From NCBI RefSeq assembly GCF_022008365.1, contig NZ_JAIRBA010000003.1, positions 62,001-126,000 on the forward strand: a stretch of 64,000 bases of DNA, in the 5' to 3' direction. The position numbers and the translations under genes are program-made. Below are positions 1 to 64,000 of this stretch, one piece after another; position 1 is the first letter of the stretch, and every line of letters begins with the position of its first letter. Under the pieces are notes generated by a model. That model made no database searches. It had not been told where the DNA came from and was given only the letters and a program-made list of their open reading frames with translations. This stretch comes from Aequorivita vitellina. GTDB taxonomy: Bacteria; Bacteroidota; Bacteroidia; Flavobacteriales; Flavobacteriaceae.

Positions 1-606
1 ATAAAACCCTGAAAGAACTAACGTTTCCGCCAGTCCAATAAACGCCTGTTGTTTCATCCTAGGAGACTCTTCTAATAAAGGAATTGCCTCTTCAAAATAG
101 GCTTTGGCTTGATTAAATTTGCCAGATCTGTTTGTGACAAGACCTAGATTTACCGCATATAAGCCCCTTTTTTTTTCCTCATTATTTTGGATCGCTATCA
201 CATAGGCTTTCTTGAAATATTCATAGGATTTATCATATTTTTCCTCTTTGGAATACAAAATTGCAATATTGTTGAGGACAATCATTTCGTATTTGCTATC
301 CAGCTCCTTAATAGCAATAGTGTAAGCTTCTAAGTAACTATCCAAAGATTCACCATAATCATATAAAGAATAATAATTTGCCCCAATATTGTTAATGGCT
401 AAAAATCGCTGTTTACTCCAATTGTTTTCCTTTGCCAATACTTCGGCCTCTACTAACAATTCAAGAGATTGGGTATATTTACCTTCATACAATAGTCTCA
501 CTCCTTCGTTTATTAGATTATCACAATAAGCCAGTCCCTTATCTTGAGCATTCGTTAATCCTGAGAATAACATCAAACCTAAAAACATCACTATTTTATT
601 AAACAT
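1..606 (-). CDS. TPR-repeat secreted protein, N-terminal part
   Basis: The leftward reading frame starts with ATG at 606 and stays open for 202 codons to the window edge, so the C-terminus is missing. Residues 1-20 form a signal peptide ending in a TNAQ cleavage region. The rest is a run of helical pairs with TPR spacing, for example the stretches around SLELLVEAEVLAKENNW and SYEYFKKAYVIAIQNN. In Bacteroidota, signal peptide plus TPRs often precedes a membrane segment and a LuxR-type or histidine kinase output domain, but that part lies outside the window. A role in regulation is therefore inference; the TPR assignment is secure. Confidence 0.75.
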   Translation of the reverse strand, partial: MFNKIVMFLGLMLFSGLTNAQDKGLAYCDNLINEGVRLLYEGKYTQSLELLVEAEVLAKENNWSKQRFLAINNIGANYYSLYDYGESLDSYLEAYTIAIKELDSKYEMIVLNNIAILYSKEEKYDKSYEYFKKAYVIAIQNNEEKKRGLYAVNLGLVTNRSGKFNQAKAYFEEAIPLLEESPRMKQQAFIGLAETLVLSGFY

Positions 607-1062
607 ACTCGCATTTTTTGAGGAATAAAAAAGTTTCATAATTCCAAACCTAAGGTTTTTAAAACCATTAGAATCCTTTGTCGTCTCACTTTATAGGAAA
701 TCCTTACACCTCTAATATTTGTTAAAATATATAAAAGACCCAAATTTTTGGTATTGATATAAGTTTTGCGGAGTAGCGATTAAAAATTATTTGAAATAAT
801 ACTGTTAAAAAGTTTCAGGAAAATTAAGTCTTCCCTATAAAAATAGTGGCCATTCAACCTTTTTTCGAAATGTAAGTCACTTGAGTTTAATCAAGGAAAT
901 TTATTTGAACGTATATAATACTTCAATTTTAGTTTGAAATATGTTGTACCAATCCCTAAAGACTTTCTGTAATTGAATACATGCTAAACATTCTTGTAAC
1001 CAAATTTCATTTTTTTAATCCAATAAACAATACCAATGTATTTTTAACTTAATTAAAGAACT
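607..1062. other. 456-base intergenic region, no gene seen
   Basis: This AT-rich gap separates the divergent TPR gene and the T9SS cupredoxin gene, so it must carry both promoters. I see no ORF with coding character, no RNA gene and no strong hairpin. No exact TTG-N17-23-TAnnTTTG promoter was found on either strand. Confidence 0.5.
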
Positions 1063-1653
1063 ATGAAAACAAAATTATTATTACTAATCTTTTTAGGATT
1101 TTTAACGGCAAACGCACAAAACACCTATAATTTAGACTGGGTGATGGGAATAGGAAGCAACGTAGATTTAACAATTGATCAAGGCGATACTGTAATTTGG
1201 ACGTGGGGAGATAATGCACCTCATACCGTTGAAAACGAAGTGGGAAACTCAGTAGAAACTTTTAATAGTGGCGTGCTTTCTGGAATGGGAGAAACCTATG
1301 CCTACACTTTTACCGAGGTAGGCGACAACAGATATTTTTGTGGAATTCACGGTGCAAATAACATGTCGGGTACTATTACCGTACGAGAAGTCTTGGGTGT
1401 TGAAGAAAATAATTTAAGTGCAATAAGTATCTACCCAAATCCATCGTCCTCAGTAATAAATCTGGAGATTCCACATAACATTCTATCTGGTCAAATAACC
1501 GTGTTTAATGTGTTGGGAAAACAAATCTATTCCGATGATTTTGAACCAAATTCTAAGATTTCAATAAACATTACAAATTGGAGCACAGGAAGTTATTTTC
1601 TAAAAGTAGTTTCTGGCGAAAACGCAATAACCAAAAGATTTGTTAAAAACTGA
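1063..1653 (+). CDS. T9SS-exported cupredoxin (plastocyanin-like) protein
   Basis: This 196-residue protein has a signal peptide (1-18, ending NAQ), a plastocyanin/cupredoxin-like domain (about 20-110) and a type IX secretion C-terminal sorting domain (about 120-196, with the IYPNP motif and a KRFVKN end). All four ligands of a type 1 copper site can be seen: His54 in APHTV, then Cys93, His96 and Met101 in the loop YFCGIHGANNM. It should therefore bind one copper and be released or anchored outside the cell after T9SS export. A role in electron transfer or copper handling is inference, though the copper efflux island starts about 1.3 kb downstream. A ligand-less relative is encoded at 30572-31147. 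Confidence 0.85.
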   Translation: MKTKLLLLIFLGFLTANAQNTYNLDWVMGIGSNVDLTIDQGDTVIWTWGDNAPHTVENEVGNSVETFNSGVLSGMGETYAYTFTEVGDNRYFCGIHGANNMSGTITVREVLGVEENNLSAISIYPNPSSSVINLEIPHNILSGQITVFNVLGKQIYSDDFEPNSKISINITNWSTGSYFLKVVSGENAITKRFVKN

Positions 1654-1790
1654 TTTCATTTAAAACCAATTTTACTGCAAATTTTCTGAATGTAAATTAA
1701 AATGCCTGCTTTTGTGAAAATTTCGGTTTCCGGCTGCCAGGAATTTTTGCGCTACTGAAAAGAGTTGTTTTTACCCCTTGTTTAGAAATT

Positions 1791-1832
1791 GTCACAGTAT
1801 TTTGGAAATACGTCACAGTATTTCGAAATTAT
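1791..1832. repeat. two tandem 21-base repeats upstream of a T9SS gene
   Basis: Two head-to-tail copies (1791-1811 and 1812-1832) share the first twelve bases, GTCACAGTATTT, and a GAAAT core. They end 26 bases before the TAAATTTG -7 element at 1859-1866. The spacing of exactly two helical turns suits a regulator bound as a tandem array. No regulator can be named. Confidence 0.6.
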
Positions 1833-1858
1833 AACAATGGAGCCTGAAGCAGCAGTAT

Positions 1859-1866
1859 TAAATTTG
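1859..1866 (+). promoter_or_regulatory. -7 promoter element TAAATTTG
   Basis: This is an exact match to the Bacteroidota TAnnTTTG element, 23 bases before the start codon at 1889. No TTG lies at the usual -33 distance, which fits a promoter that needs an activator at the tandem repeats just upstream. Confidence 0.5.
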
Positions 1867-1888
1867 CCGTAATTAAAATCAAAATATT

Positions 1889-2767
1889 ATGAACAAAATT
1901 CTATTACTTCTTTTTATTTTTACTGGTTTAAACCTTTCATTTTCACAAGAACCCATTATTGAAGGAGACATAATGTTATGTCCCAACACCAACGGGACAG
2001 CTACGGTTATCAATCAGAGTTATGACAGCTATCAGTGGTATTCTAAATATTGGTTTACTACAGAAGAGTTTGAGCCCATTCCTGGTGCCACGGATGCTTC
2101 GTTTACTTACGATTGGTTTACCTATGATCAATCGTTATTAAAAGTTGTGGTAACATTAGGGACTGACACTTTAGAGTCTAATACAATTCAAATTGACAGC
2201 TACGCTTGGACTCCTTTGATAATAATTCACGATATGAATGAGTTTGTAAGAATTGACCCAGACTCCAACCATATTATTTTATGCGAAGGGGAAAGCTTTA
2301 ACAATACGATTGGCAGTCCCTACAACACCAACATACAATGGTATAAAGACTACGTTCCAATTCCCGGGGCAAATGACACGTCTTATTTAATCACTGAGCC
2401 TGGAACCTATTACGTAGAAGGAGCTCCAGATTTCTGCCCCAATGTTATAAATAGTACTATAAATACGCCCTTTGTTGTTGAAATTGATACAAATTGCGCG
2501 CTAAATATTAATGAACCCAATATGCTACAAGACGTCGTTAAAATATATCCCAACCCAGTGTCTCATTCACTTCAATTAGAAATTGGTGCCGCTGTAGCAA
2601 TAAATAAATACAGCATTATAGACCTCACGGGAAAAACGTTAGTGACCAATAAAACGAACTTTACAGATTCAGCGACTATCGATGTTAGTAGGTTATCGAA
2701 TGGCTTGTATATTTTATTGTTAGAAAGTGAAATTGGAAATTCCATTCACAAATTCGTTAAAGAATAA
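1889..2767 (+). CDS. T9SS-exported Ig-like repeat protein
   Basis: This 292-residue protein has a signal peptide (1-19) and two Ig-like units sharing the pattern YDSYQWY...IPGATDASFTY and TNIQWYKDYVPIPGANDTSYL. This is the usual PKD/Ig-like repeat of Bacteroidota surface proteins. A T9SS sorting domain follows (about 215-292), opening with IYPNPVS and ending HKFVKE. It is secreted, and adhesion or binding is likely, but no ligand can be inferred. It has its own -7 element and a strong terminator, so it is probably a single-gene unit. Tandem repeats upstream suggest specific regulation. Confidence 0.8.
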   Translation: MNKILLLLFIFTGLNLSFSQEPIIEGDIMLCPNTNGTATVINQSYDSYQWYSKYWFTTEEFEPIPGATDASFTYDWFTYDQSLLKVVVTLGTDTLESNTIQIDSYAWTPLIIIHDMNEFVRIDPDSNHIILCEGESFNNTIGSPYNTNIQWYKDYVPIPGANDTSYLITEPGTYYVEGAPDFCPNVINSTINTPFVVEIDTNCALNINEPNMLQDVVKIYPNPVSHSLQLEIGAAVAINKYSIIDLTGKTLVTNKTNFTDSATIDVSRLSNGLYILLLESEIGNSIHKFVKE

Positions 2768-2802
2768 CTGTGTAATTAAAGAATGTAAAACCTAATAAAG
2801 TA

Positions 2803-2829
2803 ACGGGAGCTTGAGGGCTCCCGTTTTTT
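2803..2829 (+). terminator. Rho-independent terminator
   Basis: An 8-bp stem, ACGGGAGC (2803-2810) with GCTCCCGT (2817-2824), has a 6-base loop and is followed by a T run. It lies 35 bases after the Ig-like T9SS gene. Confidence 0.9.
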
Positions 2830-2955
2830 AAATAACACTTGTAAGTTTAGATACCTCTTTCATTTAATTCGTTGAAATATTTTATAATCACCATTTAAGC
2901 TAGCTTCTTTTATTTTAGCAGAACGTTTTAATTTATAATATTGCTTCGGTCCTAT

Positions 2956-4689
2956 TTAGTTTATTTCATCAGTAACTTCCCCACAATTTAGCATGGAAGC
3001 GCCAAAGTACGGGATGCGAATTTCTTCGTCCGTACTCAACCAAAATGCGCCTACATCGTTATTGGCCATAGGGCAGTAATCCACATAAACTTTTTGATTA
3101 ATGCCGAAGGTTTTTACCGCATGTATTAAATGAGCCGAAAGATGTACAAAATGCTCGCGTTGTATTTTAATGTCTGAAGTTTTTGAAATTGCATCGGCAG
3201 CATTTTTTAATTCTTTTTTCAGGCGCATCCATTGGCTGTGGGCTGGTTCATCTTTTAGCAACTTCATATCAACGTTATTGATGCTTTTAAGTAAAGCGCT
3301 GGCGGCAATTTTGGGCGTTTCAGCGTTGTCATTTACCAAAGCTTTTTCTATGGTCATATAATCATCAAAAACTGTTTTTAGTTGGGTTTGGAATTTTTCG
3401 GGAACAGTTATCCGTTCAACTTGTGCTAAATGATTTGTTGCATCTATTTCTTCACTATTTTCAGTATTCATCATACTCTTTTTACCCTGTAATTGGGCTG
3501 CTGCATCTACTGTAAAAGTACCATTGGCAACAACTTCTTCGCCATTTGAAAGTCCATCAACAATGGTGTAATTATCGCCATTTTTTGAACCTAAAGTTAC
3601 TTCGCGCATTTCAAAAACGGGTTCGTTCGGATTGGTTTTTACGTAAACCAACGATCGGCTACCCGTCCAAAGCACCGCAGATGCTGGAACTGTTATCTGC
3701 GACGTACTATCATTAACTTTTGAAATATTAACTTTGGAAGTTACAAACATCCCTGGTTTTAAAATTCCATCATTATTGTTTAAGGTAGCTCTTACTGAAA
3801 CGGTTCTGGACTGGGTATTTAAACGTGGATCTATAAATGAAATCGTTGCTTCAAATTCCTTATTGGGATACGCATTTGTGGTAACCGTTATTTTTTGTCC
3901 TTCTTTTAGTTGCGAAATTTGGTTTTCATAAGCATCAAACACAGCCCAAACTGTTCCCAAATTACTGACTTTTACAATGGGTTGTCCTTGCTTAACATAG
4001 TCGCCTTCCTCCGCCATTTTTTCAGAAACCGTTCCCGAAACCGTCGCATAAATGGGGAAGTTTTCGCGTACTTTTCCGGAGGTTTCAATTTGAGAAATTT
4101 GGCTTTCTGAAAGCTTCCACAATTTTAATTTATTGCGAACTGCTTTATATAATCCGGGCTGCGATTCCTTCATAGAAGCAGCGGTTAAAAGTTCCTGTTG
4201 TGCTGCAACGAGTGCCGGCGCGTATATGGTGGCCAATAATTGACCTCTACGAACCTCTTCCCCCGTGAAATTGACATTCAATTTTTCTATTCGTCCTTCA
4301 AAATAACTGGCTTGTACGGCATTTGCTTCTTCGTTGGGTATAATTTTACCGGAAAGCGACATTGTATTTCCGTCCGTTGCCGAAGCATTTCCAACAATAA
4401 TTGTTTGAATATTTGCCAAGGCCATTGCATTTTCAGACATTTTAATTTCGTTTAACGCTAGACCGTCTGCGCCTGCCGTTGCGGGAATTAAGTCCATCCC
4501 GCAAATAGGGCAATCACCCGGTTCGGGTTGCATAATTTGAGGGTGCATGGAGCAGGTCCACATTTGCGGTTTTGCATCGGCATGTTCTGTGTGATTACTA
4601 CTCGTACTTTCTGAAGAGGTCCCAAAAAGAACGTAGCCAAAAACCAGCCCTACGGCTAAAACGGCTATGTAAATGATGTATTTTTTCAT
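2956..4689 (-). CDS. CusB-like RND efflux periplasmic adaptor with metal-binding domain
   Basis: This 577-residue protein is the periplasmic adaptor of a tripartite metal efflux pump, linking the CusA-like pump to the TolC-like channel encoded upstream. After a membrane anchor (about 3-23) comes a heavy-metal-binding domain (43-69) with Cys46, His49, Cys60 and Cys63 in the pattern WTCSMHP...CPICGMDL. Barrel-sandwich, beta-barrel and membrane-proximal parts follow (about 100-405). The C-terminal section (about 425-575) resembles DUF3347, with CPMANN and a late Cys, and may be another metal site. It is the last gene of the leftward Cus-type island. The metal is likely copper or silver, from family knowledge and the HYC_CC_PP and DUF305 neighbours; cobalt, zinc or cadmium cannot be excluded. 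Confidence 0.9.
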   Translation of the reverse strand: MKKYIIYIAVLAVGLVFGYVLFGTSSESTSSNHTEHADAKPQMWTCSMHPQIMQPEPGDCPICGMDLIPATAGADGLALNEIKMSENAMALANIQTIIVGNASATDGNTMSLSGKIIPNEEANAVQASYFEGRIEKLNVNFTGEEVRRGQLLATIYAPALVAAQQELLTAASMKESQPGLYKAVRNKLKLWKLSESQISQIETSGKVRENFPIYATVSGTVSEKMAEEGDYVKQGQPIVKVSNLGTVWAVFDAYENQISQLKEGQKITVTTNAYPNKEFEATISFIDPRLNTQSRTVSVRATLNNNDGILKPGMFVTSKVNISKVNDSTSQITVPASAVLWTGSRSLVYVKTNPNEPVFEMREVTLGSKNGDNYTIVDGLSNGEEVVANGTFTVDAAAQLQGKKSMMNTENSEEIDATNHLAQVERITVPEKFQTQLKTVFDDYMTIEKALVNDNAETPKIAASALLKSINNVDMKLLKDEPAHSQWMRLKKELKNAADAISKTSDIKIQREHFVHLSAHLIHAVKTFGINQKVYVDYCPMANNDVGAFWLSTDEEIRIPYFGASMLNCGEVTDEIN

Positions 4690-4747
4690 AATAATTTATT
4701 TTAAATCCCAACAGATTTTGAAAACCTGTTAAGTTTGGATTTCAATA

Positions 4748-5230
4748 TTATTTTTCAGCTTCCAAGCGCTTTATATATTTTTTCATTTCGGCAATTTCCT
4801 TTTCTTGAGCTTTTATAATATCGTCTGCCAGTTTTCGTACTTCGGGATCTTTTATATCGGCTCGTTTACTGGTTAAAATAGCAATGGAGTGATGCGGAAT
4901 CATAGCTCTCATATAAAGCACGTCGCCAATAATGGGCTGCTGAGCCCTTACCAAGGCTAGAGCGCTGACGAATAGCATTAGGCTTCCCAATAAAATTGCA
5001 ATATTTTTTTTCTTGTTTTGATACATTTTACGCATAAAAAACCACATAATTACCGCCATTGCTGCAATTCCTAAACAAGTCATATAAAATCTAGTTAGGC
5101 TAAAATACACGTGGTCTATTTCATAGGTATTCAAATACATTGTGATGTACATTGCTATAAACGAAGCCGTAAGCATCAGAATAAATTTTGTGTAATTGTT
5201 GTTTTTTGAGTTTTGGTTTGAATTTTTCAT
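4748..5230 (-). CDS. DUF305 membrane protein
   Basis: This 160-residue protein has three membrane segments (about 15-33, 47-66 and 76-95) and a short DUF305-type helical tail with MIPHHSIAI around His113-His114 and a charged C-terminal helix rich in Lys and Glu. DUF305 proteins are four-helix, ferritin-like domains often found with copper resistance genes. The His-His pair is the likely metal ligand. It sits between the TolC-like and CusB-like genes of the efflux island, with about 60 bases on one side and 26 on the other, so co-transcription is likely. Its exact role, periplasmic metal binding or delivery, is inference. Confidence 0.8.
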   Translation of the reverse strand: MKNSNQNSKNNNYTKFILMLTASFIAMYITMYLNTYEIDHVYFSLTRFYMTCLGIAAMAVIMWFFMRKMYQNKKKNIAILLGSLMLFVSALALVRAQQPIIGDVLYMRAMIPHHSIAILTSKRADIKDPEVRKLADDIIKAQEKEIAEMKKYIKRLEAEK

Positions 5231-5256
5231 AATTTTAAATTTTAAAATTGATTAAT

Positions 5257-6498
5257 TTAATTCTCTACTGTTAGATATTGAATAATACTATTTTGTAGGT
5301 AGTAGGCTGCTATTGCTTCAATTCTATTTATCTGAATTTTTAACTGCAATTCCTGCACATCTAAAACTTCATTAAAATTGATGGTGCCCGTTTCATAATT
5401 CCTCAACAAGATTTCGTTTGCATGCTGTGCCTGTTTTAGATTTTTGTTTTGAGTCTCCAAACTTATTCGCGCCGCGTTTCTACTTTTAATGGCCGATTGC
5501 AACTGCGTCATTAACAAGTTTTGAGAAGCTTGCTTTTGAATTTCAAGCTCTTCAAATTTCAATTTGTTTTGCCGCGTGACAGATTTATATTTTTTATTGA
5601 ATATAGGAATAGAAAGCGTTGCCATTGGCATTAGCATATTTGGCGCCTCATTTAAAAACATATACTGCATTCCTATTCCAAAGTCTGGAGCGCTTTCTTT
5701 TTTGTTGAGAATATCCGCTTGTGAAACCACCTCATTCAACTCATTAAATTTTGTTATTTCGGGATGGAGTTGCAATTTGCTGAAATCTATTTCAGCCTCT
5801 TCATCTGGAATTGTCAAGCTATCGGTGATTGAAATATCAACAATTTCCTCTCGGTTCATTATCTTATTAATAGCGGTGAGTTCCGCCGAATAATCCTGCT
5901 CGAGCACTAATTTTCGTTCCTTTAAATCGTTCTGGCGCATTTGCAATCTCAGTACCGAAACTGCAGAAGTCTGCCCAACCTCAACCGAAGTCAACGCCAA
6001 CTTTTCATAAACTTGTAACAGTTGAATATTGGAATCCAACACTTGTTGCTTTTTAGCTATTTCGTATAAACGATAATAGGATTGCGACACAGCCATTGCG
6101 ACTTTTCTTTTGGCTATTTCTATTTCCACAAAATCTACATCGGCCATTGCTGAGGCATATTTACTGCGTGCGGAAATAGTTCCAAACCAGGGAAGCATTT
6201 GCATCACCGAAAATTCACCCTGCTGCATCATCGGCATTTCGGTTTTACTAAGCGTGTATCCCCCTGAAAATTGGGTGTCTGGTAACGCGCTGGTTTCCCA
6301 CACCTTTTCTGAAGTAATAGCGTGTTGTTTTTCAACTGCTTGAATATTGGGATTGTTTCTTACAGCCTCATCAATGAATGTTTCCAGTTGTTGACCTTGT
6401 GCAGACCAGCTCAAAAATATTAGCGAAAAAAGAAATATACTTGCCATGCCAAATTTCGGTTTTCTCGAAACAAATGATATTTTTAAATTTGAATTCAT
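5257..6498 (-). CDS. TolC-family outer membrane efflux channel (CusC-like)
   Basis: This 413-residue protein has a signal region ending SAQGQQ (about residue 37) and the long coiled-coil helices of the outer membrane efflux protein family, repeated twice (about 40-210 and 240-410). It would form the outer membrane exit duct of the tripartite pump. It starts 2 bases after the stop codon of the CusA-like gene, so the two are translationally close. Length is normal for Bacteroidota CusC/CzcC-like proteins. It could serve other RND pumps as well, but the operon makes metal efflux the first choice. Confidence 0.88.
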   Translation of the reverse strand: MNSNLKISFVSRKPKFGMASIFLFSLIFLSWSAQGQQLETFIDEAVRNNPNIQAVEKQHAITSEKVWETSALPDTQFSGGYTLSKTEMPMMQQGEFSVMQMLPWFGTISARSKYASAMADVDFVEIEIAKRKVAMAVSQSYYRLYEIAKKQQVLDSNIQLLQVYEKLALTSVEVGQTSAVSVLRLQMRQNDLKERKLVLEQDYSAELTAINKIMNREEIVDISITDSLTIPDEEAEIDFSKLQLHPEITKFNELNEVVSQADILNKKESAPDFGIGMQYMFLNEAPNMLMPMATLSIPIFNKKYKSVTRQNKLKFEELEIQKQASQNLLMTQLQSAIKSRNAARISLETQNKNLKQAQHANEILLRNYETGTINFNEVLDVQELQLKIQINRIEAIAAYYLQNSIIQYLTVEN

Positions 6499-6500
6499 TT

Positions 6501-9500
6501 CTAGCTTGCTTTAAGGGTTTTTAATTTATTTTTCAATTTTGCTTCTTTTCTCCAACTGAATAAAACTGGAACTACGAAAAGTGTAATCAAAGCAATCAAC
6601 ATCCCACCAAAACTGGGGATAGCCATTGGTATCATTATATCGCTTCCGCGTCCGGTGGATGTTAAAATTGGAAGCAAGGCCAAAATTGTGGTGGCGGTAG
6701 TCATTAAAGCGGGACGTATTCTTTTTGTACCTGCTTCAACTACCGAAGTACGAATTTCATTCACGTTTTCTGGGTCGTTCTTATCAAAAGTTTGGGTGAG
6801 ATAGGTGGCCATTACCACGCCGTCGTCGGTAGCAATTCCGAAGAGCGCAATAAACCCTACCCAAACGGCAACACTTAAATTGATGGTGTGCATCTGAAAC
6901 ATTTCGCGCAAATTTTCTCCAAAAAAGGTAAAGTTTAAAAACCAATCCTGTCCGTAAAACCAAATCATTAAAAACCCACCCGCAAAAGCTACCGTAATTC
7001 CTGAAAATACAATCAAGGAAGTAGCTACCGAACGGAATTGGAAATAAAGAATCAAAAAGATTATCCCCAGCGCCAAAGGCACGATCACCGAAAGTGTTTT
7101 TTCTGCTCGTATTTGGTTTTCGTAAGTTCCCGTAAAATGATAACTTATCCCTTTTGGCACTGTGAGCTCTCCATTGGCAATCTTTTCTTTGATCAAGGCT
7201 TGGGCATTTTCTACCACATTTACTTCTGCATACCCGTCCAGTTTATCGAATAAAACGTGTCCCAATAAAAAGGTATCCTCGCTATTTATCATCAGCGGTC
7301 CCTGCTCATAGCGCACATCTACAAGTTCGCCCAATGGTACAGGATTACCATTTTCCACGGGTACGTAAATATGTTTTAAATCGTCAGGATTTGCGCGTAG
7401 TTCGCGTGGGTATCGCACCCGCACTTGGTAGCGTTCCCTACCTTCCACGGTTTGAGTGAGTGGCATGCCTCCTACCGCAACCTGCAAGATTTGCTGCACA
7501 TCTTCAATAGAAACGCCGTATCGCGCAAGACGATCTCTATTTATATCAATTAAAAGGTAAGGCTTGCCAACAATGCGGTCTGCAAAAACAGCTTCTACTT
7601 TTACACCTTCGGCCTGCTTTATAATCTCTTCCAATTCTATCCCAAAGGCTTCAATCTTCCGAAGATCTTGCCCTTTCACTTTTATTCCCATTGGCGCGCG
7701 CATTCCTGTTTGTAGCATCACCAACCTTGTTTCAATGGGTTGCAATTTTGGAGCAGAGGTTACGCCAGGGATTTTGGTTACGCGCACGATTTCATTCCAG
7801 ATATCATCGGGAGATTTTATTTCGGGTCTCCAGTTTCTGTAAAATTCGCCGTCGTCATCTTTTATCAAATCCTTTTCTGTCACATCGAGCGCAGTGGAGA
7901 TGGTCTTTCCGGCTTTTCGAGCGTTCTCGACTGCACTTCGACTACGCTCAGCAGAACCGCTCGAACTGACATCGCTATTCGGATTTTCAACCAAACTTCC
8001 GTCTTTAAGTACGAATAACCCATCCTCATTCACCTTAAATCTTTGGCGATTCCCGTCTTTATTCAGCGCGTATTCTGGCTTATATTGAATGATATTTTCA
8101 TACATAGATAGTGGTGCGGGGTCGAGAGCTGATTCTGTCCGACCTGCTTTCCCAACAACGGTTTCAATCTCAGGAATTCCCGCCACGGCCATATCCATTT
8201 GTTGTAGCACGCGTTTATTTTCCTCTACGCCCGAATGGGGCATAGAAGTTGGCATTAGTAGAAAGGAACCTTCATTTAAAGAAGGCATAAATTCCTTGCC
8301 TGTGTTTTGCCAAATTAAAATACCGAAGACCACAATTAGCGTGGGAATAGAAAGGAATAATAGCTTGTTATGAAGTGCCCACCCAAGAATCCGAGTGTAA
8401 TAACGTTGGAACAACCAGAATATGGCTAATAATCCAAAACAGATTAATCCCACAAATAATAAATTCCAGAATATACTTTTATCAACTCCAAGTGGGCGCC
8501 AGAATTCTGCCAATAAAAATACAACGGCCAAAGCTGAAATAAATATGTTTACAATATTGGCACGTTTGTCTGAAAGTATAAGTTTAGCTGAAATTTTGGA
8601 GGCAATCTTTTCATCTTTTAGCAGCCCAGTAATACCGAAACCAATTAGAATAATCCCCAACCAATATCCAAAGACGATTGCTGTAATTCCTAAAAGGACT
8701 AATAACCCATTGATAAGATTAGCAGTTACTTTTCGTAAACTTCTTCTTCGGAAGAAATAAGCGGCAAACGGCGGAATAAGAAAGAGTGCTACCATTAAAG
8801 AAGCGACAATTGCCATTGTTTTAGTAAATGCCAAAGGCCGGAATAATTTTCCCTCCGCGCCAATCATTGTAAATACGGGAATAAAACTAATTATTGTGGT
8901 TAGCACTGCGGTGAGAATGGCGCCCGAAACCTCAGCACTTGCATTATAGACCACTGTGTTAATGGGCTGTTTTAAACCAGTTTCGTTATAACGTACCTCC
9001 TCTTCATCGAGATGCCTTATTATATTTTCGGTGAGGATAATCCCAATATCTACCATGGTTCCAATTGCAATTGCTATTCCGGATAACGCCACAATGTTGG
9101 CGTCTACGTTAAAGAACTTCATTGCAATAAAAACCATTAAGACCGCCACCGGCAAAAGGCCCGAAATAAGTATGGAGGCTCTTAAGTTAAAAACCATCAC
9201 GATTATCACAAAAATCGTGATGAGTATTTCTAAGCTCAATGCTTCATCAAGCGTGTTTAAAGTTTCTTGAATAAGTATAGAACGGTCATAGAATGGAACC
9301 ACAGTAAGTTGCGAAATTGTACCATCTGAAAGTTCTTTTGAAGGTAAACCAGTACTGAGTTCAGCAAGTTTTTCTTTTACGTTGTTTATAACTTCCATTG
9401 GGTTTGCGCCGTAGCGAGCTGTAACAACTCCACCTACAACCTCTGCGCCTTCCTTGTCCAAAATTCCTCTTCGGGGCGCAGGTCCCAAACTTACATTTGC

Positions 9501-10337
9501 AATATCTTTAATTCGTATTGAAGTATAATTTTCTGAGGTAACAACGGCGTCTTCAATATCGGCAACAGATTCTATATATCCCAGACCCCGCACCAAGTAT
9601 TCCACTTGATTAATCTCCATTGTTTGGGCGCCAATGTCTTTATTGCTTTCTTTAACTGCTTTTACAATTTCTGCCAAGCTAACATTGTATTGGCGCATCA
9701 ACTCAGGTTTCACATCAATCTGATACTCCTGCACATACCCTCCAATTGACGCTACTTCAGAAACCCCACTTGCCGAAGAAAGTGCATATTTTACATAGTA
9801 ATCCTGAATGCTCCGCAATTCGTGCAGATCCCAGCCTCCGGTAACATTGCCATCTTTATCGCGGCCTTCCAGCGTGTACCAGTAAACTTGCCCCAGTCCG
9901 GTGGCATCGGGACCCAGAGACGGATTTACTCCTTCGGGAAGCAAGCCGGAAGGTAATGAGTTTAGCTTTTCTAAAATCCGGCTGCGGCTCCAATAGAATT
10001 CTACGTCTTCTTCAAAAATGATGTAGATGCTCGAAAAGCCAAACATTGAAGAACTGCGAATGGTTTTCACACCGGGAATTCCCAGTAGTGAAGTGGTAAG
10101 TGGGTAGCTTATTTGATCTTCAATATCTTGTGGGGAACGACCTTCCCATTGGGTATAGACAATTTGTTGGTTTTCACCAATATCGGGAATGGCATCAACC
10201 GCCACTGGATTGGTAGGTAGAAAACCAGTATCCCAGTTAAAAGGCGCATTTACAACGCCCATACCTACAAATAGCGCGAGCAACAAGACTGCCACCAGCT
10301 TGTTCTCAATAAGAAATTTTATGCCTTTATTTAGCAT
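6501..10337 (-). CDS. CusA/CzcA-family heavy-metal RND efflux pump
   Basis: This 1278-residue inner membrane transporter drives metal ions out of the cell using the proton gradient. The HME-RND features include the N-terminal helix and periplasmic loop with QIVYTQWEGRSPQDIEDQIS, the TM4 proton-relay segment AIGTMVDIGIILTEN, and the Met-containing porter domains. It is longer than the E. coli protein (about 1050). Part of the excess is an extra set of membrane helices near 530-660, seen in Bacteroidota homologs. About 32 further residues (near 789-820) are encoded by palindromic repeat DNA inserted in frame (7879-7971). It starts the pump operon; the HYC_CC_PP gene lies upstream on the same strand. 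Copper or silver is the most likely substrate. Confidence 0.92.
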   Translation of the reverse strand: MLNKGIKFLIENKLVAVLLLALFVGMGVVNAPFNWDTGFLPTNPVAVDAIPDIGENQQIVYTQWEGRSPQDIEDQISYPLTTSLLGIPGVKTIRSSSMFGFSSIYIIFEEDVEFYWSRSRILEKLNSLPSGLLPEGVNPSLGPDATGLGQVYWYTLEGRDKDGNVTGGWDLHELRSIQDYYVKYALSSASGVSEVASIGGYVQEYQIDVKPELMRQYNVSLAEIVKAVKESNKDIGAQTMEINQVEYLVRGLGYIESVADIEDAVVTSENYTSIRIKDIANVSLGPAPRRGILDKEGAEVVGGVVTARYGANPMEVINNVKEKLAELSTGLPSKELSDGTISQLTVVPFYDRSILIQETLNTLDEALSLEILITIFVIIVMVFNLRASILISGLLPVAVLMVFIAMKFFNVDANIVALSGIAIAIGTMVDIGIILTENIIRHLDEEEVRYNETGLKQPINTVVYNASAEVSGAILTAVLTTIISFIPVFTMIGAEGKLFRPLAFTKTMAIVASLMVALFLIPPFAAYFFRRRSLRKVTANLINGLLVLLGITAIVFGYWLGIILIGFGITGLLKDEKIASKISAKLILSDKRANIVNIFISALAVVFLLAEFWRPLGVDKSIFWNLLFVGLICFGLLAIFWLFQRYYTRILGWALHNKLLFLSIPTLIVVFGILIWQNTGKEFMPSLNEGSFLLMPTSMPHSGVEENKRVLQQMDMAVAGIPEIETVVGKAGRTESALDPAPLSMYENIIQYKPEYALNKDGNRQRFKVNEDGLFVLKDGSLVENPNSDVSSSGSAERSRSAVENARKAGKTISTALDVTEKDLIKDDDGEFYRNWRPEIKSPDDIWNEIVRVTKIPGVTSAPKLQPIETRLVMLQTGMRAPMGIKVKGQDLRKIEAFGIELEEIIKQAEGVKVEAVFADRIVGKPYLLIDINRDRLARYGVSIEDVQQILQVAVGGMPLTQTVEGRERYQVRVRYPRELRANPDDLKHIYVPVENGNPVPLGELVDVRYEQGPLMINSEDTFLLGHVLFDKLDGYAEVNVVENAQALIKEKIANGELTVPKGISYHFTGTYENQIRAEKTLSVIVPLALGIIFLILYFQFRSVATSLIVFSGITVAFAGGFLMIWFYGQDWFLNFTFFGENLREMFQMHTINLSVAVWVGFIALFGIATDDGVVMATYLTQTFDKNDPENVNEIRTSVVEAGTKRIRPALMTTATTILALLPILTSTGRGSDIMIPMAIPSFGGMLIALITLFVVPVLFSWRKEAKLKNKLKTLKAS
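7879..7971. repeat. palindromic repeat cluster inside the CusA-like gene
   Basis: Two units lie in the coding region. The first, 7880-7902, reads as a CACATCGAGCGCAGTGGAG-type element. The second, about 7914-7971, is a long imperfect hairpin whose arms are CGAGCGTTCT and AGAACCGCTCG, with CTTCGACTACGCTCAGC between. This core has the same GAGCG...CGAA design as the array at 26471-26634. The whole segment is in frame, has no stop, and adds a Ser/Arg/Ala-rich stretch (SSSGSAERSRSAVENARKA and ISTALDVTEKD) to the protein. Confidence 0.75.
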
Positions 10338-10445
10338 GTGTATTGATTGTTAAACAGTTAAACATTGAATAAATATCTGAATGGATCAGAAAATTAAATA
10401 CAACAAAGTAGGCCCAGAATGACGATGATCATTGAGCTAATCTTT

Positions 10446-10459
10446 CCGATAGTTATCGG
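10446..10459. repeat. perfect palindrome in the gap before the Cus operon
   Basis: CCGATAGTTATCGG is a stem of six with a 2-base centre, just downstream of the HYC_CC_PP gene stop on the minus strand. It lacks a T run, so it is a weak terminator candidate. Palindromes of this CCGATAnnTATCGG type recur between genes in Flavobacteriia, from general knowledge. Confidence 0.5.
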
Positions 10460-10472
10460 GAACTGTTTAAAA

Positions 10473-10889
10473 TCAAATTAAATAAGTCTCGTGTAGCTTT
10501 TGTATATCCCGTATGAGAAAGGGAGGATTGTAATTTTTAAAAGGAATGATATTAGAATCAAAACCCTCAAAAAGATTTAGGTATGAATAGAAGAAAGTAG
10601 CAACAAAAGTTTGTTGCTCAAAAGATAATGTGTCAAATGATAGTTTTAGTTCGTCCTGTCCTTCAATAACAACTTGTTTGTCTGAACAACAAGAATCATC
10701 TGGAATTGTATTTTCACAATTATTCTCGGATTCCGATTTTTCCATTCCACAAGTTTTCACATTCTGAACAACAGAAAAATCAACTAAAGCGTCTCCACAA
10801 TAATGCATATCTACAGTAAACGACATAGTGGTAAATAGCACCAATGTCGCCAAAGCAATAGAAATTGATTTATGGAAAAATGACTTCAT
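10473..10889 (-). CDS. HYC_CC_PP family protein
   Basis: This 138-residue protein shows the three marks that name the family: HYC (29-31, in DMHYCGD), CC (67-68, in DDSCCSD) and a PP pair (122-123, in YNPPFLIRDI). A signal peptide or anchor occupies about residues 8-25. Further Cys at 47 and 58 make a likely metal-binding periplasmic protein. It is upstream of and co-directional with the CusA-like gene, separated by 135 bases, which fits a role as a small copper carrier or sensor for the island. The family is known by association with copper transport genes; the biochemical role is not established. Confidence 0.85.
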   Translation of the reverse strand: MKSFFHKSISIALATLVLFTTMSFTVDMHYCGDALVDFSVVQNVKTCGMEKSESENNCENTIPDDSCCSDKQVVIEGQDELKLSFDTLSFEQQTFVATFFYSYLNLFEGFDSNIIPFKNYNPPFLIRDIQKLHETYLI

Positions 10890-11164
10890 ATTATTGCAAA
10901 TTTAGTAAAAATGTTTCTTTCTTTAAATTATACATTTAATAATTAATTGTTAATACGAAGGAAGTGAATTAAAAAAAAACAATATAAAAAGCTCATTTCA
11001 ATATTATTACATCTCAAATTATTTTCGCAATTTCAAGAACTTGTGCGATTTTCGAATAATTTCATCTTAAAATTTATATTTTCGTTATAAGAGAAGTCAT
11101 ATTTAAATATATTTCTGAATCCGTTTAACATATTTCAGTTTTACCTTACAAAAAACCGCTTATT

Positions 11165-13075
11165 ATGAGCAATTACCACATCAAAAATTTAGAAGAATAT
11201 TTTCAAGTTTATCGAAAATCAGTTCGCGATCCAGAAAATTTCTGGGAAGAAGTTGCAGAAGAAAACTTTTTGTGGCGCAAGCGGTGGGATAAGGTGTTAG
11301 AATACGACCTGTCTAAACCGGAAGTTTCGTGGTACAAAGGCGCAAAACTGAACATTACGGAAAACTGTATTGATAGACATATTTACAGCCGTGGCGACAA
11401 AACGGCCATTATTTTTGAGCCTAATGATCCATCAGAAAAAGCTGAACACATTACATACAAACAGCTTCACGAACGCGTTTGTAAATTTGCGAACGTTTTG
11501 CAGGATCACGGAGTAAAAAAGGGCGATCGGGTTTGTATCTATTTGCCCATGATTCCTGAATTAGCCATATCGTTACTAGCCTGCGCGCGCATTGGTGCCA
11601 TCCATTCTGTGGTTTTTGCAGGGTTTTCTTCAACGGCACTTCACACTCGTATTAACGATTCAGACTGTAAAATTGTAATTACTAGCGACGGGGCGTATCG
11701 AGGCAATAAAACAATAGATTTAAAAGGAATTGTAGATGAAGCCTTAGAATCTTGTCCAAACGTAAATACCGTTTTGGTAGTAAAACGTATTAATAGCGAT
11801 ATACATATGAAACCCAAGCGCGATAAATGGTTACAACCTTTATTAGACGAGGCTTATCACGATTGCGTTCCTGTGTTAATGGATGCCGAAGACCCATTGT
11901 TTATTCTATACACTTCTGGTTCAACTGGAAAGCCTAAAGGGATGGTGCATACTACCGCAGGCTACATGGTCTATACCGCTTATACGTTTAAAAATGTTTT
12001 TCAATATCGCGAAAACGACGTTTTTTGGTGTACTGCAGATATTGGCTGGGTTACTGGCCACAGTTATATTGTGTACGGACCATTAGCCAATGGAGCCACA
12101 ACCGTTTTGTTTGAAGGCGTTCCATCGTATCCAGATTTTGGACGATTTTGGGAAGTGGTTCAAAAGCATAAAGTAAATCAGTTTTACACGGCTCCCACTG
12201 CGATTCGTGCCTTAGCGAAAGAGCAATTAGGTTTTTCGGAAAAACATGATCTTTCCTCTCTCAAAATATTGGGTAGCGTTGGCGAACCCATTAACGAAGA
12301 GGCTTGGCACTGGTACAATGACAATATTGGAAAAAAGAATTGCCCCATCGTAGATACGTGGTGGCAGACCGAAACAGGCGGCATTATGATTTCGCCAATT
12401 CCCTATTCCACGCCAACTATACCCACCTATGCCACGCTTCCGCTACCGGGAGTGCAACCCGCATTAATGGACGAAAACGGCAATGAATTAAAAGGAAACC
12501 TAGTTAGTGGTCGTTTATGCATAAAGTTCCCTTGGCCGGGAATGGCACGAACAATTTGGGGAAACCACGATCGGTACCGCGACACCTATTTTTCAGCATA
12601 TAAAGACAAATATTTTACAGGCGATGGCGCATTGCGAGACAGCACCGGCTATTACCGAATCACTGGCCGTGTGGACGATGTAATAATTGTTTCTGGCCAC
12701 AATTTGGGCACGGCGCCAATTGAAGATGCCATAAACGAACATCCGGCGGTGGCAGAAAGCGCAATTGTTGGTTTTCCGCACGAAGTAAAAGGAAATGCGC
12801 TATACGGATTTGTAATTTTAAAGGAATTTGGCGAAACCCGTGTACACGATAATCTACGCAACGAAATAAACCAGATAATCACCGAACACATTGGTCCAAT
12901 TGCCAAATTAGACAAAATTCAATTCACTACAGGTTTGCCCAAAACCCGAAGCGGTAAAATAATGCGCCGCATCCTTAGAAAAATTGCCGAAAAGGAAACT
13001 GGCAATCTGGGTGATATTTCAACGCTTCTAAACCCAGAGGTGGTACAGGAAATTATGGATGGGGCCATTTCATAA
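11165..13075 (+). CDS. acs: acetyl-CoA synthetase (acetate--CoA ligase, AMP-forming)
   Basis: This 636-residue enzyme makes acetyl-CoA from acetate, ATP and CoA through an acetyl-AMP intermediate. It has the N-terminal ACS domain (LEEYFQVYRKSVRDPENFWEE), the P-loop-like motif LYTSGSTGKPKGMVHT (about 248-264), the VDTWWQTETGG segment that shapes the small acyl pocket, and the C-terminal catalytic Lys598 in KTRSGKIMRR, the usual site of regulatory acetylation. Length is normal. It is alone on its strand with divergent HYC_CC_PP upstream. An acetylation switch is expected from the family but no acetyltransferase neighbour is seen. Confidence 0.96.
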   Translation: MSNYHIKNLEEYFQVYRKSVRDPENFWEEVAEENFLWRKRWDKVLEYDLSKPEVSWYKGAKLNITENCIDRHIYSRGDKTAIIFEPNDPSEKAEHITYKQLHERVCKFANVLQDHGVKKGDRVCIYLPMIPELAISLLACARIGAIHSVVFAGFSSTALHTRINDSDCKIVITSDGAYRGNKTIDLKGIVDEALESCPNVNTVLVVKRINSDIHMKPKRDKWLQPLLDEAYHDCVPVLMDAEDPLFILYTSGSTGKPKGMVHTTAGYMVYTAYTFKNVFQYRENDVFWCTADIGWVTGHSYIVYGPLANGATTVLFEGVPSYPDFGRFWEVVQKHKVNQFYTAPTAIRALAKEQLGFSEKHDLSSLKILGSVGEPINEEAWHWYNDNIGKKNCPIVDTWWQTETGGIMISPIPYSTPTIPTYATLPLPGVQPALMDENGNELKGNLVSGRLCIKFPWPGMARTIWGNHDRYRDTYFSAYKDKYFTGDGALRDSTGYYRITGRVDDVIIVSGHNLGTAPIEDAINEHPAVAESAIVGFPHEVKGNALYGFVILKEFGETRVHDNLRNEINQIITEHIGPIAKLDKIQFTTGLPKTRSGKIMRRILRKIAEKETGNLGDISTLLNPEVVQEIMDGAIS

Positions 13076-13414
13076 AATCGGTATTTTATTCGGTGTGAAA
13101 AATTCGAAAAATAATAACTGAGAAGAGAAAAAAGCACACACAGAAAGGGTTCCGTGGATTTCGTCAAATTTCAATATTTATAAAAAAGAGGTGTAAAAGT
13201 TTTAATTAGCCACTCTCTAATTCTCCTATTTTAAAGAATCTACTAATTTTTAACAGTCATTAAATATTTAGCAACATTTTTGATGGTAAGAGCTGTATTT
13301 TATAATATTATGAAATGAGTTAAAATATTATCGAAATAAATTAGTTAATTTTTTAACAATAACATATCTTTATAAACTGACCCTTAAATATTTACAACCA
13401 TTAAACTCCTCAAA
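13076..13414. other. 339-base intergenic region
   Basis: AT-rich, with no ORF of coding character and no clear acs terminator. The only promoter-like signal is TATCTTTA at 13365-13372, one base off the -7 consensus, about 43 bases before the small membrane peptide gene. Confidence 0.4.
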
Positions 13415-13591
13415 ATGTTTTGGACCATCCTCTTACTTTTTCTCGCAGTAGTGGCAGCAATTCTAGGTTTTTTAGGCTTAGGATTTGGCCCAATTGAACC
13501 CGCCAAAATAGCTTTTTATATTTTGGTTGTTTTTTTAGTAATTTCATTTATAATGGAACGACGAAAAAAACGCAAAAGATATTATGAATAA
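13415..13591 (+). CDS. small DUF1328-like membrane peptide
   Basis: This frame encodes 58 residues starting MFWTILLLFLAVVAAILGF and ending in the basic tail ERRKKRKRYYE. Two hydrophobic segments (about 2-22 and 31-49) are joined by a short GFGPIEPAKI turn. The layout matches the small DUF1328/YtjA-type membrane proteins, which also run Trp, then a Gly-rich helix, then GxA...AKILF. A near-consensus -7 element precedes it and a hairpin with a T run follows, so it looks like a stand-alone expressed gene. Function unknown. Confidence 0.75.
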   Translation: MFWTILLLFLAVVAAILGFLGLGFGPIEPAKIAFYILVVFLVISFIMERRKKRKRYYE

Positions 13592-13603
13592 TTTTCAGCA
13601 CAT

Positions 13604-13643
13604 TTTAAAAAACCGCCAAATATAATTTGAACGGTTTTTTAAA
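13604..13643 (+). terminator. Rho-independent terminator
   Basis: AAAAAACCG pairs with CGGTTTTTT across a 16-base loop and ends in a T run, 15-20 bases after the small membrane peptide stop. The stem is AT-rich, so the call is moderate. Confidence 0.65.
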
Positions 13644-13769
13644 ATCAATTATTACCCGAAACATTTAATGAGAAATTAATTTTTTACGCATAATAGTTAA
13701 TTAATAAATCATTTTTTTTTACCAATTTCAATTCTTAGTAGTAATTTGTTCCCCAAAAATATACTTCAA

Positions 13770-14789
13770 ATGAATTCCATTAAAGTAAACTCACTTCCAC
13801 TAAAAGATGTTATTAGAGACATCGCAGCCAATTTTAATATTTCATATACCGAAAACTGTGGTGAGTATTTATTAAACTTACCACCCGCTGTGGGCGAAGG
13901 GAGCATCCGCGGTATTAACTTTGAAGGCGGGCTTGGCCTTATTCAATACGACTGTTTGTTTAAGGAAGCAATGGAAATTCATTTTATTGTAAACCACATT
14001 CATCCACTTAAATTTCTATATACTGTAGATGGAACCTTGGAGCACCGCTTTGAAAATGAAGAAGACTTACACGAAATAAATCAATATCAAAATGCAATTG
14101 TGGCGAGCAGTAAGCACAATGGGCACGTGTTGTTGTTTAAGGCAAACCAAAAAATTAAAGTGAACAGCTTAGAAATTGAAAGAGAAAAATTTCAAGCAAA
14201 AATGGAGTGCGACATCAATAGTCTTGACGAAGAATTGCTTCAGCTTTTTAAAGACATAAAAGCCAGCGGTGCCTTTTATCACAACGGAAATTACAGTCTC
14301 AACATTTCGGGTATCTTAAACGATATGAACGAATTTACAGCAGAAAATTTTATGCGAAAACTATTTTTGGAAGGCATGGCCTATCAAATTTTAACCCATC
14401 AAATACTGCAATATCAAGACGACAGAATGGACGAAGGTCTTCGTACTTTGTTGCGTTCTTCAGAAGTAAAGCAAATTCATCACATCTCAGAATTAATTGA
14501 GAACAATATTTCGCAAATTCCAACCGTAGAAAATCTGGCCAGAGAAGCAGGTCTCAATATCAATAAATTACAGGAAGGTTTTAAAAAATTGTATGGTGAC
14601 ACTGTAAATAATTACGTCCAAAAAAAGCGTCTCGAAGCCGCGTATAACCTTTTAATTAGAACAGATTTAACTATCTCTGAAATAGTGAATGCCATTGGTT
14701 TAAGCAGTAAGAGTTATTTTTCAAAAATTTTTAAGGAAAAGCATCAAATATCTCCTTCAGAATTCCGTAAAAATTACCGAAACAAATAA
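13770..14789 (+). CDS. AraC-family transcriptional regulator
   Basis: The 339-residue protein begins at ATG 13770 (MNSIKVNSLPL); an in-frame TTG 24 bases earlier is a weaker choice. The N-terminal two thirds (1-235) have no clear ligand-domain match, though a cupin-like strand segment appears around EIHFIVNHIHPLKFLYTVDG. The C-terminus carries the two helix-turn-helix units of AraC/XylS regulators (about 240-339): IPTVENLAREAGLNINKLQEGFKKLYG and the signature ending SKSYFSKIFKEKHQISPSEFRKNY. It is a single gene between terminators, so its targets cannot be read from context. Confidence 0.88.
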   Translation: MNSIKVNSLPLKDVIRDIAANFNISYTENCGEYLLNLPPAVGEGSIRGINFEGGLGLIQYDCLFKEAMEIHFIVNHIHPLKFLYTVDGTLEHRFENEEDLHEINQYQNAIVASSKHNGHVLLFKANQKIKVNSLEIEREKFQAKMECDINSLDEELLQLFKDIKASGAFYHNGNYSLNISGILNDMNEFTAENFMRKLFLEGMAYQILTHQILQYQDDRMDEGLRTLLRSSEVKQIHHISELIENNISQIPTVENLAREAGLNINKLQEGFKKLYGDTVNNYVQKKRLEAAYNLLIRTDLTISEIVNAIGLSSKSYFSKIFKEKHQISPSEFRKNYRNK

Positions 14790-14796
14790 AAAAAAA

Positions 14797-14835
14797 CCCC
14801 GCTGAAAATTTTTCAGTCGGGGCTTTCTTCTTCAT
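14797..14835 (+). terminator. terminator hairpin after the AraC gene
   Basis: CCCCGCTGAAAA (14797-14808) pairs imperfectly with TTTTCAGTCGGGG (14810-14822), giving a strong stem with one bulge. The T run is weak (CTTTCTTCTT). Confidence 0.75.
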
Positions 14836-14965
14836 AGCAATTCTTCACTTAGCCAAAGTAGGTAATACAAAGAAAATGGCTTAACGCATATACATTTTTT
14901 ATTAACCCAAATGCGTGGGCATTCAGTTTAAGGGTTAAATAATTGCAGGCCAAATATTAAAAATA

Positions 14966-15280
14966 TTAGCTATTCTCCCAATTTCTAATTTCATCTTCAA
15001 GTTTTGCACGCGATTTACCAGTTTTAGTCTCTAGCTTTTTTAAGGTATCTGAAAATGATTCGCTTTGATAGTCAGATTCGCTAACTTCAAGATTATATGT
15101 CTTCTCAAAATCTTTTGAAATTTGTTTCCATTTGTTTTCTAAATAGTCACCATTCTCAGATTCATTCTTTTTTGTCTCCTTCGGATTTTCTACATAGCTT
15201 TCTTCCTTTTTAGTATTATGTTGCTCTGCTTGAGCCCCTTTTCCAGTGCTGTGTTTTGGATTTACTTCTTTATCACTCAT
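14966..15280 (-). CDS. small highly charged hydrophilic protein, unknown function
   Basis: This 104-residue protein has no signal peptide or membrane segment. The first half (1-48) is disordered and rich in Lys, Glu, Asn and Ser. The second half (about 48-104) could form two or three helices, with ENKWKQISKDFEKTYNL, SDTLKKLETKTGKSRAKLEDEIRNW. The shape is like small general-stress proteins (CsbD type), but I do not recognise a family. It lies next to a second small low-complexity gene on the same strand, about 200 bases upstream of it. Confidence 0.65.
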   Translation of the reverse strand: MSDKEVNPKHSTGKGAQAEQHNTKKEESYVENPKETKKNESENGDYLENKWKQISKDFEKTYNLEVSESDYQSESFSDTLKKLETKTGKSRAKLEDEIRNWENS

Positions 15281-15405
15281 TGTAAAAAATTTTAAATTAT
15301 TTATATTAAATTAGTAATTTTTCTAGAAAATTCATTAAATTTAAACGATTAAAGCATTATTTTTTAATACTCTAATCCATCTTTTTATACTTTCCATGAT
15401 GTAAG

Positions 15406-15440
15406 AAACCCCTTTATCGTTGTTGATTAAGGGGTTTTTT
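15406..15440. terminator. hairpin with T run between two small genes
   Basis: AAACCCCTT (15406-15414) pairs with AAGGGGTTT (15429-15437) and the plus side continues as TTTTTT. It lies 38 bases past the stop of the leftward Gln/Asn-rich gene; leftward the tail is TTTCTTAC, so it may act in both directions. Confidence 0.6.
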
Positions 15441-15477
15441 AGTACCTATAATCTGGATACGAATTTCTGCACCACGC

Positions 15478-15594
15478 CTACTCTTCTTCCTCTTCAGGAT
15501 TGCGTTGGTTTTGTGGTCTGTTTTGTGAACCTCTCTGTTGGTTTTGTTGTTGATTTTGAGGGTTCCTTTGCTGATTTTGATCTTGTGTACTCAT
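15478..15594 (-). CDS. 38-residue Gln/Asn-rich peptide
   Basis: The leftward frame from ATG 15594 to TAG 15478 encodes 38 residues: MSTQDQNQQRNPQNQQ at the start, further NQQ/NRPQNQ repeats, and a final run of five Glu. More than half the residues are Gln, Asn, Pro or Arg. A hairpin terminator lies just past the stop, which supports real expression. No family recognised; low complexity makes coding status less certain than for neighbours. Confidence 0.55.
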   Translation of the reverse strand: MSTQDQNQQRNPQNQQQNQQRGSQNRPQNQRNPEEEEE

Positions 15595-15821
15595 AGCAAA
15601 TTTTGTTTAAATTAATAATTCATTTTTCTTTTCGATATTAAAATTAGGTTTCTATTTAAACCATTTTGCACAACAAAATCATAAAATAAAAAATAGCACT
15701 TATTATTTAACTATCCATTATCTTAAAACAACAATTTATTGGCATTTTATTAATAGAAGCTAAAAAACCACAAGTATAATTTATTAATGAGTCCCATTCT
15801 ACATAACTCGGTAGCGTTTTG

Positions 15822-15829
15822 TATCTTTG
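15822..15829 (+). promoter_or_regulatory. purB -7 element TATCTTTG
   Basis: This is an exact TAnnTTTG match 19 bases before the purB ATG at 15849, implying a very short leader. No TTG lies at the -33 distance. Confidence 0.6.
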
Positions 15830-15848
15830 CGCTTTTAAAATTTGAACC

Positions 15849-17192
15849 ATGTACACCAACGCTTTACAAGCCATTTCGCCAATAGACGGCAGATATGCAT
15901 CAAAAACTGCTAGCCTTATTCCATATTTTTCTGAAGAAGCGCTTATACGCTACAGGGTGCAGGTAGAAATTGAATATTTTATCGCTTTAGTAGAATTAGA
16001 TTTGCCACAATTAGCAGACTTTGATCAAAATTTATTTTCGAAACTGCGCGATCTTTATCTCAAGTTTTCGGTGAAAGACGCCATAACAATCAAAGAAACC
16101 GAAAAGGTTACCAATCACGATGTAAAGGCAGTAGAATATTTTATAAAAGAAAAATTTGATGCTTTAAACCTTCAGAAATACAAAGAATTCATCCACTTTG
16201 GCTTAACGTCTCAAGATATAAATAATACCGCAATTCCGCTTTCATTAAAAGATGCAATAAACAATGTGTACGTTCCACTTTTAATGGATGTGAAAAATAA
16301 ATTGAAATCGCTATCCGAAGATTGGGCAGATGTTTCCATGTTAGCGCGTACGCACGGTCAGCCAGCTTCACCAACCCGTTTGGGAAAAGAAATTGAAGTT
16401 TTTGTTATTCGAATTGAAGAGCAGTTCAATTTAATGAACGACATTAAAAGTGCTGCAAAATTTGGTGGTGCCACTGGTAATTTTAACGCTCATAAAGTTG
16501 CTTACCCCGAAGTAGATTGGAGAGCTTTCGGGAAACATTTTGTTCAAAATACCTTGGGATTACACCACTCCTTCCCTACCACGCAAATTGAGCATTACGA
16601 CCACATGGCAGCATTGTTTGATTGCTTAAAAAGAATTAATACAATTGTTATTGATCTTGATAGAGACATTTGGACCTATGTTTCTATGGATTATTTTAAA
16701 CAAAAAATTAAAGCCGGAGAAGTAGGTTCCAGTGCCATGCCGCATAAAGTAAACCCGATTGATTTTGAAAACAGCGAAGGAAATTTAGGTATTGCAAATG
16801 CAGTTTTTGAACATCTTTCGGCAAAACTTCCCATTAGCAGATTGCAGCGAGACCTTACCGATAGTACTGTTTTGCGAAACATTGGCGTGCCGATTGGCCA
16901 TACACTAATCGCATTCCATTCCACTTTAAAAGGACTGAATAAATTATTGCTAAACGAACCAAAGTTTAAAGAAGACCTTGAAAATAATTGGGCGGTTGTG
17001 GCAGAAGCTATTCAAACAATTCTTCGCAGAGAGGGTTATCCAAACCCATACGAAGCATTAAAAGGTTTAACCCGCACCAACGAGCGTATTAACCAAACGT
17101 CCATTGCAAACTTTATTGAAACCTTAGAAATTCCCGAAAGCGTAAAACAGGAAATGCGAAGCATAACTCCCGCAAACTACACTGGAATTTAA
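15849..17192 (+). CDS. purB: adenylosuccinate lyase
   Basis: This 447-residue enzyme acts twice in purine synthesis: it splits SAICAR to AICAR and adenylosuccinate to AMP, releasing fumarate each time. It opens with the family start ALQAISPIDGRYASKT, has the HDVKAVEYF and FGLTSQDINNTA active-site segments, THGQPASPTRLGKE with the catalytic His, and the signature loop GSSAMPHKVNPIDFEN (about 293-308), whose serine is the catalytic residue. Length and ending are normal. It is a single gene with its own promoter. Confidence 0.97.
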   Translation: MYTNALQAISPIDGRYASKTASLIPYFSEEALIRYRVQVEIEYFIALVELDLPQLADFDQNLFSKLRDLYLKFSVKDAITIKETEKVTNHDVKAVEYFIKEKFDALNLQKYKEFIHFGLTSQDINNTAIPLSLKDAINNVYVPLLMDVKNKLKSLSEDWADVSMLARTHGQPASPTRLGKEIEVFVIRIEEQFNLMNDIKSAAKFGGATGNFNAHKVAYPEVDWRAFGKHFVQNTLGLHHSFPTTQIEHYDHMAALFDCLKRINTIVIDLDRDIWTYVSMDYFKQKIKAGEVGSSAMPHKVNPIDFENSEGNLGIANAVFEHLSAKLPISRLQRDLTDSTVLRNIGVPIGHTLIAFHSTLKGLNKLLLNEPKFKEDLENNWAVVAEAIQTILRREGYPNPYEALKGLTRTNERINQTSIANFIETLEIPESVKQEMRSITPANYTGI

Positions 17193-17228
17193 AACGGCTC
17201 CAAAGAGAAATATACATTAAGTAAAAAA

Positions 17229-17279
17229 TGCCACGAATTAACAAATAGTTTAAAGTAAATTATTCGTGATTTTGTGGTT
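17229..17279. repeat. intergenic CCACGAAT / ATTCGTG element
   Basis: GCCACGAATTAAC (about 17230-17242) faces TATTCGTGATTTTGTGG (17261-17277) as an imperfect inverted repeat. A longer related element is at 39605-39713. It lies between purB and a convergent operon and looks like a decayed interspersed repeat. Confidence 0.45.
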
Positions 17280-17300
17280 TATTGCTTCATACTTAAAAAT

Positions 17301-17334
17301 AAAAAAAGGCTTCAACCCAAAATGGGAGAAGCCT
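17301..17334 (-). terminator. terminator of the ECF/DUF4252 operon
   Basis: AGGCTTC (17307-17313) and CCCA pair with TGGG and GAAGCCT (17328-17334). Read leftward it ends in seven T. It lies 24 bases after the last DUF4252 gene. Confidence 0.85.
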
Positions 17335-17357
17335 CTTTCAACTATTAATCAACTAAA

Positions 17358-17897
17358 TTAATCCTTAAATATTTTTCCGAAACCCTCTAGTTTCGAAATG
17401 TCTAAATCGCCACGTTCGGCAGATTCCATAAGTTTAAGCATTTGGTCTGGGCGCATATTTTCGCCAAGCAATCTAAAAACTGCAAAACCACGGCTGTCAT
17501 CACTAGCAAAAACAATTACCTCATCAATAGCGTCTTCTTCACCTGTGTATTTTAAGGAAGCGTTCCATTCATTGCTTTTAAATCGGGTTAATTCTTTGTA
17601 CTTTTCTTGGGCTAAAATGGCTTTCAATTCTTCACGCTCTTTTTCGTAATCGGCGGTATCGCCATCAGCAATTGGATATGCAACCACATTCACTTTTTTA
17701 ATGGTGTTTAAAACATCCTTTTCCTCTTGGGTAAAGCTGCTATTTTTACCTTGTAACAAACTAGCGGCAATGTCCATCTTTACAAACTTATCATCGTCTT
17801 GTTTTTCCACCAAATACTTCTGCAGTGACTTATCGCTACAGGAAGTTAACGCAGCTAATCCGAGGGCTAATGCCATGAAATATCGTGCAAGTACCAT
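17358..17897 (-). CDS. DUF4252 lipoprotein
   Basis: This 179-residue protein carries a lipoprotein signal (LAALTSC, lipid-modified Cys at about 20). The DUF4252 domain (about 35-175) shows the family layout of KEREELKAILAQEKYKEL, a DEVIVFASDDSRGFAVFRLLGE strand pair and a closing helix. It is the last gene of a leftward operon: sigma factor, putative anti-sigma protein, DUF4252, DUF4252. It starts 2 bases after its paralog. Function unknown; cell-envelope location and link to the ECF sigma factor come from the signal and operon. Confidence 0.85.
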   Translation of the reverse strand: MVLARYFMALALGLAALTSCSDKSLQKYLVEKQDDDKFVKMDIAASLLQGKNSSFTQEEKDVLNTIKKVNVVAYPIADGDTADYEKEREELKAILAQEKYKELTRFKSNEWNASLKYTGEEDAIDEVIVFASDDSRGFAVFRLLGENMRPDQMLKLMESAERGDLDISKLEGFGKIFKD

Positions 17898-17899
17898 AA

Positions 17900-18439
17900 T
17901 TATTGTTTTTTGCGTTTGTCAATGTTTTTTAATTCTTCGCTGCCCGGAACTTTCAAATCTGCCGTAAGTTTTGAAATTTGTTTTAAATCTATATTTCCGG
18001 TAATGCTCATAATTACAGTTGTGGGTTTTCCATCCACAACACCGTCCATATGCATTAAAAGTTCGCTTACAAAGTTTTCATTTTTACCATCTTTGCTGTA
18101 AAAACGTATGTTTCGGCCATCTTCTTTAATGCGCATCAATTCGCCTAAGTTTTTTGAAGTAGCAATATATTTTGCCACTGCATCGTCCATCTTTTGTGAA
18201 ACTGAAGGATTATCGGTTGTAAAAATCTTGATATTGTCTAAATCGTTAACCATTTTTAAGTAAGCCTGCGCTTCGGGATCTGCAGAGTTTAAGTCCATCT
18301 TACTCAAAAGCTTGAACATGTTTTTGGTCACCACCACAGCGGTTACATCTTTTTCGTTTTCAAAAGAATCGAAAGCGTTTTGTGCCCACGAAACCATCGG
18401 CGCTATTGCCAGTGCTATAAGTATTGCTAATTTTTTCAT
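17900..18439 (-). CDS. DUF4252 secreted protein
   Basis: This 179-residue protein has a signal peptide cut after SWAQ (about residue 19) and a DUF4252 domain with DLDNIKIFTTDNPSV and VIMSITGNIDLKQISKLT. It lacks a lipobox Cys, unlike the adjacent paralog, so the pair may place the same fold free in the periplasm and anchored to a membrane. It is the third gene of the sigma operon. Confidence 0.85.
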   Translation of the reverse strand: MKKLAILIALAIAPMVSWAQNAFDSFENEKDVTAVVVTKNMFKLLSKMDLNSADPEAQAYLKMVNDLDNIKIFTTDNPSVSQKMDDAVAKYIATSKNLGELMRIKEDGRNIRFYSKDGKNENFVSELLMHMDGVVDGKPTTVIMSITGNIDLKQISKLTADLKVPGSEELKNIDKRKKQ

Positions 18440-18483
18440 CGTGTATTTATTTATTGATTATTGTTATTTAGGTTAAATTTCTA

Positions 18484-18921
18484 TTATTCAAAAACCTTGT
18501 CTTTTGAAGTTTCAAATTGCTCCACAAAAGTGAGTCGTTCTGCGCCTTTATTTAAATTTTCTGAGAGTAGTAGCATGGCTTCTTTACTTTTTTCAAAAGC
18601 TGCCAAAGCTTCTTTTTCTTCTTGGGTGTATTGGGGTTGGGTGAAATATAATGTACCAATACCAAAAGCAACTACAAGCGCTGCAGCTACAGAATACCAC
18701 CAACCTTTTATTGTTTTTGTCTCTGGTTCACCCAAGCTAAATACTCGCGTAGATTGCTCTGCCTTTGCGGCTTTCAAGCCCATGAAAATAGGTTGATATT
18801 GAAGTAACTCTTCAGCAACCGTTTCGTTGTTAAAATAATCTTTCAATATTTTTTCATCAGCTAAGCTGGTGTTACCTTCAAAATAGGCATCTAACAATTG
18901 TTTTATTTTACCCAATTCCAT
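18484..18921 (-). CDS. putative anti-sigma factor of the ECF operon
   Basis: This 145-residue protein has an N-terminal cytoplasmic helical part (1-75, with KIKQLLDAYFEGNTSLADEKILKDYF), one membrane segment (about 79-96, WWYSVAAALVVAFGIGTLYF) and a short periplasmic tail. The start MELGKIKQLLDAYFEG matches small Bacteroidota proteins that follow ECF sigma genes. It overlaps the sigma gene by 14 bases, so the two are translationally coupled. Sequestering the sigma factor at the membrane is inference from layout and order; there is no zinc-binding ZAS motif. Confidence 0.7.
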   Translation of the reverse strand: MELGKIKQLLDAYFEGNTSLADEKILKDYFNNETVAEELLQYQPIFMGLKAAKAEQSTRVFSLGEPETKTIKGWWYSVAAALVVAFGIGTLYFTQPQYTQEEKEALAAFEKSKEAMLLLSENLNKGAERLTFVEQFETSKDKVFE

Positions 18922-19414
18922 AATTGTAATTTTTTATCATTGCATCCCTAACTGTTTTTCGGGCTCGGGAAAGAGCCACTCGTACGGCGGTTTCGTTACT
19001 CTCCAATATTTTCGCTATTTCAGAAAATTCAAATTGTTCCACATCGCGTAACTGGAGTACGATTCGCTGTTGTTCGGGCAGGGTTTCCATTATTCTAAAA
19101 ACCATCGCCACCCCGTCATTGGCTTCAATATTTTTTTCTACATTTTCTGAAGTTTGATAATTGCTATGTACTATTTTCAAATTTGATGCCTGTTTCGATT
19201 TTAATCTATCCAAGCAATAATTCTTCGTCATTGTAATGGCAAACGCTTCCGGGTTTTTATAGTTTGCTATATTTTGTTTTCCCTTCCACAACTTCAAAAA
19301 CACTTCCTGCACAGCATCTTCTGCTTCATCTTTTGAAACCAAAATCCTTTTTGCCAAGCGGTAAAGCTTATCTTTAAAAGGCATTACTAAGGTTATAAAT
19401 TCGGTCTTTTCCAT
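18908..19414 (-). CDS. ECF-type RNA polymerase sigma factor
   Basis: This 168-residue protein has sigma region 2 (about 10-80, with RLAKRILVSKDEAEDAVQEVFLKLW and the core-binding helix) and region 4 (about 110-165, with LPEQQRIVLQLRDVEQFEFSEIAKIL and the helix-turn-helix ETAVRVALSRARK). It lacks regions 1 and 3, as expected for extracytoplasmic function sigma factors. It heads an operon with a membrane-bound partner and two DUF4252 envelope proteins, so it probably responds to an envelope signal. Confidence 0.93.
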   Translation of the reverse strand: MEKTEFITLVMPFKDKLYRLAKRILVSKDEAEDAVQEVFLKLWKGKQNIANYKNPEAFAITMTKNYCLDRLKSKQASNLKIVHSNYQTSENVEKNIEANDGVAMVFRIMETLPEQQRIVLQLRDVEQFEFSEIAKILESNETAVRVALSRARKTVRDAMIKNYNYGIG

Positions 19415-19620
19415 TTTGGTTGGTTGTGGTTATTGTGCCGTCTATTTAAATGACGACCTGCATGGTTTTTTGTTACATTCTTTTTTATGGTGAAGTAAAT
19501 AGTACTTAAGTTGAAAAAAATTAAACGAGAATCTATTTCCACTAAAAAAGTATATTTTTACCATTACAATATAATCCCTAATTTCCCTGTTTTAAAAGAA
19601 TACCTTAATTAAACTTTTTT

Positions 19621-21036
19621 ATGAAAAGAAATATTTTCATTACCCTATTAGCCGTTTCTACACTTTTTGTTTCGTGTTTTGAAGATGCAGACGATAATTT
19701 TAATCCGGCTTCAACTTTAGAAATTCAAAACTTTATTTACCGTGGCTTAAATTATTTCTACCTGTATAAAGCAGATACGCCCGAATTGGCCAATGACGCC
19801 TTTGCAAATGATAATGAATTAAACAACTTTTTAGGCAATTATGAAACGCCAGAAGCTTTGTTTGATTATTTGTTGTCGCCCCAAGATAGATTCAGCAGTT
19901 TATTTAGCGATTACACTTTAATTGAAAACGCACTAAGCGGAATTACCCTGAGCAACGGAATGGAATTTGGTTTGGTATATTACCCCGATAACAGCGGTAA
20001 CGTTTTTGGGTATGTGCGATACGTGCTTCCAAATACCGACGCCCAAACCCAAGGTTTAAAACGCGGCGATCTTTTTACTACGATAGACGGCCAGCAGTTA
20101 AACGAAAATAATTACAACGATTTATTGGCACCAGATAGCTATACAATTGGGCTCGCCAGTTATGATGGCACCAATTTTACTTTAACCGGCGAAACAGCTC
20201 TTTTAAACAAAGTACAGTACAACGAAAATCCAGTTTACAAAGCGCAAACCCTTACGATTAACGGAAACAAAATTGGGTACTTAATGTACAACGGATTTAT
20301 AAAAGATTACGACACCGAACTGAACAACGCCTTTGCACAGTTTAAAGCCGAAGGAGTGAGCAGTCTCGTTCTCGATTTACGATATAATGGCGGCGGTTCT
20401 GTTGAAACTGCCACCGACCTTGCGAGTATGATTACCGGACAATTTAACGGACAAATTTTTTACAAAGAATTTTGGAATGAAGACCGTCAAGAAGAAAATG
20501 CAAAAAACGGACTTTTTGATAATTCAATTAGCAATGGCAGCACCATTAATAGTTTAAACCTTTCACAAGTTTATATATTAACCACTCGTAGATCTGCATC
20601 GGCGAGCGAGCTTGTTTTAAACGGTTTAAAGCCATATATAGATGCTGTACAAGTTGGCGACACAACCACCGGTAAATTTCAAGCTTCTTTTTTACTTTAC
20701 GATGCCCCTGCGCCACAATTTAGTAGAAGCGAAGCAAACACCGGCCATACGTACGCTATGCTTCCGTTAGTTTTTAAAACAGCAAATGCAGCAGGAAACA
20801 CAGATTTTGTCGATGGGCTTTTCCCGCAAATACCGTTACAAGAAAATTATTTTAATTTAGGAGAATTGGGCGATGAAAACGAGCCACTTTTAGCCGCCGC
20901 TCTTTTTGAAATTGCAGGAAGACCAATGCCTTCAAATAATGATAGCCCTCGTTTAAAAGAAATTTCAGACAGCAAAGCAAGTTCGCCGATTGATGGAAAA
21001 ATGATTGGCACAAAGCGCTCGACTTTAAGTGAATAG
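19621..21036 (+). CDS. S41-family peptidase lipoprotein with PDZ domain
   Basis: This 471-residue protein has a lipoprotein signal ending LFVSC (Cys at about 19) with acidic residues just after (FEDADD), which resembles a surface-export tag in Bacteroidota. A tail-interacting N-terminal part (30-100), a PDZ segment (about 110-190, QTQGLKRGDLFTTIDGQQL) and the S41 catalytic domain follow. The nucleophile Ser sits in the RRSASASELVLNGL motif (about 324-337). It resembles carboxyl-terminal processing peptidases. It is divergent from the sigma operon and ends at its own terminator. Substrate unknown. Confidence 0.88.
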   Translation: MKRNIFITLLAVSTLFVSCFEDADDNFNPASTLEIQNFIYRGLNYFYLYKADTPELANDAFANDNELNNFLGNYETPEALFDYLLSPQDRFSSLFSDYTLIENALSGITLSNGMEFGLVYYPDNSGNVFGYVRYVLPNTDAQTQGLKRGDLFTTIDGQQLNENNYNDLLAPDSYTIGLASYDGTNFTLTGETALLNKVQYNENPVYKAQTLTINGNKIGYLMYNGFIKDYDTELNNAFAQFKAEGVSSLVLDLRYNGGGSVETATDLASMITGQFNGQIFYKEFWNEDRQEENAKNGLFDNSISNGSTINSLNLSQVYILTTRRSASASELVLNGLKPYIDAVQVGDTTTGKFQASFLLYDAPAPQFSRSEANTGHTYAMLPLVFKTANAAGNTDFVDGLFPQIPLQENYFNLGELGDENEPLLAAALFEIAGRPMPSNNDSPRLKEISDSKASSPIDGKMIGTKRSTLSE

Positions 21037-21055
21037 TGAAGTATACAGTAATAAA

Positions 21056-21090
21056 AAAATCCATTAGATTTAAACCTAATGGATTTTTTA
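21056..21090. terminator. bidirectional terminator
   Basis: AAAATCCATTAG pairs with CTAATGGATTTT; A and T runs flank both sides, so it can serve the S41 gene and the convergent BtuG-like gene. Confidence 0.85.
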
Positions 21091-21108
21091 TTGGCTAATT
21101 CGAAATAT

Positions 21109-22155
21109 TTAGTCGTTGAAATAAATTCCTCCAGGAATTATCCCTGTCTGAAAATCTTGAATTTCTACGTTGGTTGAAAGGTCAAATATTTTTAAAGAAC
21201 CTTTGCTTGCAAAATCTTTAGCATCGGTTGCATAAAGCAGTCCGTCTTTTGCTCTAAGTGCGTAAAATGAACCATCGATAATATCGCTTCCAGGCAATGT
21301 AACCGATGTGCTGTTCAGCTTAAAAACTTTCCCATCCAAGGCATAAAAAAGATTGGTTCCGTCCATAGTTAAATTTGTTGGGTGTTCGGTTGTTCCAAAA
21401 TTATACGTATCTGAAATTTGCCCTGTGGAAAGATCAATTTTCACCAAAGAACCAGCTGTTTCATTTCCGGTGTAGTTTGGATTTCCACCGCATAACACAA
21501 ATAGTGAATTGCCGGATACTACCATAGAATTTGGCACATCGCCAACGGTAATTGTGCCTTCCAATCCGCTTCCAGAAATTACTGAAATTAAATTATTCTG
21601 TCCGTATGCACCTTGATGCGCAACGTAAACTTTATTGTTATACGGCACCATTTTTTCAGGACCAAAAGCCACTGGAATTGTGGTAGAAACCGTATTGTTT
21701 CTTAAATCCAATACCGCGACAAAATCGTCTGTGTTATCATTTGGATCGCCCCAGTTTGTCACGTAGCCTTTGTTACCGTCAGATTCTACAAAATAACGCG
21801 GATTATTAACACCAGAAGTTATAGAATCTACACTTTCAAAAGTATAGCGGTTGGCAATCATTATTTTGTTTGAATTATTTACAACTATATAGGCGTTGTC
21901 CCCTTGAAAACCCATGGATTGAACAATATTTCCCAAACTCTTACCATTAACCGTTTTGTAAATGTTTTGTGCCACTGTGGTATAATCATTTGAAACGTAG
22001 GTTACACTTCCTGAACCTCCGCTAAAAGGACCTTCGTTGGTAATAAGTATTCCGTTCTCAAATGCTGCAGGCACATATTCTGGCTGGCCGTCGTCGTCAC
22101 TGCTACAAGAAATAAAGAACAATGTTGATAAAGATAAAAGCAGTAATTTTTTCAT
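21109..22155 (-). CDS. BtuG-like beta-propeller surface lipoprotein (DUF5074/YncE type)
   Basis: This 348-residue protein has a lipoprotein signal ending FFISC at about residue 17, followed by SSDDDGQ, the acidic surface-export tag of Bacteroidota lipoproteins. The rest is a repeat-built beta-propeller of the YncE/DUF5074 type, with blades such as GNKGYVTNWGDPNDNTDDFVAVLDL and PNSMVVSGNSLFVLCGG. In Bacteroides the corresponding protein, BtuG, captures cobalamin on the surface and caps BtuB. Here it lies 13 bases after btuB on the same strand, under the same riboswitch, which supports the same role. Cobalamin binding is inferred from this context. Confidence 0.82.
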   Translation of the reverse strand: MKKLLLLSLSTLFFISCSSDDDGQPEYVPAAFENGILITNEGPFSGGSGSVTYVSNDYTTVAQNIYKTVNGKSLGNIVQSMGFQGDNAYIVVNNSNKIMIANRYTFESVDSITSGVNNPRYFVESDGNKGYVTNWGDPNDNTDDFVAVLDLRNNTVSTTIPVAFGPEKMVPYNNKVYVAHQGAYGQNNLISVISGSGLEGTITVGDVPNSMVVSGNSLFVLCGGNPNYTGNETAGSLVKIDLSTGQISDTYNFGTTEHPTNLTMDGTNLFYALDGKVFKLNSTSVTLPGSDIIDGSFYALRAKDGLLYATDAKDFASKGSLKIFDLSTNVEIQDFQTGIIPGGIYFND

Positions 22156-22168
22156 GATTTTTATTTGT

Positions 22169-24001
22169 TTATATGTTAAAGTTTAAAAATATTTGAAAGT
22201 TGCGTGAAGGCATAGGTCGAAAAGCTACGTTTTCATAATACGTGTTAAAAACATTTTTAACCCTTCCTCCTATTATAATGTTTTGGCTTTTTGGCAGTAC
22301 GTACGAAACGCCCAAATTGTAAATATTAAAACCATCGAGAGACTCACTATTGTCTGTAGTTGTGTAAGTTTCACCATTAAACAGTCCTTGAAAGTAAGCC
22401 GAAAAATTTTTAAAATTATACTGTGCCGCACCCGATGCTTTATGAAACGGCACATAAATAAGTTGCTTTTCCTTCTCCAAATCTTCCGCTTTGGTGTAGG
22501 AGTAATTTGCATTAAAATCTAAGGAGTGAAGTTTTCCCAATTTCACAAAATAACTTGTGGTTATTTCAATACCGTAATTTTGTGTTTCGCTAATATTTAT
22601 TGGTTTCCAAACGCTTCCCGTGGTTGGAATCCATTTTATTAAATCTTCCGAAGAAATATAAAAAACCGCAACATCTGCTTTTAATTTCCCAATGGAAAAT
22701 TCCTGCCCCATTTCAACCTGATATGAAGTTTCGGGTTGCAAATAGGTATTGCCACCAGCATACCAAAACAAATCGTTGAACGTAGGAATGCGGTAATTTT
22801 TTGAACCATTTATTCGAAGTGAATATTTTTCTGAAACCTTCCATTTCGCATCTGCCGAAAAAAGCAACGGATTGTCAAAATCATTCAAAAATTCTTTTCT
22901 GAAATTTAATCCATAGCTAAAATCTTTCCCTATTTTATGATTTAGCAGAACTACAGCTGCTAACGTTTCACGCGTATTTTCTCCAACATTATCACCTTCT
23001 GCATCAATTAAAGTGTATTCAATCTTTGCGTTTAATCGAAGTTTTTTGCGAAGAAAAACTTCCGATTGCAAAGCACCTATTACAGTATTGGCTCGACCTT
23101 CATCAAACAGTGGTTTTTCCGAATTGGGATAATAACGGTACTGTTCAAATAGGTGCGCAAAACTAGCTTTTGTTGAAAATGCCCCAAATTCTTGCTTCAA
23201 TTGCAAAAGATTTCGTGCAGCAACATCTTTGTACCCGTCTTTCCCCATGGTATTTAAGCTACCCGAAAAATTGCGGTCGTTATAGGTGTATTCCGAATTC
23301 CAAGTAAGTGCGCCGTCTTTCAATTTTCTTGCCTGATTTAGTTTCGCATTAAAGCGCAAAAACTCGCCGTGGGTGTTTTTTTTGTTTTTTCCCACGAAAT
23401 CGTAATCATTTTCTGAACTTATAAAATCTACTCCCACATTCAAATAATTGTTTTTCGAAGCTTGCGTAGTGCTTGCATTTGCGGCAATTGTAGTAAAACT
23501 GCCGTAACGCAAACCCATTTCGGTAGTATCAGTTTTATGGAAAGAGTATGTATTGTTTAAATGAATACTTCCGCCCACGGCACCACTACCGTATTGCACG
23601 CCGCCGCCGCCGCTTCTAATTGCAATTTCGTTATAACTTAAAGGTGAAATTGTATTGAAATCCGTTTGTCCTGTAAACACCGAATTGATGTTTATACCGT
23701 TCCAAATAACCGCTGTTTGTTGCGCATTTGTTCCGCGGAAAGAGGGTGACGAAACCATTCCGAAGCCATTTTCTTTAAAATAAATTGACGAATTATAACG
23801 AAGGGTTTCCGTCAATGAAGTAGCATTTCTTTCAACAATAGAATCGTTGAGTTTTTCTAGTTTGAAGCCTTTGGAATAATGGATTAGTTTTGCGTCGGTT
23901 AGCATAACTTCCGGCAACTGCTGAATGCTGTCCAGTTGTGCGTTTGCAGAAACCGAGCACAGCAAAAATCCAAAAACAATATGAATATTTAGTCGTTTCA
24001 T
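22169..24001 (-). CDS. btuB: TonB-dependent cobalamin receptor
   Basis: This 610-residue outer membrane receptor has a signal peptide (1-21), a plug domain (about 35-150, with TLRYNSSIYFKENGFGMVSSPSFRGTNAQQTAVIWNG and the RSGGGGVQYGSGAVGG strand) and a 22-strand barrel ending NFQIFLNFNI. A short TonB box-like region with LPEVML lies near 28. No N-terminal carboxypeptidase-like (CarboxypepD) domain is present, unlike SusC types; the size fits BtuB. A leader with a cobalamin riboswitch precedes it. The BtuG-like lipoprotein is next in the operon. Confidence 0.9.
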   Translation of the reverse strand: MKRLNIHIVFGFLLCSVSANAQLDSIQQLPEVMLTDAKLIHYSKGFKLEKLNDSIVERNATSLTETLRYNSSIYFKENGFGMVSSPSFRGTNAQQTAVIWNGININSVFTGQTDFNTISPLSYNEIAIRSGGGGVQYGSGAVGGSIHLNNTYSFHKTDTTEMGLRYGSFTTIAANASTTQASKNNYLNVGVDFISSENDYDFVGKNKKNTHGEFLRFNAKLNQARKLKDGALTWNSEYTYNDRNFSGSLNTMGKDGYKDVAARNLLQLKQEFGAFSTKASFAHLFEQYRYYPNSEKPLFDEGRANTVIGALQSEVFLRKKLRLNAKIEYTLIDAEGDNVGENTRETLAAVVLLNHKIGKDFSYGLNFRKEFLNDFDNPLLFSADAKWKVSEKYSLRINGSKNYRIPTFNDLFWYAGGNTYLQPETSYQVEMGQEFSIGKLKADVAVFYISSEDLIKWIPTTGSVWKPINISETQNYGIEITTSYFVKLGKLHSLDFNANYSYTKAEDLEKEKQLIYVPFHKASGAAQYNFKNFSAYFQGLFNGETYTTTDNSESLDGFNIYNLGVSYVLPKSQNIIIGGRVKNVFNTYYENVAFRPMPSRNFQIFLNFNI

Positions 24002-24041
24002 AATTCAACCTTTATCCCGAAAGTTTGATATTTTAAATTAT

Positions 24042-24232
24042 GAATCTGGCAGGTCTCCTGGCTTGTCTTTTGTGCCACCTTCCCGTTTGCTATTTGCAAA
24101 CAGTGGTTTTTGAAGTTATGCACGCCCAAAAATTATTTGGGACGACTTACAGTTGCGGGAACAGCTTCGGGTTTTAACCGAATTCCCTTTTAAAAGCATT
24201 TTCCTGTTTGGAAAAAGTGCTTACCAAAATTC
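24042..24232 (-). promoter_or_regulatory. cobalamin riboswitch
   Basis: Read on the minus strand, the leader contains GAAGCTGTTCCCGCAACTG followed by TAAGTCG and, about 100 bases on, the B12 box AAGCCAGGAGACCTGCC, the most conserved segments of the cobalamin riboswitch. The peripheral stems (GGCGTGC...; AACCACTGTTTGCAAATAG...) fit the P-arms. It ends about 40 bases before the btuB ATG at 24001. With adenosyl- or methylcobalamin bound, btuB-btuG expression should fall. It does not lie in the rightward btuFCD leader. Confidence 0.93.
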
Positions 24233-24289
24233 AATGCAAAAATAGACTTTAAATATTAGTACACCCAAACAAAACTACTATTTTTGAGG

Positions 24290-25438
24290 ATGCAAAAATT
24301 TGTTTTTCTTTTTGGATTAATTCTACTCCTCGGCGCTTGCAACAATAAAAATAGCAATGAGAAATGGCAAAATGATGTAGCAGAATCTTTCAGCAAAAAA
24401 TCGGAAATTAAATACGCCACGGGTTTTAATATCAATTCATTTGAAGGCTATAAAGTAATAACCCTTAAAAATCCTTGGCCGGGAACGGACAGAACTTTTA
24501 AATATGCTTTAGTTGAAAAAGACGGTTCTCTGCCCAATTCCAGTAATTTTGACGCGGTTGTTAACGTTCCGATAAACCGAATTGTTGTTACTTCAACTAC
24601 GCACATCCCTTCTTTAGAAATGTTGGGCGAACTTGAAAACTTGGTCGGTTTTCCAAACCTGAGTTATATTTCTTCGGAAAAAACACGGGAGCAGATTGCC
24701 GCTGGTAAAATAAAGGAACTCGGGAAAAACGAAGACATAAATACTGAAATTTTAATTGAATTAAATCCGGATGTTGTGATTGGTTTTGGCGTTGACGGAA
24801 ATAATTCAACTTTTAAAACCATCGAAAACAGTGGAATTCCTGTACTTTACAATGCAGATTGGACGGAAACTTCCCCCTTGGGAAAAGCGGAATGGATTAA
24901 GTTTTTCGGGGCGCTTTTCAATAAAGAAAAACAAGCAGATAGCATTTTTAAAAACATTGAAACCGAATATCTTTCAGCTAAAAAAATCGCTTCCGAAGCC
25001 GCAAAAACGCCAACGGTAATCAGCGGTGCAATGTACAAAGACGTTTGGTATATGCCTCAGGGCGATAGTTGGGGCGCACAATTTATAGCCGATGCCAATG
25101 GCGATTATCTCTGGAAAGATTCCGAAGGCACGGGTAGCCTTTCGCTAAATTTAGAATCTGTATTGGATAAAGGTCACGATGCCGAAATTTGGATTGGCCC
25201 GGGACAATTTACATCTTTGGATGAAATGAAAAACGCAAGTAAAGCGTACACTCAATTTAAGGCGTACAAATCTGGAAAAGTGTATTCGTATAGTATGAAA
25301 AAGGGCGAAACCGGCGGTGTAATTTACTTCGAGTTGGCGCCAAACAGACCAGATTTAGTTTTAAAGGACCTCATTAAAATTTTGCACCCAGAGTTGTTGC
25401 TCGATTACAATTTTTACTTTTTCGACAAACTTAATTAA
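24290..25438 (+). CDS. btuF: cobalamin-type ABC transporter substrate-binding lipoprotein
   Basis: The 382-residue protein starts at ATG 24290; an in-frame TTG two codons earlier is less likely. It has a lipoprotein signal with Cys in LLLGAC (about 17) and the two-lobed BtuF/FhuD-like fold: PINRIVVTSTTHIPSLEMLG, then LGKNEDINTEILIELNPDVVI, a long linking helix, and the C-terminal lobe with LNLESVLDKGHDAEIWIGPG. Its stop overlaps the btuC start (TAATG). Siderophore binding would be the alternative; the flanking B12 receptor genes and riboswitch favour cobalamin. Confidence 0.85.
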   Translation: MQKFVFLFGLILLLGACNNKNSNEKWQNDVAESFSKKSEIKYATGFNINSFEGYKVITLKNPWPGTDRTFKYALVEKDGSLPNSSNFDAVVNVPINRIVVTSTTHIPSLEMLGELENLVGFPNLSYISSEKTREQIAAGKIKELGKNEDINTEILIELNPDVVIGFGVDGNNSTFKTIENSGIPVLYNADWTETSPLGKAEWIKFFGALFNKEKQADSIFKNIETEYLSAKKIASEAAKTPTVISGAMYKDVWYMPQGDSWGAQFIADANGDYLWKDSEGTGSLSLNLESVLDKGHDAEIWIGPGQFTSLDEMKNASKAYTQFKAYKSGKVYSYSMKKGETGGVIYFELAPNRPDLVLKDLIKILHPELLLDYNFYFFDKLN

Positions 25439-26469
25439 TGCAAATTTCCCAAACATACCGACTGCAATTTTTCGTGCTTTTTATAGCGCTTATCGCAGCT
25501 TTTTTGGTGAATTTGAGCATTGGCTCGGTTTCAATCCCTATTGATGAAATAGTTTCAATTTTTAGTGGCAACGGCGCTTCAAAGGAAACGTGGCGTTATA
25601 TAATTATGGATTATCGACTACCAAAAGCAATTACTGCGATGCTCGCCGGCGGGGGGTTGGCGGTTTCGGGATTACTGATGCAGACGTTGTTTCGCAATCC
25701 ATTAGCGGGGCCATTTGTTTTAGGCCTCAGCAGCGGTGCGAGTTTGGGCGTGGCGATCTTAATTTTGGGTGCCAGTGCTTTCGGCGGATTTTTTGGAACT
25801 TTATTATTAAGTCAGTGGAGTTTGGTCGTCGCTTCGGCATTGGGCAGTTTTTTGGTGCTTTTGGCAGTTTTAGCCGTGACTTTCAGAATAAAAGACACCA
25901 TGGCCATTTTAATTATTGGGTTAATGTTTGGCAGCGTAACCACTGCGGTGGTTTCGGTATTGTCGTATTTTAGCAATGCAGAGCAGCTTCAACAATACAT
26001 TTTTTGGTCATTTGGAAGTTTGGGAAATCAATCGTGGCAGGGTGTTTTAATTTTAAGCCTTTGCTTTATAGCGGGAATATTATTGAGCGTTTTCAGTAGC
26101 AAATCTTTAAACGGATTGCTTTTAGGCGAAAACTACGCAAAAAGTATGGGGCTGCATATTAAACGAACAACCTTTATTATAATATTAGCAACCAGTATTT
26201 TGGCGGGAAGTATAACGGCTTTTGTAGGCCCAATAGCTTTTGTGGGACTGGCGGTGCCACATTTAGTGCGTCAGTTTTATAAAACCTCTAATCATTTGGT
26301 TTTACTACCTGCTGTGCTTTTGTGCGGTAGTTTATTAATGCTAATTTGCGATACGGTGGCACAATTGCCGTTTAGTGAATTTACGTTGCCCATAAACGCA
26401 ATTACTTCGTTAATTGGTGCGCCTGTTGTAATTTGGTTGTTGGTTCGGAAACGAAAACTTTTCTTTTAG
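25438..26469 (+). CDS. btuC: FecCD-family ABC permease, cobalamin type
   Basis: This 343-residue membrane protein has about ten helices and the FecCD/BtuC signature segments DYRLPKAITAMLAGGGLAVSGLLMQTLFRNPLA and the GPIAFVGLAVPHLVR motif near the C-terminus that docks the ATPase. It shares one base with the btuF stop codon. As in many Bacteroidota loci, one permease gene suffices and forms a homodimer. Downstream, a repeat array separates it from the ATPase gene. Confidence 0.9.
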   Translation: MQISQTYRLQFFVLFIALIAAFLVNLSIGSVSIPIDEIVSIFSGNGASKETWRYIIMDYRLPKAITAMLAGGGLAVSGLLMQTLFRNPLAGPFVLGLSSGASLGVAILILGASAFGGFFGTLLLSQWSLVVASALGSFLVLLAVLAVTFRIKDTMAILIIGLMFGSVTTAVVSVLSYFSNAEQLQQYIFWSFGSLGNQSWQGVLILSLCFIAGILLSVFSSKSLNGLLLGENYAKSMGLHIKRTTFIIILATSILAGSITAFVGPIAFVGLAVPHLVRQFYKTSNHLVLLPAVLLCGSLLMLICDTVAQLPFSEFTLPINAITSLIGAPVVIWLLVRKRKLFF

Positions 26470-26470
26470 C

Positions 26471-26634
26471 TTCGGCTCCGCTCAGCTACCGTAAATTTAG
26501 AGAAGTAGAAATAGGGTCATTGAGCGAAGCCGAAATGCGGTCATTGAGCGAAGCCGAAATGCGGTCATTGAGCGAAGCCGAAATGCGGTCATTGAGCGAA
26601 GCCGAAATGGGGTCATTGAGCGAAGCCGAAATGC
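26471..26634. repeat. tandem array of five 24-base repeats with inverted arm
   Basis: Five head-to-tail units lie at 26515-26538, 26539-26562, 26563-26586, 26587-26610 and 26611-26634. Each begins GGTCATTGAGCGAAGCCGAA; only the fourth differs, at its last base. At 26471-26490, TTCGGCTCCGCTCAGCTACC is a near-complement of one unit in the opposite direction, so the transcript can fold one inverted arm against any of the units. The array fills the btuC-btuD gap. Confidence 0.9.
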
Positions 26635-26661
26635 CAATTTTAAAAAGTTAATTAAACCTGA

Positions 26662-27456
26662 ATGAATTCAGAAGAAAAAAATATCATTTTAGAAGCGCGT
26701 AATCTTTCTGTTGGGTATTCAACAAAAGATGCCGATTCTGTAATTGCTGAGGCTGTCAATTTTTCAATTTTAAAAGGTGAATTAGTTGGTTTGGTGGGTG
26801 CCAACGGAATTGGAAAATCTACTTTACTTCGCACTTTAACAGGAATGCAAAACGCTTTAGATGGCACTATTTTTCTGAATGGACGAAACTTAAACGAATA
26901 TTCTTCCTTTCAGCTGGCAACACATTTAAGTGTGGTTTTAACTGAGGCACCAGCTTCAAAAAACCTCTCAGTTTTAGAAATGATTTCGTTGGGAAGACAA
27001 CCCTACACCAACTGGATTGGCACCCTCTCCGAAGAAGACAAGAAAGCAATTAATTTTGCCCTCGAGGCCACTGAAACCACTACCCTCGCCCACCGAAAAT
27101 GTTATGAGTTAAGCGATGGCCAAATGCAGCGCGTTGCAATTGCACGTGCTTTGGCGCAAGATACACCCATTATTATTTTGGATGAACCAACCACGCATTT
27201 AGATATTTACCATCGCGCTTATGTGTTGAAATTGCTAAAAAAACTAGCTTCGGAAACGCAAAAAACCATTCTATTTTCAACCCACGAAATAGATTTGGCA
27301 ATTCAACTTACTGACAAGTTATTGGTTATGGCAACAAACGCAACTTATTTTGACGATCCGTGCAAATTGATTGAAGCAGGAAGATTCGATTCGCTTTTTC
27401 CGAAGGAAACCATCGATTTTGACGGAAAAACTGGACGATTTAAAATTAAAAATTAA
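26662..27456 (+). CDS. btuD: ABC transporter ATPase, cobalamin type
   Basis: This 264-residue ATPase has Walker A GANGIGKST (46-54), an ABC signature LSDGQ (150-154) with Asp in place of the usual Gly, Walker B IIILDEP (170-176) and the switch His in FSTHEIDL. It completes the btuFCD import system with the upstream genes on the same strand. The 193-base gap to btuC is filled by the 24-base repeat array, so coupling may be looser than between btuF and btuC. Confidence 0.9.
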   Translation: MNSEEKNIILEARNLSVGYSTKDADSVIAEAVNFSILKGELVGLVGANGIGKSTLLRTLTGMQNALDGTIFLNGRNLNEYSSFQLATHLSVVLTEAPASKNLSVLEMISLGRQPYTNWIGTLSEEDKKAINFALEATETTTLAHRKCYELSDGQMQRVAIARALAQDTPIIILDEPTTHLDIYHRAYVLKLLKKLASETQKTILFSTHEIDLAIQLTDKLLVMATNATYFDDPCKLIEAGRFDSLFPKETIDFDGKTGRFKIKN

Positions 27457-27562
27457 GCAGTTATTTTGTTGCGCTGTTAATGGATTCCGTTTAACTTATT
27501 ATCTTTATCAAAAACCTTGAAATACACCTTCCAAATAATTCAATAACTAAATAATTTTAAAA

Positions 27563-28891
27563 TTGAACGAAACTTTTTTATTCCTATTATTAGCTGCTAT
27601 TTGCCTGTTAATCGGTGCTTTTTTAGGCAATTTCTTTGCGCGTTTAAAAAGTAAATCTGAAACCAGCAAACTAGAAGAACGCCTTGAAAACGCAAGCCTT
27701 CAAGAGGAAAAACTGAACGAGCGCTTTGAAACTGCCTTGCGCGAACGCGAAGAAGTGCGAACAGAAAAAGAATTGCTGAACATGGAGCTAACGCGGCGAA
27801 ATTCGGAGTTTGAAAATTTAGAAATTCGCAACCGCGAACAGAAAGCCGAAGTAGAAAAACTTCAAGAAAGATTTTCGAAAGAATTTGAAAATCTTGCCAA
27901 TAAAATTTTAGATGAAAAATCCACTAAATTCTCCAAACAGAACAAAGAAAGCTTGGAGTTAATTTTGAATCCACTTCAAGAAAAAATTAAAAGTTTTGAA
28001 AAACGGGTGGACGATACCCACAAAGAAAGTATAGACCGCCATGCGATGCTTCGCCAGCAAATCATTGGTTTAAAAGAATTAAATGAACAGATGAGCAAAG
28101 AAGCCACAAACCTGACTAAAGCGTTAAAAGGCGATAGTAAAATACAAGGAAATTGGGGCGAACTTGTATTGGAGCGCGTACTGGAAAAAAGTGGTTTAGA
28201 AAAAGACCGCGAGTACTTTGTGCAAAACAGTTTTACTACAGAAGAAGGCCGCAGATTACTTCCCGACGTTGTGCTGCATTTGCCCGACAATAAAAAAATG
28301 ATAATTGACTCGAAGGTTTCGCTCGTTGCATACGAACGCTTTGTAAACGAAGACGACGAAGATTTAAAAAACCGTTATTTAAAAGATCACGTTGCTTCAC
28401 TTAAAAAACATATCGAGCAATTGAGTGCCAAAAATTATCACGCACTTTACGAAATTGAAAGCCCCGATTTTGTGTTACTTTTTGTACCCATTGAACCCGC
28501 ATTTGCCGTAGCAATTAACCAAGAAAGCAATATTTATAATTGGGCTTTCGAAAAAAATATTGTTATCGTCACCCCTTCAACACTACTTGCAACTTTACGC
28601 ACTGTGGACAGCATGTGGACCAATGAAAAGCAACAACGAAACGCCATTGAAATTGCAACCCAAGCGGGCCGTCTTTACGATTCTTTTGTGAATTTAACGA
28701 ACGATCTTTTAAAAGTTGGCTCGCAACTAAACACCGTAAAAGGTAGTTACGACGGTGCAATGAAAAAACTAACCGGACAAGGCAATTTAATTACACGAGT
28801 TGAAAAACTAAAAAAACTTGGCGCCAAAGCCAATAAAAATATTGACGATAAATTACTCAACAGAGCAATAGAAAATAACACCGAAGAGTAA
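27563..28891 (+). CDS. rmuC: DNA recombination protein RmuC
   Basis: This 442-residue protein has an N-terminal membrane anchor (about 4-20), a long coiled coil (about 30-180) and the RmuC nuclease-like domain (about 190-410) with IQGNWGELVLERVLEKSGL, MIIDSKVSLVAYERFV and FVPIEPAFAVA. RmuC limits inversions between short repeats in E. coli. The start is TTG at 27563; the next in-frame ATG would lose the anchor. A near-consensus -7, TATCTTTA (27500-27507), lies upstream. Confidence 0.92.
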   Translation: MNETFLFLLLAAICLLIGAFLGNFFARLKSKSETSKLEERLENASLQEEKLNERFETALREREEVRTEKELLNMELTRRNSEFENLEIRNREQKAEVEKLQERFSKEFENLANKILDEKSTKFSKQNKESLELILNPLQEKIKSFEKRVDDTHKESIDRHAMLRQQIIGLKELNEQMSKEATNLTKALKGDSKIQGNWGELVLERVLEKSGLEKDREYFVQNSFTTEEGRRLLPDVVLHLPDNKKMIIDSKVSLVAYERFVNEDDEDLKNRYLKDHVASLKKHIEQLSAKNYHALYEIESPDFVLLFVPIEPAFAVAINQESNIYNWAFEKNIVIVTPSTLLATLRTVDSMWTNEKQQRNAIEIATQAGRLYDSFVNLTNDLLKVGSQLNTVKGSYDGAMKKLTGQGNLITRVEKLKKLGAKANKNIDDKLLNRAIENNTEE

Positions 28892-28942
28892 TTAAATTGT
28901 AATACATTTACCGCTTCAAAACAAAAACAAACCCCAAATTAT

Positions 28943-30157
28943 ATGAAATTTAATATATTCTTCGCAGCTATTCTATTTTCAACGATTAGCGCCTTTTCAC
29001 AAACCCATTTTGAACCTGGGTATATAATTGAAACCAACGGTACAAAAGTAGCTTGTTTAATAAAAAATGAAGATTGGAAAGGCAGTCCTACCACATTTGT
29101 TTACAAGCTTTCAGAAAATGGTGAAACAAAAATTGGCAGTTTAGACAATGTAATTGAATTTGGTTCCGAGCAATCGTTTAAATATATTAAAGCTACGGTT
29201 GAAATAGATCAATCTACAGATGTTGTAAACAACCTTAAATTTGATCGCAATCCAGATTTAAAGGAAGAAACAATCTTTCTTAAAACATTAGTAGAGGGGA
29301 AAGCATCGCTTTATTTCACTTTAAATTCCGATACGCCACGCTATTTTTACAGTAAAGACAATGGCACTATTGAACAACTTATCTATAAAAGATATCTTGT
29401 AACCCGATTAAAAATGGGGACAAACGACCGGTATAAACAACAACTTGCCACCAACCTAAATTGCAGCGATTTAACCGAAAAAAGCTTTGAAAATCTTGAA
29501 TACAAAACCAATTCGTTAATAAATATAATTACTAAATATAATAGTTGTCATAATTCTGAATCTGTTGTGTTTAAAAAAAATAAACGCGAAGCAAAATTTA
29601 ATTTAAGCATTCGTCCTGGCGTAACATTTTCTTCATTTTCTATGCAGAGAAGAGGGGACGCCCAAGTTAACTTTGACAGCAATACCGGAATTAGAATTGG
29701 GGTTGAAGCCGAGTATATTTTTCCTTTTAACAACGGTAAATGGTCTGTTTTTGTAGAACCCACCTACCGCAGTTATAAAACTGAAAAAGAAATTCTTTAC
29801 GTAGACATGATAACTTTTCAGAAATATACCACGGTTTCGGTAAATTACACCTCCATTGAGTTACCATTGGGCGGGCGACACTATATGTATTTAAAAAATG
29901 ACGCTGCATTTTTTATTGATGCTGCGGTTATAATGGATTTAACAACCCTGGGTTCTGAAATAAATTCCAGCAATGAAGATAGCTACGATCTTAATGTAAT
30001 GGCTGATGCGGCCCTAGCTTTAGGCGTAGGGTTTAGATACCAAAATAAGTACAGTGTTTCGGCAAGATACCACACCTCTCGTCAACTGTTGAATTACGAA
30101 AATATAAACTCCGGATATAAATCATTTGCTGTAATTGTTGGTTATAACTTTCTTTAA
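28943..30157 (+). CDS. outer membrane beta-barrel protein
   Basis: This 404-residue protein has a signal peptide (1-19), an N-terminal domain common in Bacteroidota surface proteins (FEPGYIIETNGTKVACLIKNEDWKGSP, about 22-190), and a C-terminal beta-barrel (about 215-404) of alternating amphipathic strands ending SGYKSFAVIVGYNFL with a terminal aromatic residue. Porin or surface scaffold is the likely role. No ligand or pathway is suggested by neighbours. Confidence 0.8.
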   Translation: MKFNIFFAAILFSTISAFSQTHFEPGYIIETNGTKVACLIKNEDWKGSPTTFVYKLSENGETKIGSLDNVIEFGSEQSFKYIKATVEIDQSTDVVNNLKFDRNPDLKEETIFLKTLVEGKASLYFTLNSDTPRYFYSKDNGTIEQLIYKRYLVTRLKMGTNDRYKQQLATNLNCSDLTEKSFENLEYKTNSLINIITKYNSCHNSESVVFKKNKREAKFNLSIRPGVTFSSFSMQRRGDAQVNFDSNTGIRIGVEAEYIFPFNNGKWSVFVEPTYRSYKTEKEILYVDMITFQKYTTVSVNYTSIELPLGGRHYMYLKNDAAFFIDAAVIMDLTTLGSEINSSNEDSYDLNVMADAALALGVGFRYQNKYSVSARYHTSRQLLNYENINSGYKSFAVIVGYNFL

Positions 30158-30188
30158 AACCTGCGTAAAATTTGATTAATTTTAGAGG

Positions 30189-30554
30189 ATGAAAAAAATT
30201 CTCTTTATCATTCTCGGAAGTATATTGGCGCTGTATTTACTGTATTTCGCCTTTGTGTATTTTGTACCCTATAGTGAAGGAACCCGTGCCGGCGAGTTGA
30301 TTAAATTCAGTCATCGCGGTGTGGTTATTAAAACGTGGGAAGGCGAGATAAGTCAAGGAATAAGTGGCGCACAGATATTTTCGTTTTCCGTACTCGATAA
30401 AAATGAAGAAGTAATTGAAAAATTAAAAGAATACCAAGGTAATTACGTAAAGGTCACCTATATTGAACGATTTGCAAGCTTCGCAATTTGGGGAGAAACC
30501 AATTATTTTATAACCGATGTTGAACTGGAAAGCTCACCGCATTTTAGAAAATAA
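30189..30554 (+). CDS. small membrane-anchored protein, unknown function
   Basis: This 121-residue protein has an N-terminal membrane segment (about 4-24) and a compact soluble part with KFSHRGVVIKTWEGEI, FSFSVLDKNEEVIEKLKEY and YVKVTYIERFASFAIWGETNYFI, a pattern of beta strands. Homologs in Bacteroidota are often labelled 6-phosphogluconate dehydrogenase, but no dehydrogenase motif is present. It lies 31 bases after the barrel gene and may be co-transcribed. Confidence 0.75.
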   Translation: MKKILFIILGSILALYLLYFAFVYFVPYSEGTRAGELIKFSHRGVVIKTWEGEISQGISGAQIFSFSVLDKNEEVIEKLKEYQGNYVKVTYIERFASFAIWGETNYFITDVELESSPHFRK

Positions 30555-30571
30555 ATCTATAACTTAAGAAG

Positions 30572-31147
30572 TTATTTTTTCGCAATTTTAAGTGTAGTCT
30601 GCATATTTTTGGAAATAACTTTCACAAAATACAAACCACTATTTAACCTACTCATATCTACTTGAGTTGTATTGCCAGAGCCTTTTCCCTCGGAAACAAG
30701 CGTGCCTAAAACATTGTAAACTTGATAACTGTCTATTTTAAAAATTGAAGAAATAGTCAGGTTGTTTTTTACGGGATTGGGATAAAAGTTTAAATTTTTC
30801 ACAAACTTATCTTCGGCAGAGAGTTTATTTACCACCGTTACTTTTCCGCGCATTAGTGGGTTTTGATCATTTTTATAATCAGTAATGCCGGTTTTTAGAA
30901 AAGTATATGCAAATTCGTTATTTAAATCTTTTAAATTTCCGCTGTCAAATTCTTCACTTCCACCTGGAAGGCTGGTAACACTTTTAGAAGAAGCATCTGC
31001 CCAAGTCCATAAAACGGTATCGCCCACTTCAATCGTTGGACTTGCTACAGATTCGTTTATACCTTGTTCCCAAGCAATTTCAACAACATTCTGCGCACTG
31101 AGAATGCTTATTGTAAAAAAACAAAAGAACAGCGTAATTTTTTTCAT
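30572..31147 (-). CDS. T9SS-exported cupredoxin-like protein lacking copper ligands
   Basis: This 191-residue protein matches the 1063-1653 protein in layout: signal peptide (1-19), cupredoxin fold (GDTVLWTWADASSKSV, residues 42-57, then a FDSGNLKDLNNEFAYTF strand) and T9SS sorting domain (about 118-191, FYPNPVKNN). At the copper positions His is replaced by Lys55 (SSKSV) and the Cys-His loop reads DYKNDQNPLMRG, without Cys or His; only the Met could remain. It therefore should not hold type 1 copper. It is likely a secreted binding protein or a decayed relative. Confidence 0.8.
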   Translation of the reverse strand: MKKITLFFCFFTISILSAQNVVEIAWEQGINESVASPTIEVGDTVLWTWADASSKSVTSLPGGSEEFDSGNLKDLNNEFAYTFLKTGITDYKNDQNPLMRGKVTVVNKLSAEDKFVKNLNFYPNPVKNNLTISSIFKIDSYQVYNVLGTLVSEGKGSGNTTQVDMSRLNSGLYFVKVISKNMQTTLKIAKK

Positions 31148-31226
31148 AAATGAAGGGTCTAGTAGGTCAGTAATCTAATTTACGAAAAATTTTTAACAAT
31201 AAATCTGATGATAGCGAAATATGTTG

Positions 31227-34079
31227 TTATTTACTCAGGTACATTTTTCTTCTTGCATATAGGTCGTAAAATGCATCGTCTTTTAAACTATCAATAAAAA
31301 GTATGCTTTCGCCAGTGCTTTTCATTTCAGGCCCTAATTGTTTGTTAACATTTGGGAATTTGTTAAAACTAAACACTGGTTGCTTAATTGCAAATCCTTC
31401 CAATTTTGGGTTAAAGTTGAAATCTGTAACCTTATTATGGCCCAACATTACTTTGGTGGCGTAATTTACATAAGGTTCGCCGTAAGCTTTCGCAATAAAC
31501 GGAACCGTTCGCGACGCACGTGGGTTGGCTTCAATTATATAAACGATATCATCTTTTATAGCGAATTGCACATTAATTAAACCAACTGTTTTTAACGATT
31601 TCGCAATTTTTATAGTGTGATCTTTTATTTGTTGCATTACAAATTCACCAATATTGAACGGTGGCAAGGTAGCATTTGAATCGCCCGAATGAATTCCGCA
31701 CGGCTCAATATGTTCCATTATTCCAATAATGTACACATTTTCGCCATCGCAAATTGCATCGGCTTCGGCTTCAATGGCGCCATCTAAATAATGGTCGAGC
31801 AGCAATTTGTTATTTGGAATTTTTCGAAGAAGGTCAACTACGTGTTCTTCCAATTCTTTTTTATTGATAACAATTTTCATTCCTTGACCTCCCAATACAT
31901 AGGACGGACGAATTAAAAGTGGAAAGTCCAACTGATCGGCAAGTGCTAAAGCTTGATCGGTGGTTTCTGCCACCCCAAACTTTGGATATGGAATGTTGTT
32001 TTCCTGTAAAAGCGTAGAGAAGCTTCCGCGATCTTCAGCTAAATCTAAAGATTCATAAGTGGTTCCGATAATGTTGATACCGTATCTATCAAGCTTTTCC
32101 GCAAGTTTAAGAGCAGTTTGCCCGCCCAATTGCACAATAACTCCTTCAGGTTTTTCGTGGCGAATTATGTCGTAAATATGTTCCCAAAAAACGGGTTCGA
32201 AGTAAAGTTTATCTGCAACGTCAAAATCTGTAGAAACGGTTTCGGGATTACAGTTTATCATAATGGTTTCGTAGCCACATTCGGCTGCAGCCAAAACTCC
32301 GTGAACACAGCAGTAGTCGAACTCGATGCCCTGCCCTATTCTATTTGGCCCCGAACCTAAAACGATAATCTTTTTCTTATCTGTTACCGCACTATCGTTT
32401 TCGGCGTAGGCTTTTTCGCCATCAAGTTGCATTTCATTTTCAAAAGTTGAATAGTAATACGGTGTTTCTGCCTTAAATTCGGCGGCGCAGGTATCTACTA
32501 ATTTATAGACGCGTTGAATGTTCATTTCTTCGCGTTTTTTATACACTTGACTTTCCAAGCATTTCAACATATGTGCAATCTGCCGATCGCCGTAACCTTT
32601 TTGTTTAGCTTCCAATAATAATTCTCTTGGAAGTGTTTCCAAAGTATATTTTGAAATTTCCTTTTCTAAAAGATACAGTTCTTCATACTGACGAAGGAAC
32701 CACATATCAATTTTTGTAATTTCATGAATTCTACTCAATGGAATTCCAATCTGAATAGCGTCATAAATTACAAAAACACGATCCCAACTAGCGTTTTTCA
32801 GTTTGTCGAGAATTTGTTCATAATTGGAGTAACTTTTTCCATCTGCGCCAATTCCGTTTCTTTTTATTTCTAAAGACTGGGTGGCTTTGTGAAGTGCTTC
32901 CTGAAAAGAACGGCCAATACCCATTACTTCTCCAACAGATTTCATTTGAAGTCCTAAAGTTCGGTCTGAGCCTTCAAATTTATCAAAATTCCAACGTGGA
33001 ATTTTTACAATTACATAATCTAAAGTTGGTTCAAACAAAGCCGAAGTAGATTTTGTAATTTGGTTATTGAGTTCAGCTAATGTATAACCAATTGCGAGTT
33101 TGGTCGCAATTTTAGCAATTGGATAACCGGTTGCTTTTGAAGCTAAAGCCGAAGAGCGCGAAACACGTGGGTTAATTTCAATGGCAATAATTTCTTCCTC
33201 TTCATCTGGACTTACTGCAAATTGAACGTTGCATCCCCCTGCAAAATCGCCAATGCTACGCATCATTAAAATTGCCATATCGCGCATTTTTTGGAATGTG
33301 CGGTCATTTAGTGTCATTGCAGGAGCTACAGTAATGGAATCGCCGGTATGGATTCCCATTGGGTCCATATTTTCGATGGTACAAATAATAACAACATTGT
33401 CGTTATTATCGCGAAGTAGTTCAAGTTCGTACTCCTTCCACCCCATCATTGCTTTATCAATCATCACCTCGTGAATGGGGGAAATCTCCAGACCGTATGA
33501 CAAAAGCTCATCAAAATCTTCTTCTTTATAAACAATGGATGCGCCTGCTCCTCCTAAAGTATAAGACGCTCTAATAACCAATGGAAAGCCAAATTCCTGT
33601 GCAATTTCTTTTCCTTGCAAGTATGAATTAGCGGTAGCTTGTGGCGCCATTTTCACGCCAATTTCTTCCATTAAGCTTCTAAACTGCTCGCGGTCTTCGG
33701 TGATATTTATTGCATCGATATCTACGCCAATCAGCTTAACGCCAAAATCTTCCCAAATTCCCTTTTCATCTGCTTCAATACACAAGTTAAGCGCAGTTTG
33801 CCCACCCATTGTTGGCAATACTGCGTCTATTTGCGGATGTTCTTTTAAAATTTGTACAAGCGATTTTGTGGTTAATGGCAAAAGATAGATATGATCGGCC
33901 ATAGATGGATCGGTCATAATAGTAGCAGGATTGCTATTTATTAAAACGGTTTCAATACCATCTTCGCGCAAAGATCTAAGTGATTGTGAGCCGGAATAAT
34001 CAAACTCACACGCTTGACCGATTACAATTGGGCCCGAGCCAATTATTAAAACTGATTTTATGGAAGGATTTTTAGGCAT
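31227..34079 (-). CDS. carB: carbamoyl-phosphate synthase large chain
   Basis: This 950-residue enzyme joins bicarbonate, ammonia and two ATP to make carbamoyl phosphate for pyrimidines and arginine. Both homologous ATP-grasp halves are complete: the first opens VLIIGSGPIVIGQACEFDYSG, the second KIIVLGSGPNRIGQGIEFDYC (about 567). The protein ends at ARRKMYLSK near residue 950, so the C-terminal allosteric (MGS-like) domain, about 120 residues in E. coli CarB, is absent. UMP and ornithine control should therefore be absent or different. No carA is in the window. Confidence 0.96.
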   Translation of the reverse strand: MPKNPSIKSVLIIGSGPIVIGQACEFDYSGSQSLRSLREDGIETVLINSNPATIMTDPSMADHIYLLPLTTKSLVQILKEHPQIDAVLPTMGGQTALNLCIEADEKGIWEDFGVKLIGVDIDAINITEDREQFRSLMEEIGVKMAPQATANSYLQGKEIAQEFGFPLVIRASYTLGGAGASIVYKEEDFDELLSYGLEISPIHEVMIDKAMMGWKEYELELLRDNNDNVVIICTIENMDPMGIHTGDSITVAPAMTLNDRTFQKMRDMAILMMRSIGDFAGGCNVQFAVSPDEEEEIIAIEINPRVSRSSALASKATGYPIAKIATKLAIGYTLAELNNQITKSTSALFEPTLDYVIVKIPRWNFDKFEGSDRTLGLQMKSVGEVMGIGRSFQEALHKATQSLEIKRNGIGADGKSYSNYEQILDKLKNASWDRVFVIYDAIQIGIPLSRIHEITKIDMWFLRQYEELYLLEKEISKYTLETLPRELLLEAKQKGYGDRQIAHMLKCLESQVYKKREEMNIQRVYKLVDTCAAEFKAETPYYYSTFENEMQLDGEKAYAENDSAVTDKKKIIVLGSGPNRIGQGIEFDYCCVHGVLAAAECGYETIMINCNPETVSTDFDVADKLYFEPVFWEHIYDIIRHEKPEGVIVQLGGQTALKLAEKLDRYGINIIGTTYESLDLAEDRGSFSTLLQENNIPYPKFGVAETTDQALALADQLDFPLLIRPSYVLGGQGMKIVINKKELEEHVVDLLRKIPNNKLLLDHYLDGAIEAEADAICDGENVYIIGIMEHIEPCGIHSGDSNATLPPFNIGEFVMQQIKDHTIKIAKSLKTVGLINVQFAIKDDIVYIIEANPRASRTVPFIAKAYGEPYVNYATKVMLGHNKVTDFNFNPKLEGFAIKQPVFSFNKFPNVNKQLGPEMKSTGESILFIDSLKDDAFYDLYARRKMYLSK

Positions 34080-34101
34080 GTTTTTTACTTTTTCGGTGCC
34101 G

Positions 34102-34109
34102 CAAAATTA
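34102..34109 (-). promoter_or_regulatory. carB -7 element TAATTTTG
   Basis: This is an exact TAnnTTTG match on the minus strand, 22 bases before the carB ATG at 34079. It lies just past the rpmH terminator, so carB likely has its own short-leader promoter. Confidence 0.5.
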
Positions 34110-34130
34110 CGACGCTTTAGGGTATAAAAA

Positions 34131-34160
34131 AAAGGTGTTGCTTAGTTAAACAACACCTTT
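34131..34160 (-). terminator. rpmH terminator
   Basis: AAGGTGTTG (34132-34140) pairs with CAACACCTT (34151-34159) with a 10-base loop; read leftward it ends in eight T. Confidence 0.9.
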
Positions 34161-34179
34161 TATATATAATTTATCAACA

Positions 34180-34341
34180 TTATTTTTTGTGACGGGCATC
34201 ATGAGACACAGAAAGCTTTTTTCTGCCTTTCGCTCTGCGGGCAGCCAATACTTTTCTACCGTTTACAGAAGCCATACGCTCTCTAAAACCGTGTTTGTTT
34301 CTTCTTTTTCTCTTTGATGGCTGAAATGTTCTTTTGCTCAT
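34180..34341 (-). CDS. rpmH: 50S ribosomal protein L34
   Basis: The leftward frame from ATG 34341 to TAA 34180 encodes 53 residues starting [20 protein letters not shown] and ending SHDARHKK, the conserved basic L34 sequence. It is part of the large ribosomal subunit. The gene is flanked by a perfect-consensus promoter and a strong terminator, so it is a single unit; dnaA and rnpA, the frequent neighbours elsewhere, are not here. Confidence 0.97.
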
Positions 34342-34435
34342 TATAGTATTCTTTAACTTCCGTGATATCTTTGTTCAAAACCCATTCTTTAAACTTGGGT
34401 TCGTAAGCCAAAGCATTTATTTGCGTAGGCGGGTG

Positions 34436-34465
34436 CAAAAATACAACAAGTTTTCACTTAGACAA
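34436..34465 (-). promoter_or_regulatory. rpmH promoter (TTG-N19-TATTTTTG)
   Basis: Read on the minus strand, TTG (34465-34463), 19 bases, then TATTTTTG (34443-34436), an exact match to the Bacteroidota sigma-ABfr consensus. The leader to the ATG is about 90 bases. Confidence 0.8.
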
Positions 34466-34619
34466 ACCTTTTTTTGAAAAATTCTGTATTTTTTTTCATA
34501 TCACAATACTGCATTGCGACAGGCAATTTTTAATTGAAATAATTTCGCGCCAAAACTACAAAATATTCCCAAATAGCCCATAGTTTTTATACCTTTGCAG
34601 GCTCTTAAAAAGAAAACCC

Positions 34620-35186
34620 ATGTTTAATAAAAATATAAAACTAGTTTTGGCTGCCATGGTAATTGGTGCAGCAGTTTGGCAATTTACCGAAACAAATATT
34701 GGCAACGGAATTATGCTAATATTACTTTCGTTGATGTTCGTCTTTCTTTATTTTAAAAACGAGATCATACTCCTCGCCTTTCTCCGTCTTCGGAAACAAG
34801 ATTTTCCAGGAGCCAAAAAATGGTTAGATCGCATTAAGGATCCAAGTGCCGCTTTAGTACCAAAACAAGAAGGTTATTACAACTATCTAAATGGTTTGAT
34901 GATTTCGCAAACAAATATGGTTGAAGCTGAAAAATATTTTAAAAAAGCTGAAAAATTAGGTTTAAATATGACTGCAGATATGGCCATGACAAAGCTAAAT
35001 CTAGCCGGAATAGCGATGACTAAAAACCGCAAACGCGAGGCCGAGCTACTTATGGCCGAAGCTAAGAAGTTAGACAAACACAATATGCTCGATGATCAAA
35101 TTAAAATGATGAAACAGCAAATGAAAAAAATGGGACAACCGCGACAGCAGTTTGGAAAAGCAGGCCGCGGCGGAAGAAGATTTTAA
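34620..35186 (+). CDS. DUF2892-like membrane protein with TPR-like helices
   Basis: This 188-residue protein has two membrane segments (about 6-22 and 28-46) and a cytoplasmic helical part with TPR-like pairs (NYLNGLMISQTNMVEAEKYFKKAEKLG, ADMAMTKLNLAGIAMTKNRKREAELLM), ending in a basic tail KAGRGGRRF. The -7 element TACCTTTG at 34590-34597 precedes it. Function unknown; the TPR-like part suggests protein binding. Confidence 0.75.
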   Translation: MFNKNIKLVLAAMVIGAAVWQFTETNIGNGIMLILLSLMFVFLYFKNEIILLAFLRLRKQDFPGAKKWLDRIKDPSAALVPKQEGYYNYLNGLMISQTNMVEAEKYFKKAEKLGLNMTADMAMTKLNLAGIAMTKNRKREAELLMAEAKKLDKHNMLDDQIKMMKQQMKKMGQPRQQFGKAGRGGRRF

Positions 35187-35301
35187 TTTATAAACAGCTA
35201 TTTTACAATATTGAATATTTCTTAGGTATATCCGAAAATTCTTACTAATTTTTTAACTATAACTCAAGCAATTAACTTATCTTCACTGAAAGTTATTGTT
35301 T

Positions 35302-36003
35302 ATGGGGAAAACACTACTTTACCTCTTCTTATTACTTTCTTTTGCAGCACAATCTCAAATTGAGCAGGGTACTTATTTTTCTGAAGCTATTGGAAAAAAT
35401 ATAAAAAAATACACTAAAAATTCGCAAAAAGCGTATGCTGAACACAATTTTGAATACGCCGAATTTCTGTTCGACTCTCTTATAAATAACGTAGTAAACG
35501 GCAGCTATCTCGACAATTTTAAAGTGCGAAAACTATCGGGAAGAAAAATAAACCTTTACAAGTTTAAAAAACCACTTTATTTGATGACCTACGCTTCGTG
35601 GTGTACACCCGGTGCCGGTGAAATTCCTGCACTAAATGCAATTGCAGAAAAGCACTACAACGATATAGATTTTGTAATTCTATTTTGGGATTCTAAAGAA
35701 AACGTTCGAAAATCTACTCGGGCGTATTCCAGCAAAATACATATTATATATGTAGATGAAAAAGAAAACACACACGACCATATGGTTGAAGTGATGAAGC
35801 ACAGCCTTGGATTTCCTACCTCTTTTTTTATAGATGAAAACAAACAAATTGTAGATGTTAGGCGTGGTGCCCTACACCCTTATAACGAAAAATATGAAAT
35901 TTCATTTGAGCTAAACTACAACTCCTTCTTAAACGGAATATCGCTTCTAAAAAAATTGAACGATGATGACAATACCCGTCTTGCTTCAAAAAAAAACCCG
36001 TAA
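35302..36003 (+). CDS. thioredoxin-like secreted protein with single active-site Cys
   Basis: Starting at ATG 35302 (a TTG two codons earlier is less likely), this 233-residue protein has a signal peptide (1-18) and a C-terminal thioredoxin-like domain (about 80-225). The active-site loop is YASWCTPGAGEIP, so the usual WCxxC is reduced to one Cys. The cis-Pro segment GFPTSFFID is kept. A TlpA-like periplasmic role is likely, but disulfide exchange needs two Cys, so it may act through mixed disulfides or peroxide reduction, or only bind. Confidence 0.78.
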   Translation: MGKTLLYLFLLLSFAAQSQIEQGTYFSEAIGKNIKKYTKNSQKAYAEHNFEYAEFLFDSLINNVVNGSYLDNFKVRKLSGRKINLYKFKKPLYLMTYASWCTPGAGEIPALNAIAEKHYNDIDFVILFWDSKENVRKSTRAYSSKIHIIYVDEKENTHDHMVEVMKHSLGFPTSFFIDENKQIVDVRRGALHPYNEKYEISFELNYNSFLNGISLLKKLNDDDNTRLASKKNP

Positions 36004-36028
36004 AAAGCATTGAGTTTATACGGGTTTT
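35993..36028. terminator. bidirectional terminator
   Basis: AAAACCCGTA (35993-36002) pairs with TACGGGTTTT (36019-36028), overlapping the end of the thioredoxin-like gene and 19 bases before the end of the convergent transglycosylase gene. Confidence 0.8.
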
Positions 36029-36046
36029 ACAATCACGAACGTACCT

Positions 36047-36967
36047 TTATTTGTAGTATCCTTTTTCAGGAATTTCAATAATATACTCTTTTCCCGACGC
36101 ATTCTTCAAATACGTATCGCGAAGCCACGGATTGTGAATTTTTAATATTTTGTAATTTATTCCGTATGGTTTTACCCACTCAGACCAATCTTCAACGGGG
36201 GTGTCAACCTTTACTTTAATTGTGGGGATGTTTGTGTACAAATCTTTTTCCCTAAAATTGAAACCATATTTTTGGGGATGTTCCATAATTTCTTTTAATG
36301 CCAAAATTCTAAAAACATACCTGCTGGTTTCAGAATTTAGCAACAAATCGTAATAATCCGTTTGATTCTGTCTATTTATCTGTTTGTTCATTCCACCTAC
36401 GCCTGCATTGTACGAAGCCGCCGCCATAGTCCAGTTGCCAAACCTCTCTTTCGACTTTTTTAAATATTCTGCCGCAACCATTGTGGCTTTCTCAAGATTA
36501 TAGCGCTCATCTACGTAATCGTTTATTTCAAGGCCATATTCAAGGCCAGTGCCCTTCATAAAATGCCAAATTCCCGATGCTCCCACTGGCGAACTAGTAT
36601 ATTCTAATCCACTTTCTGCCACAGCCAAATATTTAAAATCGTCTGGCAAGCCATATTTTTCCAATAAAGGTTCAATCAGCGGAAAATATTTATTTGCACG
36701 CTTAAAAAGAAGCAAGCCGTTAGACTGCCAATAAGTATTAACCAACAATTCTCTATCCAATCGTTCTCTAATATCAGGTTCATCAAGTGGAACAGGTTCG
36801 CCTGCAAAATCCATTTTTTCGGGTAGTGGCAGCGCGTAAACATTATAGTCGTTTACAACTTTCTTTTCAAGATTCGCATCTGTAGGGGCGTCCTGCACCG
36901 CATGAATGCTCACAGCACTCACCACGAGAATGACAACTCCTACTCCTATTTTGCCTAACATTTTCAT
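36047..36967 (-). CDS. MltD-like lytic transglycosylase
   Basis: This 306-residue protein cuts the glycan chains of peptidoglycan. A signal or anchor (1-22) is followed by the SLT domain (about 85-240): catalytic Glu118 in LAVAESGLEY, then PVGASGIWHFMKGTG and AASYNAGVGGMNK. The C-terminal part (245-306) is short and lacks clear LysM repeats seen in E. coli MltD. It is likely membrane-anchored and acts in wall turnover. It is preceded on the same strand by an alpha/beta hydrolase gene. Confidence 0.9.
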   Translation of the reverse strand: MKMLGKIGVGVVILVVSAVSIHAVQDAPTDANLEKKVVNDYNVYALPLPEKMDFAGEPVPLDEPDIRERLDRELLVNTYWQSNGLLLFKRANKYFPLIEPLLEKYGLPDDFKYLAVAESGLEYTSSPVGASGIWHFMKGTGLEYGLEINDYVDERYNLEKATMVAAEYLKKSKERFGNWTMAAASYNAGVGGMNKQINRQNQTDYYDLLLNSETSRYVFRILALKEIMEHPQKYGFNFREKDLYTNIPTIKVKVDTPVEDWSEWVKPYGINYKILKIHNPWLRDTYLKNASGKEYIIEIPEKGYYK

Positions 36968-37025
36968 AAATTAAATTTTTTATTAAAGATACTTAATATA
37001 CCAATTGTAAAAGAAAAAGCCGCTA

Positions 37026-37685
37026 TTATTCTTCAAATATTTCCAACAGCATTTTAGAAATTTTTCTGCCTTTGTTTAAAATCATAATGTGTGTTCCGTC
37101 CTTTATAACTCTGCAATCGTCTATGTATTTTATAGGAAAAATTATATCTTTTTCACCGTGAATATGAATTGTATTTTTAACCTTTTCGCGTCGGTCCCAA
37201 GTGATCATTTTTTCAATTGCCCAATCTAAATATTGCTTATCGCGAACGTGGAGATATTGTTGATAAAGCGACAATCGTTTTTGGGTTTTGGGCCCTATTG
37301 AAAACTTAGTTAAATCATCTACTTGTAAAACCAAACTAGTGGGAATTAATTTATAGGCTTTTGTAAAACTTGCAAATTTCATTCTGCGCGGAAGCTCATC
37401 TTTTGATTTTACACTAGAAATAATCACGAGTTTTTTCAAACTTAAAAAGCTATTCATTTCCTGTACCACAACTCCACCAAAAGACACGCCAATTAAAATT
37501 GCATTATTTTCACTTACCCGAAGCGCCATTCGCTTGGCATAGTCTTTCAAACTTTCTCCCTCCTCAGGAATTAGCCACTCCAAAATATGAATTTTATAAT
37601 TTTCAGGAAATTTAATATTCTTAAATATCTCGCTTCCGGCCGCCAAACCGGGAACAAAATAAACATGTGTTTTATTAGAGTTCAT
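37026..37685 (-). CDS. alpha/beta hydrolase
   Basis: This 219-residue protein has an alpha/beta hydrolase core: FVPGLAAGS oxyanion turn (10-18), nucleophile Ser68 in GVSFGG, an acidic residue in HGEKDIIFP, and a closing His in KDGTHIMI. No signal peptide is present, so it is cytoplasmic. The substrate is unknown. It reads toward the transglycosylase gene with a 58-base gap, and has its own promoter at 37742-37774. Confidence 0.83.
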   Translation of the reverse strand: MNSNKTHVYFVPGLAAGSEIFKNIKFPENYKIHILEWLIPEEGESLKDYAKRMALRVSENNAILIGVSFGGVVVQEMNSFLSLKKLVIISSVKSKDELPRRMKFASFTKAYKLIPTSLVLQVDDLTKFSIGPKTQKRLSLYQQYLHVRDKQYLDWAIEKMITWDRREKVKNTIHIHGEKDIIFPIKYIDDCRVIKDGTHIMILNKGRKISKMLLEIFEE

Positions 37686-37741
37686 AAGTCTTTTGTGAAG
37701 AAAATGGTAAAGCCCAAAGATTATTCGTAAATTTACGGGTA

Positions 37742-37774
37742 CAAAGATAGAATTATATAACCGTTTCTTATCAA
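37742..37774 (-). promoter_or_regulatory. promoter of the hydrolase gene (TTG-N22-TATCTTTG)
   Basis: On the minus strand, TTG (37774-37772) is followed by 22 bases and TATCTTTG (37749-37742), 57 bases before the ATG at 37685. Spacing is at the long end of the range. Confidence 0.65.
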
Positions 37775-37935
37775 CTGAATATTTTTCAGTCGTAATTTAC
37801 TTTGAGAACAAACCGAACATCTAAGAATAGATTTTATAAAAATATTTTTTTATTAGGCCAGATTACGCACTTTAATGGCCGCGCTTCAAGAATACCCTAT
37901 TCTGAAAACACTTTTCCAATTTAAAAAAACTCACC

Positions 37936-38235
37936 ATGATTGAAGATGTAGAAATTACCGACAACGAATTTTTAAGACAATTTGAACTTGAAATTGGCGA
38001 CAACATGGCACGGATAGAATATGCACTGCAGGACCGCAAAATTTTTCTTACAAAATACGAAATGCCCGATGACTTAGAAGAACAAGGATTTAGAGAGATA
38101 TTTATAAAAGCCGTTTTTGATGAAGTAAAAGATCGCGGTATTAGCTTGGTACCCACAAGTCCCGAAATTGCAGGTTTTATGCGTAAAAACAGAAGGAAAT
38201 ACAAAGATTTATTACCTGTTGGCATTAATATTTAA
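37936..38235 (+). CDS. small GNAT-like N-acetyltransferase
   Basis: This 99-residue protein matches the small single-domain N-acetyltransferase group (COG2388 type): EFLRQFELEIGDNMARIEYALQDRKIFLTKYEMPD, then the cofactor-binding helix GFREIFIKAVFDEVKDRGISLVPTSPEIAGFM. It is shorter than typical GNATs, as that group is. Acetyl-CoA binding and substrate are inferred from fold only. Its stop shares a TTAA with the convergent mtaB stop. Confidence 0.75.
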   Translation: MIEDVEITDNEFLRQFELEIGDNMARIEYALQDRKIFLTKYEMPDDLEEQGFREIFIKAVFDEVKDRGISLVPTSPEIAGFMRKNRRKYKDLLPVGINI

Positions 38236-39563
38236 CCCAAAACCGGTTCAGTAGTCTTAAACCGCACCAAGCCATCTGTATCTATTTCAGTAAGTGTAAT
38301 TTCCTGTAAGGTGTTTACCAACTCAGGATTCCACGGTGTTTTCACTTTTACGTAATTTTCTGTAAACCCGTGAATGTAACCCGCTTTATTTTCTCCTTCA
38401 AAAAGCACGGTGCGAGTAGATCCTAACTGACTTTCATAAAAAGCTCGGCGTTTTTTAACAGAAAGCCCACGTAACATTTTACTGCGTTTGTTTCGCACTT
38501 TCATCGGGACAACTCCCTCCATTTCGGCAGCTGGCGTGTTATCTCTTTCCGAATATGTAAAAACGTGTAAATACGAAATATCTAGCTCGTTTAAAAAGTG
38601 ATAGGTTTCTAAAAAGTGCTCATCTGTTTCGCCCGGAAAACCAACTATAACATCAACGCCAATACAAGCATGCGGCATTACTTCACGAATTTTAGCTACT
38701 CGTTCGGTATATAATTCACTCATATAGCGGCGGCGCATTAACTTTAATATAGCATTGCTCCCACTCTGCAGCGGAACGTGAAAATGGGGTACAAATGAAT
38801 TCGATTTTGAAACAAATTCAATGGTTTCATTCTTTAAAAGGTTGGGTTCAATTGAAGAAATTCGAAGGCGCTCAATCCCTTCTACTTCATCCAAGGCTTT
38901 TACAAGTTCTAAAAATGTGTGTTCGTGTTTTTTGTTACCAAACTCACCTTTTCCGTAATCGCCAATATTTACACCAGTTAAAACAATTTCTTTAATTCCT
39001 TGTGCCGAAATATCTGCGGCATTCTTTAAAACGTTTTCTAAAGTATCACTTCGCGAAATACCGCGTGCCAAAGGAATTGTGCAATACGTACATTTATAAT
39101 CGCAACCGTCCTGCACTTTTAAAAAAGCACGGGTTCTATCGCCAATGGAGTAAGAGCCCACGTAAAAATCTGCATCTTCAATTTCGCACGAATGCACTTC
39201 GCCGAAATCATTTTTCGACAGGTCGTTTAAATAATCTGTTATCTTAAATTTTTCCGTTGCTCCCAAAACCAAATCAACACCATCCACATCCGCCAGTTCG
39301 TGCGGTTTCAACTGCGCGTAGCAACCTACAGCCGCTACAAAAGCATTTGGATTTGCTTTCTGGGCTTGTTTTACAATAGTTTTAAAACGTTTATCGGCAT
39401 TTTCGGTTACGCTGCAAGTGTTAATTACATAGATATCAGCTACTTCAGAAAAATCAACACGCTGAAATCCTTCCCCCTCAAAACTTCTTGCTATTGTTGA
39501 AGTTTCGCTGAAATTGAGTTTACAGCCTAAAGTGTAAAAAGCGACTTTTTTTGGTGCGTTCAT
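38232..39563 (-). CDS. mtaB: tRNA-t6A37 methylthiotransferase
   Basis: This 443-residue radical-SAM enzyme adds methylthio to t6A37 of tRNAs reading ANN codons. The UPF0004 domain opens MNAPKKVAFYTLGCKLNFSE with Cys14, then NTCSVTENADK and GCYAQ; the radical SAM cluster motif is CDYKCTYCTIP; a TRAM domain closes it. The ATG at 39563 is chosen because a TATTTTTG promoter element at 39590-39597 lies inside the longer open frame. Confidence 0.95.
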   Translation of the reverse strand: MNAPKKVAFYTLGCKLNFSETSTIARSFEGEGFQRVDFSEVADIYVINTCSVTENADKRFKTIVKQAQKANPNAFVAAVGCYAQLKPHELADVDGVDLVLGATEKFKITDYLNDLSKNDFGEVHSCEIEDADFYVGSYSIGDRTRAFLKVQDGCDYKCTYCTIPLARGISRSDTLENVLKNAADISAQGIKEIVLTGVNIGDYGKGEFGNKKHEHTFLELVKALDEVEGIERLRISSIEPNLLKNETIEFVSKSNSFVPHFHVPLQSGSNAILKLMRRRYMSELYTERVAKIREVMPHACIGVDVIVGFPGETDEHFLETYHFLNELDISYLHVFTYSERDNTPAAEMEGVVPMKVRNKRSKMLRGLSVKKRRAFYESQLGSTRTVLFEGENKAGYIHGFTENYVKVKTPWNPELVNTLQEITLTEIDTDGLVRFKTTEPVLG

Positions 39564-39589
39564 TGTTGTATTTTTGGCAAACGAGGGCA

Positions 39590-39597
39590 CAAAAATA
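39590..39597 (-). promoter_or_regulatory. mtaB -7 element TATTTTTG
   Basis: This exact TAnnTTTG match on the minus strand is 26 bases before the chosen mtaB ATG. It fixes the start as MNAPKK rather than an upstream frame extension. Confidence 0.55.
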
Positions 39598-39604
39598 CAA
39601 ACTC

Positions 39605-39713
39605 TTAACCACGAAACCACATATTATTTATAAACGAATATTTTTATGGTGAAAATTTAATTTTTCGGACAAAAAAGAGCCAATAAACCCATATATTCGT
39701 GCATTCGTGGTAA
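39605..39713. repeat. 109-base element with terminal inverted repeats
   Basis: TTAACCACGAA (39605-39615) and TTCGTGGTAA (39704-39713) are near-perfect inverted termini; further ATTCGTGCATTCGTGG and ACGAATATT copies lie inside. No coding content. It fills the gap between the divergent mtaB and substrate-binding protein genes, like the shorter element at 17229-17279. Confidence 0.55.
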
Positions 39714-39722
39714 TTTTTTTAA

Positions 39723-41342
39723 ATGCTTAGGTTCCTAACAATCATTACAATTTTTTTAACGATTCTTTCTTGCAATAACAAGGAAGAAACCGACCGCGAC
39801 CACCTAGTTTTCCGCTACAACGAACACGGAAACATACCTACGCTAGATCCTGCTTTTGCGCGTAATCCGCAAGCTATTTGGCCAGACAATCAACTTTACA
39901 ACGGTTTGGTGCAATTAGATGATTCGTTGAACATTAAACCAGACATTGCCAAAAGTTGGGAGATAAACGACACTGCTTTTACCTATACATTTTACTTAAG
40001 AGACGATGTTTTTTTTCACCAAAACAAAGCTTTTGCGCAGGAGGGATTGCACAGCCCAACAAGATATACACGTAAAGTAGTAGCGCAGGATTTTGTTTAT
40101 AGTTTCGACCGTTTGATAGATGAAAAAGTAGCCTCCTCTGGCAGTTGGGTGATGAATTACGTGAAGAGTTACAAAGCCGAAAACGACCACACTTTTGTAA
40201 TTGAACTAAAACAACCGTTTCCCGCGTTTTTGGGATTGCTCTCTATGCGTTACTGTTCAGTAGTTCCGAAGGAAGCTGTGGAATATTACGGCAATGAATT
40301 TAGAAGAAACCCTGTGGGAACGGGTCCTTTTCAGTTTAAAATGTGGGAAGAAAACGTAAAGCTTGTATTTCGAAGAAACCCACTTTATTTTGAAAGAGAT
40401 GAAAACGGCGAAAAGCTTCCGTATTTAGAAGCGGTTGCGATTACTTTTTTACCCGATAAGCAAAGTGAGTTTTTACAATTTGCACAGGGAAAGCTCGATT
40501 TTATTTCAGGTTTGGACGGAAGTTATAAAGACGAACTCTTAACCACTCGCGGAAAACTTCAGCCAAAGTACAACGATTTGGCTTATATGATTACGGGACC
40601 GTATTTGAATACAGAATACCTCGGTTTTTTCCTTGGTACAAATACCCCCGAAATACAAAGTAAAACTTTGCGACAAGCAATAAATTATGGTTTCGACCGC
40701 CAAAAGATGGTAACTTATCTTCGCAACGGAATGGGTATTCCGGCCATTCACGGTTTTATTCCGAAAGGCTTGCCTGGCTATGCTGAAATTGACGGTTACA
40801 CCTATCAGCCCGAAAAAGCAAAACAATTAATTGCACAATACAAAGCCGAAACTGGCGATACAAAACCCGAAATAATAATCGGCACCAACAGCCAATATTT
40901 AGATTTGTGCGAATATGTGCAGCGCGAACTTGAAAAACTTGGGATTGCTGTGACGATAGACGTAATGCCGCCTTCCACGCTTCGGCAGATGAAAAGCAGT
41001 GGCGAGTTAGATATCTTTCGCGCCAGTTGGATTGCAGATTACCCAGATGCCCAGAACTATCTTTCGCTGTTTTACAGTCCTAACTTTGCGCCAAACGGCC
41101 CTAATTATATGCACTTTAAAAATCAATCGTTTGATAGCCTGTATGTTAAATCGCTTACTATTTCGAATATTGAAAAACGAAAAATGTTGTATAAAAAAAT
41201 GGATTCAATTATAATTGAAGAAGCTCCAATTGTACCCTTATTTTACGACATGGCCGTGCGGTTTGTAAATAAAAAAGTATCAGGTTTAGGTATTAATCCG
41301 CAAAACTTTTTAGTTTTGAAGAAAGTAAAAAAGGAGCGGTAA
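39723..41342 (+). CDS. ABC transporter substrate-binding lipoprotein, peptide/nickel family (SBP_bac_5)
   Basis: This 539-residue protein has a lipobox LTILSC (Cys17) and the large extracellular solute-binding fold of family 5: TLDPAFARNPQAIWPDNQLYNGLVQLD, the KSWEINDTAFTYTFYLRDDVFFHQ segment, GTGPFQFKMWEENVKLVFRRNP and the C-terminal APIVPLFYDMAVRFV. Oligopeptides are the usual substrate. No permease or ATPase genes are adjacent, so it is an orphan here. Two small or membrane-related genes follow on the same strand. Confidence 0.9.
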   Translation: MLRFLTIITIFLTILSCNNKEETDRDHLVFRYNEHGNIPTLDPAFARNPQAIWPDNQLYNGLVQLDDSLNIKPDIAKSWEINDTAFTYTFYLRDDVFFHQNKAFAQEGLHSPTRYTRKVVAQDFVYSFDRLIDEKVASSGSWVMNYVKSYKAENDHTFVIELKQPFPAFLGLLSMRYCSVVPKEAVEYYGNEFRRNPVGTGPFQFKMWEENVKLVFRRNPLYFERDENGEKLPYLEAVAITFLPDKQSEFLQFAQGKLDFISGLDGSYKDELLTTRGKLQPKYNDLAYMITGPYLNTEYLGFFLGTNTPEIQSKTLRQAINYGFDRQKMVTYLRNGMGIPAIHGFIPKGLPGYAEIDGYTYQPEKAKQLIAQYKAETGDTKPEIIIGTNSQYLDLCEYVQRELEKLGIAVTIDVMPPSTLRQMKSSGELDIFRASWIADYPDAQNYLSLFYSPNFAPNGPNYMHFKNQSFDSLYVKSLTISNIEKRKMLYKKMDSIIIEEAPIVPLFYDMAVRFVNKKVSGLGINPQNFLVLKKVKKER

Positions 41343-41358
41343 ATTTAAACGTAAAAAC

Positions 41359-41640
41359 ATGGGGTTCGGAGGATCGGCTGCGGCAATGATACAATCAATA
41401 AGAAGTAACGCGAAGCAGCTCGCCAAACGCAATAATTACTTCGAAAAAAATCCTGCTTCAAAATACGGAACTTCAACAAAAGTAGTTGATTACAAAAAAA
41501 TGTCGCCAGCCCAATTTGCAGCTTTCAAACAAAAACTGAAAGAAAGCGAATTACGCCGCCAAAAAAACGTAGCGATTGTTTTTAGCAGCGTAATGTTAGT
41601 AATTGTTGGTGCGCTAATTTACTTCTTGTTTTTTTATTAA
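41359..41640 (+). CDS. small single-pass membrane protein, unknown function
   Basis: This 93-residue protein has a Gly/Ala-rich start (MGFGGSAAAMIQSIRSNAKQ), a basic amphipathic middle (KKMSPAQFAAFKQKLKESELRRQKN) and a C-terminal membrane segment (about 70-92). The start resembles short conserved Bacteroidota proteins of unknown function. It lies 16 bases after the substrate-binding protein gene and just before the M48 peptidase gene, suggesting one operon. Confidence 0.72.
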   Translation: MGFGGSAAAMIQSIRSNAKQLAKRNNYFEKNPASKYGTSTKVVDYKKMSPAQFAAFKQKLKESELRRQKNVAIVFSSVMLVIVGALIYFLFFY

Positions 41641-41694
41641 TCCGTGCAAAACAGACGCACATTTATACGCTCATCACAGCCTAAAAAATACTTA

Positions 41695-43002
41695 GTGAAA
41701 CATTTTAACTTCCTTATTTTCCTATTTGCCCCAATGCTTTTTTCGCAGGAATTAACGCCAATAGATACTGCAGATTTTGCTACAAGAAAAATGTTAGTGG
41801 CAGAATACAAAACAGCATTCGAAATTTTTAACGATAAAATAAACAAGAAGCATAAAGGGAGAATTAAGCGCGAACTTAGGGATATTTACGAGTTCTCGCA
41901 GGAAGAGTTTATTCGCACTATCGAAAAAAGAGAATTCATTCTCGATGCGCGGTTTACGGAATATATTTCAACGCTTAGCGATAAACTAAACACCAAGCTA
42001 AATACCAATGATGTTTCAGATTTTAAGATTCTCGTCTCCCGTTCCAATAATCCCAATGCTTATTGCATGCCGGGCGACATTTTGGTTATTAATATTGGAT
42101 TATTTCGATTTTTTAACAATGAAGAGCAGCTACTTTCCGTAATATGCCACGAACTGGGTCACAAGCAATTGAGGCATCCCGAAAACACGCTGCTGTCTAA
42201 GGTAACGTTAAACAATTCCGAGGCTTTAAAAGCGCGCTTACGCAACATTGAACGGAAGAAGGTTGGGCAAAATGACGAAGCATTTGCGTTGATGAAAAAC
42301 ATCCTTTATTCCGAAGGTGGAAAACGAAGAATAGAAGAACAGCAGGCAGATTCGTTAGGGTATTTACTCTTCAGAAAAATGGGCTTGCCGAATTCCAGTT
42401 TTTTGGAGGCGCTTTATCTTTTAAAGGAATTTGATAGCATTCCCTCCATTGAAATTGTCCAAAAAGATTACGAAACACTTTTTGATTTATCCGAACAGCC
42501 TTTTAAAGATCAATGGTTGGAAGTTGAAGATTTTTCAAAATACAATTACAGTTTTTACAAAGAAAAAATAAGTGCAGATTCCCTTAAAACACATCCCGAA
42601 TTAGAGGAACGCATTTTGAAGCTGAAAAAAGATTTTAGCGAACTAAATAATCCTTTAATTCCCGAACCAAAAATTGATACTTCATCTACTTTCTACAAGT
42701 TAAAATTGGTGGCAAATCAAGAAGTAATTACAAATTATATTGAAAAAGAAGATTACGGAAAAGGTATTTATTTCAACATAGCGCGACTGATTGACGAACC
42801 AAAAAACGACTATTTAAAAAAACTATTGGGGCAAAATTTCCTGCTGTTATACGAAGCTAAAAAACAATACACTTTCAACAAATATGTAGCATATGTCACC
42901 CCCGAAATGGAGGACGAAAGCTATATTAGGTATTTATCATTTCTTTGGAATTTAAACCTGGATGAAATGAAAAATATTTCAGATTATTATCTTCAAAATT
43001 AA
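41695..43002 (+). CDS. M48-family zinc metallopeptidase
   Basis: A GTG at 41695 gives a protein of 435 residues with a clean signal peptide (KHFNFLIFLFAPMLFSQE); an in-frame GTG at 41644 would add 17 residues before it. The zinc motif HELGH (in VICHELGHKQLRHPE) and a downstream RRIEEQQADSLGYLLFRKMG with the third ligand Glu are intact. It resembles periplasmic BepA-type peptidases but lacks visible TPRs. Its stop codon shares a TTAA with the convergent gene. Confidence 0.85.
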   Translation: MKHFNFLIFLFAPMLFSQELTPIDTADFATRKMLVAEYKTAFEIFNDKINKKHKGRIKRELRDIYEFSQEEFIRTIEKREFILDARFTEYISTLSDKLNTKLNTNDVSDFKILVSRSNNPNAYCMPGDILVINIGLFRFFNNEEQLLSVICHELGHKQLRHPENTLLSKVTLNNSEALKARLRNIERKKVGQNDEAFALMKNILYSEGGKRRIEEQQADSLGYLLFRKMGLPNSSFLEALYLLKEFDSIPSIEIVQKDYETLFDLSEQPFKDQWLEVEDFSKYNYSFYKEKISADSLKTHPELEERILKLKKDFSELNNPLIPEPKIDTSSTFYKLKLVANQEVITNYIEKEDYGKGIYFNIARLIDEPKNDYLKKLLGQNFLLLYEAKKQYTFNKYVAYVTPEMEDESYIRYLSFLWNLNLDEMKNISDYYLQN

Positions 43003-44477
43003 AAATTTACCCGCTCCAAACGGATTTTATTATGTGCCGAATCTTTATTGTATTCGCGCAGCAAAATAAAGCCTTCCTTCGCAATATAAGGTTGAATATA
43101 AAAATCGTCTGACGACATTGGAATCTGCTCGTAACTAAATTCCTTATCCACCAATTTTACAATTCCCAAAACCCAATCTTTGTCTTTGGTAACTTCATCC
43201 TTTTGATAATCTCTGTAAAAGAATACAACGTCGTTTCCGTTATTAATTGGCTGCGAAAAAAGGTAGTCTGAAATTGAAAATTTCGATTTGTCCTTTACAA
43301 TGGTTTCCACATTTTGAAGTGTGAATTCATCATTAAATTGAAACAATACGAAGTCGGTTGCCTTTGGCACATTTACTCCCAACAGGATATTGTAAGCTTC
43401 CTTATATTTTTCGGCCAAAAAGGTAATGCGTCCATCCTCGAAAATAAAGTAATCCTGCGCCAACAGGCGATATCCTTTTTCAAGTTTTCCGCGTTTGTTT
43501 ATTTCTAAAAATTCTGCAGCCTCTTCCCAAAGAAAATATTTTTTGAAATTTTCGGTGCCATCTGCGGCTAATTTTATCTTAAATAAACCTTTTGCATTTT
43601 CGTATTTATAGCCAAAACTACTGTAAGAACTTATCTTGCCAGTTATAATTAATTCATCTCCAATCTTCCTTATTCTGAAATTATAATTGTAGTCAGAGTC
43701 ACCATTTTCCAACAAATAAGAAAATAGTTTTGCACCGGTTAGCGGATCAAAGGCGTGTAGCGTAATTTCTTTTCTGTTCTTTTCTTCAATTATCAACGTA
43801 TTGTTTTCGGCATAGCTAATGGAAAATTTTCGGTATTTATCTGAACGTTCTCCCGTAAGAAATGTCGTGTCCCATTTTTCCTGTTTATCTGCGCCAAATA
43901 TGGCAACGGCATTAACGTCTCCCATACTTCTTCTCTCTTTGGAAACCTGAAAAGTGAGGTAGTTTTCGTCTAAACCGTATAGCAAATCCAATCCCCCGTA
44001 TTTGCGTTGATCTTTAAAAAGGGTCTCAGCATTTCTGAAGCCGTCTACAAATTTTCCTTCTTCAACATAAAAAGTTGTCGATGGTGTATTTGTTTTTAAG
44101 TCAATTTCGGTGTGCGAGGTAAATATTACGTACGTACGGTTGTACGAATTGTACAATCTACTTAAAAGTAGCTTGTCTTTAATTTTTTCGAGTGAGTAAA
44201 AATTACTGGTAACTTTTTCGTATTCTGGGGTCAAAAATTCCCCATTCGCCACTTTTGCCAAGCGCGTGTCTAAGATTACATATTCAAATCTGTTTTCGTA
44301 TTCATTGACTTTGCCCAAATCAAACACCGCAAAGTAACCATAGATAGATTTATCTTCTTCAAAAATTGGATTGAAAAATGTAAGAGTGCCATTGGCGAGC
44401 GATAAAAGATCGGTCATTTGCGCGCGACTTGCAGTAAAGGAAAGAAAGGCGAATAGACCGAGTAAGAAATTTTTCAT
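42999..44477 (-). CDS. secreted protein of unknown function
   Basis: This 492-residue protein has a signal peptide (1-19, ending SRAQ) and a long region of short beta-strand repeats, such as YGYFAVFDLGKVNEYENRFEYVILDTRL, LLYGLDENYLTFQVSKERRSM and ENNTLIIEEKNRKEITLHAFDPLTGAKLF. The pattern suggests a beta-propeller-like fold. No T9SS tail or lipobox. I do not recognise a family. It overlaps the convergent M48 gene by 4 bases. Confidence 0.75.
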   Translation of the reverse strand: MKNFLLGLFAFLSFTASRAQMTDLLSLANGTLTFFNPIFEEDKSIYGYFAVFDLGKVNEYENRFEYVILDTRLAKVANGEFLTPEYEKVTSNFYSLEKIKDKLLLSRLYNSYNRTYVIFTSHTEIDLKTNTPSTTFYVEEGKFVDGFRNAETLFKDQRKYGGLDLLYGLDENYLTFQVSKERRSMGDVNAVAIFGADKQEKWDTTFLTGERSDKYRKFSISYAENNTLIIEEKNRKEITLHAFDPLTGAKLFSYLLENGDSDYNYNFRIRKIGDELIITGKISSYSSFGYKYENAKGLFKIKLAADGTENFKKYFLWEEAAEFLEINKRGKLEKGYRLLAQDYFIFEDGRITFLAEKYKEAYNILLGVNVPKATDFVLFQFNDEFTLQNVETIVKDKSKFSISDYLFSQPINNGNDVVFFYRDYQKDEVTKDKDWVLGIVKLVDKEFSYEQIPMSSDDFYIQPYIAKEGFILLREYNKDSAHNKIRLERVNF

Positions 44478-44585
44478 AAATTGATGATTTGGGGATTCCT
44501 TAAAAAGAACAAATAAAGCTAAATCAATAATATTATGAACTATTTTGAATAAATAAGTTGGGAATATTTTTTTGGATTCGTTGGA

Positions 44586-45761
44586 TTATCCTTTTCGCCA
44601 TTGGGCCGTTTCGTCAAAAACGTGTTCCAAAATTTTAGCATCCATTTCTGAAAACTCAATATTTCTACGGCTCATAACCACTTTTGCCACTTCAAATGCT
44701 TTGTCGGTTTTATACGTAGTGAAACCGCCACTTCCGCCCCAACTAAAACTTGGAACAAAATTACGAGGGAAACCACTGCCAAATATATTAGCACTTACGC
44801 CCACAACGGTCCCCGTATTAAACATGGTGTTGATACCGCATTTGCTGTGATCGCCCATCATTAACCCACAAAATTGTAGTCCCGTTCTTGCAAAACCTTC
44901 GGTTTGGTAATCCCAAAGTCGCACTTCGGCATAGTTATTTTTTAAGTTGGAATTATTAGTGTCTGCACCTAAATTACACCATTCACCCAAAACGGAATTC
45001 CCCAAAAATCCATCGTGTCCCTTATTTGAATAACCGAAAATTACCGAATTATTCACTTCTCCCCCAACTTTACTATGAGGGCCAACAGTGGTGTTACTGT
45101 ATATTTTGGCGCCCATTTTTAATGTGGAATGTTCGCAAAGTGCAAATGGACCGCGTACCAATGCTCCTTCCATAATTTCGGCGTCTTTACCTATATATAT
45201 AGGTCCTTCGGAAGCGTTTAGTGTGCAAAATTCAATTTTCGCGTTTTCTTCTATAAAAATATTTTCTGGGTTTTTTGTCCAAACGCCTTTGGGAATGGGT
45301 TGCGATTTTCTGTTTTTGGTTAGCATTTCAAAATCGCGCTTTATTGCTTCGCCATTTTTTGAAAAAATATCCCAAGTGTGTTCTATTCTTAAAACATCCT
45401 CGTGGGAATATTGGATTACATCAAAGGTTTCAAAATCTACTTCCTGCCCTTCAGTCGTGAAAAAGGCAATTGGTTCATCATCGAAAAAGACCGCTTGGTT
45501 TTCTCCCAATCCTTTAATAATATTCACCAAATTTTCCGATGGAAGGAAGGACGCATTGATTAATATATTCTGCTCCAGTTCCAAAAACGGATATTTTTCA
45601 GAAAGGTAATCTTCGGTAACTGTCGTGGTTGTAAAGCCTAAAAAATGCTCCCACTTTTCGCGAATTGTTAAAATACCAACACGAACATCTGCCACAGGTC
45701 GTGTAAATGTAAATGGCAAAAGCTGGTTGCGGACGCTGCTGTCGAAGAGAATATAATTCAT
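44586..45761 (-). CDS. GlmU-like nucleotidyltransferase / left-handed beta-helix protein
   Basis: This 391-residue protein has an N-terminal region related to sugar-nucleotide pyrophosphorylases but without their GxGTRM motif (it reads MNYILFDSSVRNQLLPFTFTRPVADVR) and a C-terminal left-handed beta-helix (about 145-340) with hexapeptide repeats such as IGKDAEIMEGALVRGPFALC and VGGEVNNSVIFGYSNKG. Bacteroidota label it GlmU family. Sugar-nucleotide binding is likely; the missing loop makes pyrophosphorylase activity uncertain. The rpmE2 gene lies on the same strand further upstream. Confidence 0.85.
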   Translation of the reverse strand: MNYILFDSSVRNQLLPFTFTRPVADVRVGILTIREKWEHFLGFTTTTVTEDYLSEKYPFLELEQNILINASFLPSENLVNIIKGLGENQAVFFDDEPIAFFTTEGQEVDFETFDVIQYSHEDVLRIEHTWDIFSKNGEAIKRDFEMLTKNRKSQPIPKGVWTKNPENIFIEENAKIEFCTLNASEGPIYIGKDAEIMEGALVRGPFALCEHSTLKMGAKIYSNTTVGPHSKVGGEVNNSVIFGYSNKGHDGFLGNSVLGEWCNLGADTNNSNLKNNYAEVRLWDYQTEGFARTGLQFCGLMMGDHSKCGINTMFNTGTVVGVSANIFGSGFPRNFVPSFSWGGSGGFTTYKTDKAFEVAKVVMSRRNIEFSEMDAKILEHVFDETAQWRKG

Positions 45762-45786
45762 TTTATTTATTGTTTCGATTGAATTT

Positions 45787-46104
45787 TTAGAGCTTCACAA
45801 CGAATAGGATAAATAATAAAACTATCGCTATTAAAGCTGTGATAAAACCTATAATTGCTAGCTTATAATTGTTTTCGGCATTTTTAATTAGAATTAGGTT
45901 TTGCTGTGCCATTTCTTTGATAAGTTCTGCCTGTTTCAGTTCGTTACTTTCAAGAACCTCAATACGTTTAGCCAAAGTTTCCATATCAAAATCATTAATC
46001 TTTGCTAATCTAGCCTTTTCTTTTTGGTTAGAAGAAAGTACGCTGCCAGCCACTTCTACTAAAGAGATGGCGGTTGGTATTAACTTTGTCCACGGAAGTA
46101 TCAT
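45787..46104 (-). CDS. small coiled-coil membrane protein
   Basis: This 105-residue protein has a short hydrophobic start (about 1-24), a predicted coiled coil (30-75, LAKINDFDMETLAKRIEVLESNELKQAELIKEMAQQ) and a C-terminal membrane segment (82-104). No family recognised. It lies 25 bases before the GlmU-like gene and may share its transcript. A membrane tether or stator-like role is only speculation. Confidence 0.65.
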   Translation of the reverse strand: MILPWTKLIPTAISLVEVAGSVLSSNQKEKARLAKINDFDMETLAKRIEVLESNELKQAELIKEMAQQNLILIKNAENNYKLAIIGFITALIAIVLLFILFVVKL

Positions 46105-46160
46105 TTTTTTAAATTAAATTAAGAATTAAAGATAATAAAGCTACCCGTAACTATAATAAA

Positions 46161-46187
46161 AAAAGCCCTCGATTTCTCGAAGGCTTT
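46161..46187 (-). terminator. rpmE2 terminator
   Basis: AAAAGCC, then TCGA, pairs with TCGA and GGCTTTT around a 4-base centre (46161-46187), with an A run on its left that reads as T leftward. Confidence 0.85.
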
Positions 46188-46198
46188 TGTATTTTTTA

Positions 46199-46222
46199 GA
46201 CACTGAGCGAACCCGAAGTGCC
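46199..46222. repeat. single repeat unit with CTGAGCGAACCCGAAGTG core
   Basis: One relic of the GAGCG...CGAA family lies between rpmE2 and its terminator. Its CACT/AGTG ends pair, and the core differs from the 26515 array at the central bases. Confidence 0.5.
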
Positions 46223-46232
46223 ACAAAGAGGA

Positions 46233-46517
46233 TTACTCTTCAGTTTTAGCTTCTGTTTTCTTTGCAGGTTTTTTAAACTTATTGTACTTGTTTTTGAATT
46301 TATCAATACGTCCTGCAGTATCAATAAGTTTTGCTTTTCCAGTATAAAAAGGATGTGAAGTACGTGAAATCTCCATCTTTACCAAAGGATACTCAACACC
46401 ATCTACCTCGATAGTTTCTTTTGTATCTGCAGTTGATTTTGTAAGGAATACTTCTTCATTGCTCATATCCTTAAAAGCAACTAATCTGTAATTTTCTGGG
46501 TGGATACCTTTTTTCAT
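46233..46517 (-). CDS. rpmE2: 50S ribosomal protein L31, type B
   Basis: This 94-residue protein opens [19 protein letters not shown] and carries the type B pattern [20 protein letters not shown], without the CxxC zinc sites of type A L31. Type B is the zinc-independent form, in many bacteria made under zinc limitation; in Flavobacteriia it is often the only copy. A Lys-rich tail extends the C-terminus. The leader carries a hairpin at 46549-46564. Confidence 0.95.
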
Positions 46518-46548
46518 CTATCTAATATTATAATTTAAAAATGCACGC

Positions 46549-46564
46549 TTCCGACCTTTCGGAA
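46549..46564 (-). promoter_or_regulatory. hairpin in the L31 mRNA leader
   Basis: TTCCGA pairs with TCGGAA around a 4-base loop. It sits at the very 5' end of the predicted transcript, about 32 bases before the start codon. It could be a ribosomal protein leader; that role is inference. Confidence 0.45.
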
Positions 46565-46573
46565 ATGAGTTTG

Positions 46574-46603
46574 CAAATTTAACTATTAATTGGAAATTAA
46601 CAA
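46574..46603 (-). promoter_or_regulatory. rpmE2 promoter (TTG-N19-TAAATTTG)
   Basis: On the minus strand TTG (46603-46601) is followed by 19 bases and TAAATTTG (46581-46574), an exact consensus match. The predicted start of transcription is near 46567. Confidence 0.8.
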
Positions 46604-46660
46604 CAAAATAATACACTTTTTTAATTCAGTACTATTTCGCACGCAAATGTAACGTTTTGC

Positions 46661-46668
46661 TATCTTTG
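46661..46668 (+). promoter_or_regulatory. -7 element TATCTTTG of the DUF4199 gene
   Basis: This exact TAnnTTTG match lies 37 bases before the ATG at 46705. Because it sits within the upstream open frame extension, it also supports the later start. Confidence 0.6.
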
Positions 46669-46704
46669 TTTACTAACAAACCGAACCAAATAAATATTTT
46701 AAAA

Positions 46705-47247
46705 ATGGAAAACCAACCTATTTCAATTAAAAAATCCGCAGTTAATTACGGTGTTATTTTAGGTGCAGTCTTAGCGCTTATGACCACTTTAATGTATGTA
46801 TTAAACCCAGATCTTTTTACAAAATGGTATGTAGGAATTATTAGTTTTATCATCATTATTGCAATGGGAATTGTCTCTACAGCCAAAGCTAAAGGCATTT
46901 TGGGCGGCATGATGAACTTTAAGCAAGGCTTTACCGTTTATTTTATTACCGTTGCACTTGGGCTTTTAATCAGCACCTTGGTAGGGATATTAATTTTTAA
47001 TATTATAGACCCAGATATGGCAGCTAACCTTCAAGAAAAAACGTTAGCCATGACTGCAGAAATGTTAGAAAAATTTGGAACCCCACAAGCTGCAATTGAC
47101 GAACAAATGGCAAAAATGTCTGAGCAAAACAATTTTGCAATTGGTTCCCAGCTTAAAAGTTACGTTTTCAGCTTAGCATTTATGAGCGTAATTGGCTTGC
47201 TAGTTGCCCTAATTTTCAAGACGAAGAATCCAAATCCGTTAAACTAA
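46705..47247 (+). CDS. DUF4199 membrane protein
   Basis: The 180-residue protein begins MENQPISIKKSAVNYGVILGAV. Four membrane segments (about 12-31, 38-57, 69-92 and 146-170) and the layout WYVGIISFIIIIAMGIVSTAKAKGILGGMMNFKQGFTVYF match DUF4199, a four-helix Bacteroidota family. It lies 3 bases before the glycosyltransferase gene, a gene pair common in Flavobacteriia. Function unknown. Confidence 0.85.
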   Translation: MENQPISIKKSAVNYGVILGAVLALMTTLMYVLNPDLFTKWYVGIISFIIIIAMGIVSTAKAKGILGGMMNFKQGFTVYFITVALGLLISTLVGILIFNIIDPDMAANLQEKTLAMTAEMLEKFGTPQAAIDEQMAKMSEQNNFAIGSQLKSYVFSLAFMSVIGLLVALIFKTKNPNPLN

Positions 47248-47250
47248 TTA

Positions 47251-48195
47251 ATGAATATTTCCATCGTTATACCTCTTCTCAACGAAGAAGAATCGCTAAA
47301 TGAATTGTACCGTTGGATTGCATCTGTTATGCAATCCAATGGTTTTTTATACGAACTTATCTTTATTGACGATGGCAGTACTGACGATTCGTGGAAAATA
47401 ATTGAAAAGTTATCTCACGAAAATTCTGAGGTAAAAGGAATTCGTTTTCAAAAGAATTATGGAAAATCGCAAGCGCTACACGCAGGTTTTGCAATGGCGC
47501 AGGGAAATGTAATAATTACGATGGATGCCGATTTGCAGGACAACCCCGAAGAAATTCCCGAACTGTACAAAATGATAACCGAAGAAGATTTCGACCTAGT
47601 TTCCGGTTGGAAAAAGAAACGGTACGACTCTATACTCAGTAAAAATCTACCTTCAAAATTGTTTAATTATGCCGCTCGAAAAACCTCGGGCGTAAAACTG
47701 CACGACTTTAATTGTGGCCTAAAGGCATATAAAAAAGACGTAATAAAAACAATTGAAGTAACAGGCGAAATGCACCGTTACATTCCAGTTTTGACCAAAA
47801 ATGCAGGATTTGGCAATATTTCTGAAAAACCCGTTTTGCACCAAGCTCGAAAATACGGAACGACAAAATTTGGTGCAGAACGTTTTATCCGCGGGTTTTT
47901 AGACTTAATAACCATTTGGTTTTTGTCGCGTTTCGGGAAACGGCCTATGCACCTTTTTGGCGCTTGGGGTGCATTTATGCTTTTTGTAGGTTTTTGTTTT
48001 GCGCTGTTTTTGGGCATCGACAAATTGTTTATCAATCCTTCGGCAAGACTTATTACAGACAGACCCGAATTTTTTATAGCTCTAATTGCAATGGTTTTGG
48101 GATCACAATTTTTCCTTGCCGGTTTTTTAGGCGAATTGATTCTCAGAAGCAAAAAAGATTCGCGAAACTATATTATAAAGGAAACAGTTAAGTAG
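47251..48195 (+). CDS. GT2 glycosyltransferase (DPM1/GtrB-like)
   Basis: This 314-residue protein is a GT-A type enzyme: VIPLLNEEESLNELYRW at the start, the DDGSTDDSW nucleotide motif, DADLQDNPEEIPEL with the metal-binding DxD, and DFNCGLKAYKKDV. Two membrane helices (about 232-255 and 268-292) anchor it in the inner membrane. Transfer of a sugar to polyprenyl phosphate is likely. It follows the DUF4199 gene directly. Confidence 0.92.
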   Translation: MNISIVIPLLNEEESLNELYRWIASVMQSNGFLYELIFIDDGSTDDSWKIIEKLSHENSEVKGIRFQKNYGKSQALHAGFAMAQGNVIITMDADLQDNPEEIPELYKMITEEDFDLVSGWKKKRYDSILSKNLPSKLFNYAARKTSGVKLHDFNCGLKAYKKDVIKTIEVTGEMHRYIPVLTKNAGFGNISEKPVLHQARKYGTTKFGAERFIRGFLDLITIWFLSRFGKRPMHLFGAWGAFMLFVGFCFALFLGIDKLFINPSARLITDRPEFFIALIAMVLGSQFFLAGFLGELILRSKKDSRNYIIKETVK

Positions 48196-48320
48196 GGATT
48201 CATTAATTTGAAAGAACCAATATTGCCGGAGATTTGTGCGCCCTTAAAAAGGTAGAATCTTTTTGAATTTCATTTGACCTATAAATATCTGAACCCTTCG
48301 AGTTCATCGTTTTTTATTGC

Positions 48321-48328
48321 TACTTTTG
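48321..48328 (+). promoter_or_regulatory. -7 element TACTTTTG of the phosphosugar mutase gene
   Basis: Exact TAnnTTTG match, 18 bases before the ATG at 48347. No TTG at the -33 distance. Confidence 0.5.
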
Positions 48329-48346
48329 CACTTTTAAATAAAGAAA

Positions 48347-50062
48347 ATGATTTACGTAGATCCGAAAATTCTGGACAAAGTTAACCAATGGCTCACCCCG
48401 TTTTTCGACCAGAAAACCCAGCACGACATTAAAGAAATGATTGCCAACGACCCCGAAGGGCTGGAAGACAGTTTTTATAAAAGTCTTGAATTCGGAACAG
48501 GAGGAATGCGAGGAATAATGGGCCTTGGCGATAACCGAATTAACAAATACACCTTGGGAAAAAATACCCAAGGCCTTTCAAATTATTTAAAAACTCAATT
48601 TCCAAAGCAGGAAATTAAAGTCGCTATTGCTTACGATTGCCGCCACAATAGCAAAGAATTTGCAAAAGTAGTGGCCAACGTTTTTTCGGCAAACGGAATA
48701 AAAGTTTTTCTTTTTTCTGAATTGCGCCCCACTCCGGAGCTTTCATTTGCCGTTAAACATTTAAATTGTCAAGCCGGTATTGTTTTAACAGCTTCGCACA
48801 ATCCGCCCGAATACAACGGCTACAAAGTATATTGGGAAGATGGCGGACAGCTAGTTCCACCGCAGGATGGCGAAATAATTGCCGAAATAAATTCACTTAA
48901 ATACGAAGACATAAAATTTGATGCAAACGAAAATTTAATTCAATTTATAGATTCTGAAGTTGACGAAGCTTTCGCAAAAGCTTCGGTTGAAAACGGGACC
49001 TTTAATACGCCAAAAGAAGCAAAAGACAAGTTTAAAATTGTGTTCACTTCACTTCACGGAACTTCAATTACAATGATTCCGAAGGTTTTGGAATTAGCTG
49101 GTTATAACAATGTTTCAATTGTCGAAGAACAAGCAGAGCCAAACGGGGATTTCCCAACGGTAAAATCGCCAAACCCAGAAGAACCAGCCGCTTTAAAAAT
49201 GGCTTTGGAACTCGCCGAAAAAGAAAATGCAGATATTGTAATTGGCACCGATCCAGATTGCGACCGTTTGGGAGTGGCTGTGAGAAATGCTAACAACGAA
49301 ATGGTTTTGCTCAACGGAAACCAAACCATGGTTTTAATGACACACTTTTTACTGGAAAAGTGGGAAAAAGCTGGAAAACTGAACGGAAAACAATTCGTGG
49401 CTTCCACAATAGTTTCAACGCCAATGGTTAAAAAAGTTGCGGCACATTATAACGTAAAATACATTGAAGGACTTACAGGTTTTAAGTGGATTGCCAAAAT
49501 GATTAACGACTTCCCAGAACTTGAATTTATTGGTGGTGGCGAAGAAAGTTTTGGATATTTGGTGGGCGATTTTGTGCGCGATAAAGACGCGGTAACCGCT
49601 ACCCTACTCGCCTGTGAAATAGCAGCGCAAAAAAAGCATGCCGGCAGTAGTATGTTTGAATATTTAGATGCTATTTACAATGAATTTGGAAATTACCGCG
49701 AGCATTTAATTTCAATTACAAAAAAAGGAAAACAGGGAGCCGAAGAAATTTCAGCAATGATGAAAACACTTCGCGAAAATCCTTTTAAAGAAATTGCAGG
49801 AAGCAAGGTGGTGCGAATGGACGATGTGTCTAAAAATGAAACCACCAATTTTTTAAAACAGGAAACTTCAACCTTAAATCTTCCAAAATCCAACGTTTTA
49901 ATTTATTACACCGAGGACGGAAGCAAAATTGCGGCACGCCCCAGCGGCACCGAACCGAAAATAAAATTTTACATTAGCGTAAATACTACTGAAAAGACAA
50001 ATTTTGAAGAAATACTTCAGAAAAAAATAAATGCAATCGCTGCACAACTAAACGTGAGTTAA
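48347..50062 (+). CDS. phosphosugar mutase (phosphoglucomutase/phosphomannomutase)
   Basis: This 571-residue enzyme moves phosphate between C1 and C6 of hexoses. The phosphoserine loop TASHNPPEYNG carries catalytic Ser150, the metal loop is GTDPDCDRLG (about 305), the sugar-binding loop GGGEESFGYLVG, and the phosphate-binding loop RPSGTEPKIKFY near the C-terminus. The long form suits the PGM2-like group used by Bacteroidota. Its stop overlaps the start of the ABC exporter gene by one base, so the two are co-transcribed. Confidence 0.95.
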   Translation: MIYVDPKILDKVNQWLTPFFDQKTQHDIKEMIANDPEGLEDSFYKSLEFGTGGMRGIMGLGDNRINKYTLGKNTQGLSNYLKTQFPKQEIKVAIAYDCRHNSKEFAKVVANVFSANGIKVFLFSELRPTPELSFAVKHLNCQAGIVLTASHNPPEYNGYKVYWEDGGQLVPPQDGEIIAEINSLKYEDIKFDANENLIQFIDSEVDEAFAKASVENGTFNTPKEAKDKFKIVFTSLHGTSITMIPKVLELAGYNNVSIVEEQAEPNGDFPTVKSPNPEEPAALKMALELAEKENADIVIGTDPDCDRLGVAVRNANNEMVLLNGNQTMVLMTHFLLEKWEKAGKLNGKQFVASTIVSTPMVKKVAAHYNVKYIEGLTGFKWIAKMINDFPELEFIGGGEESFGYLVGDFVRDKDAVTATLLACEIAAQKKHAGSSMFEYLDAIYNEFGNYREHLISITKKGKQGAEEISAMMKTLRENPFKEIAGSKVVRMDDVSKNETTNFLKQETSTLNLPKSNVLIYYTEDGSKIAARPSGTEPKIKFYISVNTTEKTNFEEILQKKINAIAAQLNVS

Positions 50063-51888
50063 TGAGTTATTTCAGAAAAATACTGCGCTATGTTTTTCCT
50101 TATAAGAGGTATGCGTATTTAAATATATTTTTCAATATTCTGTATGCTTTATTTAGCACACTGTCATTTTTAGCTTTAATTCCGGTACTCCAAGTTATTT
50201 TTAGCGACCAACGCGAAGTTGGTGCCAAACCGGTTTATGATAGCATCACGAAATTAACAACCTATATTCAAGATTCACTCAACTATTATTTAGTTAAATA
50301 CATCAATGAATACGGCGATTTTAAGGTGCTACTATTTATGATAGGACTGATTGTTACTATCTTTTTACTGAAAAACTTGAGCAATTATTTGGCAATGTAC
50401 TATTCCACTTTTTTACGCAATGGCGTTTTAAGAGATCTGCGGAATGATCTGTACAGCAAAGTAATTCAATTTCCATTAGCTTTTTATTCTGAAAAAAGAA
50501 AGGGAGACACCATTTCGCGTTTGAGTGGCGATGTGGACGAGGTGAAAAACTCAGTACTTTCCGTTTTAGAAATGATTATTCGCGAGCCTTTAACCATTAT
50601 TTTTTCGCTCGCAACAATGCTTTTTATAAGTCCGAAATTAACGCTTTTTGTGTTTCTGTTTTTACCAATTTCTGGTTTTCTAATCTCCAAAGTAGGGAAA
50701 TCATTAAAAAGAGGTTCGTTAAAAGTACAACAAGAGCAGGGCGTTTTTCTTTCCATTTTAGAAGAAACTATGGGCGGACTACGCATTATAAAAGCTTTTC
50801 ACGCTGAAAATTTATTTCAGAAAAAATTTGAAGATAGCAACCAACGGTTTTATAAACATTCCAACAAAGTGATGAACAGACAGAACCTCGCTTCGCCATT
50901 AAGCGAGTTACTGGGAATTATAACTATCGGGATCCTCTTAATTTACGGTGGGTATTTGGTGTTTGTTGATCGCACTTTAGACGCCAGTTTTTTCCTTGGC
51001 TACATTATGTTGGCGTATAATATTTTAACACCGGCAAAAGCCATTGCAAAAGCAAGTTATTCGGTTAAACGTGCCGACGGTTCTGCCCAGCGTATTTTAG
51101 AATTACTGGAAGCCGAAAACACAATTACCGATATTGAAAACCCAATACAAAAGGAAGGTTTTGACGGCCTTATTTCAATTAAAAATATTTCATTTAAATA
51201 CGAAGATCAGTACGTTTTAAAGGATTTTTCACTTGAAATTCCGAAAGGGAAAACCGTCGCGCTCGTTGGGCAATCCGGTAGCGGAAAAAGTACGATTGCA
51301 AACCTATTGACGCGTTTTTACGACGTAAACCAAGGCAGTATTGAAATTGATGGCGTAGATATTAAAAATATTTCAAAAAAATCACTCCGTGGATTAATGG
51401 GAATTGTTTCGCAAGACTCCATACTTTTTAATGATACAGTAGCAAACAATTTAAAGCTCGGAAAACCAATAGCAACCGATGAAGAATTGAAGGAGGCCGC
51501 AGATATAAGCAACTCTTTTGAATTTATAAAAGATCTTCCCGAAGGTTTTGAAACCAATATTGGCGACAGCGGAAATAAATTGAGCGGCGGCCAAAAACAA
51601 CGTTTGAGCATTGCCCGTGCCGTTTTAAAAAATCCGCCGATAATGATTTTAGACGAAGCAACTTCAGCTTTAGACACTGAAAGCGAACGTTTGGTGCAGG
51701 ATGCTTTGGAAAAAATGATGAAAAACCGCACTTCAATTGTAATTGCGCACCGTCTTTCTACAATTCAAAATGCCGATAAAATTGTCGTTCTCTCAAAAGG
51801 AAAAATTGTAGAGCAAGGCAAACACCAGGAGTTGTTAGCGCTAAAAGGCGTTTATTACAGCCTTGTAGAAATGCAGTCTTTAGCATAA
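50062..51888 (+). CDS. MsbA-like ABC exporter (fused permease and ATPase)
   Basis: This 608-residue half-transporter has six membrane helices (about 17-320) and an ATPase domain with Walker A GQSGSGKST (about 399-407), signature LSGGQKQR and Walker B MILDEATSALD, then switch His in IAHRLST. It dimerises in the inner membrane. Lipid A or other lipid flipping is the most likely job; drug export is the alternative. It shares one base with the preceding mutase gene. Confidence 0.93.
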   Translation: MSYFRKILRYVFPYKRYAYLNIFFNILYALFSTLSFLALIPVLQVIFSDQREVGAKPVYDSITKLTTYIQDSLNYYLVKYINEYGDFKVLLFMIGLIVTIFLLKNLSNYLAMYYSTFLRNGVLRDLRNDLYSKVIQFPLAFYSEKRKGDTISRLSGDVDEVKNSVLSVLEMIIREPLTIIFSLATMLFISPKLTLFVFLFLPISGFLISKVGKSLKRGSLKVQQEQGVFLSILEETMGGLRIIKAFHAENLFQKKFEDSNQRFYKHSNKVMNRQNLASPLSELLGIITIGILLIYGGYLVFVDRTLDASFFLGYIMLAYNILTPAKAIAKASYSVKRADGSAQRILELLEAENTITDIENPIQKEGFDGLISIKNISFKYEDQYVLKDFSLEIPKGKTVALVGQSGSGKSTIANLLTRFYDVNQGSIEIDGVDIKNISKKSLRGLMGIVSQDSILFNDTVANNLKLGKPIATDEELKEAADISNSFEFIKDLPEGFETNIGDSGNKLSGGQKQRLSIARAVLKNPPIMILDEATSALDTESERLVQDALEKMMKNRTSIVIAHRLSTIQNADKIVVLSKGKIVEQGKHQELLALKGVYYSLVEMQSLA

Positions 51889-52002
51889 TTAAACTCCGCA
51901 AACCTCTGCATTTTAGTTATTTCACAGAGCTGCATAGAAAAGAATCACAACCTCATTTAAACTTTTCGGATTATCTTTAGTCATAATAACAATTGTGCAC
52001 AA

Positions 52003-52560
52003 GTGGTTGAAGAAAAAGAATTGGTAACGGCATTACAGACCGAAGCGGAAAAAGAAGCCGCCTTTCGCGAACTTGTGTCGCAGTATAAAGAACGACTTTA
52101 TTGGCAAATACGAAACATCGTTTTAGACCATGACGACGCTGACGATGTGCTTCAGAACACGTTTATTAAAATTTTTAGGAACATCAATTCTTTTAAAGGT
52201 GAAAGTAAATTACACACGTGGATGTACAGAATTGCAGCTAACGAATCTATTACTTTTATCAACAAAAAAGCGAAACGCAACAATGTTTCAATTGAAAATG
52301 TAAAAGACAATGCGATGCGCAAATTGGAAAGTGATGTATATTTTGAAGGCGACGCCATTCAGCTACAATTTCAAAAAGCAATTGCAACGCTTCCGGAAAG
52401 ACAACGATTGATTTTTACGATGAAATATTTTGAAGATCACACTTTTGAGGAGCTTTCAGAAATACTGGAAACCACAACAGGAGGCTTAAAAAGCAGTTAT
52501 CACATTGCGGTAAAAAAGATTACGGAATATATAAAAATGAATGAAACATCCTTAAATTAA
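52003..52560 (+). CDS. ECF-type RNA polymerase sigma factor
   Basis: Starting with GTG at 52003, this 185-residue sigma factor has region 2 (about 18-85, YKERLYWQIRNIVLDHDDADDVLQNTFIKIFRNI) and region 4 (about 115-175, LPERQRLIFTMKYFEDHTFEELSEILETTTGGLKSSYHIAVKK). A near-consensus -7, TATCTTTA, is at 51972-51979. Two genes downstream (52657 and 53154) encode a membrane partner and a periplasmic sensor-like protein, which suggests an envelope stress module separate from the operon at 17358-19414. Confidence 0.92.
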   Translation: MVEEKELVTALQTEAEKEAAFRELVSQYKERLYWQIRNIVLDHDDADDVLQNTFIKIFRNINSFKGESKLHTWMYRIAANESITFINKKAKRNNVSIENVKDNAMRKLESDVYFEGDAIQLQFQKAIATLPERQRLIFTMKYFEDHTFEELSEILETTTGGLKSSYHIAVKKITEYIKMNETSLN

Positions 52561-52656
52561 AATACAGTAAGTATCAAATAGAATGTGCTATCTGTCCAAT
52601 TAAAAAATAAACAAGTTAGCTAAAACATTATAACTTATTAGAAGTCGAAATTAAAA

Positions 52657-53157
52657 GTGAAAAAACAAAAGAACACACCCAATTTTAAAGTGCCCGAAGG
52701 CTATTTTGAAACTTTCGAGGAGCGACTTTTCAGTAAAATTTCGGAAGAAAACTTTCCGAAGTCCACTGGTTTTAATGTTCCCGATACGTATTTCGAAAAT
52801 CTGGACGAACGCGTTTTGGCAGCGGTAACTAGTTCTGAAAAGCCTAAAAAGGTTATTCAGCTATTTCCAAAGAAATACTTTGGATATGCAGCGGCAGTAG
52901 CGGCTTGTTTACTTATTGGCTTTACCATTTTTACGAACAACGATAGCGAATCAAGTCTGGATGCACTCCAATTGGCAGCCATTGACACCTATATTGAGGA
53001 GGGAAATTTAAATTTTGACCTTTACGATTTAACAAGTTATATTGAAGATAAAGACATTATTAGTATAGATTTTGAAGCGCAGCAATTTTCAGACGACGAT
53101 TTGGAAGACTATCTGCTAAATAATTTAGATGCAGCAACTATAATTAACGAACAATGA
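52657..53157 (+). CDS. putative anti-sigma membrane protein
   Basis: This 166-residue protein begins at GTG 52657 with KKQKNTPNFKVPEGYFETFEERLFSKI; a repeat of that FxVPxxYFExxxER pattern follows at about 43-58. A single membrane segment (about 76-92, YFGYAAAVAACLLIGFTIF) separates it from an acidic periplasmic tail rich in Asp and Glu. Its place right after an ECF sigma gene, and its layout, fit an anti-sigma factor; no known domain is certain. It overlaps the next gene by 4 bases. Confidence 0.7.
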   Translation: MKKQKNTPNFKVPEGYFETFEERLFSKISEENFPKSTGFNVPDTYFENLDERVLAAVTSSEKPKKVIQLFPKKYFGYAAAVAACLLIGFTIFTNNDSESSLDALQLAAIDTYIEEGNLNFDLYDLTSYIEDKDIISIDFEAQQFSDDDLEDYLLNNLDAATIINEQ

Positions 53158-53594
53158 AGAAATTAGTTATTTTATTTCTCTTTATGGCTGCCACCGTGCA
53201 GGCCCAAGATGGAAAACACGAAAAAATTAAAGCGTTAAAAACAGCGTACATTACCGAAGCTTTAGCCTTAACGCCCGCAGAAGCAGAAAAATTTTGGCCT
53301 ATTTACAACAGTTATCACGATAAATTTCATGCGCTACGTGTAAAGGAACGCAACGAAATTTTTGAAAAACTTCGCGAAGGATTAAACAAACTAACCGATG
53401 CCGAAGCCAATGATCTTATAGATAAAAACCTTGCCATTGAGTCTGGAAAAGTGCAATTGAGAAAACAAATGACAGCGGAATTGCGGAAAGTAATTTCACC
53501 AAAAAAAATAATTTCACTCAAAAAAGCAGAAGACGATTTTAAACGCGAACTTTTTGAGCGATATAGACAGAGCCACGAAAAACGAAAAGATTAA
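53154..53594 (+). CDS. periplasmic sensor-like protein of the ECF operon
   Basis: This 146-residue protein has a signal peptide (1-17, ending VQAQ) and a helical domain with LTPAEAEKFWPIYNSYHDKFHALR, a charged coiled part, and a Lys/Arg-rich end. The layout, including the LTxxEAxxFWPxYNxY segment, resembles proteins annotated as sensors of ECF sigma factors and, distantly, Spy/CpxP. It may detect misfolded protein or metal and act on the anti-sigma protein. It overlaps the previous gene by 4 bases and ends at a strong terminator. Confidence 0.75.
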   Translation: MKKLVILFLFMAATVQAQDGKHEKIKALKTAYITEALALTPAEAEKFWPIYNSYHDKFHALRVKERNEIFEKLREGLNKLTDAEANDLIDKNLAIESGKVQLRKQMTAELRKVISPKKIISLKKAEDDFKRELFERYRQSHEKRKD

Positions 53595-53595
53595 A

Positions 53596-53625
53596 AAAAA
53601 GCCTCGAAAATTTTCGAGGCTTTTA
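53596..53625. terminator. bidirectional terminator
   Basis: A perfect 14-bp stem, AAAAGCCTCGAAAA with TTTTCGAGGCTTTT (53597-53624), lies between the convergent ECF operon and DUF2911 gene. Confidence 0.9.
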
Positions 53626-53647
53626 AATTTATATAGAAACCATTAAA

Positions 53648-54493
53648 TTACATTGCTCCCCACTCTCTTAAAGACTTTTCGTTTAAAGCTATATAATCAG
53701 TATTCCCTGCTGCTTTTGCAAGTTCCATCGATTTTTTAGCTGCTTCAATAGCACCTTTTTTGTCGCCGGCTTTTGCGTAAATTAATGCCTTTTGACGAAG
53801 CTGATAAAACTTAGGGTCTTTGTTCATTTCCATAGCTTTATCCATCCAAGCCTTAGCTTGTTTAATGTCTTTACCAGCTTCTAGGTAATAAACCGCAGCT
53901 GCGTAATATTCGTTAGCTCCTGGGCCGTTCAGCACCTTTTCAATATTAGCTGTAACCGTTTTGTCTGTGTTAAATTTAATGGGCACCCCTACATAAGTTT
54001 TTTCCCAAAGTATTCCAAGAGTTGCTTCATCGTTTTTAAGTTCATCAAAACTCATGGTAAAAGTTTCAACATTCATTGCCATTGGGTAGGCTTGAGCGGA
54101 AACATGAGCCGCTACTTTATCTTCGTCCCATTTAGGCGGATTTCCCCAGTTGTTCGCATCGCTGTAAAAATATACATCCCAGCTAGAAACTGCTGGTTTT
54201 GTATAGATAGCATAGGTTCCTGCTTTTACAGTTTTACCGCCAATTTCAACGTCGTCACTAAAAGTAATTTTTGTACTTGCATTTGCACCCGTGCGCCAAA
54301 TAGCGTCGTAAGGAACTAAACCTCCAAATATAGTTCTACCTTTCATAGAAGGACGCGAGTATTCTAAAGTTACATCGGTAAGCCCTACTTTTTGTTCAAT
54401 TTTTTGAAACGGACTTGCTTGTGGGGTTTGAATTTGAGCCTGAATGCCAACGGTTAGCAGAAAAGCGGAAAAGAGTAAAATAATCTTTTTCAT
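53648..54493 (-). CDS. DUF2911 secreted protein with TPR-like tail
   Basis: This 281-residue protein has a signal peptide (1-20), then DUF2911 (about 33-175), recognisable by LEYSRPSMKGRTIFGGLVPYDAIWRTGANASTKITFSDDV and VKAGTYAIYTKP. The last 90 residues form helical pairs (YYAAAVYYLEAGKDIKQAKAWMDKAMEM, LIYAKAGDKKGAIEAAKKSMELAK) with TPR spacing. Function of DUF2911 is unknown. It is a single gene convergent with the ECF operon. Confidence 0.88.
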   Translation of the reverse strand: MKKIILLFSAFLLTVGIQAQIQTPQASPFQKIEQKVGLTDVTLEYSRPSMKGRTIFGGLVPYDAIWRTGANASTKITFSDDVEIGGKTVKAGTYAIYTKPAVSSWDVYFYSDANNWGNPPKWDEDKVAAHVSAQAYPMAMNVETFTMSFDELKNDEATLGILWEKTYVGVPIKFNTDKTVTANIEKVLNGPGANEYYAAAVYYLEAGKDIKQAKAWMDKAMEMNKDPKFYQLRQKALIYAKAGDKKGAIEAAKKSMELAKAAGNTDYIALNEKSLREWGAM

Positions 54494-54825
54494 CGTTATG
54501 ATTTTAAAGTGTTTATATTTTTTACGAAGTTACTATTTGAAAAATCTTTAAAAGTTAAGAAAACCTTAAATTCATTTAAATTTTATAGCGTGGCAACCTT
54601 TCAAAAGCCCGACTAATAAAACGATTGTCAATAATTGTTAATATTTTGTTTAATCTTTTATAGATATGATAAAACAAAGTACATTTAAAGAAAAAATAGA
54701 ATATGTTTAAGAATTTTAAAAAAATATTTACGCAAACTTTCCGACGGAGCAAGATAAAAACCAATACCTACAGATTATTAATGATGAACGAGAAATTATC
54801 AGGCAATAGAAGCAAGTAACACTAA
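54494..54825. other. 332-base intergenic region with one possible short ORF
   Basis: AT-rich gap upstream of the SRPBCC gene. The only candidate is a frame of 38 codons at 54703-54819. No RNA gene or terminator seen. Confidence 0.4.
54703..54819 (+). CDS. possible small basic peptide
   Basis: ATG 54703 to TAA 54819 encodes 38 residues, starting MFKNFKKIFTQTFRRSKIK and ending SGNRSK, strongly basic (about eleven Lys or Arg). It ends 6 bases before the SRPBCC start, which suits an operon. The sequence has no family match and the length is at chance level for AT-rich DNA, so this is a candidate only. Confidence 0.3.
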   Translation: MFKNFKKIFTQTFRRSKIKTNTYRLLMMNEKLSGNRSK

Positions 54826-55293
54826 ATGAAAATTTATACGCTTCACGCAAAACAAAATCTCCCCATCACATTAAATGAAGCTTGGGATTTTTTATCGAAC
54901 CCGAAAAACTTAAAAGTCATTACACCAGATTATATGGGTTTTAACATACAATCTGGCGCAGATAGACCCATGTTTGCCGGACAAATAATAGAGTACATTG
55001 TCACGCCAATTTTAGGGATAAAAACCAAGTGGATTACCGAAATAACCCATACTGAAACTAAAAAATACTTTGTTGATGAACAACGCTTCGGCCCCTATTC
55101 GCTGTGGCATCACAAGCATTTTATAAAAGAAATTGACGGTGGGGTTGAAATGGAAGATTTACTTCACTACAAACTTCCTTTCGGTTTTATAGGTCAATTA
55201 GCTCATTCTTTTTTAGTTAAGCCAAAGCTCGACGAAATTTTTGAATACCGACAAAAAAAATTGATTGAATTGTTCGGAACATTAAACAATTAA
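54826..55293 (+). CDS. SRPBCC-family ligand-binding protein
   Basis: This 155-residue protein has the SRPBCC (START-like) pattern KQNLPITLNEAWDFLSNPKNLKVITPDYMGF, the strand GGVEMEDLLHYKLPFG and the long C-terminal helix FEYRQKKLIELFG. It is related to the cell division inhibitor-like SRPBCC proteins next to SDR or photolyase genes. It stops 3 bases before the photolyase gene, so co-expression is nearly certain. A hydrophobic ligand is expected but unknown. Confidence 0.88.
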   Translation: MKIYTLHAKQNLPITLNEAWDFLSNPKNLKVITPDYMGFNIQSGADRPMFAGQIIEYIVTPILGIKTKWITEITHTETKKYFVDEQRFGPYSLWHHKHFIKEIDGGVEMEDLLHYKLPFGFIGQLAHSFLVKPKLDEIFEYRQKKLIELFGTLNN

Positions 55294-55296
55294 AAT

Positions 55297-56601
55297 TTGA
55301 AAGAAAATGTCAACATTTTTTGGTTCCGAAGAGATTTACGGTTGGACGACAACATTGGTTTTTACGAAGCGTTACACGGCGAATTTCCCGTCCTTCCCAT
55401 TTTTATTTTCGATTCAGAAATACTCAATGAACTCCCTAAAAAAGATGCACGGGTTACTTTTATTTTTAATACGCTTCAAAAAATGCGAGATGAATTGCAG
55501 AAGCACGGAAGTAGTATTGCATTATTCAACGGCAAGCCTGAGACTGTTTTTAAAAATATTGTTTCAGAATATAATGTTCAAAATGTTTATACAAATCACG
55601 ATTATGAGCCTTACGCGAACAAACGTGATGGTGAAATTGAAGCAGTCTTAACCAAAAATAAAATAGATTTTTTTACATTCAAAGATCAAGTAATTTTTGA
55701 GAAAGACGAGGTGGTAAAAAGCGATGGCGACCCGTATATAGTTTATACACCGTATATGAAACTGTGGAAAACGAAGTTCAAAAAAGAATACGAAAACAAA
55801 ATTTACTACACTTCCCAATATTTTAAAAATCTTATTCAACATTCGCGATTGCCAAACCTAAGTTTGAGTGATATAGGTTTTGAAAAATCTGAAATAGAAG
55901 TACCCAAATACGATGTTACCCCCACCACTATTCAGGAGTACGAAAAACGAAGAAATTTTCCCGCAGAAGATGCTACTTCGCATTTGGGACCGCACTTGCG
56001 TTTTGGCACAGTGAGTATTCGGAAAATAATGAAAAAAGCAACTTCGGAAAACAATGAAGTTTTTTGGCAGGAATTAATATGGCGCGAATTTTTTATGCAA
56101 ATTCTTTGGCATTTCCCCGAAACAGTAGCAAAAACCTTCAAAAAAAAATACGACAGAATTGAATGGCGAAATAACGAAACTGAATTTAAAAAATGGAAAG
56201 AAGGAAAAACAGGTTATCCATTAGTAGATGCAGGAATGCGTCAACTTAACGAAACAGGTTATATGCATAACCGCGTGCGGATGCTGGTTGCCAGTTTTTT
56301 GTGTAAACACTTGTTAATAGATTGGCGTTGGGGTGAGGCATATTTTGCTGAAAAATTGTTGGATTATGAAATGGCCAGCAACATTGGCAACTGGCAGTGG
56401 GCAGCAGGTAGTGGTGTAGATGCCGCACCGTATTTCAGAATTTTTAACCCAACAACACAGATTGAAAAATTTGATAAAGATTACAAATACATCAAAAAAT
56501 ATGTTTCCGAATTTGGAACTGAAAACTATCCCGATAAAATTGTAGATCATAAAGAAGCACGTGAACGTTGTTTAAAGGTTTACAAAGCAGCCGTTTCATA
56601 A
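55297..56601 (+). CDS. deoxyribodipyrimidine photolyase (class I)
   Basis: Starting at TTG 55297, this 434-residue flavoprotein uses blue light to repair UV dimers. It has the N-terminal Rossmann-like antenna part (VNIFWFRRDLRLDDNIGFYEAL) and the FAD-binding part with TSHLGPHLRFGTVSIR, WQELIWREFFMQILWHFPE, GYPLVDAGMRQLNETGYMHNRVRMLVASFLCKHLLIDWRWGE and NIGNWQWAAGSGVDAAPYFRIFNP. These match the CPD photolyase group rather than DASH cryptochromes. The TTG start is three bases from the preceding stop; no upstream alternative fits. Confidence 0.93.
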   Translation: MKENVNIFWFRRDLRLDDNIGFYEALHGEFPVLPIFIFDSEILNELPKKDARVTFIFNTLQKMRDELQKHGSSIALFNGKPETVFKNIVSEYNVQNVYTNHDYEPYANKRDGEIEAVLTKNKIDFFTFKDQVIFEKDEVVKSDGDPYIVYTPYMKLWKTKFKKEYENKIYYTSQYFKNLIQHSRLPNLSLSDIGFEKSEIEVPKYDVTPTTIQEYEKRRNFPAEDATSHLGPHLRFGTVSIRKIMKKATSENNEVFWQELIWREFFMQILWHFPETVAKTFKKKYDRIEWRNNETEFKKWKEGKTGYPLVDAGMRQLNETGYMHNRVRMLVASFLCKHLLIDWRWGEAYFAEKLLDYEMASNIGNWQWAAGSGVDAAPYFRIFNPTTQIEKFDKDYKYIKKYVSEFGTENYPDKIVDHKEARERCLKVYKAAVS

Positions 56602-56726
56602 CGCTCTGCCTCGCTTCTTTCTGTAAATTTGTTAAAAAAAAGGTAAAGAGATTGTATCTTTATGCCATTCAGCACAATTTTGCTACTCTTGCACAGTTAA
56701 ATAAACATTACTTGAAAACACTAAAC

Positions 56727-57314
56727 ATGAAGAAGATATTATTAGCGTTCCTTCTGCTATTTTTTTACGTCTTGGGCGTTTCGGCACAGGATTCAGTTCA
56801 AGTTCGCAAGAATACATTAAATGATCAAATGACGGAAGCCTTTGAAAAAAGCAACAGTTATCAGGAATATAAAGTCATTAAAAAATCGCAACTTGCTAGG
56901 CTAAAAAAGAATATTTTAGACTCGGTTTCTGCTTTAGAGCAAAATATAAATAGCCAAGAAACAGAATTGTCGCAACAAAAAAGTGAAATAGATTCGCTGC
57001 GTCAAAATTTAAAAAATACGCAGGAGAACTTGACCATTTCAAAAGAAAAGGAAAATGGAATTGAAGTTTTTGGCATTCTCACTTCAAAAGCTACTTACAA
57101 TTCAATAATGTGGGGAATAATTTTAGTGCTTCTTTTAGTTACTGCTCTCTTGTTTGTTAGGTTTTTAAACAGCCATAAAATCACAAAAGAAGCCCAACTT
57201 AAAATGGCTGAGATGGAAATTGAACTCGAAGATTACCGAAGAAACAGTTTGGAACGCGAGCAAAAATTGCGCAGAAAATTACAAGACGAAATAAATAAGA
57301 ATCGAAAAGTTTAA
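56727..57314 (+). CDS. coiled-coil membrane protein, unknown function
   Basis: The 195-residue protein begins at ATG 56727 (MKKILLAFLLLFFYVLGVSAQD), with a signal peptide of 21 residues; the open frame extends further upstream into the photolyase gene but without sense. A coiled coil (about 70-115) is followed by a membrane segment (about 128-147, WGIILVLLLVTALLFVRFL) and a second basic coiled coil (150-195). The orientation places the first coil outside. No family recognised beyond Bacteroidota conserved proteins. Confidence 0.78.
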   Translation: MKKILLAFLLLFFYVLGVSAQDSVQVRKNTLNDQMTEAFEKSNSYQEYKVIKKSQLARLKKNILDSVSALEQNINSQETELSQQKSEIDSLRQNLKNTQENLTISKEKENGIEVFGILTSKATYNSIMWGIILVLLLVTALLFVRFLNSHKITKEAQLKMAEMEIELEDYRRNSLEREQKLRRKLQDEINKNRKV

Positions 57315-57319
57315 CTGGC

Positions 57320-58633
57320 TTACGGCTCTATACGTGTTATTTTAGCTCCAATAGCCCGTAATCTTTCATCAATATTTTCGTACCCACGATCAATCTGTTC
57401 AATATTGTGAATTGTACTGGTACCCTCTGCCGATAGCGCTGCAATTAAAAGTGAAACCCCTGCTCTAATATCTGGTGAAACCATTGTAGTAGCTTTGAGA
57501 TTAGACTTAAAATTATGACCAATAACTGTAGCTCGGTGTGGATCGCACAGTATAATTTTTGCTCCCATGTCTATCAGCTTATCAACGAAAAACAAGCGGC
57601 TTTCAAACATTTTTTGATGAATAAGCACACTTCCCTTCGCTTGTGTACAGATAACAAGAACAATACTCAGTAAATCTGGTGTAAAACCGGGCCAAGGGGC
57701 ATCGGCTACTGTTAAAATAGACCCATCTATATAACCTTGGATTTCGTATTCATTTTGAGCAGGAATATGGATGTCATCACCTTTTTTGTCTAGCTTTATA
57801 CCTAGCTTTCTAAAGGTTTCAGGAATTAACCCCAAATTATCCCAACTCACGTTTTTAATAGTTATTTCGCTTTTTGTCATTGCCGCCAAACCTATCCAGC
57901 TCCCAATTTCTATCATATCTGGTAGAATACGGTGGGTGCAACCTCCTAAATTTTCAACACCTTCAATGGTTAAAAGGTTTGAGCCTACACCAGCAATTTT
58001 GGCGCCCATGGCATTTAGCATGTTGCACAGTTGCTGTAGGTATGGTTCGCAAGCGGCGTTGTAAATAGTGGTAACACCTTTGGCTAAAACGGCAGCCATA
58101 ACAATATTAGCCGTTCCGGTGACCGAAGCTTGGTCTAAAAGCATATAAGCTCCTTTTAAACCGTTGGGTGCTTCCACACCGTAAAAACGCTCCTCTTTGT
58201 TGTAACGGAATTTCGCTCCGAGTTTTATAAAACCTTCAAAGTGGGTGTCTAGTCTTCTCCTTCCTATTTTATCGCCTCCTGGACGCGGAATGTAACCTTT
58301 GCCAAACCTTGCCAATAAAGGCCCCACAATCATAATTGAACCCCGTAACGAACTTCCTTCTTGTTTAAAAAGTTCAGATTCTAAGTATTTTAAATCAATT
58401 TCATCGGCAATAAATGAATATTTACCTTTTGACAACTTTTCAATTTTTACACCTAAATTTTCTAGAATTTTAATTAGCTTATTGACGTCCAGAATATCTG
58501 GAATGTTTTCAATAACTACTTTTTCTGGTGTTAATAATACTGCACAAAGAATTTGTAAGGCTTCATTTTTGGCACCCTGTGGCGTAATTTCGCCCTTGAG
58601 TTTATGCCCGCCTTCTATTTGGAAAGTTCCCAT
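57320..58633 (-). CDS. murA: UDP-N-acetylglucosamine 1-carboxyvinyltransferase
   Basis: This 437-residue enzyme transfers enolpyruvyl from PEP to UDP-GlcNAc, the first committed step of peptidoglycan synthesis. Lys22 in AKNEA and the RPGGDKIGRRRLDTHFEG loop are clear. The residue that is Cys115 in E. coli, target of fosfomycin, is Asp121 here, as in mycobacterial and chlamydial MurA. Activity is expected to remain. It is 17 bases after the DUF4290 gene on the same strand, a pairing common in Bacteroidota. Confidence 0.96.
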   Translation of the reverse strand: MGTFQIEGGHKLKGEITPQGAKNEALQILCAVLLTPEKVVIENIPDILDVNKLIKILENLGVKIEKLSKGKYSFIADEIDLKYLESELFKQEGSSLRGSIMIVGPLLARFGKGYIPRPGGDKIGRRRLDTHFEGFIKLGAKFRYNKEERFYGVEAPNGLKGAYMLLDQASVTGTANIVMAAVLAKGVTTIYNAACEPYLQQLCNMLNAMGAKIAGVGSNLLTIEGVENLGGCTHRILPDMIEIGSWIGLAAMTKSEITIKNVSWDNLGLIPETFRKLGIKLDKKGDDIHIPAQNEYEIQGYIDGSILTVADAPWPGFTPDLLSIVLVICTQAKGSVLIHQKMFESRLFFVDKLIDMGAKIILCDPHRATVIGHNFKSNLKATTMVSPDIRAGVSLLIAALSAEGTSTIHNIEQIDRGYENIDERLRAIGAKITRIEP

Positions 58634-58650
58634 AAATTACGGTTGAAATT

Positions 58651-59304
58651 TTAATGACGTTTACGGTTTCGGCTTGTAGATTTGTAGTTTTTTTTGGAAG
58701 AATTGCTCGTATTAAAACGTTTTTTATTTTTTAGTAAATTGGATGCATCGCTCAAATCTTCATCGCTATTTTTCAAATTGATTTTGCCATTTGACAGCTC
58801 AAAAAGATGATCGAAAATAACGTCGTCTTCTACGGTGTCTTTATTCCAATTTAAAAAACATTTTTTCATATGGTTGGCAATTGTAAGAACAAGGCCTTCT
58901 TTTTTATCACCTTCTTCCCAACCGCTGGCTACATCAATCATTCGTTTTATGTTGTTTCCGTAAAAGCGATATTTAGGATGGTTTTGCGGATATTCCAATG
59001 GTTCGGGACGCTCCATTAACTCCTCTCGAGAAGGAATTGGATAGGGAGAATCTACATCTAATTTAAAATCTGAAATGATAAATAGTTGATCCCAAAGCAT
59101 TGGCTGAAAGTCTGGAACATCGCGAAGGTGTGGGTTTAAATTTCCCATTACCGCAATTATGCCTTTGGCTAATTTATTTCGTTCGTCTTTGTCTTCCGTG
59201 GCTATTGCATGATCTACCATTTTTTGAATATGGCGACCGTATTCTGGAATAATCAACTTTGGACGTTCTGTATTATACTCTATTTGGGCTACTTCTTGTA
59301 TCAA
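58651..59304 (-). CDS. DUF4290 protein
   Basis: This 217-residue cytoplasmic protein starts at TTG 59304 (IQEVAQIEYNTERPKLIIPEYGRHIQKMVDHAI), the conserved DUF4290 opening, and has YRFYGNNIKRMIDVASGW and MKKCFLNWNKDT in the middle. The Lys/Arg/Ser-rich tail (about 185-217) is disordered and could bind nucleic acid. It is conserved next to murA in Bacteroidota; function unknown. Confidence 0.88.
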   Translation of the reverse strand: MIQEVAQIEYNTERPKLIIPEYGRHIQKMVDHAIATEDKDERNKLAKGIIAVMGNLNPHLRDVPDFQPMLWDQLFIISDFKLDVDSPYPIPSREELMERPEPLEYPQNHPKYRFYGNNIKRMIDVASGWEEGDKKEGLVLTIANHMKKCFLNWNKDTVEDDVIFDHLFELSNGKINLKNSDEDLSDASNLLKNKKRFNTSNSSKKNYKSTSRNRKRH

Positions 59305-59380
59305 AATGTTTTTATTAAGGAAAGAATATTAAGGTATGCGGAAAGATTGAAAAATCATTTCAGTTGCAAAATACTAAAAA

Positions 59381-59671
59381 TTATAGTGAAATTACACCTT
59401 CAACCGTGGAAACTTCAAGATATTTCTTTATCACTTCATCTGGAGAATCCATTGTAACTTTTATTGAAACACTGGAATAAGTTCCTTTTGAAGAATCGCG
59501 GGTGGTTATATAAGCATTTGTACCGTCAAAAATTTTTTCAATTTCTGCAATTTTTTCCAGCTGGGCAGGGACAATAAATTTGAAGAGATACGGTGCGGGC
59601 CACGTAGTATCTTCTTCAAGTTGTTTTTTTAATCGTTCGTAAAATTCGGTAGTTTTCTCGTTTTGCTCCAT
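59381..59671 (-). CDS. DUF493 family protein
   Basis: The 96-residue protein starts at ATG 59671 (MEQNEKTTEFYERLKKQLEE) and follows the DUF493/YbeD ACT-like fold: WPAPYLFKFIVPAQLEKIAEIEKIF, then SSVSIKVTMDSPDEVIKKYLEVSTVEGVISL. In other bacteria it is a small regulator with unclear ligand. A longer frame exists but the -7 element at 59696-59703 lies just outside the ATG choice. Confidence 0.85.
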   Translation of the reverse strand: MEQNEKTTEFYERLKKQLEEDTTWPAPYLFKFIVPAQLEKIAEIEKIFDGTNAYITTRDSSKGTYSSVSIKVTMDSPDEVIKKYLEVSTVEGVISL

Positions 59672-59695
59672 CAAATAAATATGCTGTATATGCCA

Positions 59696-59703
59696 CAAAG
59701 ATA
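59696..59703 (-). promoter_or_regulatory. -7 element TATCTTTG of the DUF493 gene
   Basis: Exact TAnnTTTG match on the minus strand, 24 bases before the ATG at 59671, in the short divergent gap shared with the AAA ATPase gene. Confidence 0.5.
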
Positions 59704-59753
59704 CTATTTCGGTTCAAATATTTATTTACTTACTTTGCATAAAATTAAAACTT

Positions 59754-60290
59754 TTGAAAACGAAAAGAATTGTATTAACCGGAGGACCCGGCTCTGGCAA
59801 AACAGCACTTATAAAATATTTAGAAAATGATGGCTATAAAGTTATGCACGAAATTTCGAGAGACGTAACTTTAGAAGCACAAAGACAAGGTATTGAACAA
59901 TTGTTTTTGGTAAATCCAATTCTCTTTAGCGAGAAACTCCTAGAAGGCAGATTGAAGCAATTTAACGATGGAAAAAAATGCACGGCTCCCATCCTATTTT
60001 ATGACCGCGGCATGCCAGATGTTACAGCTTATATGGATTTTGTAAAAGTTCATTACCCTGTTAATTTTTCTGAAATATGCACTGAATACAGATACAATGA
60101 AGTATTTGTACTTCCACCGTGGGAAGAAATCTACGAAAAAGACAACCAACGTTACGAATCTTTTGAGCAAGCCGAAAAAATTTTCCACTTTTTAAAAAAT
60201 GGATACGAAAACTATGGTTATAAAACTCAAGAAGTACCTGTAGGAACGCTTGAAGAACGTGCTAATTTTATTTTGGCAAATATAAACTGA
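59754..60290 (+). CDS. small AAA/P-loop ATPase (NadR/Ttd14-like)
   Basis: This 178-residue protein starts at TTG 59754 and is a single P-loop domain: Walker A GGPGSGKT (10-17), YDRGMPDVTAYMDF with a likely Walker B/acidic pair, and a C-terminal helix. The group includes kinases that phosphorylate small ligands, but the substrate here is unknown. It is divergent from the DUF493 gene and 83 bases before recQ. Confidence 0.82.
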   Translation: MKTKRIVLTGGPGSGKTALIKYLENDGYKVMHEISRDVTLEAQRQGIEQLFLVNPILFSEKLLEGRLKQFNDGKKCTAPILFYDRGMPDVTAYMDFVKVHYPVNFSEICTEYRYNEVFVLPPWEEIYEKDNQRYESFEQAEKIFHFLKNGYENYGYKTQEVPVGTLEERANFILANIN

Positions 60291-60373
60291 AACTGAATTT
60301 TGCAATTACATACGTTATAATTTTAGCGTGTAAGCCATTATATTTACAATATAAAACCGCTATAACCCAATAA

Positions 60374-62284
60374 TTGAAGAACAGTTTGACGAATGTCCGC
60401 GACATATTGACCAAATATTGGGGGTACACTTCCTTCAAACCCATGCAGGAAGAAATTATTGCGTCTGTATTAAGTGGAAAAGACACCGTAGCACTATTGC
60501 CAACTGGCGGCGGAAAATCGTTGTGTTTTCAAGTTCCCGCAATGGCCACGGACGGTATTTGTATTGTAGTTTCACCATTAGTGGCACTGATGGGCGACCA
60601 AGTAAATGCGCTTAAAGAACGCGGTATAAAAGCGTTAAAACTTACCGGCGGAATTTCTTTCAACGAGCTAAACACATTGCTAGACAACGCCCTTTACGGC
60701 AATTACAAGTTTCTTTACCTTTCCCCCGAACGACTTCAACAGGAGATAGTTCAAAACTATATTAAGCAAATGAATGTGAATTCAATTGCGGTAGATGAAG
60801 CGCACTGTATTTCGCAATGGGGAAACGATTTTAGACCCGCCTATAAAAACATTACCATACTTCGCGAGATTCATCCCCTGGCACCAATTATAGCACTTAC
60901 CGCCACTGCGACGCCTGAAGTTTTGGAAGACACCATTATTGAATTAAAAATGGAGCTTCCAGCAATTTTTAGAAATTCGTTTGTGCGTGATAATCTTTCG
61001 TATCAAGTTTATAAAGAAGAAGACAAACTGTATAAAACCGAATTGCTGCTTAAAAACAATAAAGGCGCCGCAATTGTTTACGTTCGCAATAGAAAAAGCA
61101 CCGTTGAAATAAGCGAACAACTCAACAGCCTGGGTATTGCTTCCACCTTTTATCACGGCGGAATCTCCGCAAAGGAAAAAGCTGAAAAACTAAGAGCCTG
61201 GCGCAACGGCACATTTTCAACCATGGTAGCTACCAATGCTTTTGGAATGGGAATTGACCAACACAATGTGCGCTTTGTAATTCACCTTCAAATTCCCGAA
61301 AGTTTAGAGAGCTATTTTCAGGAAGCCGGACGTGCAGGCCGCGACGGGCAATATGCTTCAGCAGTACTACTATATAATGAGTACGACAAAATATATGTAA
61401 AAAAGCAGTTCGTAGAATCGTTACCAACTACTGCCGATTTAAAAAAAATATATCGAAAGCTTCACAATTATTTTCAAATTTCTTACGGCGAAGGAGAGTT
61501 TACAAAGCACAATTTTAATTTTTCTGAATTTTGCAAAACTTACAACCTCAACACCCTCCTTACCTACAATGCATTAAATAGTTTAGACCGTTTGGCTATC
61601 ATTCAACTTTCACAGGAATTTGGCCGTAAATCTACGCTTCAGTTTATTATAGCTTCAGAAAGAGTTTTAAATTATTTTGAAAACGATATTACGGCATCTG
61701 TTATTGGTAAAACCATCCTGAGAATTTATGGTGGAATTTTTGAAATGCCTACTTCCATAAACTTAGATTTAATTGTCGCAAAAACTGGCCAATCTATTGA
61801 AACTGTGATTGCAATTTTAAAAAAAATGGAACGCGATCGCGTTGTGGAAATGACCCTACAAATTACCGATGCTACGCTTACATTTTTAAAACCACGCGAA
61901 GACGATAAAACTATTAACGTTATTGCGCGCGATGTAGAAGCCTTAAACCGAAAAAAAACGGCACAAGTTAATGCCGTATTGCAATATATTGAAAACACAA
62001 AAACCTGCAGAAGCGTACAATTGGTATCGTACTTTGGAGAAACTACAGCTTCAAAATGCGGAATATGTTCCGTTTGTAAAGGCCAGAACGCAAAACTTTC
62101 AAAAGGTGAAATTCATGAGCTGGCAGCACAAATTCTAGCAATTCTTGAAGGTGAAGATTTAAGTTCGCGCGAGCTGGCAGAAAAACTTACTTTTGCCGAA
62201 GCTGATGTATTAAAGGTTATTCGTCTTTTAATGGAAGCCGAAAAGATAAAAATGAATCCGAAGAACCAATATTATTTAAACTGA
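60374..62284 (+). CDS. recQ: RecQ-family ATP-dependent DNA helicase
   Basis: Starting at TTG 60374, this 636-residue helicase has Walker A LLPTGGGKS (41-49), DEAH box DEAHCISQWG (141-150), motif VI-like YFQEAGRAGRDG, and an RQC-type zinc part ending TTASKCGICSVCKGQ. A final domain with ELAAQILAILEGEDLSSRELAEKL resembles a helix-turn-helix rather than a typical HRDC. It unwinds DNA 3' to 5' in recombination repair. It is 5 bases before fmt. Confidence 0.92.
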   Translation: MKNSLTNVRDILTKYWGYTSFKPMQEEIIASVLSGKDTVALLPTGGGKSLCFQVPAMATDGICIVVSPLVALMGDQVNALKERGIKALKLTGGISFNELNTLLDNALYGNYKFLYLSPERLQQEIVQNYIKQMNVNSIAVDEAHCISQWGNDFRPAYKNITILREIHPLAPIIALTATATPEVLEDTIIELKMELPAIFRNSFVRDNLSYQVYKEEDKLYKTELLLKNNKGAAIVYVRNRKSTVEISEQLNSLGIASTFYHGGISAKEKAEKLRAWRNGTFSTMVATNAFGMGIDQHNVRFVIHLQIPESLESYFQEAGRAGRDGQYASAVLLYNEYDKIYVKKQFVESLPTTADLKKIYRKLHNYFQISYGEGEFTKHNFNFSEFCKTYNLNTLLTYNALNSLDRLAIIQLSQEFGRKSTLQFIIASERVLNYFENDITASVIGKTILRIYGGIFEMPTSINLDLIVAKTGQSIETVIAILKKMERDRVVEMTLQITDATLTFLKPREDDKTINVIARDVEALNRKKTAQVNAVLQYIENTKTCRSVQLVSYFGETTASKCGICSVCKGQNAKLSKGEIHELAAQILAILEGEDLSSRELAEKLTFAEADVLKVIRLLMEAEKIKMNPKNQYYLN

Positions 62285-62289
62285 AAAAA

Positions 62290-63240
62290 ATGCAGAACGA
62301 TTTAAAAATAGTTTTTATGGGAACCCCCGATTTTGCTGTTGGGGTTTTAAAAAAAATGGTTGAAGCAGGAAAAAACGTTGTGGGTGTAATTACAGCCCCT
62401 GACAGACCAGCCGGACGCGGACGAAAACTGATGGCATCGGCGGTTAAAGAATATGCTCTTTCACAAAACCTCGAAGTCCTGCAACCCACTAATTTAAAAG
62501 ACGATTCTTTTCTTAAAGAATTAAAAGCACTTAACGCCAATCTTCAAGTAGTGGTGGCTTTCAGGATGCTTCCAAAAGTAGTGTGGCAAATGCCAGCCTT
62601 AGGCACATTCAATCTTCATGCCTCACTTCTTCCCCATTATAGAGGTGCCGCACCTATAAATTGGGCTATAATTAATAAGGAAGAAAAAACAGGAGTTACC
62701 ACGTTTTTTATAGACGAAAAAATTGACACCGGTGCTATTATAGCGAAGAATGAAGTTGAAATTAAGGCCAATGAAACAGCCGAAACACTTCACGATAAAT
62801 TGATGACTAAAGGAGGCGAGCTAGTTCTAGAAACATTAACGCTAATTGAAAAAGGCGACGTAAAAACACAACCACAACCGGCAACACACAATTTAAAGGA
62901 GGCGCCAAAGCTCACATCGGAAAACACACGAATAGATTGGTCTAAACCAGGCGCATCTATCGAGGCTTTTATACGAGGACTTTCACCCTACCCGGTAGCT
63001 TGGACAATTTTAATCAATAATAACGACGAGTTAAAAGTAAAAATCTATTCAGCGCAATTTGAAGAAAGCAGTCATAATCTAGAAATAGGTAAGGTAGAGG
63101 CTTCCAAAAAAGAATTAAAAGTAGCGTGTATAAACGGTTTCCTTTCAATTGAAGAACTGCAACTACCCGGCAAACGAAAAATGGCAGTTGCTGCACTTTT
63201 AAATGGCTATACTTTCGAAGCAGATTCTAAACTATTGTAA
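62290..63240 (+). CDS. fmt: methionyl-tRNA formyltransferase
   Basis: This 316-residue enzyme formylates the initiator Met-tRNA using 10-formyl-THF. The N-terminal domain has VFMGTPDFAVGVLKKM and the active-site loop HASLLPHYRGAAPINWAI with catalytic Asn/His/Asp elements; the C-terminal OB-like part has TRIDWSKPGASIEAFIRGLSPYPVAW. Length is normal. It follows recQ closely and precedes HU. Confidence 0.96.
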   Translation: MQNDLKIVFMGTPDFAVGVLKKMVEAGKNVVGVITAPDRPAGRGRKLMASAVKEYALSQNLEVLQPTNLKDDSFLKELKALNANLQVVVAFRMLPKVVWQMPALGTFNLHASLLPHYRGAAPINWAIINKEEKTGVTTFFIDEKIDTGAIIAKNEVEIKANETAETLHDKLMTKGGELVLETLTLIEKGDVKTQPQPATHNLKEAPKLTSENTRIDWSKPGASIEAFIRGLSPYPVAWTILINNNDELKVKIYSAQFEESSHNLEIGKVEASKKELKVACINGFLSIEELQLPGKRKMAVAALLNGYTFEADSKLL

Positions 63241-63280
63241 ACCCTTACTACTACTGATTTAATTAAATATTACGAAAAAC

Positions 63281-63320
63281 CCGTCAAGTTTATTAACAAA
63301 CCGTCAAAGTTATTAACAAA
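63281..63320. repeat. two tandem 20-base repeats upstream of HU
   Basis: CCGTCAAGTTTATTAACAAA (63281-63300) is followed directly by CCGTCAAAGTTATTAACAAA (63301-63320), with two neighbouring differences. They end 24 bases before the HU -33 element, a typical activator or repressor position. Confidence 0.75.
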
Positions 63321-63344
63321 AATAATGATTTACTGCGTGGTTAC

Positions 63345-63374
63345 TTGCCTGAACGGATATTCCTTTTAAATTTG
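63345..63374 (+). promoter_or_regulatory. HU gene promoter (TTG-N19-TAAATTTG)
   Basis: TTG (63345-63347), 19 bases, TAAATTTG (63367-63374): exact consensus, 47 bases before the ATG at 63422. Confidence 0.85.
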
Positions 63375-63421
63375 TAGAGCAATTAATCGAAGTTTAACCA
63401 ACAATTTAATTTAAAAAAATT

Positions 63422-63694
63422 ATGAACAAATCAGATTTAATCGATGCAATGGCAGCTGATGCCGGAATTACAAAAGCTGCCGCTAAGAAATCCTTAGAGT
63501 CTTTCTTAGGCAACGTTCAAAACTCTCTTAAAAAAGGAGACAGAGTATCACTTGTAGGTTTCGGATCTTGGTCAGTATCAAAAAGAGCCGCCAGAGAAGG
63601 AAGAAATCCTCAAACTGGTAAAACCATCAAAATTGCTGCTAAAAAAGTAGTTAAATTCAAAGCTGGATCAGATTTACAAAATAGCGTAAACTAA
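63422..63694 (+). CDS. hup: HU-family DNA-binding protein
   Basis: This 90-residue nucleoid protein has the HU helix pair (MNKSDLIDAMAADAGITKAAAKKSLE) and the DNA-bending arm RAAREGRNPQTGKTIKIAAKKVVKFKAG. It is abundant and non-specific in family members. The strong consensus promoter, tandem operator-like repeats and terminator suit a highly expressed, regulated single gene. Confidence 0.96.
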   Translation: MNKSDLIDAMAADAGITKAAAKKSLESFLGNVQNSLKKGDRVSLVGFGSWSVSKRAAREGRNPQTGKTIKIAAKKVVKFKAGSDLQNSVN

Positions 63695-63721
63695 TTGTAA
63701 GATATTTTACAAAATTTTAAG

Positions 63722-63760
63722 TCCTTCTTTTCACTTAATATGAAAAGAGGGATTTTTTTT
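63722..63760 (+). terminator. HU terminator
   Basis: TCCTTCTTTTCA pairs with TGAAAAGAGGGA across a 7-base loop, followed by eight T at 63753-63760. Confidence 0.85.
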
Positions 63761-63899
63761 ATAGAGCTGATAGTGAGTAAATTACATATTCGTAATGTTT
63801 TGTTGTTTTTATTAAATAAAATATAAGTTATTAACCCAATTAACATTTTTTTGGTATTTTTAAATTTATTCCTTAGATTTAATGTATTGAACGTATTTT

Positions 63900-64000
63900 A
63901 TGACAACTTTAAAACCAGCCAAAGGCCTTCTATTAGTTGCAGAACCATCAATTATAGGGGACGTATCTTTTAATCGTTCCGTAGTGCTCTTGGCGGAGTA
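63900..64000 (+). CDS. YqgE/AlgH family protein, N-terminal part
   Basis: The frame from ATG 63900 to the window end reads MTTLKPAKGLLLVAEPSIIG followed by DVSFNRSVVLLAEY, the conserved opening of YqgE/AlgH. Only 33 residues are present. Function of the family is unclear, sometimes tied to alginate or transcription control. Confidence 0.85.
   Translation, partial: MTTLKPAKGLLLVAEPSIIGDVSFNRSVVLLAE

Follow-up and report, generated by a model that had tools for sequence, protein, structure and literature searches.

Palindromic REP-like DNA in frame within a loop of a flavobacterial CusA-like efflux pump gene

A CusA-like heavy-metal efflux pump gene of an Aequorivita-type bacterium contains a palindromic segment (7879-7971) which, when all the observations are read jointly, is very probably REP DNA that came in two steps to fill a loop which the pump can dispense with, and is carried there as a tolerated passenger without any specific gain. 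Comparison with related genes shows the first step: in other CusA-like genes of the genus the loop is filled in frame by a head-to-head pair of TGTC-tagged REPs, about 70 bp long. The second step is seen in this lineage, where the loop of the first REP hairpin holds, at its exact place, a 24-bp REP that adds the residues SAERSRSA. The window analyzed, by which we mean the whole stretch of 64,000 nucleotides, lies on contig C131 of a draft assembly totaling 3.63 Mb; its relevant features are collected in Table 1.

Table 1. Positions in the window of the pump gene, the parts of its composite element and the intergenic sister repeats
Feature	Position	Strand	Remarks
CusA-like RND heavy-metal efflux pump gene	6501..10337	-	open frame; phmmer to E. 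coli CusA 3ne5, E 5.6e-194
REPIN-like composite: two convergent TGTC-tagged REP hairpins, third nested in first	7878..7971	-	in-frame peptide VSSSGSAERSRSAVENARKAGKTISTALDVT; two-REP form in L004 and L030, eroded in L008
First REP arm, TGTCA GTTC GAGCG / CAGTCGA GAAC, split by nested REP	7923..7971	-	unsplit TGTCAGTTCGAGCGCAGTCGAGAAC in L030/L110
Nested 24-bp REP GTTCTGCTGAGCGTAGTCGAAGTG, private to this gene	7934..7957	-	core GAGCGTAGTCGA at 7938-7949
Second REP arm, convergent, TGTCA CATC GAGCGCAGTGGA GATG	7878..7902	+	one base off core; perfect core in L004, L030
Sister-repeat cluster, intergenic	26472..26634	.	one inverted copy (core 26472-26483, -) and five tandem 24-bp units GGTCATTGAGCGAAGCCGAAATGC

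The pump gene is intact, a single open frame of 1278 codons (1278 aa), and its product is related to E. coli CusA (PDB 3ne5) over its length. As the original prediction had stated, the segment is in frame and free of stops, and it encodes residues about 789-820; the outer TGTCA/TGACA tags of the composite all but match its ends. E. coli CusA is devoid of nearly the whole surrounding stretch, residues 755 to 835 of the query corresponding to CusA 640 to 642, and the REP lies among the roughly 78 extra residues that separate these two matching parts. The hairpin arms that had been predicted are present: folding of the 93 bases as a single strand gives -18.4 kcal/mol (z -2.05), a value equaled by 5 of 200 shuffled sequences, and this fold energy alone gives the hairpin modest support. 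An AlphaFold model of the periplasmic fragment (residues 678-1080, 44 sequences) had a mean pLDDT of 56.1 and a pTM of 0.36 and was set aside. The genome also encodes a CusA paralog (row L028), which has no REP at the corresponding place.

On the coding strand of the pump gene the order of the elements is TGTCAGTTCGAGCG-GTTCTGCTGAGCGTAGTCGAAGTG-CAGTCGAGAACGCTCGAA...TCTCCACTGCGCTCGATGTGACA; that is, TGTCA-GTTC-GAGCG is followed by the nested unit, by CAGTCGA-GAAC and a spacer, and then by the convergent second hairpin, which closes with TGACA. The nearest relative (L004, 95% identical) has both REP cores and no nested REP, and in A. antarctica (L030) the first hairpin is unsplit and the core of the second is perfect. 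Since both of these genes carry the two-REP form, the base form is a head-to-head REP pair, in which a third REP here sits within the loop of the first. In rows L005, L006 and L020 the first arm alone is still clear. The clean gap of 32 residues that had been anticipated in relatives was consequently not what the alignment contained: with the two-REP segment common to L004 and L030 and eroded in L008, only eight residues are new. Of the other 29 homolog rows (L004-L032), 28 lack these eight, SAERSRSA; the remaining one, L010, has four residues at this place, which can be read from their sequence as an eroded remnant of the nested unit. A 50-bp stretch of the pump composite recurs in the bacterium's own purL at 94% identity and in the same frame. 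The nested unit is also found in G002, within REPs that have another outer stem (CCTC/GAGG), which suggests that hairpin loops themselves may be a target.

The segment belongs to a large dispersed family. Its core, GAGCGNAGTCGA, has 91 exact copies in the 3.63-Mb genome and its reversed pattern has none, a count that bears out the original reading of the segment as a genomic repeat. Thirteen further genomes from the genus each contain between 6 and 125 copies (55 in A. antarctica, G004), and nine from other families contain 0 to 21, controls giving 0-1 per strand in both sets. The 12-mer core was the search term and hence its invariance is not a result. In the 89 copies with full flanks, the four pairs of the 4-bp outer stem (G-T allowed) are kept in 84, 88, 86 and 82 cases, and the stem covaries, with two Watson-Crick types at the first pair and three or more at the others. 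A TGTC tag is located at -9 in 54 of these 89 copies of what we call the A type, and an A follows the tag position in 51. The 25-bp element of the 54 tagged copies never has a stop in four of its six frames, and in the remaining two a stop occurs in 33 and 42 copies (random 25-mers have a stop in about 30-35% per frame); these stop-free frames are a property of one consensus rather than many independent observations. REPs are rarer in genes than chance placement gives: 25 of 92 rows (one copy being counted twice) lie in open stretches of at least 200 codons, versus 177 of 245 random positions at the same loci. Among 14 neighbor pairs within 70 bp, six are head-to-head, one is tail-to-tail and seven, from tandem arrays, are head-to-tail. 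The inverted doublet, the REPIN unit, is formed by the CusA segment and by six other pairs in the genome, most of the 91 copies lying outside such doublets.

Two intergenic repeats of the window had been proposed to have the same design as the pump segment. This is true of the repeats at 26471-26634, which are of a sister type (GAGCGAAGCCGA) with GCCGA where the main type has GTCGA; the one at 46199-46222 fits a looser pattern only. Elsewhere, the locus L184 contains at 7840-8345 an array (computed as tandem repeats) whose units, about 57 bp long, have TGTCAGGGTGAGCGCAGTCGAACCCC and TCTAACGC, and similar arrays were seen in the copy list at L185, L188 and L189.

The host proteins of the copies were named by NCBIfam, Pfam or solved-structure searches of the open frames around the 92 rows. 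Fifteen of the 91 copies are in frame within 13 conserved genes: those of the CusA-like pump, PurL (three copies), MetRS, an oligopeptidase-A-like peptidase, a type I specificity subunit, an alpha-2-macroglobulin, GltX, HemW, a GH92 protein, MnmA, methylmalonyl-CoA mutase, MutL and an M28 peptidase. Not counted among the 15 were copies that precede a likely start codon, one that lies close to the start codon of PaaA (L051), and one in an AAA ATPase (L096) that we judged to be a chance match. With such numbers the pump segment is not the rare, single exaptation that had originally been envisaged; moreover, "exapted" implies a benefit, and nothing here shows one. The 15 copies use the reading frames STAL (6), SAVE (4), ERSR (3) and DCA (2), and never the stop-prone ones. 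All four stem pairs are kept in 12 of them, three in MnmA and M28 and two in GltX, and TGTC occurs within nine bases before the core in five, the other ten being untagged; given these broken pairs and the scarcity of the tag, several in-gene copies are eroded or untagged forms. When compared with solved homologs, the M3 peptidase, HemW and the GH92 protein have extra residues at the place of the REP, and GltX and the mutase show no length gain there; the comparison with solved homologs covered these five proteins.

Empty and filled sites are most readily distinguished in PurL, for which we compared 16 rows, 13 from the same genus and three from other families (L204-L206). Site 2 is empty in these last three and in seven of the 13 same-genus rows (L192, L194, L196, L198-L200, L203); it is filled in the other six. 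In this genome (G000) and in G001 it reads DVTLSAVEGSS, and all 33 of the 33 bases of the insert are alike in the two genomes, which differ at 17.6% outside it. In G011 and G002 site 2 is filled by a GAGCTTGTCGA-type REP and in G003 by one related to it, whereas the palindrome of G012 is of a different kind. Site 1 has a long insert in this genome and a shorter one in G001 and G009. Site 3 carries the nested unit of CusA in the same frame, VSSSGSAERSRS[AT]VEN; it is variable in relatives, and in G013 the REP there has the opposite orientation. A second, unrelated palindrome family (the CCCCTCCTTTGGAGGGG type) is seemingly in frame at purL sites 2 and 3 in L193, L195 to L198, L200 and L201. One or two stop codons were reported within the PurL match of the purL genes of G001, G004, G011 and G024 (L193, L194, L197 and L204).

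Site 1 of MetRS varies as the PurL sites do (22 rows, one of the 23, L249, being too short to use); at its site 2, GCTTCGACAAGCTCAGC, the repeat is present only in this genome and six same-genus rows have other extra residues. MnmA is four residues longer than in 17 of 21 relatives. In two PurL and four MetRS comparisons there were fewer changes inside than outside the inserts, by a margin that is small in some of them.

The loop of the pump itself has a more intricate history. Its aligned stretch comprises 71 residues in the query, 63 in the A-type rows L105, L109 and L110, also 63 in the repeat-less rows L119, L124 and L175, and 57-60 in most other long loops. Because repeat-less rows have loops of like length, the two-REP form lengthens the loop little or not at all. 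The original idea of a REP-like insertion that lengthens a loop thus survives in part: the DNA is REP-like and in frame, and the loop tolerates changes of length, as its absence from CusA attests, but the two-REP form did little to extend it. Among the loops of 80 named homologs, eight come within 3 mismatches of TGTCAGTTCGAGCGCAGTCGAGAAC, a further 11 come within 5 of AATGTCACACTGAGCGCAGTCGAA, and nine are within 1 of the TGTCATTGCGAGC...GGCAATCTC repeat (G type), L149 standing at 6. For comparison, 150-bp stretches drawn at random from these genes (240 for each) were never below 10, 9 and 15 mismatches. Judged by these sequence matches, the pump loop is a REP hot spot at which three different REP-like sequences occur in the 80 named homologs.

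How often these loop types arose was addressed with trees from which the loop was omitted (95 rows, after removal of nine whose cores were identical and six that were partial). The four loop states change 24 times, or 23 in a second run that, unlike the first, counts L005 as type A; the shuffled means are 30.5 and 31.1, none of 200 shuffles was as low, and these counts lump gains and losses. On the starred branches alone, no fewer than 6, 5 and 6 changes are required for the labels A, N and G (7, 4 and 5 with L005 as A), and label N is hardly clustered, with 119 and 109 of 500 shuffles as low. The A-type core is repeated in seven of the eight named genomes searched that host A- or N-type loops (18 copies in G044, 20 in G046, 6 in G048, 40 in G049, 63 in G050, 15 in G051 and 16 in G052); the eighth, G047, which is the genome of L126, has a single exact copy, at the CusA place. 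Where the host has another kind of loop, the counts were 6 and 5 (two genomes). Each of the five G-type hosts searched has the long G-type loop sequence once, and two non-G hosts do not have it. With a looser G-type pattern, G041 gave 10 copies and G042 gave 6, against 0-2 for each of the remaining seven genomes. We therefore did not retain the G-type loop as a dispersed repeat of all its hosts, its repeat nature being backed in G041 and G042 only.

Identical 600-residue cores occur in CusA-like rows from different genera (L154/L155/L156; L157/L171). In the second of these sets, the core of L157 (Winogradskyella) and that of L171 (Aquimarina) are identical and the loop peptides differ, as if the loop alone had been exchanged. 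CusA-like genes thus pass from genus to genus, and this blurs the line between repeated insertion and transfer. Nor did any relative among the CusA homologs have an empty loop of evident ancestral length; REP-less homologs carry other sequence of similar length, and hence gain and replacement are not separable in this loop. Between L003 and L030, 2 of 13 four-fold sites differ in the REP part (counted by eye) and 70% of 420 differ outside it. This likeness of inserts at the DNA level suggests that copying or conversion between repeats may have taken place, though it is not proof of either, since the pairs were picked because both inserts are recognizable.

Y1_Tnp genes number three in this genome and 14 in four of the six relatives searched. 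At none of these 17 loci did the repeat lie on both sides of the Y1-transposase (four repeat patterns; flanks of up to 1.5 kb, shorter at contig ends for this genome's L033 and L035), and the predicted link to a RAYT-type transposase did not appear within these flanks. The only Y1 locus with nearby copies is L034, where both are within the neighboring metG. The A. antarctica genome, a draft of about 70 contigs, has its 55 repeat copies and no Y1_Tnp match. The genes L033 and L035 sit among other short repeats, ACCGATATTTTGTCCCTAACGGGACAT and GAGCGTCCCGCTCGTGCC, which are perhaps these Y1 genes' own families. In G016 (C1:116037-118199; L258, L262, L264), three Y1_Tnp genes with equal scores lie in a row.

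The preferred reading is a passenger REP accommodated in two steps. The repeat spreads genome-wide, as its 91 copies and the empty and filled PurL sites of different species show. It probably moves single-stranded as a hairpin, copied by a putative trans-acting enzyme, or else by recombination between copies. The position, length and frame of the in-gene REPs suggest two reasons for their survival: four of the six frames of the tagged element are stop-free, and an insertion whose length is divisible by three is close to neutral when it falls in a tolerant loop. Most likely, we infer, the pump gains nothing specific from the insert. A more tentative extension, plausible without being the likelier case, is that permissive loops (CusA, PurL sites 2 and 3, MetRS) are standing docking sites for REPs, where later REPs of other families enter the hairpin loop of the first or replace it, and that the peptide has been rewritten repeatedly across the Flavobacteriaceae. 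If this were true, the presence of the nested 50-bp unit in two unrelated genes in the same frame would represent direct gene-to-gene copying of a coding REP.

Several other histories must be weighed against this one. The most serious, which we regard as possible yet doubtful, is that a REP entered the CusA-like gene only once per type and that horizontal transfer and recombination among Flavobacteriaceae produced the scattered pattern. The identical cores shared across genera, in one case with differing loops, agree with such a history, as do the solitary 12-mer of G047, the five hosts that have the long G-type sequence once, and the clustering of loop types on the tree as a whole. It is more difficult to reconcile with the changes forced on the loop-free tree and the poor clustering of label N, with a nested REP that is in the query gene and not in its 95%-identical neighbor, or with the like pattern in the core genes PurL and MetRS. 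A RAYT/TnpA-REP (Y1) transposase, as proposed for GTAG REPs, is an unlikely mover of the family: Y1_Tnp genes are indeed at hand in this genome and most of the relatives searched, and close neighbor copies are more often head-to-head than tail-to-tail, but the 17 loci without repeats on both sides within the flanks covered, the other repeats around L033 and L035, and the copy-rich A. antarctica draft all argue against it.

That the REP-encoded peptide has been kept for a changed pump function or for partner contacts is highly improbable. The greater likeness of the REP part than of the rest, between the distant CusA genes L003 and L030 and in the PurL and MetRS comparisons, can be cited in its favor. 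It is the synonymous sites that are alike, however, as would be expected sooner from repeats copying or converting one another than from selection on the protein, and the comparison is biased toward repeats that can still be recognized. Furthermore, the loop is hypervariable and E. coli CusA does without it. Finally, ordinary coding sequence could resemble the repeat by chance, Ser/Arg/Ala-rich loops being common and the AAA ATPase copy, one of the 91, looking like just such a match; yet an unrelated gene shares 50 bp with the pump segment at 94% identity and in the same frame, and this, together with covarying stems, tags and 91 copies, makes a chance resemblance scarcely credible.

Palindromic elements within proteins have precedents. 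Ogata and Claverie reportedly described Rickettsia palindromic elements (RPE) that lie in frame in many unrelated proteins. The palindromes described here are likewise in frame in unrelated conserved proteins, and in PurL, MetRS and MnmA they are in-frame insertions, as RPEs are, relative to homologs without the insert; the host, however, is a flavobacterium and not an obligate intracellular alphaproteobacterium.

A second precedent is the superfamily of CGTC REPs, which the available part of its description (PMC3733652, 2013) sets beside the GTAG REPs. According to that account, CGTC REPs include RPE-4 and RPE-6 of Rickettsia conorii and the neisserial dRS3, and they are found in five phyla, the Bacteroidetes among them; their unpaired CGTC tag becomes TGTC in many repeats, their stems of 8-9 bp begin with AT and there is a CCA tail, head-to-head dimers prevail, and they apparently have no dedicated transposase (PMC3733652). 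It also reports intragenic REPs, some in frame, with mention of tRNA synthetases and of two Xanthomonas recB genes that have a REP at about the same site. Our family resembles this superfamily, so far as it is described there, in its short stem-loop, the TGTC variant of the tag in most copies, in-frame copies and the lack of a linked transposase in our search, and the G-type loop, TGTC-ATTGC...GCAAT, also starts its stem with AT and ends in GCAAT. The tag fits the CGTC superfamily and the head-to-head dimers may do so, and a Bacteroidetes family listed there could be the same as ours. By that same description there are also differences: the A type has a variable four-bp outer stem around GAGCGNAGTCGA and no AT at its start, a REP is nested in the loop of another inside a gene, and tandem neighbors are as frequent as head-to-head ones. 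REPINs, in the part of PMC3116915 available, are two inverted REPs around a short spacer, found in extragenic space and near RAYTs, with units inserted into or beside existing ones; unlike these, our doublet is in coding DNA and showed no link to a RAYT at the loci searched. No title among the literature matches listed, which mostly lie outside subscription journals, concerned in-frame REPs of Flavobacteriaceae.

The pump segment therefore seems to be no one-off oddity but a passenger of a kind already known from other genomes, met here in a new bacterial group. The in-frame REPs described in the literature available are those of Rickettsia and of other, mostly proteobacterial, hosts; here they are found in core enzymes of a flavobacterial genus (PurL, MetRS, GltX, MnmA). 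As species differ in which sites are filled or empty, the rate, the target choice and the fitness cost of palindromes that encode protein become measurable. For annotation and structure prediction, the peptides SSAVE, ERSRS, STALD or DFAQG in a flavobacterial protein may serve as a warning.
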